From: Alphaproteobacteria bacterium
GTDB lineage: Bacteria > Pseudomonadota > Alphaproteobacteria > GCA-2731375
Length of the DNA stretch: 12,443 nucleotides
Direction: 5' to 3'
NCBI GenBank assembly: GCA_030746295.1
Contig: JASLMY010000148.1
Coordinates: forward strand, 1 to 12,443
A program made the position numbers and the translations under genes. Shown one piece after another: positions 1 to 12,443 of this stretch (position 1 is the first letter of the stretch; the number at the start of each line of letters is the position of its first letter). Under the pieces are notes generated by a model. It was not told where the DNA came from. It ran no database searches and worked only from the letters and a program-made list of their open reading frames with translations.

Positions 1-720
1 CGGCTGGTCTTTCCCGGCGGCGCCCTTATCGGCTGCGCTGCCGGCTTCTTGAACGTGCCCAAGATCAAGGGCAGCCACAACGCCATGAAGACCGGCATGC
101 TGGCGGCCGAGGCGGCCTTCGAGGCCTTGGCGACGGCCGGCGAGGACGGCGCCACGCCGGCGGAGCTCGACGCCTACCCGGATGCCTTCCGCAATTCCTG
201 GGTCCACGACGAACTGCACGCAGCCCGCAACTTCAGGCCGGCCTTCCAAAAATGGGGCCTCTTCGGCGGCACGCTCTATAGCGGCATCGACCAGCTTCTG
301 GGCGGCCGGGTGCCTTGGACGCTGCATCACGGCGCCGCCGACCATGCACGCCTAAAGCCCAAGGAGGCCTGCCGGCCGATCGACTATCCGAGGCCGGACG
401 GTGTCTTCAGCTTCGATAAGCCCTCCTCGGTCTTCCTCTCCAACACCAATCACGAGGAGGACCAGCCGGTGCATCTGACGCTGAAAGACGCGGCGGTACC
501 GATCGAGGTTAATCTCGCCCGCTATGCCGCACCGGAAGAGCGCTTCTGCCCGGCCGGGGTCTACGAGATCTTGAGCGACGACGACGGCGCCAACCCGCGC
601 CTGCAGATCAACGCGCAGAACTGCGTCCACTGTAAGACCTGTGACATCAAGGACCCGAGCCAGAACATCGATTGGGTCGTGCCGGAGGGCGGTGGTGGCC
701 CGAACTACCCGAACATGTGA
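1..720 (+). CDS. Electron transfer flavoprotein:ubiquinone oxidoreductase, C-terminal part (5' truncated by window edge)
   Basis: The frame is open from base 1 and gives 239 residues, under half of the roughly 550 usual for ETF-QO. It starts inside the FAD-domain motif (GGALIGCAAGFLNVPKIKG). ETF-QO is a membrane-associated flavoprotein with one 4Fe-4S cluster. It passes electrons from ETF, reduced by acyl-CoA and other dehydrogenases, to ubiquinone. The C-terminal cluster-binding region is visible: one Cys in CPAGVYE (codon at 547) and three in NCVHCKTCDIKDP (codons at 622, 631, 640), which gives the four expected ligands. The ending GGGGPNYPNM is also typical of the family. A TTG at 49 could be read as a start, but the conserved sequence upstream of it shows the gene continues beyond the window. 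The next gene lies 126 bp downstream. Confidence 0.96.
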   Translation, partial: RLVFPGGALIGCAAGFLNVPKIKGSHNAMKTGMLAAEAAFEALATAGEDGATPAELDAYPDAFRNSWVHDELHAARNFRPAFQKWGLFGGTLYSGIDQLLGGRVPWTLHHGAADHARLKPKEACRPIDYPRPDGVFSFDKPSSVFLSNTNHEEDQPVHLTLKDAAVPIEVNLARYAAPEERFCPAGVYEILSDDDGANPRLQINAQNCVHCKTCDIKDPSQNIDWVVPEGGGGPNYPNM

Positions 721-736
721 GCGGGCCGGCTGGGCC

Positions 737-765
737 GTGCGCGGCGGTCCGGCGCGGCCGCGCAC
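737..765 (+). terminator. GC-rich hairpin after ETF-QO (possible terminator)
   Basis: A perfect 9-bp stem, GTGCGCGGC (737-745) with GCCGCGCAC (757-765) and an 11-nt loop, lies 16 bp after the ETF-QO stop. No T-run follows, so this is not a classical intrinsic terminator. It may only be a transcript-end stabiliser or a chance palindrome in GC-rich DNA. Confidence 0.3.
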
Positions 766-846
766 GACTGCGGGCTTGCATCGGCACGCGACTACGCTAT
801 TTGATACCGAATCGATCGGCATTAGCGGCGATCACGGAGACGGACG

Positions 847-2601
847 GTGAAGGACAGGACCAAACCCGGACGGCAGCGGTCGGCACGGCGCCGCCGCTCG
901 GACGTCGTTGCGGCCTTCGTGCTCGCCTTGACCACCGGCTGTGTCAGCGATTCCGCCAACAGCTCGGAAGAGCTGGCGGTTTCGAGGCAAGAGGTCGCCT
1001 CGCCGCTGGGCAGCTATCTCGCCGGCCGGCACGCCCGATCGAGCCGGGATACGAAGTCCGCAGTCGACTTCTACAACGCGGCCCTGGCCGAGGACCCCGG
1101 CAATCGACCGCTACAACACAGAACTTTTCTGCTGATGCTGGCCGAGGGCCGGTTCGACGGCGCCCTCGACCTGGCCGAGGCGTTGATGGCGGACCCGAAG
1201 ACCTCGCGCATGGCCGAACTGGTCCTGGCGCTCGAAGCGATTCGCGAAAGCAACTACGACGACGCCGAGAGGCGGATCGGCACTCCCCCGAAACGTGGCT
1301 TCGGCGCGCTCTTGAAGCCTTTAATTCTGGCCTGGATCGAGGCCGGGCGGTCCGATACCGCAGCCGCCATCGAGACCCTCGAAGTGCTTCGCAAGAGCGA
1401 TGCCTTCGTCGCCTTCCGCAACTATCACGCCGCCCTCATCCACGACTTCCAGGGCGACTTGCCGGCGGCCCGCGACAACTACGAGGCGACCCGCAAGAAG
1501 GGCGGCGTCACCACCTCGATAACGCTCGCCTACGGCTCGCTGCTGAGACGGCTCGGCGAGCCGGAAGCGGCCATGGCGGCCTATCGACAACTGCTGGAGC
1601 GGTCGCCGGAGAACCCGGCCGTGCTCGAGGCCGTCGCCGACCTCGAAGCGGGCCGTCCGGCGACGCAACTCGTCGCCAGCGTCAACGAAGGCGTCGCGGA
1701 AGCGCTCTATGGTGCGGCCGGTGCCCTGGCGCAGGAGCGCGGCGGCGAGGCGGCCCGAATCTACGCCAACCTGGCGCTCCACATGCGGCCCGACTTCTCC
1801 GCCGCCCGCATGCTGCTGGGCGAGATCATGGAACGCGATCGCCGCTGGGCCGACGCGATCGAGATCTACAGGAAAGTTTCCAAGTCCTCGCCCTACTACT
1901 GGGAGGCCCGCATCCGCGTCGCCACGAGCCTCGACCGTCTCGACCGGGTCGACGAAGCGATCGAGACCTTGACCCGGATGACCGAGGTTCGGACCGACGA
2001 CTCCGTCGCGCTGATCACGCTCGCCGACCTGTTGCGCGCCCGTGAGCGCTATTCCGACGCGGCCGCCGCCTATGACCGGGCGCTCGCCCGCGTCGTCGAG
2101 CCCGAGGAACGGCACTGGACCCTCTTCTACGCCCGCGGCATCGCCCGCGAGCGGATCAAGGAGTGGGCGCGGGCCGAGGCCGACTTCCTGAAGGCCTTGG
2201 AGCTGAGGCCGGATCATCCGTTGGTCTTGAACTATCTCGGCTACTCCTGGGTCGAGCAGGGCCGCAACATCGATCGGGCCCGCAAGATGATCGAGAAGGC
2301 GGTGGCCCAGCGCCCCAACGACGGCTATATCGTCGATAGTCTGGGCTGGGTGCTCTACCGCCTGGCCGACTACGAGGGCGCGGTCAAGTACCTGGAGCGG
2401 GCGGTCGAGCTGAAGCCTCAGGATCCGGTCATTAACGACCACTTGGGCGATGCGTTTTGGCGCGTCGGCCGTCGCCTCGAAGCGCGCTTCCAGTGGCAGC
2501 ACGCCCTGGCGCTCGATCCCGAGGAATCCGAGATCCCGGCCATCAAAACGAAGCTCGAGCGGGGCCTCGCCAGTGTCGCCAGCAGCGACGGCGGCGGCTG
2601 A
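847..2601 (+). CDS. TPR-repeat putative lipoprotein (LbcA/PA4667-like)
   Basis: 584 residues from a GTG start, with GGAGA at 836-840 six bases upstream. The N-terminus is Arg/Lys-rich (residues 2-17), followed by a short hydrophobic stretch (about 20-30) and a lipobox-like TTGC with Cys32, so an exported lipoprotein is likely. The body is alpha-helical TPR repeats. The clearest run from about residue 420 to 570 and include LNYLGYSW, DSLGWVLYRL and NDHLGDAFWRVGR. This C-terminal pattern is characteristic of the TPR proteins encoded beside ispE in many proteobacteria. In Pseudomonas aeruginosa the comparable protein PA4667 (LbcA) is an outer-membrane lipoprotein that binds and activates the protease CtpA, and its gene lies close to lolB and ispE. 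Here ispE starts 10 bp downstream with no lolB between. Function by analogy is inference; fold and location are better supported. The lipobox is not ideal because position -3 is Thr. Confidence 0.88.
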   Translation: MKDRTKPGRQRSARRRRSDVVAAFVLALTTGCVSDSANSSEELAVSRQEVASPLGSYLAGRHARSSRDTKSAVDFYNAALAEDPGNRPLQHRTFLLMLAEGRFDGALDLAEALMADPKTSRMAELVLALEAIRESNYDDAERRIGTPPKRGFGALLKPLILAWIEAGRSDTAAAIETLEVLRKSDAFVAFRNYHAALIHDFQGDLPAARDNYEATRKKGGVTTSITLAYGSLLRRLGEPEAAMAAYRQLLERSPENPAVLEAVADLEAGRPATQLVASVNEGVAEALYGAAGALAQERGGEAARIYANLALHMRPDFSAARMLLGEIMERDRRWADAIEIYRKVSKSSPYYWEARIRVATSLDRLDRVDEAIETLTRMTEVRTDDSVALITLADLLRARERYSDAAAAYDRALARVVEPEERHWTLFYARGIARERIKEWARAEADFLKALELRPDHPLVLNYLGYSWVEQGRNIDRARKMIEKAVAQRPNDGYIVDSLGWVLYRLADYEGAVKYLERAVELKPQDPVINDHLGDAFWRVGRRLEARFQWQHALALDPEESEIPAIKTKLERGLASVASSDGGG

Positions 2602-2611
2602 CGGCGGCACC

Positions 2612-3490
2612 GTGGCGCAACATCTGGCGCGCGCCAAGATCAACCTCTACCTGCACCTCCTGGGCCGACGCCCGGACGGCTATCACCTGCTCGACAGCCT
2701 GATCGTCTTCGCCGAACTGGGCGACGTCATCGAGGTAGCGGCGGCGGAACGGCTCTCGCTCGGCCTGAGCGGCCCCTTCGGCGAGGCGCTTTCGGCCGCG
2801 CTCGACCAGCCCGGCGACAACCTCGTGCTGCGGGCGGGGCGGGCGCTCAGCCAGGCCGAAGGCATCGAGGCCGGCGCCCGGATCGCGCTCGAAAAGCGGT
2901 TGCCGCCGGCGGCTGGGATCGGCGGTGGCTCCAGCGACGCGGCGGCGACGCTCCTGGCGCTGGCAGAGCTTTGGCGTCTTCGGCTCGATGCCGCGACGCT
3001 CGCCCGCATCGGCCTTGGTCTCGGCGCCGACGTCCCCGCTTGTCTGGCCCAGCCGGCAAGCGTCTTCGTCGGCGGCATCGGCGGCGAGGTCCGGCCGACG
3101 CCGCGACTGCCGCCGGCGGCGGTGTTGCTCGTCAACCCCGGCGTCCGGCTCGCTACCGCCGACGTCTTCCGCGCCTTCGACGGCGCCTGGTCGGCACCGG
3201 CGCGCTTCGAGACGGCGCCGGCGAGTGCTGCCGAATTGGCTGCGCTCTTGGCCCGGCGCGGCAACGACCTGGAGGCGGCGGCGATGTCGCTGGCGCCCGA
3301 GATCGGTGATGTGCTGACCCGTCTGGAGGCCCTGCCTGAGGCCCTGCTGGCGCGGATGAGCGGCAGTGGCGCGACCTGCTTCGCCCTCTTCGCCGAGACG
3401 GCCGCGGCCGAGCGGGCCCGCGCTCGGCTGGCCGGCGAGCACCCTGATTGGTGGTTGGCGGCGGCGCCCCTGTCAGGCAACGCGTCCTAG
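2612..3490 (+). CDS. ispE: 4-(cytidine-5'-diphospho)-2-C-methyl-D-erythritol kinase
   Basis: IspE is a GHMP-family kinase that phosphorylates the 2-hydroxyl of CDP-methylerythritol in the MEP pathway to IPP and DMAPP. The 292-residue product has the usual family length (280-300). Visible motifs are RAKINLYLHL with Lys9, the glycine-rich ATP loop GIGGGSSDAAA (102-112), LGADVPACL with Asp140, and the C-terminal MSGSGATCFALF (249-260). Lys9 and Asp140 match the catalytic Lys/Asp pair of characterised IspE enzymes. I chose the GTG at 2612 because RAKINLYL must lie close to the N-terminus. The ATG at 2450 in the same frame would overlap the TPR gene by about 150 bp. The start lies 10 bp after the TPR stop, so the two genes are probably co-transcribed. 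The stop codon forms the first three bases of the adjoining inverted repeat. Confidence 0.96.
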   Translation: MAQHLARAKINLYLHLLGRRPDGYHLLDSLIVFAELGDVIEVAAAERLSLGLSGPFGEALSAALDQPGDNLVLRAGRALSQAEGIEAGARIALEKRLPPAAGIGGGSSDAAATLLALAELWRLRLDAATLARIGLGLGADVPACLAQPASVFVGGIGGEVRPTPRLPPAAVLLVNPGVRLATADVFRAFDGAWSAPARFETAPASAAELAALLARRGNDLEAAAMSLAPEIGDVLTRLEALPEALLARMSGSGATCFALFAETAAAERARARLAGEHPDWWLAAAPLSGNAS

Positions 3491-3563
3491 TGTGGTGGAT
3501 TTGAAGCTCCTCCGATTATTGGGGCAAGCACCGTGAGGATCTTCAAATCCTTAAACTACGCTA
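3488..3563. repeat. Imperfect inverted repeat element 1 (76 bp), directly after ispE
   Basis: Left arm 3497-3512 (GGATTTGAAGCTCCTC) pairs with right arm 3535-3550 at 15 of 16 positions, with a 22-nt loop. Outside this core, TAGTGTGGT (3488-3496) pairs at 7 of 9 positions with 3555-3563, if four extra bases (TTAA, 3551-3554) are allowed in the right arm. The element is AT-richer than its surroundings. Its first three bases are the ispE stop codon. The form resembles a miniature inverted-repeat element or a REP-like palindrome. As RNA it would fold into a hairpin at the 3' end of the ispE transcript, but no T-run is present. Confidence 0.6.
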
Positions 3564-3577
3564 CAATCAAAGGCTTG

Positions 3578-3652
3578 CTAGTGTCCTTATCGAATCGGAA
3601 GTTCGTCGGGCGCTTACCACAGGTGTTGCGAACTTCTGATTCGGGACACTAG
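3578..3652. repeat. Imperfect inverted repeat element 2 (75 bp)
   Basis: CTAGTGTCC (3578-3586) is the exact reverse complement of GGACACTAG (3644-3652). CGAATCGGAAGTTCG (3591-3605) pairs with CGAACTTCTGATTCG (3629-3643) at 14 of 15 positions. The left arm has four extra bases, TTAT (3587-3590). The loop is 23 nt. A further GCTTG (3573-3577) and CAAGC (3657-3661) match outside the core. The terminal CTAGTGT is shared with element 1, which begins 14 bp upstream of this one. This looks like a second member of a related MITE or REP-type family. No transposase gene is nearby. Confidence 0.65.
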
Positions 3653-3671
3653 CCGGCAAGCTCTCTTTCGC

Positions 3672-3700
3672 TTGGGTTCGCGGGCCCGAGCACGTATCAT
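3672..3700 (+). promoter_or_regulatory. Putative sigma70-type promoter of the aminotransferase gene
   Basis: TTGGGT (3672-3677) and TATCAT (3695-3700) are separated by 17 bp. The -10 box matches the consensus at 5 of 6 positions and the -35 box at 3 of 6. The position, about 38 bp before the chosen start codon and just after repeat element 2, fits a promoter for 3738 onward. Seen by eye only. Confidence 0.4.
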
Positions 3701-3737
3701 TTTCCAATTCCAGCGACAGCGCGAAGGGATCGGACTC

Positions 3738-5078
3738 ATGACCGATGCAGGGACGGAAGGCGGCGGCGCGGCGGTTGGCCGATTGGCCGAGATGTCGGCG
3801 GCCGAAGAGGCGCACGCGGCCCTAGCCGACAGCTATATTTCGGGCCGCGCCCACGGCACCACCTACATGCCCGACGACGTCCGCTTCGTCGTCGAGCGCG
3901 GCCAGGGCGCCCGGGTCATGGACGAGAGCGGCAATTGGTACGTCGACTACGTGATCGGCGCCGGCGCCATGATCCTGGGCCATACCCACCCCGCCGTCGA
4001 GGCGGCGACGATCGGTCAGATCCGCCGCGGCACCCATTTCTATTCGCTGCTGAACGGGCCGGCGATGGAGCTGGCGACCGAGATCGTCGCTGCCAGCCCC
4101 TGCGCCGACAAGGTGATGTACACGACCACCGGCTCGGAGGCGACCTTCTACGCCTTGCGCCTGGCCCGTGCTTATACCGGGCGCGACAAGGTGCTGAAGT
4201 TCGAGGGCGCCTATCACGGCTCGCACGACTATAGCCTGGTCTCCAGCGCGCCGAGCCAGACCTCGAACTACCCGGTCGGCCAGCTCGATACCGGCGGCGT
4301 GCCGACGGGCCTGGATGAGAGCGTGCTGATCGCACCCTACAACGATCTCGACGCGGCGGAGCGGATCGTCGCCGAGAACGCCGACGACATCGCCGCCATC
4401 ATCGTCGAGCCGATCCAGCGCATTCTGACGCCCGAGCCGGGGTTCCTGGCGGGCCTGCGCGCCGTAGCCGACAAACACGACAGCCTGCTCCTCTTCGACG
4501 AGGTGGTGACCGGTTTCCGTCTCGCCTATGGCGGGGCGCAGGAGTACTACGACGTCCGCCCCGACCTGGCGAGCTATGGCAAGGTGGTGGGCGGCGGCTT
4601 CGCCCAAGGCGCGGTGGCGGGCCGGGAAGAGGTCATGGATCTGACCGACCCGACGCGCAAGGGCCAAGGCGCCTTCGCCTATGTCAACGGCACCTTCAAC
4701 GGCAATCCGGTCGCCGCCGTGGCGGCGCTGGCGACCTTGGAAGTGTTGCGCCAGCCCGGCACCTACGAGCGGCTGAACCAAAACACGGCCCAGCTCAGGA
4801 CCGAGATGCAGGCGATCCTCGACCGCCACGACCTGCCGGCGCTCGTCATCGGCGATGCCTCGATGTGGCAGATCCTGTTCACCGACACGGTGCCCCGGAA
4901 CTACGCCCAGTACATCCAGGCCGACATGGCGCGGACCAAGGCGCTCGACGAGGCCCTGATCCGGCACGGCGTCCTGGTCTTGCCGCTGGTGCGGCGCAAC
5001 GTCTCGGTCGCCCACGACGAGGACGACTTCGAGGCGACGCTCCGGGCCCTCGATGCCGCCTGCCGCGAGGTCGCCTAG
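3738..5078 (+). CDS. Class III PLP-dependent aminotransferase (glutamate-1-semialdehyde aminomutase-like)
   Basis: 446 residues from the ATG at 3738, with GAAGGGA at 3723-3729 as ribosome binding site. An in-frame upstream ATG at 3672 lies inside the likely promoter, lacks a ribosome site and adds a segment without family features. The fold-type I (class III) aminotransferase pattern is complete: GSEA (132-135) and YHG (159-161) in the cofactor site, the PLP-contacting Asp254 in FDEVVTGFR, and the Schiff-base Lys282 in SYGKVVGGGF. GTFNGNPVA resembles the GSA aminomutase subgroup. Such proteins include glutamate-1-semialdehyde aminomutases, omega- and beta-amino acid transaminases and antibiotic-pathway aminotransferases. 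The divergence around the lysine (GGGFAQGAVAGR), and the absence of other haem genes nearby, argue against hemL. The substrate cannot be told from the sequence. The next gene begins 10 bp after the stop. Confidence 0.92.
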   Translation: MTDAGTEGGGAAVGRLAEMSAAEEAHAALADSYISGRAHGTTYMPDDVRFVVERGQGARVMDESGNWYVDYVIGAGAMILGHTHPAVEAATIGQIRRGTHFYSLLNGPAMELATEIVAASPCADKVMYTTTGSEATFYALRLARAYTGRDKVLKFEGAYHGSHDYSLVSSAPSQTSNYPVGQLDTGGVPTGLDESVLIAPYNDLDAAERIVAENADDIAAIIVEPIQRILTPEPGFLAGLRAVADKHDSLLLFDEVVTGFRLAYGGAQEYYDVRPDLASYGKVVGGGFAQGAVAGREEVMDLTDPTRKGQGAFAYVNGTFNGNPVAAVAALATLEVLRQPGTYERLNQNTAQLRTEMQAILDRHDLPALVIGDASMWQILFTDTVPRNYAQYIQADMARTKALDEALIRHGVLVLPLVRRNVSVAHDEDDFEATLRALDAACREVA

Positions 5079-5088
5079 CTCTCGCCGA

Positions 5089-6423
5089 ATGCCGATGGAC
5101 GCCCCGGCCCGCGCCTCGCGGGTGCTGGTGACGGGAGCGTCCGGCTTCATCGGCCGCTATATCGTCGCCGCCTTGCGGCAAGCCGGGCACGAAGTGGTCG
5201 GTTGCGCCCGCAACCTTTCGGCGGCGCGGCGCGCCATTCCCGACATCGACTGGCTGCCGGCCGACATGAACCGGGACCTGACGCCCGAGGCTTGGGCGCC
5301 GCGGCTCGACGGCGTCGATGCGATCGTCAACTGCGCCGGCATCCTGCAGGGCGGCGGTGGCGACAACATCGAGGCGATCCACGCCACCTCGCCGATCGCC
5401 CTCTTCCGCGCCGCCGAGGCGGCCGGCATCCGCCGCGTGGTGCAGGTCTCGGCGCTGGGTGCCGATGCCGAGGCCGGCACCGCCTATGCCGACAGCAAAC
5501 GGACAGCGGACGACTATCTGGCGACGACGGCGCTCGAGTGGATCGTGCTCCGCCCCTCGCTCGTCTACGCTCGCGACTCCTTTGGCGGCACTTCGCTCTT
5601 CCGGGGCCTAGCGGCGCTGCCCTGGGTGCTGGCGCTGCCGGGCCAGGGCGACCAGGCCTTCCAGCCGGTCGCGATGGAAGACGTGGCATCAACCGTCGCC
5701 CGCCTGGTGGCGCCCGAGGCGCCACAGGGCTTGCAGCTGGAGCTCGGTGGGCCCGAGGCCCTGTCGCTGCGGCAGATCTTGGTCGCCTATCGCCGCTGGC
5801 TCGGTCTCGAACCGGGCTTGATCGTCGAGGTGCCGATGGCCCTGATCCGCCTCGCTGGGCGGCTCGCCGACGTGACCCGCCGGCTCGGCGGCGGCCGCGG
5901 GGCCTTGTCGACCACGGCGGTGCGCCAGCTCGAGCATGGCAACACCTGCGGGCACGATCCCCGCCTGGACGAGCTCGGCATCCGGCCCGGCCGCTTTGAG
6001 GATTGGCTGATCGCCAACCCGGCGGGCGTCCAGGACCGCTGGCATGGCCGGCTCTATTTCCTGCGGCCGGCGCTGCGCATTGCGTTGGGCCTCTTCTGGC
6101 TCTGGACCGGGATCGCCACCGCCTTCTTCTTTCCCCTCGCCGAAAGCGAGGCGCTCTTGCGCCGGGTCTGGGTACCGGAGGCCTTGATGGGCGCTGCCTT
6201 CTGGCTCGGCTCGGCCTTCGATGTCGCCGTCGGCTTGGCACTGATCCTGCGCCGGCGGGTGAAGGCGGTAGCCGTCATCGGCATCCTCGCCACGCTCGGC
6301 TATCTGGCGCTGCTGACCGCGGGCATGCCGGAGCTTTGGTTGCACCCACTCGGCCCGCTCTCCAAGCTACTGCCGATCATCATCGCGATGGCCGTCATAG
6401 TGGCGATCGAGGACGATCGCTGA
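5089..6423 (+). CDS. NAD(P)-binding SDR/epimerase-like domain fused to a DoxX-like membrane domain
   Basis: About 444 residues. The N-terminal half is an extended or atypical short-chain dehydrogenase fold of the NDUFA9/NmrA-like type, with nucleotide loop TGASGFIG (15-22), INCAGIL-like strand motif VNCAGIL, and a YxxxK pair in YADSK (Tyr133, Lys137). From about residue 317 the chain changes to a hydrophobic region with about four predicted membrane helices (for example LRIALGLFWLWTGIATAFFF and the LLPIIIAMAVIVAI tail), typical of DoxX-like domains. The cytoplasmic Rossmann domain would thus be tethered to the inner membrane. The start could be ATG 5089, ATG 5095 or the overlapping ATG 5053; I prefer 5089 because it avoids overlap, but no strong ribosome site decides it. 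The stop overlaps the next start (TGATG), so the two membrane proteins are probably translationally coupled. The substrate is unknown. Confidence 0.88.
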   Translation: MPMDAPARASRVLVTGASGFIGRYIVAALRQAGHEVVGCARNLSAARRAIPDIDWLPADMNRDLTPEAWAPRLDGVDAIVNCAGILQGGGGDNIEAIHATSPIALFRAAEAAGIRRVVQVSALGADAEAGTAYADSKRTADDYLATTALEWIVLRPSLVYARDSFGGTSLFRGLAALPWVLALPGQGDQAFQPVAMEDVASTVARLVAPEAPQGLQLELGGPEALSLRQILVAYRRWLGLEPGLIVEVPMALIRLAGRLADVTRRLGGGRGALSTTAVRQLEHGNTCGHDPRLDELGIRPGRFEDWLIANPAGVQDRWHGRLYFLRPALRIALGLFWLWTGIATAFFFPLAESEALLRRVWVPEALMGAAFWLGSAFDVAVGLALILRRRVKAVAVIGILATLGYLALLTAGMPELWLHPLGPLSKLLPIIIAMAVIVAIEDDR

Positions 6424-6893
6424 TGGACCTCTACCTCGCGGTGAAGACGGTGCACATCCTCTCCGCTGCGGTTCTCTTCGGCACCGGCGCCGGCATCGCC
6501 TTCTTCATGTTGATGGCGCACCTGACGCGGGATGTCGCCACCATCGCGGCGACCGCACGCATTGTGGTCATCGCCGACTTCGTCTTCACCCTGCCGGCGG
6601 TAGTGGTGCAGCCGGCGACCGGCCTCTGGCTGATCTGGCAAGCGGGCTTCGCCGTCACCGAGCCCTGGCTCCTTCTCGCCTACGTTCTCTATGTCCTGGT
6701 CGGCGCCTGCTGGATCCCGGTCGTCTTCCTGCAGATCAAGGCCCGCGACCTCGCCGCTGCCGCGAGGGAGCAAGGCACACCCCTGCCAGCGGCCTACACC
6801 CGTGCTTTCCGGATCTGGTTCTGCCTCGGCTGGCCCGCCTTCGCCGGCGTCGTCGCCATCTACGCCCTGATGCTCTTCAAGCCCGAATTCTGA
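6423..6893 (+). CDS. DUF2269-family integral membrane protein
   Basis: 156 residues from an ATG that shares one base with the preceding stop codon (TGATG). The N-terminus MDLYLAVKTVHILSAAVLFG, the central hydrophobic segments and the terminal GWPAFAGVVAIYALMLFKP fit a four-helix inner-membrane protein of the DUF2269 type, by remembered family pattern. No catalytic motif is evident. His11 in the first helix, the later charged loop (KARDLAAAAREQG) and the small-residue-rich helices are the only distinctive points. Overlap with the SDR-DoxX gene implies co-production, and the pair may act as one membrane module. Function unknown. Confidence 0.85.
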   Translation: MDLYLAVKTVHILSAAVLFGTGAGIAFFMLMAHLTRDVATIAATARIVVIADFVFTLPAVVVQPATGLWLIWQAGFAVTEPWLLLAYVLYVLVGACWIPVVFLQIKARDLAAAAREQGTPLPAAYTRAFRIWFCLGWPAFAGVVAIYALMLFKPEF

Positions 6894-6905
6894 AATCAAG
6901 CCACG

Positions 6906-6930
6906 AAAAAGGGGGCGCCGGAGCGCCCCC
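6906..6930 (-). terminator. Intrinsic terminator of the thiolase unit, between convergent genes
   Basis: GGGGGCGC (6911-6918) and GCGCCCCC (6923-6930) form a perfect 8-bp stem with a 4-nt loop. Read on the minus strand it is followed by five Ts (6906-6910), a classical intrinsic terminator 27 bp after the thiolase stop. On the plus strand it is followed only by TCTC, so any termination of the DUF2269 transcript would be weaker. Confidence 0.85.
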
Positions 6931-6956
6931 TCTCAGGGTTCGGTCTCGCTTGCCGC

Positions 6957-8159
6957 TCAGCCGTCGTAGGCGCCGACGATGGCGACGGAGGAGACGTTCT
7001 GGTGCGGGAATCCGCCCAGGTTGTGGGTCATGCCGAAGCGCGGGTCGGCGAGCTGGCGATCGCCGGCCCGGCCCAGGATCTGCGAGTACATCTCGTAGAG
7101 CATGCGCAGCCCCGAGGCCCCGATCGGGTGGCCGAAGCACTTCAGGCCGCCATCGATCTGGCAGGGGATCTGGCCGTCGGCGTCGTAGAAGCCGTCGAGC
7201 ACGTCGCGCCAGGCCTCGCCCTCCTTGGAGAGGTAGAGGTCCTCCATGGTCACGAGCTCGGTGATCGAGAAGCAGTCGTGGCACTCGAACATCGAGACCT
7301 CGTCGCGCGGGCTGTCGATGCCGGCCTCCTTGTAGGCCCGCTCGGAAGCCTTGCGCGTGGTCATGAAGTAGCTGCCGTCCCAGGAGTTGTGGCTGGCCTC
7401 GACGCCGTTGGAGACGGCGAGCTGCAAGGCCTTGACGGTGACCAGGTCCGTCTTGCCGAGCGAACGGGCGATCTCGGGCGTGGTGACGATGGCACAGGCC
7501 GATCCGTCGGAGACGCCGCAGCAGTCGAAGAGGCCCAGGGGCTCGGCGATCATCGGCGCGTTCAGCACCGTGTCGATGTCGATCTCCTTGCGCAAATGCG
7601 CCTTCGGGTTCTTGGCCCCGTTGGCGTGGCTCTTGACCGAGATCTGCGCCATCGCCCGCTTCAGCTCGTCCTTGTCGACGCCGTGCTTGGTCTGATAGGC
7701 GGTCGCCAGTTGGGCGAACGAGCCGGGCGCCGAGGCGTTGGCCCAGTACATCGAGTTCAAGACGCCGCGGCCGCGCTGCGGCAGGCCGCCGTAGCCGGTG
7801 TCTTTCAGTTTCTCCACACCGGCGGCAAGGGCGATGTCGGCGGCACCCGAGGCCACCGCGTAGACAGCACCCCGGAACGATTCGGTGCCGCTGGCGCAAT
7901 AGTTCTCGACCCGGGTGACCGGGATGTAGGGCAACCGCAAGGCCACCGCCAGCGGGATGCCCGACTTGCCAACATGGACCTCCTCGATCGCGGTGGAGAA
8001 CCAGGCGGCGTCGATCTGGCTGCGCTCGATGCCGGCGTCCTTGATGCATTCCTCGAAGGCCTCGACGATCAGGTCATCGGCCTCCTTGTCCCAGCGCTCG
8101 CCGAACTTCGAGCAGCCCATGCCCAGAATCGCGACCTTGTCCCTGATACCGGTAGCCAT
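6957..8159 (-). CDS. SCP2-type thiolase / acetyl-CoA acetyltransferase family protein
   Basis: 400 residues; a perfect AAGGAG (8168-8173) sits 8 bases upstream of the ATG. The protein is a thiolase of the SCP2/SCPx-like group without an attached sterol-carrier domain. All catalytic loops are visible: nucleophile Cys88 in NYCASGTES, the HDCF loop with His294 and Cys296, GHP with His344 in CFGHPIGASG, and THNLGG near the C-terminus. This set is the one known for SCP2-thiolases, in which the second cysteine comes from HDCF. It should therefore be active in thiolytic cleavage or Claisen condensation of acyl-CoAs. The gene lies 28 bp downstream of the HMG-CoA-synthase-like/DUF35 fusion gene, and the unit ends at a good terminator. 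Related thiolases in archaea and in steroid-degrading actinobacteria work in complexes with DUF35 proteins, so a physical complex with the neighbour is likely (inference). The substrate is unknown. Confidence 0.93.
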   Translation of the reverse strand: MATGIRDKVAILGMGCSKFGERWDKEADDLIVEAFEECIKDAGIERSQIDAAWFSTAIEEVHVGKSGIPLAVALRLPYIPVTRVENYCASGTESFRGAVYAVASGAADIALAAGVEKLKDTGYGGLPQRGRGVLNSMYWANASAPGSFAQLATAYQTKHGVDKDELKRAMAQISVKSHANGAKNPKAHLRKEIDIDTVLNAPMIAEPLGLFDCCGVSDGSACAIVTTPEIARSLGKTDLVTVKALQLAVSNGVEASHNSWDGSYFMTTRKASERAYKEAGIDSPRDEVSMFECHDCFSITELVTMEDLYLSKEGEAWRDVLDGFYDADGQIPCQIDGGLKCFGHPIGASGLRMLYEMYSQILGRAGDRQLADPRFGMTHNLGGFPHQNVSSVAIVGAYDG

Positions 8160-8187
8160 GCCTTGAACTCCTTCGTTGACGGCGGGC

Positions 8188-9642
8188 CTAATCGTCGGCC
8201 AAGGCCGGCGCCGCCTTCCAGAAATATTTCGTGAACCCGCGCTGGTTGTCGTGCTCCTTGACGCGGAACATCATCCGCATCGACATCCCGACCTCGACGC
8301 CGCCCACGTCGACATCGGTCAAGTCTGCCATAAGCCGGCCGCCCTCGGCAAATACGACCATGCCGAAGTGCTGCGGCGGATCGAGCGAATAGGTCAGGCC
8401 GTCGGCGGTCCAGCTCTGCACCGTCGCCGGGGTGTCGGCGAAGGAATGGTCGTCCTGGCTGTGGAATTCGCCGCAGTTGGGGTTGACGCAGACGTTCGAC
8501 TTCGGGAACTGCACCGTGCCGCATTTCCGGCACTTGCCGCCCATCATGCCGATCAGCATCTCCTTGTTACGGAAGAGCGAGGACAGCGCGGTCTGCTTGT
8601 CGACCTCGCTGCGCAAGCCCCGGTCCATCTCGACGATCTCGTTGAAGGACTGGAACTTGGCGTAGTTGGTCTCTTCCTTGCGACGGGCGAGGTAACCCTT
8701 GATGCCCTGGCGGGCCCCGAGCGATTTCAAGGCATCGGTGGTGCGGAAGAGGATCGCGTCCGCCCCCTGGCCGAAGCCGACGACGACGATGTTTTGGCCC
8801 GGCTCCGCCTCCTGCAGCTTCTGGACCAGCATGACAAGGGCGTGCGCGGCACCTGAATCGCCCATCACCGCTGCCAGGTTGTCGGAGACCGCCTCCGCCT
8901 TGATGCCGGTGCGCCGGGCCATCAGGGCGCCCAAGTTGCGGATCATCGCCGGCATGATGAAATGGTCGACGTCCTCGGCCGAGATGCCGGTCGACTGGAA
9001 GAGCCCCTCCAGCGCCGGCGGCACGATCTTCATGTAGCCTTCGTCGCGGATCCAGCGCTCCTCCCAGCCGTAGTCGAAGGCCTCGTTCTGGCCGCGGTAA
9101 TGGTCGACGAAATCGACCGCCTCCTGGTGCGCGCCGACGAATTCCGCGATCACCCCATCGCTGCCCAGCATCAGCGAGGCGGCCCCATCGCCCGACATCA
9201 GCTCCAGCGCCGCAGCCGCCTTGGTGCGGCGGTGCTCGCTGGCGATGTAGAGGGCCTGGCCGCCCAAGCCCTGGACCGCGTTCAGCGCCGTGATCAGGCC
9301 CGAGGTGCCGGCCCGCTGCGAGGAGGTGATGTCGAGCGTCATCAGGTTCTGGCCGAGGCCGAGCGCAGTGGTCAGCACGCTCGAGTTCTGCCGGTCCTCG
9401 AAAGGCAACGTGGTCGAGGCCAGGAAGACGCCTTTCAGGTCCTCGGGACGGTCACCGGCGAGGCAGTCGCGCCCCGCCTCGACGGCCATGGTAAGCGCGT
9501 CCTCGTCCCAGTTGCACATCGCCCGCTCGCCCTTGCCGTGGGCCTTGAGGGCGGAATTGAACCAGCCGTTCGCCTCGACGACCGACTTGCGTTGAAGACG
9601 AAGCCGGGGGACGTAGCCCCCATATGCGGTAATGCCGACCAT
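8188..9642 (-). CDS. HMG-CoA-synthase-like protein fused to a DUF35 zinc-ribbon/OB-fold domain; catalytic residues replaced
   Basis: 484 residues from the ATG at 9642, with GAGGGA at 9652-9657. Residues 1 to about 315 follow archaeal HMG-CoA synthases: VGITAYGGYVPRLRL at the start, WDEDALTMAVEAGRD, SGDGAASLMLG, and NIVVVGFGQGADAILF at the end of the domain. Residues about 330-480 are a DUF35 domain: zinc-ribbon cysteines 371, 374, 385 and 390, then a beta-rich OB-fold tail. In ungapped local alignment to archaeal enzymes from memory, the catalytic Glu is Thr77 (FLASTTLPF), the nucleophilic Cys is Gln109 (SSQRAGTSG), the catalytic His is Pro231 (FIMPAMIRN), and a conserved Asn is Asp262. It cannot be a normal HMG-CoA synthase. 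It may be a scaffold, a decarboxylase or an aldolase-like enzyme. The thiolase gene follows 28 bp on. The reading frame is intact and well started, so it is not a decayed gene. Confidence 0.9.
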   Translation of the reverse strand: MVGITAYGGYVPRLRLQRKSVVEANGWFNSALKAHGKGERAMCNWDEDALTMAVEAGRDCLAGDRPEDLKGVFLASTTLPFEDRQNSSVLTTALGLGQNLMTLDITSSQRAGTSGLITALNAVQGLGGQALYIASEHRRTKAAAALELMSGDGAASLMLGSDGVIAEFVGAHQEAVDFVDHYRGQNEAFDYGWEERWIRDEGYMKIVPPALEGLFQSTGISAEDVDHFIMPAMIRNLGALMARRTGIKAEAVSDNLAAVMGDSGAAHALVMLVQKLQEAEPGQNIVVVGFGQGADAILFRTTDALKSLGARQGIKGYLARRKEETNYAKFQSFNEIVEMDRGLRSEVDKQTALSSLFRNKEMLIGMMGGKCRKCGTVQFPKSNVCVNPNCGEFHSQDDHSFADTPATVQSWTADGLTYSLDPPQHFGMVVFAEGGRLMADLTDVDVGGVEVGMSMRMMFRVKEHDNQRGFTKYFWKAAPALADD

Positions 9643-9693
9643 GCCGCGCGTTCCCTCGATTTTTCGTTGCCGTGCCGGTTGCGTGCTGGCGCC

Positions 9694-9721
9694 AACATAT
9701 CAGCCGCCTAGGCCCGGTCAA
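9694..9721 (-). promoter_or_regulatory. Putative sigma70-type promoter of the HMGCS-like/thiolase unit
   Basis: Read on the minus strand, TTGACC (9721-9716) and TATGTT (9699-9694) are 16 bp apart, matching the consensus at 5 and 4 of 6 positions. The expected start of transcription near 9687 leaves a leader of about 45 bases with the ribosome site GAGGGA. A small hairpin (TTCGAC/GTCGAA, 9745-9760) lies just upstream and could be an operator, but nothing proves it. Confidence 0.5.
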
Positions 9722-9768
9722 GCGGGTGGAAAGCGCAGGTTCGCTTCGACTTGCGTCGAATTACCAGG

Positions 9769-9838
9769 CCACCCGCTCCCCCGTCCCAACCACCCATAGA
9801 TGGTACCCTCGGGGTGGTTGGGACAGGGGGGCGGGTGG
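9769..9838. repeat. 70-bp G-rich inverted repeat with G-quadruplex potential on both strands
   Basis: Arms 9769-9795 and 9812-9838 are reverse complements at 25 of 27 positions, one of the two differences being a possible G-U pair. The loop is 16 nt. It lies 23 bp after the stop of the minus-strand aldolase gene and upstream of the promoter of the next minus-strand unit, so it could end or stabilise the aldolase transcript. No T-run follows. Each arm also contains four runs of three or more G on one strand (spacers of 5, 2 and 3 nt on the minus strand; 5, 3 and 1 on the plus strand), which fits the usual G-quadruplex pattern. It may be a REP-type element. Confidence 0.7.
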
Positions 9839-9861
9839 TCCAGCCATCGTCGAAAACAGCG

Positions 9862-10632
9862 CTACTCCCGATAGCTCGGATCGAGGCGGTCGAGGCGGCG
9901 CAAGTGAGCCGGCCAGTCCTTGTCGGCGAACTCGGTGCCGCCGGTGAAGAAGGCCGTGGTCTTCTCGATGGTGGAGTCAGAAATTGGCGTCAGCGGGGTG
10001 CCGCAGGCCATGGCGTCGACCTGCGCTTGGCAGGCCTTCTCCAGGTAGTAGATCAGGATGAAGGCCTCGGGGATCGAGCGGCCGACTGTGAGAAGACCGT
10101 GGTTCCGCAAGATCAGGGCCCGGTTGTCGGCGAGGTCGCCCGCGAGCCTGGCCTGCTCGGCCTCGTCGACGGCCACGCCTTCGTAGTCGTGATAGCCGGT
10201 GCGGCCGTGGAACATCAGCGCGTGCTGGGTCATCGGCAACAGGCCACAGTCGAGCGACGAGACCGCCATGCCGGCACGCGTATGGGTGTGCAGCGAGCAG
10301 GCGACGTCGGGTCGGGCGGCGGCGATGGCACTGTGGATGACGTAGGCGGTGCGGTTGACCTCGAAGGCGCTGTCGCTTCGCTGCTCGCCGTCGAGGCCCA
10401 TCTTGATCAGGCTTGAAGCGGTGATCTCCTCGAAGAAGACGCCCCAGGGGTTCAGCAGGATCGCGTCCGGCTCGTCCGGCACCCGGGCGGCGATATGGGT
10501 CAGCGCCAGATCGGTCATGTCATAATGGTCGACGAGCCGATAGCAGGCGGCGAGGTCGACCCGAGCCTGCCATTCGGCGTCGGTCACGGTATCGCGGATC
10601 GTGGCGTCGGTGGGGACGATGGATAGCGACAT
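9862..10632 (-). CDS. Class II aldolase/adducin family protein
   Basis: 256 residues. The start is the ATG at 10632 because AAGGAG lies 7 bases upstream; an in-frame ATG at 10650 would place that ribosome site inside the gene. The class II aldolase fold binds a divalent metal through three histidines, here His115 and His117 in SLHTHTRAG and His178 in LRNHGLLTVG. Members cleave or epimerise sugar phosphates, or act as decarboxylases or dehydratases, and many are uncharacterised. The position of the catalytic Glu73 of fuculose-phosphate aldolase falls on Ala96 when counted back from the HxH pair (the interval to His100 matches as well), so classical aldolase chemistry is doubtful. It is the last gene of a probable three-gene operon, 29 bp after the racemase-family gene. 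Its substrate may be related to that of the racemase and carbamoylase (inference). Confidence 0.9.
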   Translation of the reverse strand: MSLSIVPTDATIRDTVTDAEWQARVDLAACYRLVDHYDMTDLALTHIAARVPDEPDAILLNPWGVFFEEITASSLIKMGLDGEQRSDSAFEVNRTAYVIHSAIAAARPDVACSLHTHTRAGMAVSSLDCGLLPMTQHALMFHGRTGYHDYEGVAVDEAEQARLAGDLADNRALILRNHGLLTVGRSIPEAFILIYYLEKACQAQVDAMACGTPLTPISDSTIEKTTAFFTGGTEFADKDWPAHLRRLDRLDPSYRE

Positions 10633-10661
10633 GGCAGAACTCCTTCGCAAAGGTTGGCGGC

Positions 10662-11342
10662 TCAGGCGCGGGCGGCGGTGCGCCAGCCCAGGCGAACCGC
10701 GGCGATGGCCTGGGCGACGGCGGCCTGCGAGGGGTCGAGCACCAGCACGCCCAAGCGCTCCTCCAGCGGCTCGCGGTAGCGGGCCATGCCGGCACAGCCC
10801 ATGATCAGGACGTCGGCGCCGTGCTCGTCCACGAGGCGGCCGCCGACCTCGGCCATACGCGCCTCGACGTCGCCGGTATCACCGTCGAGATCGGTGACGC
10901 CGACGCCGATCGGCAGCTCGCCGGCGAAGCGGTGCTGCAGGCCCATCTGCCGGATGTAGCGGCGGTGGCGGCTGACCGAGGCCGGCAGGATGGCGATGAT
11001 GGCGAAGCGGTCGCCGAGGTTGAGGGCCGCCGACATCGCCGCTTCCGAGATGCCGAAGACCGGGTGGCGCGTCGTCTCCCGCGCCGAATGCAGGCCGGGG
11101 TCGGAGAAGCAGGCCAGCACGAAGGCATCGGCCCGGTTGTCCTCGCGCCCGATCAGCTCGCACAAGGGTCCGACGACGCCGTCGACGTGGCGCTGGCTCT
11201 CGATCCCGGGCGGACCCTCGGCCAGGGTCAGGCAATCGATCTCGGGCCCGTCGGCGAAGCGCAAGGGTGCGACCGCCCGGTCGATGCCTTGCGTTACGGC
11301 CTCGGTGCTGTTCGGATTGACGACGACGATACGCTGGCTCAT
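10662..11342 (-). CDS. Hydantoin racemase / Asp-Glu racemase family protein
   Basis: 226 residues from the ATG at 11342, preceded closely by a GGAGAGGG ribosome site; an in-frame upstream ATG at 11372 would leave that site inside the gene. The family is cofactor-independent two-cysteine racemases. Both active cysteines are visible: Cys78 in VLACFSDPG and Cys183 in LIMGCAGMA. Their spacing agrees with Cys76/Cys181 reported for Sinorhizobium hydantoin racemase. The N-terminus MSQRIVVVNPNST is typical of the hydantoin/allantoin racemase branch. Such enzymes interconvert enantiomers of 5-substituted hydantoins (or allantoin), or are malonate/maleate-handling relatives. The neighbouring D-carbamoylase gene, 88 bp upstream, supports the hydantoin assignment. 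No hydantoinase is present in the window. Confidence 0.9.
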   Translation of the reverse strand: MSQRIVVVNPNSTEAVTQGIDRAVAPLRFADGPEIDCLTLAEGPPGIESQRHVDGVVGPLCELIGREDNRADAFVLACFSDPGLHSARETTRHPVFGISEAAMSAALNLGDRFAIIAILPASVSRHRRYIRQMGLQHRFAGELPIGVGVTDLDGDTGDVEARMAEVGGRLVDEHGADVLIMGCAGMARYREPLEERLGVLVLDPSQAAVAQAIAAVRLGWRTAARA

Positions 11343-11430
11343 GTCCCTCTCCCCGGCACGGCGAAATCCCAAGCCCGCATTCTGACGGCTCAGAGGGATC
11401 GACGCAAAGCTGTGTTGCGGCGCTCGCGCC

Positions 11431-12372
11431 CTATTCCGGCGGCGGGACGGCGGCGGTCTGCTCGGAGATGATCTTGTAGTGCTCGATGCGCCGGTGCTCG
11501 GCGAAATTGAAGATCGTGTCCTTGATGTAGCGGCCCCGGTCGAGATCGCAGACCGCGGTGACGACCTCGTCCTCGACCGTCGTCGCCAACGCCACGATCT
11601 CGCCGGCCGGCGAGACGATGGCCGAGCCGCCCATCATGTCGCAGCCGCCTTCGAGGCCGGCCCGCGCCGTGCCGACCGCCCAGGTGCCGTTCTGATAGGC
11701 ACCGGCCTGCATCGACATGTGGTTGTGAAACATCCGCAAATGCTCCGATTCCTGCGCCACGGCGTTGCCCACGGGCGTGTTGTAGCCGAGCATCACCAGC
11801 TCCACGTCCTGCAGGCCCATCACCCGCCAGGTCTCGGGCCAGCGACGGTCGTTGCAGATGCAGAGACCCATGATCCCACCCATGGTGCGCCAGACCGGAA
11901 AGCCCAGGTCGCCGGGCTCGAAGTAGCCCTTCTCCAAATGCTGCCAGGGCCGGCTCGGGTCGTACTCGGCGTGCCCCGGCAGGTGCACCTTGCGGTACTT
12001 GCCGACGATCTCGGCCTGCTGGTTCACCAATATGGCGGTGTTGAAGCGCCGCTTCCGGCCCTCCGCGTCGGTGAAGAGCTCGGCATAGCCCAAGTGGAAG
12101 CCGACGCCGAGGCGCTTGGCCTCCTCGAAGAGCGGTGCGGTCTGGTTCGACGGCATCTCGGTCTCGTAGAAGCTGTCGAGCTCGGCCTCGTCCTCGATCA
12201 GCCAGCGCGGGAAGAAAGTGGTCAGCGCCAGCTCCGGGAAGACCACGAGGCGGGCGCCGCGCGAATGGGCCTCGCGCAGCAACTCGACCAGGCGGGGGAC
12301 GACGACGTCGCGCCCCTCGTGGCGCTCCACCGGGCCCATCTGGGCGGCGGCGACGTTGATCTTGCGGGACAT
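11431..12372 (-). CDS. N-carbamoyl-D-amino acid hydrolase (nitrilase superfamily)
   Basis: 313 residues, close to the 304 of the Agrobacterium enzyme. It starts at the ATG at 12372 with GGAGGAG a few bases upstream. The enzyme hydrolyses N-carbamoyl-D-amino acids to D-amino acids, CO2 and ammonia in the cytoplasm. The Glu-Lys-Cys triad is at Glu47 (FPELALTTFFPRW), Lys128 (GKYRKVHLPGH) and Cys173 (CICNDRRWPE). The carboxylate-binding arginines of the Agrobacterium enzyme correspond to Arg176 and Arg177, and the active-site histidines to His130, His145 and His216. Motifs such as DEAELDSFYETEMP, QHLEKGYFEPGDLGFP and VEDEVVTAVCDLDR are shared with that subfamily, so the assignment goes beyond generic nitrilase. 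Other N-carbamoyl substrates (for example carbamoyl-beta-amino acids) cannot be excluded. It is the first gene of a probable three-gene minus-strand operon. Confidence 0.93.
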   Translation of the reverse strand: MSRKINVAAAQMGPVERHEGRDVVVPRLVELLREAHSRGARLVVFPELALTTFFPRWLIEDEAELDSFYETEMPSNQTAPLFEEAKRLGVGFHLGYAELFTDAEGRKRRFNTAILVNQQAEIVGKYRKVHLPGHAEYDPSRPWQHLEKGYFEPGDLGFPVWRTMGGIMGLCICNDRRWPETWRVMGLQDVELVMLGYNTPVGNAVAQESEHLRMFHNHMSMQAGAYQNGTWAVGTARAGLEGGCDMMGGSAIVSPAGEIVALATTVEDEVVTAVCDLDRGRYIKDTIFNFAEHRRIEHYKIISEQTAAVPPPE

Positions 12373-12405
12373 CGAGGCTCCTCCGACCTGCTGCGAGAGA
12401 GGGCC

Positions 12406-12433
12406 ATCCTACGCATCGCCGAACGCTTGTCCA
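12406..12433 (-). promoter_or_regulatory. Putative sigma70-type promoter of the carbamoylase operon
   Basis: On the minus strand, TGGACA (12433-12428) and TAGGAT (12411-12406) are 16 bp apart, matching the consensus at 5 and 4 of 6 positions. They lie about 34 bp before the carbamoylase start. The window ends 10 bp beyond, so upstream control sites or another co-transcribed gene cannot be judged. Confidence 0.35.
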
Positions 12434-12443
12434 CGGGGCGGCG

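Follow-up and report, generated by a model that had tools for sequence, protein, structure and literature searches.

The 484-residue protein studied here joins an HMG-CoA-synthase-like (HMGCS-like) domain and a DUF35 domain in one chain. It has lost the catalytic residues of HMG-CoA synthase, and the next gene encodes a thiolase whose own catalytic motifs are intact. We propose that the fusion is probably a non-catalytic subunit of a two-component thiolase. The pair is best read as a version of the known thiolase/HMGCS/DUF35 complexes in which the PhlA-like and PhlB-like parts have become one chain. In what follows, the window is the whole stretch of DNA that was analysed (12,443 nucleotides).

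An HMGCS-like domain fused to DUF35

The features of the fusion gene and its neighbours are collected in Table 1. The N-terminal part of the fusion has the HMGCS fold by domain matching, although the protein falls under the cut-offs of the curated HMGCS models (176 against 244 and 123 against 353 bits). Among known structures it comes nearest to three subunits of thiolase complexes (HMGCS, PhlA and MucA), and its best sequence match is PhlA (126 bits; MucA, 65.6 bits). The C-terminal part belongs to DUF35: the Pfam models zf-ChsH2 and OB_ChsH2_C score 30.0 and 32.3 bits (cut-offs 23.2 and 27.1), and residues 360-479 are matched by the DUF35 chain 6esq_E.

Table 1. Features of the fusion gene, the partner thiolase and other genes of the window
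Feature	Positions	Strand	Basis
Fusion gene, 484 aa (HMGCS-like domain, linker, then DUF35 with its zinc ribbon and OB fold)	8188..9642	-	
HMGCS-like (thiolase-fold) domain of the fusion, residues ~1-310	8713..9642	-	matches to PhlA and archaeal HMGCS
Thr77 codon, at the catalytic-Glu column	9412..9414	-	alignment
Gln109 codon, at the nucleophilic-Cys column	9316..9318	-	alignment
Pro231 codon, at the catalytic-His column	8950..8952	-	alignment
Asp262 codon, at the active-site-Asn column	8857..8859	-	alignment
Zinc ribbon of the fusion (zf-ChsH2), residues 367-392, Cys371/374/385/390	8467..8544	-	Pfam; Cys conservation
OB fold of the fusion (OB_ChsH2_C, DUF35), residues 406-460	8263..8427	-	Pfam; 6esq_E match
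Ribosome-binding-site-like GAGGGA ahead of the fusion	9652..9657	-	by eye
Promoter-like site ahead of the fusion	9694..9721	-	consensus match only
Partner thiolase, 400 aa (NCBIfam PRK06157; SCP2-type by motifs), begins 28 nt past the fusion	6957..8159	-	model match
Thiolase Cys88, presumed nucleophile	7896..7898	-	invariant 70/70
Thiolase HDCF motif, residues 294-297	7269..7280	-	invariant 70/70
Thiolase GHP motif, residues 343-345	7125..7133	-	invariant 70/70
Ribosome-binding-site-like AAGGAG ahead of the thiolase	8168..8173	-	by eye
Consecutive genes upstream of the fusion: class II aldolase, Asp/Glu/hydantoin racemase, carbon-nitrogen hydrolase	9862-12372	-	
Aminotransferase like glutamate-1-semialdehyde aminomutase	3783-5078	+	under hemL cut-off

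Conservation was scored in two sets of relatives. The subfamily A set (201 relatives) combines 121 proteins, namely the query plus 120 listed of 5990 matches, with the 80 best of 230 loci, and the loci and proteins may overlap. The subfamily B set was found from a 35% identical relative (locus L096) and comprises 120 listed of 815 matches. Both samples are the best-listed proteins and loci, so close relatives are over-represented. Cultured carriers include Reyranella soli and Ferruginivarius sediminum. In the tree, subfamilies A and B form one clade (98/98), and this clade is not joined to PhlA; the branch that connects it to PhlA, MucA, HMGCS or FabH is supported at 67/68, with long branches.

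The initial annotation had taken the fusion for a maintained protein. We agree: an open frame and good conservation across the family (65% mean column identity in 100 sequences) rule out a decaying pseudogene. The zinc site is more variable. L089 and L090, both of subfamily A, retain just one of the four zinc-ribbon cysteines. Subfamily B proteins (120 listed of 815 matches) retain one at most, and often have a precomputed OB-domain match. The family as a whole therefore does not depend on the zinc site.

The catalytic set of HMG-CoA synthase is lost

Alignment with 6esq and 5m3k places Glu82, Cys114, His238 and Asn270 of archaeal HMGCS at Thr77, Gln109, Pro231 and Asp262 of the fusion. PhlA has Cys83, Gly115, Gln242 and Asp274 at the same four columns. 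This register agrees with the comparison of HMGCS Cys114/Glu82 with PhlA Gly115/Cys83 given in an excerpt of PMC6392133. As controls, five proteins were aligned with the fusion, two of them presumed to be bacterial HMGCS and three presumed to be FabH: Cys, His and Asn were present in 5/5, and the Glu column held Glu in 2/2 HMGCS and Thr in 3/3 FabH. The full replacement of the catalytic set, read in the initial annotation from short alignments by hand, is thus confirmed with intact controls. The fusion is not an HMG-CoA synthase, since the defining residues are absent. A mevalonate role, already thought unlikely, is rejected because the catalytic set is lost and because IspE of the MEP pathway is encoded within the window. 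The loss itself has a precedent that was overlooked earlier: PhlA has lost the same set.

We next give the variation at each column. In subfamily A (201 relatives), Thr77 is kept in 200 and Pro231 in 199; position 109 is Q in 161, L in 33, M in 4 and R in 3, and position 262 is E in 119, D in 81 and Q in 1. Six more distant relatives have Thr77 (6/6), Pro231 (4/6, else A or H) and Gln109 (5/6, else R), with D, V, E, E, H and D at position 262. Among the 120 listed members of subfamily B, Thr77 is invariant (120/120), position 109 is Arg in 119 and Gln in none, and position 231 is His in 99, so that most of the subfamily has this His without a Cys at 109. A Cys at 109 was found in none of the 201 subfamily A relatives and in none of the 241 listed members of A and B. 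The test proposed in the initial annotation, whether Thr77, Gln109 and Pro231 are conserved as a group, gives a mixed answer: Thr77 and Pro231 are nearly fixed in subfamily A, but Gln109 varies and position 231 is mostly His in subfamily B. HMGCS chemistry is lost generally among the relatives seen, and Gln is not required.

The partner thiolase keeps its motifs and occurs with the fusion

The partner thiolase scores 700.6 bits against the PRK06157 model (cut-off 403). We compared 70 thiolase sequences, that is, the copy of the window and those of 69 loci with a near-full-length copy. The Cys, HDCF and GHP motifs of SCP2-type thiolases are invariant among them, and are also kept in all 8 thiolases of the genome sample described below (8/8; the G001 copy is also among the 70). 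Thiolytic activity is predicted from these motifs. Among solved structures its best matches are 7yvy (198 bits) and 6esq_A, which is the thiolase from the archaeal complex (188 bits).

The thiolase adjoins the fusion on the same strand in 68 of the 80 loci and lies ~2-7 kb off in 6. It was not found in the other 6; 5 of these end at most 277 bases from the fusion frame, and the last, L014, is a true miss, with no thiolase across 5.3 kb downstream of the fusion. Intervening genes are present in separated pairs (L053, L028, also L017 and L032): an Amidohydro_2 gene in L053 (L053:11526-12713, Pfam), with similar genes by eye in L017, L028 and L032; a DUF992 gene in L028 (L028:12720-13226, Pfam); and, by eye, FAD-oxidoreductase-like genes.

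Searches of 299 sampled Proteobacteria genomes placed the fusion (E < 1e-80) in 7 of them, 8 copies in all, and the thiolase (E < 1e-170) in the same 7, again with 8 copies; 5 or 6 candidates were scored per genome, so that absences are not certain. The next-best matches are far weaker (fusion, 1e-8; thiolase, 35% identity and 5e-57). One of the seven, G001, is the centre of the sample and was chosen for carrying locus L063. Leaving G001 aside, both genes are found in the same 6 of 298 genomes. If the genomes were taken as independent, an assumption that does not hold, the chance of this would be ~1 in 9e11 (calculated by hand). In G151 and G289 the fusion and the thiolase sit on separate contigs, and the G289 thiolase is close to a contig end.

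Gene neighbourhood

We defined a run as the genes linked to the fusion by gaps of < 200 bases and tallied it in 23 dereplicated loci. The gene caller applied to the loci was simple and rough. The families counted were acyl-CoA dehydrogenase, enoyl-CoA hydratase, MaoC-type hydratase, SDR and acyl-CoA ligase. Families of the beta-oxidation type made up 22/47 in-run neighbours versus 29/255 other genes (CaiB-type matches included), a tally biased upward by the picking of neighbour families (seven query proteins, one CaiB-type) by eye from the same loci. Such a gene was in the run of 9/23 loci and in none of the other 14; the window has none either. The tally is suggestive, a lead and not a test. 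In L026, an SDR and an MFE-2-type hydratase lie just upstream of the fusion, outside the run by the gap rule.

The aldolase, racemase and amidase genes upstream of the fusion have no relatives in any of the 80 loci (E 1e-20, open frames of at least 100 aa), and we therefore discount a joint operon function with them. Elsewhere in the window, the aminotransferase scores under the hemL cut-off (348.6/527.3 bits). One further locus, L103, has an HMGCS-like open frame with catalytic residues that continues into GHMP-kinase-like sequence (by eye; weak IspE match).

Discussion

The nearest known system is PhlABC, the Friedel-Crafts acyltransferase of Pseudomonas (5m3k, 9skh). Like the pair described here, it has an HMGCS-like subunit without Cys, Glu and His, a zinc-ribbon/OB partner and a thiolase-fold catalytic subunit with Cys88 (PMC6392133, in excerpt). 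The same excerpt reports that the substrate is contacted by PhlC residues alone, that activity is lost when Cys88 is replaced, and that a properly folded, functional complex very likely needs PhlA and PhlB. PhlABC is made of three separate proteins, whereas here a single chain holds the PhlA-like and PhlB-like parts, and the lost sites differ (G, C and Q in PhlA versus Q, T and P in the fusion). In the archaeal acetoacetyl-CoA thiolase/HMGCS/DUF35 complex (6esq, 6et9), HMGCS produces HMG-CoA and has Cys114, Glu82, His and Asn in place; the fusion, in contrast, has all four residues replaced and DUF35 fused. CoA binds where the three archaeal proteins meet (PMC6392133, in excerpt). MucABC of Streptococcus macacae (9vbo, 9vbt) also has a thiolase-like partner chain and changed catalytic columns (C, E, Q and Y in MucA, in the printed alignment), but it is more distant and its chains are separate. 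MucA/B/C of related clusters carry out acetylation in tetramate biosynthesis, according to an excerpt of PMC10161427.

By analogy with the docking of PhlA and PhlB with PhlC, or of archaeal HMGCS and DUF35 with acetoacetyl-CoA thiolase, the HMGCS-like domain, stripped of HMGCS chemistry, would dock the downstream thiolase together with the fused DUF35. As in known thiolases, Cys88 of the thiolase would accept the acyl group, and His344 and the His294/Cys296 pair would serve as acid and base. The fusion would act as an assembly scaffold and as part of the wall of the CoA/substrate channel. The likeliest reaction would be CoA-dependent cleavage of a 3-oxoacyl-CoA, perhaps branched or bulky, at the end of a beta-oxidation-like route (fatty-acid-type breakdown); thiolytic cleavage is suggested by the beta-oxidation neighbours in some relatives. 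Of the options named in the initial annotation, that of a non-catalytic partner is the one supported. Two observations stand against this reading: L014 carries the fusion without a thiolase, and the tree joins the fusion to neither PhlA nor MucA.

The pair might instead be a CoA-independent C-acyltransferase like PhlABC or MucABC that places acetyl onto an aromatic or enolic acceptor. The closeness of the fusion to PhlA favours this, as do Arg84, Arg138 and Arg199, which are found in PhlA and absent from archaeal HMGCS, and the acidic residue at 262, likewise shared with PhlA. However, the thiolase is nearer to CoA thiolases than to PhlC, which scores 74 bits at best, and beta-oxidation genes are among the in-run neighbours of 9/23 relatives. 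We consider a C-acyltransferase unlikely.

A different objection concerns the scaffold itself. Arg84, Arg110, Arg138, Asp177, Glu194 and His267 are common to subfamilies A and B, and among the 241 listed members Thr77, Arg84 and Arg110 are invariant (241/241) while Arg138 is kept in 240 and His267 in 239. A pure scaffold would not demand the near fixation of Arg84, Arg110, Arg138 and His267 in both subfamilies. The HMGCS-like domain could thus have rebuilt its active site and carry out a second step on the substrate or product of the thiolase, though we think this doubtful. An equally doubtful form of the idea is a bifunctional pair in which a re-tooled pocket of Thr77, Arg84, Arg110, Arg138 and His267 binds or transforms the thiolase intermediate in a shared CoA site. 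Against a remade site, the loops round the four old catalytic sites are conserved no more highly than random windows (1283/5000 and 602/5000 random sets were as low), and positions 109 and 231 differ between the subfamilies.

Another option of the initial annotation was a retro-aldolase; if the pair resembled Ltp2 or Sal, the fusion would be its DUF35 component. In the steroid aldolases Ltp2-ChsH2 and Sal-Shy and in the thiolase BbsAB, as here, a thiolase fold works with DUF35 (PMC12329534, in excerpt). The DUF35 domain of the fusion is of the ChsH2 type, and a MaoC-type hydratase is close to the fusion in some relatives. Ltp2-ChsH2 and Sal-Shy are without an HMGCS-like subunit, and none is known in BbsAB. 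The aldolase motifs are YDCY in Sal and YDHF in Ltp2 (PMC12329534, in excerpt), whereas the partner thiolase has neither: HDCF and the Cys88 nucleophile are invariant (70/70 and 8/8), which argues for a thiolase rather than an aldolase. In addition, some relatives have SDR dehydrogenases close to the pair, which points to a keto rather than a hydroxy substrate. The aldolase option is therefore improbable and is not supported.

KSQ domains are defined by a fixed Gln at the Cys column and need the active-site His and Asn. A KSQ-like malonyl decarboxylase using Gln109, the analogy drawn in the initial annotation, is in keeping with the Gln found at this column in 161/201 subfamily A relatives and an existing structure of E. 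coli FabH C112Q (9ka5, by entry title), but it is very improbable, since position 109 is L, M or R in 40/201 and R in 119/120 of subfamily B (Gln in 0/120), and the His and Asn columns are also replaced.

Our preferred reading remains that of a non-catalytic subunit of a two-component thiolase. Among the matches listed, we found no description of a fused HMGCS-DUF35/thiolase pair in the CC-licensed PMC literature. In several source databases relatives of the fusion are called HMG-CoA synthase (in others, OB-fold domain-containing protein), which gives a false hint of the mevalonate pathway. The fusion reduces the thiolase/HMGCS/DUF35 architecture to two genes, a compact setting for studying what an HMGCS subunit contributes to a thiolase once its own catalysis is lost.
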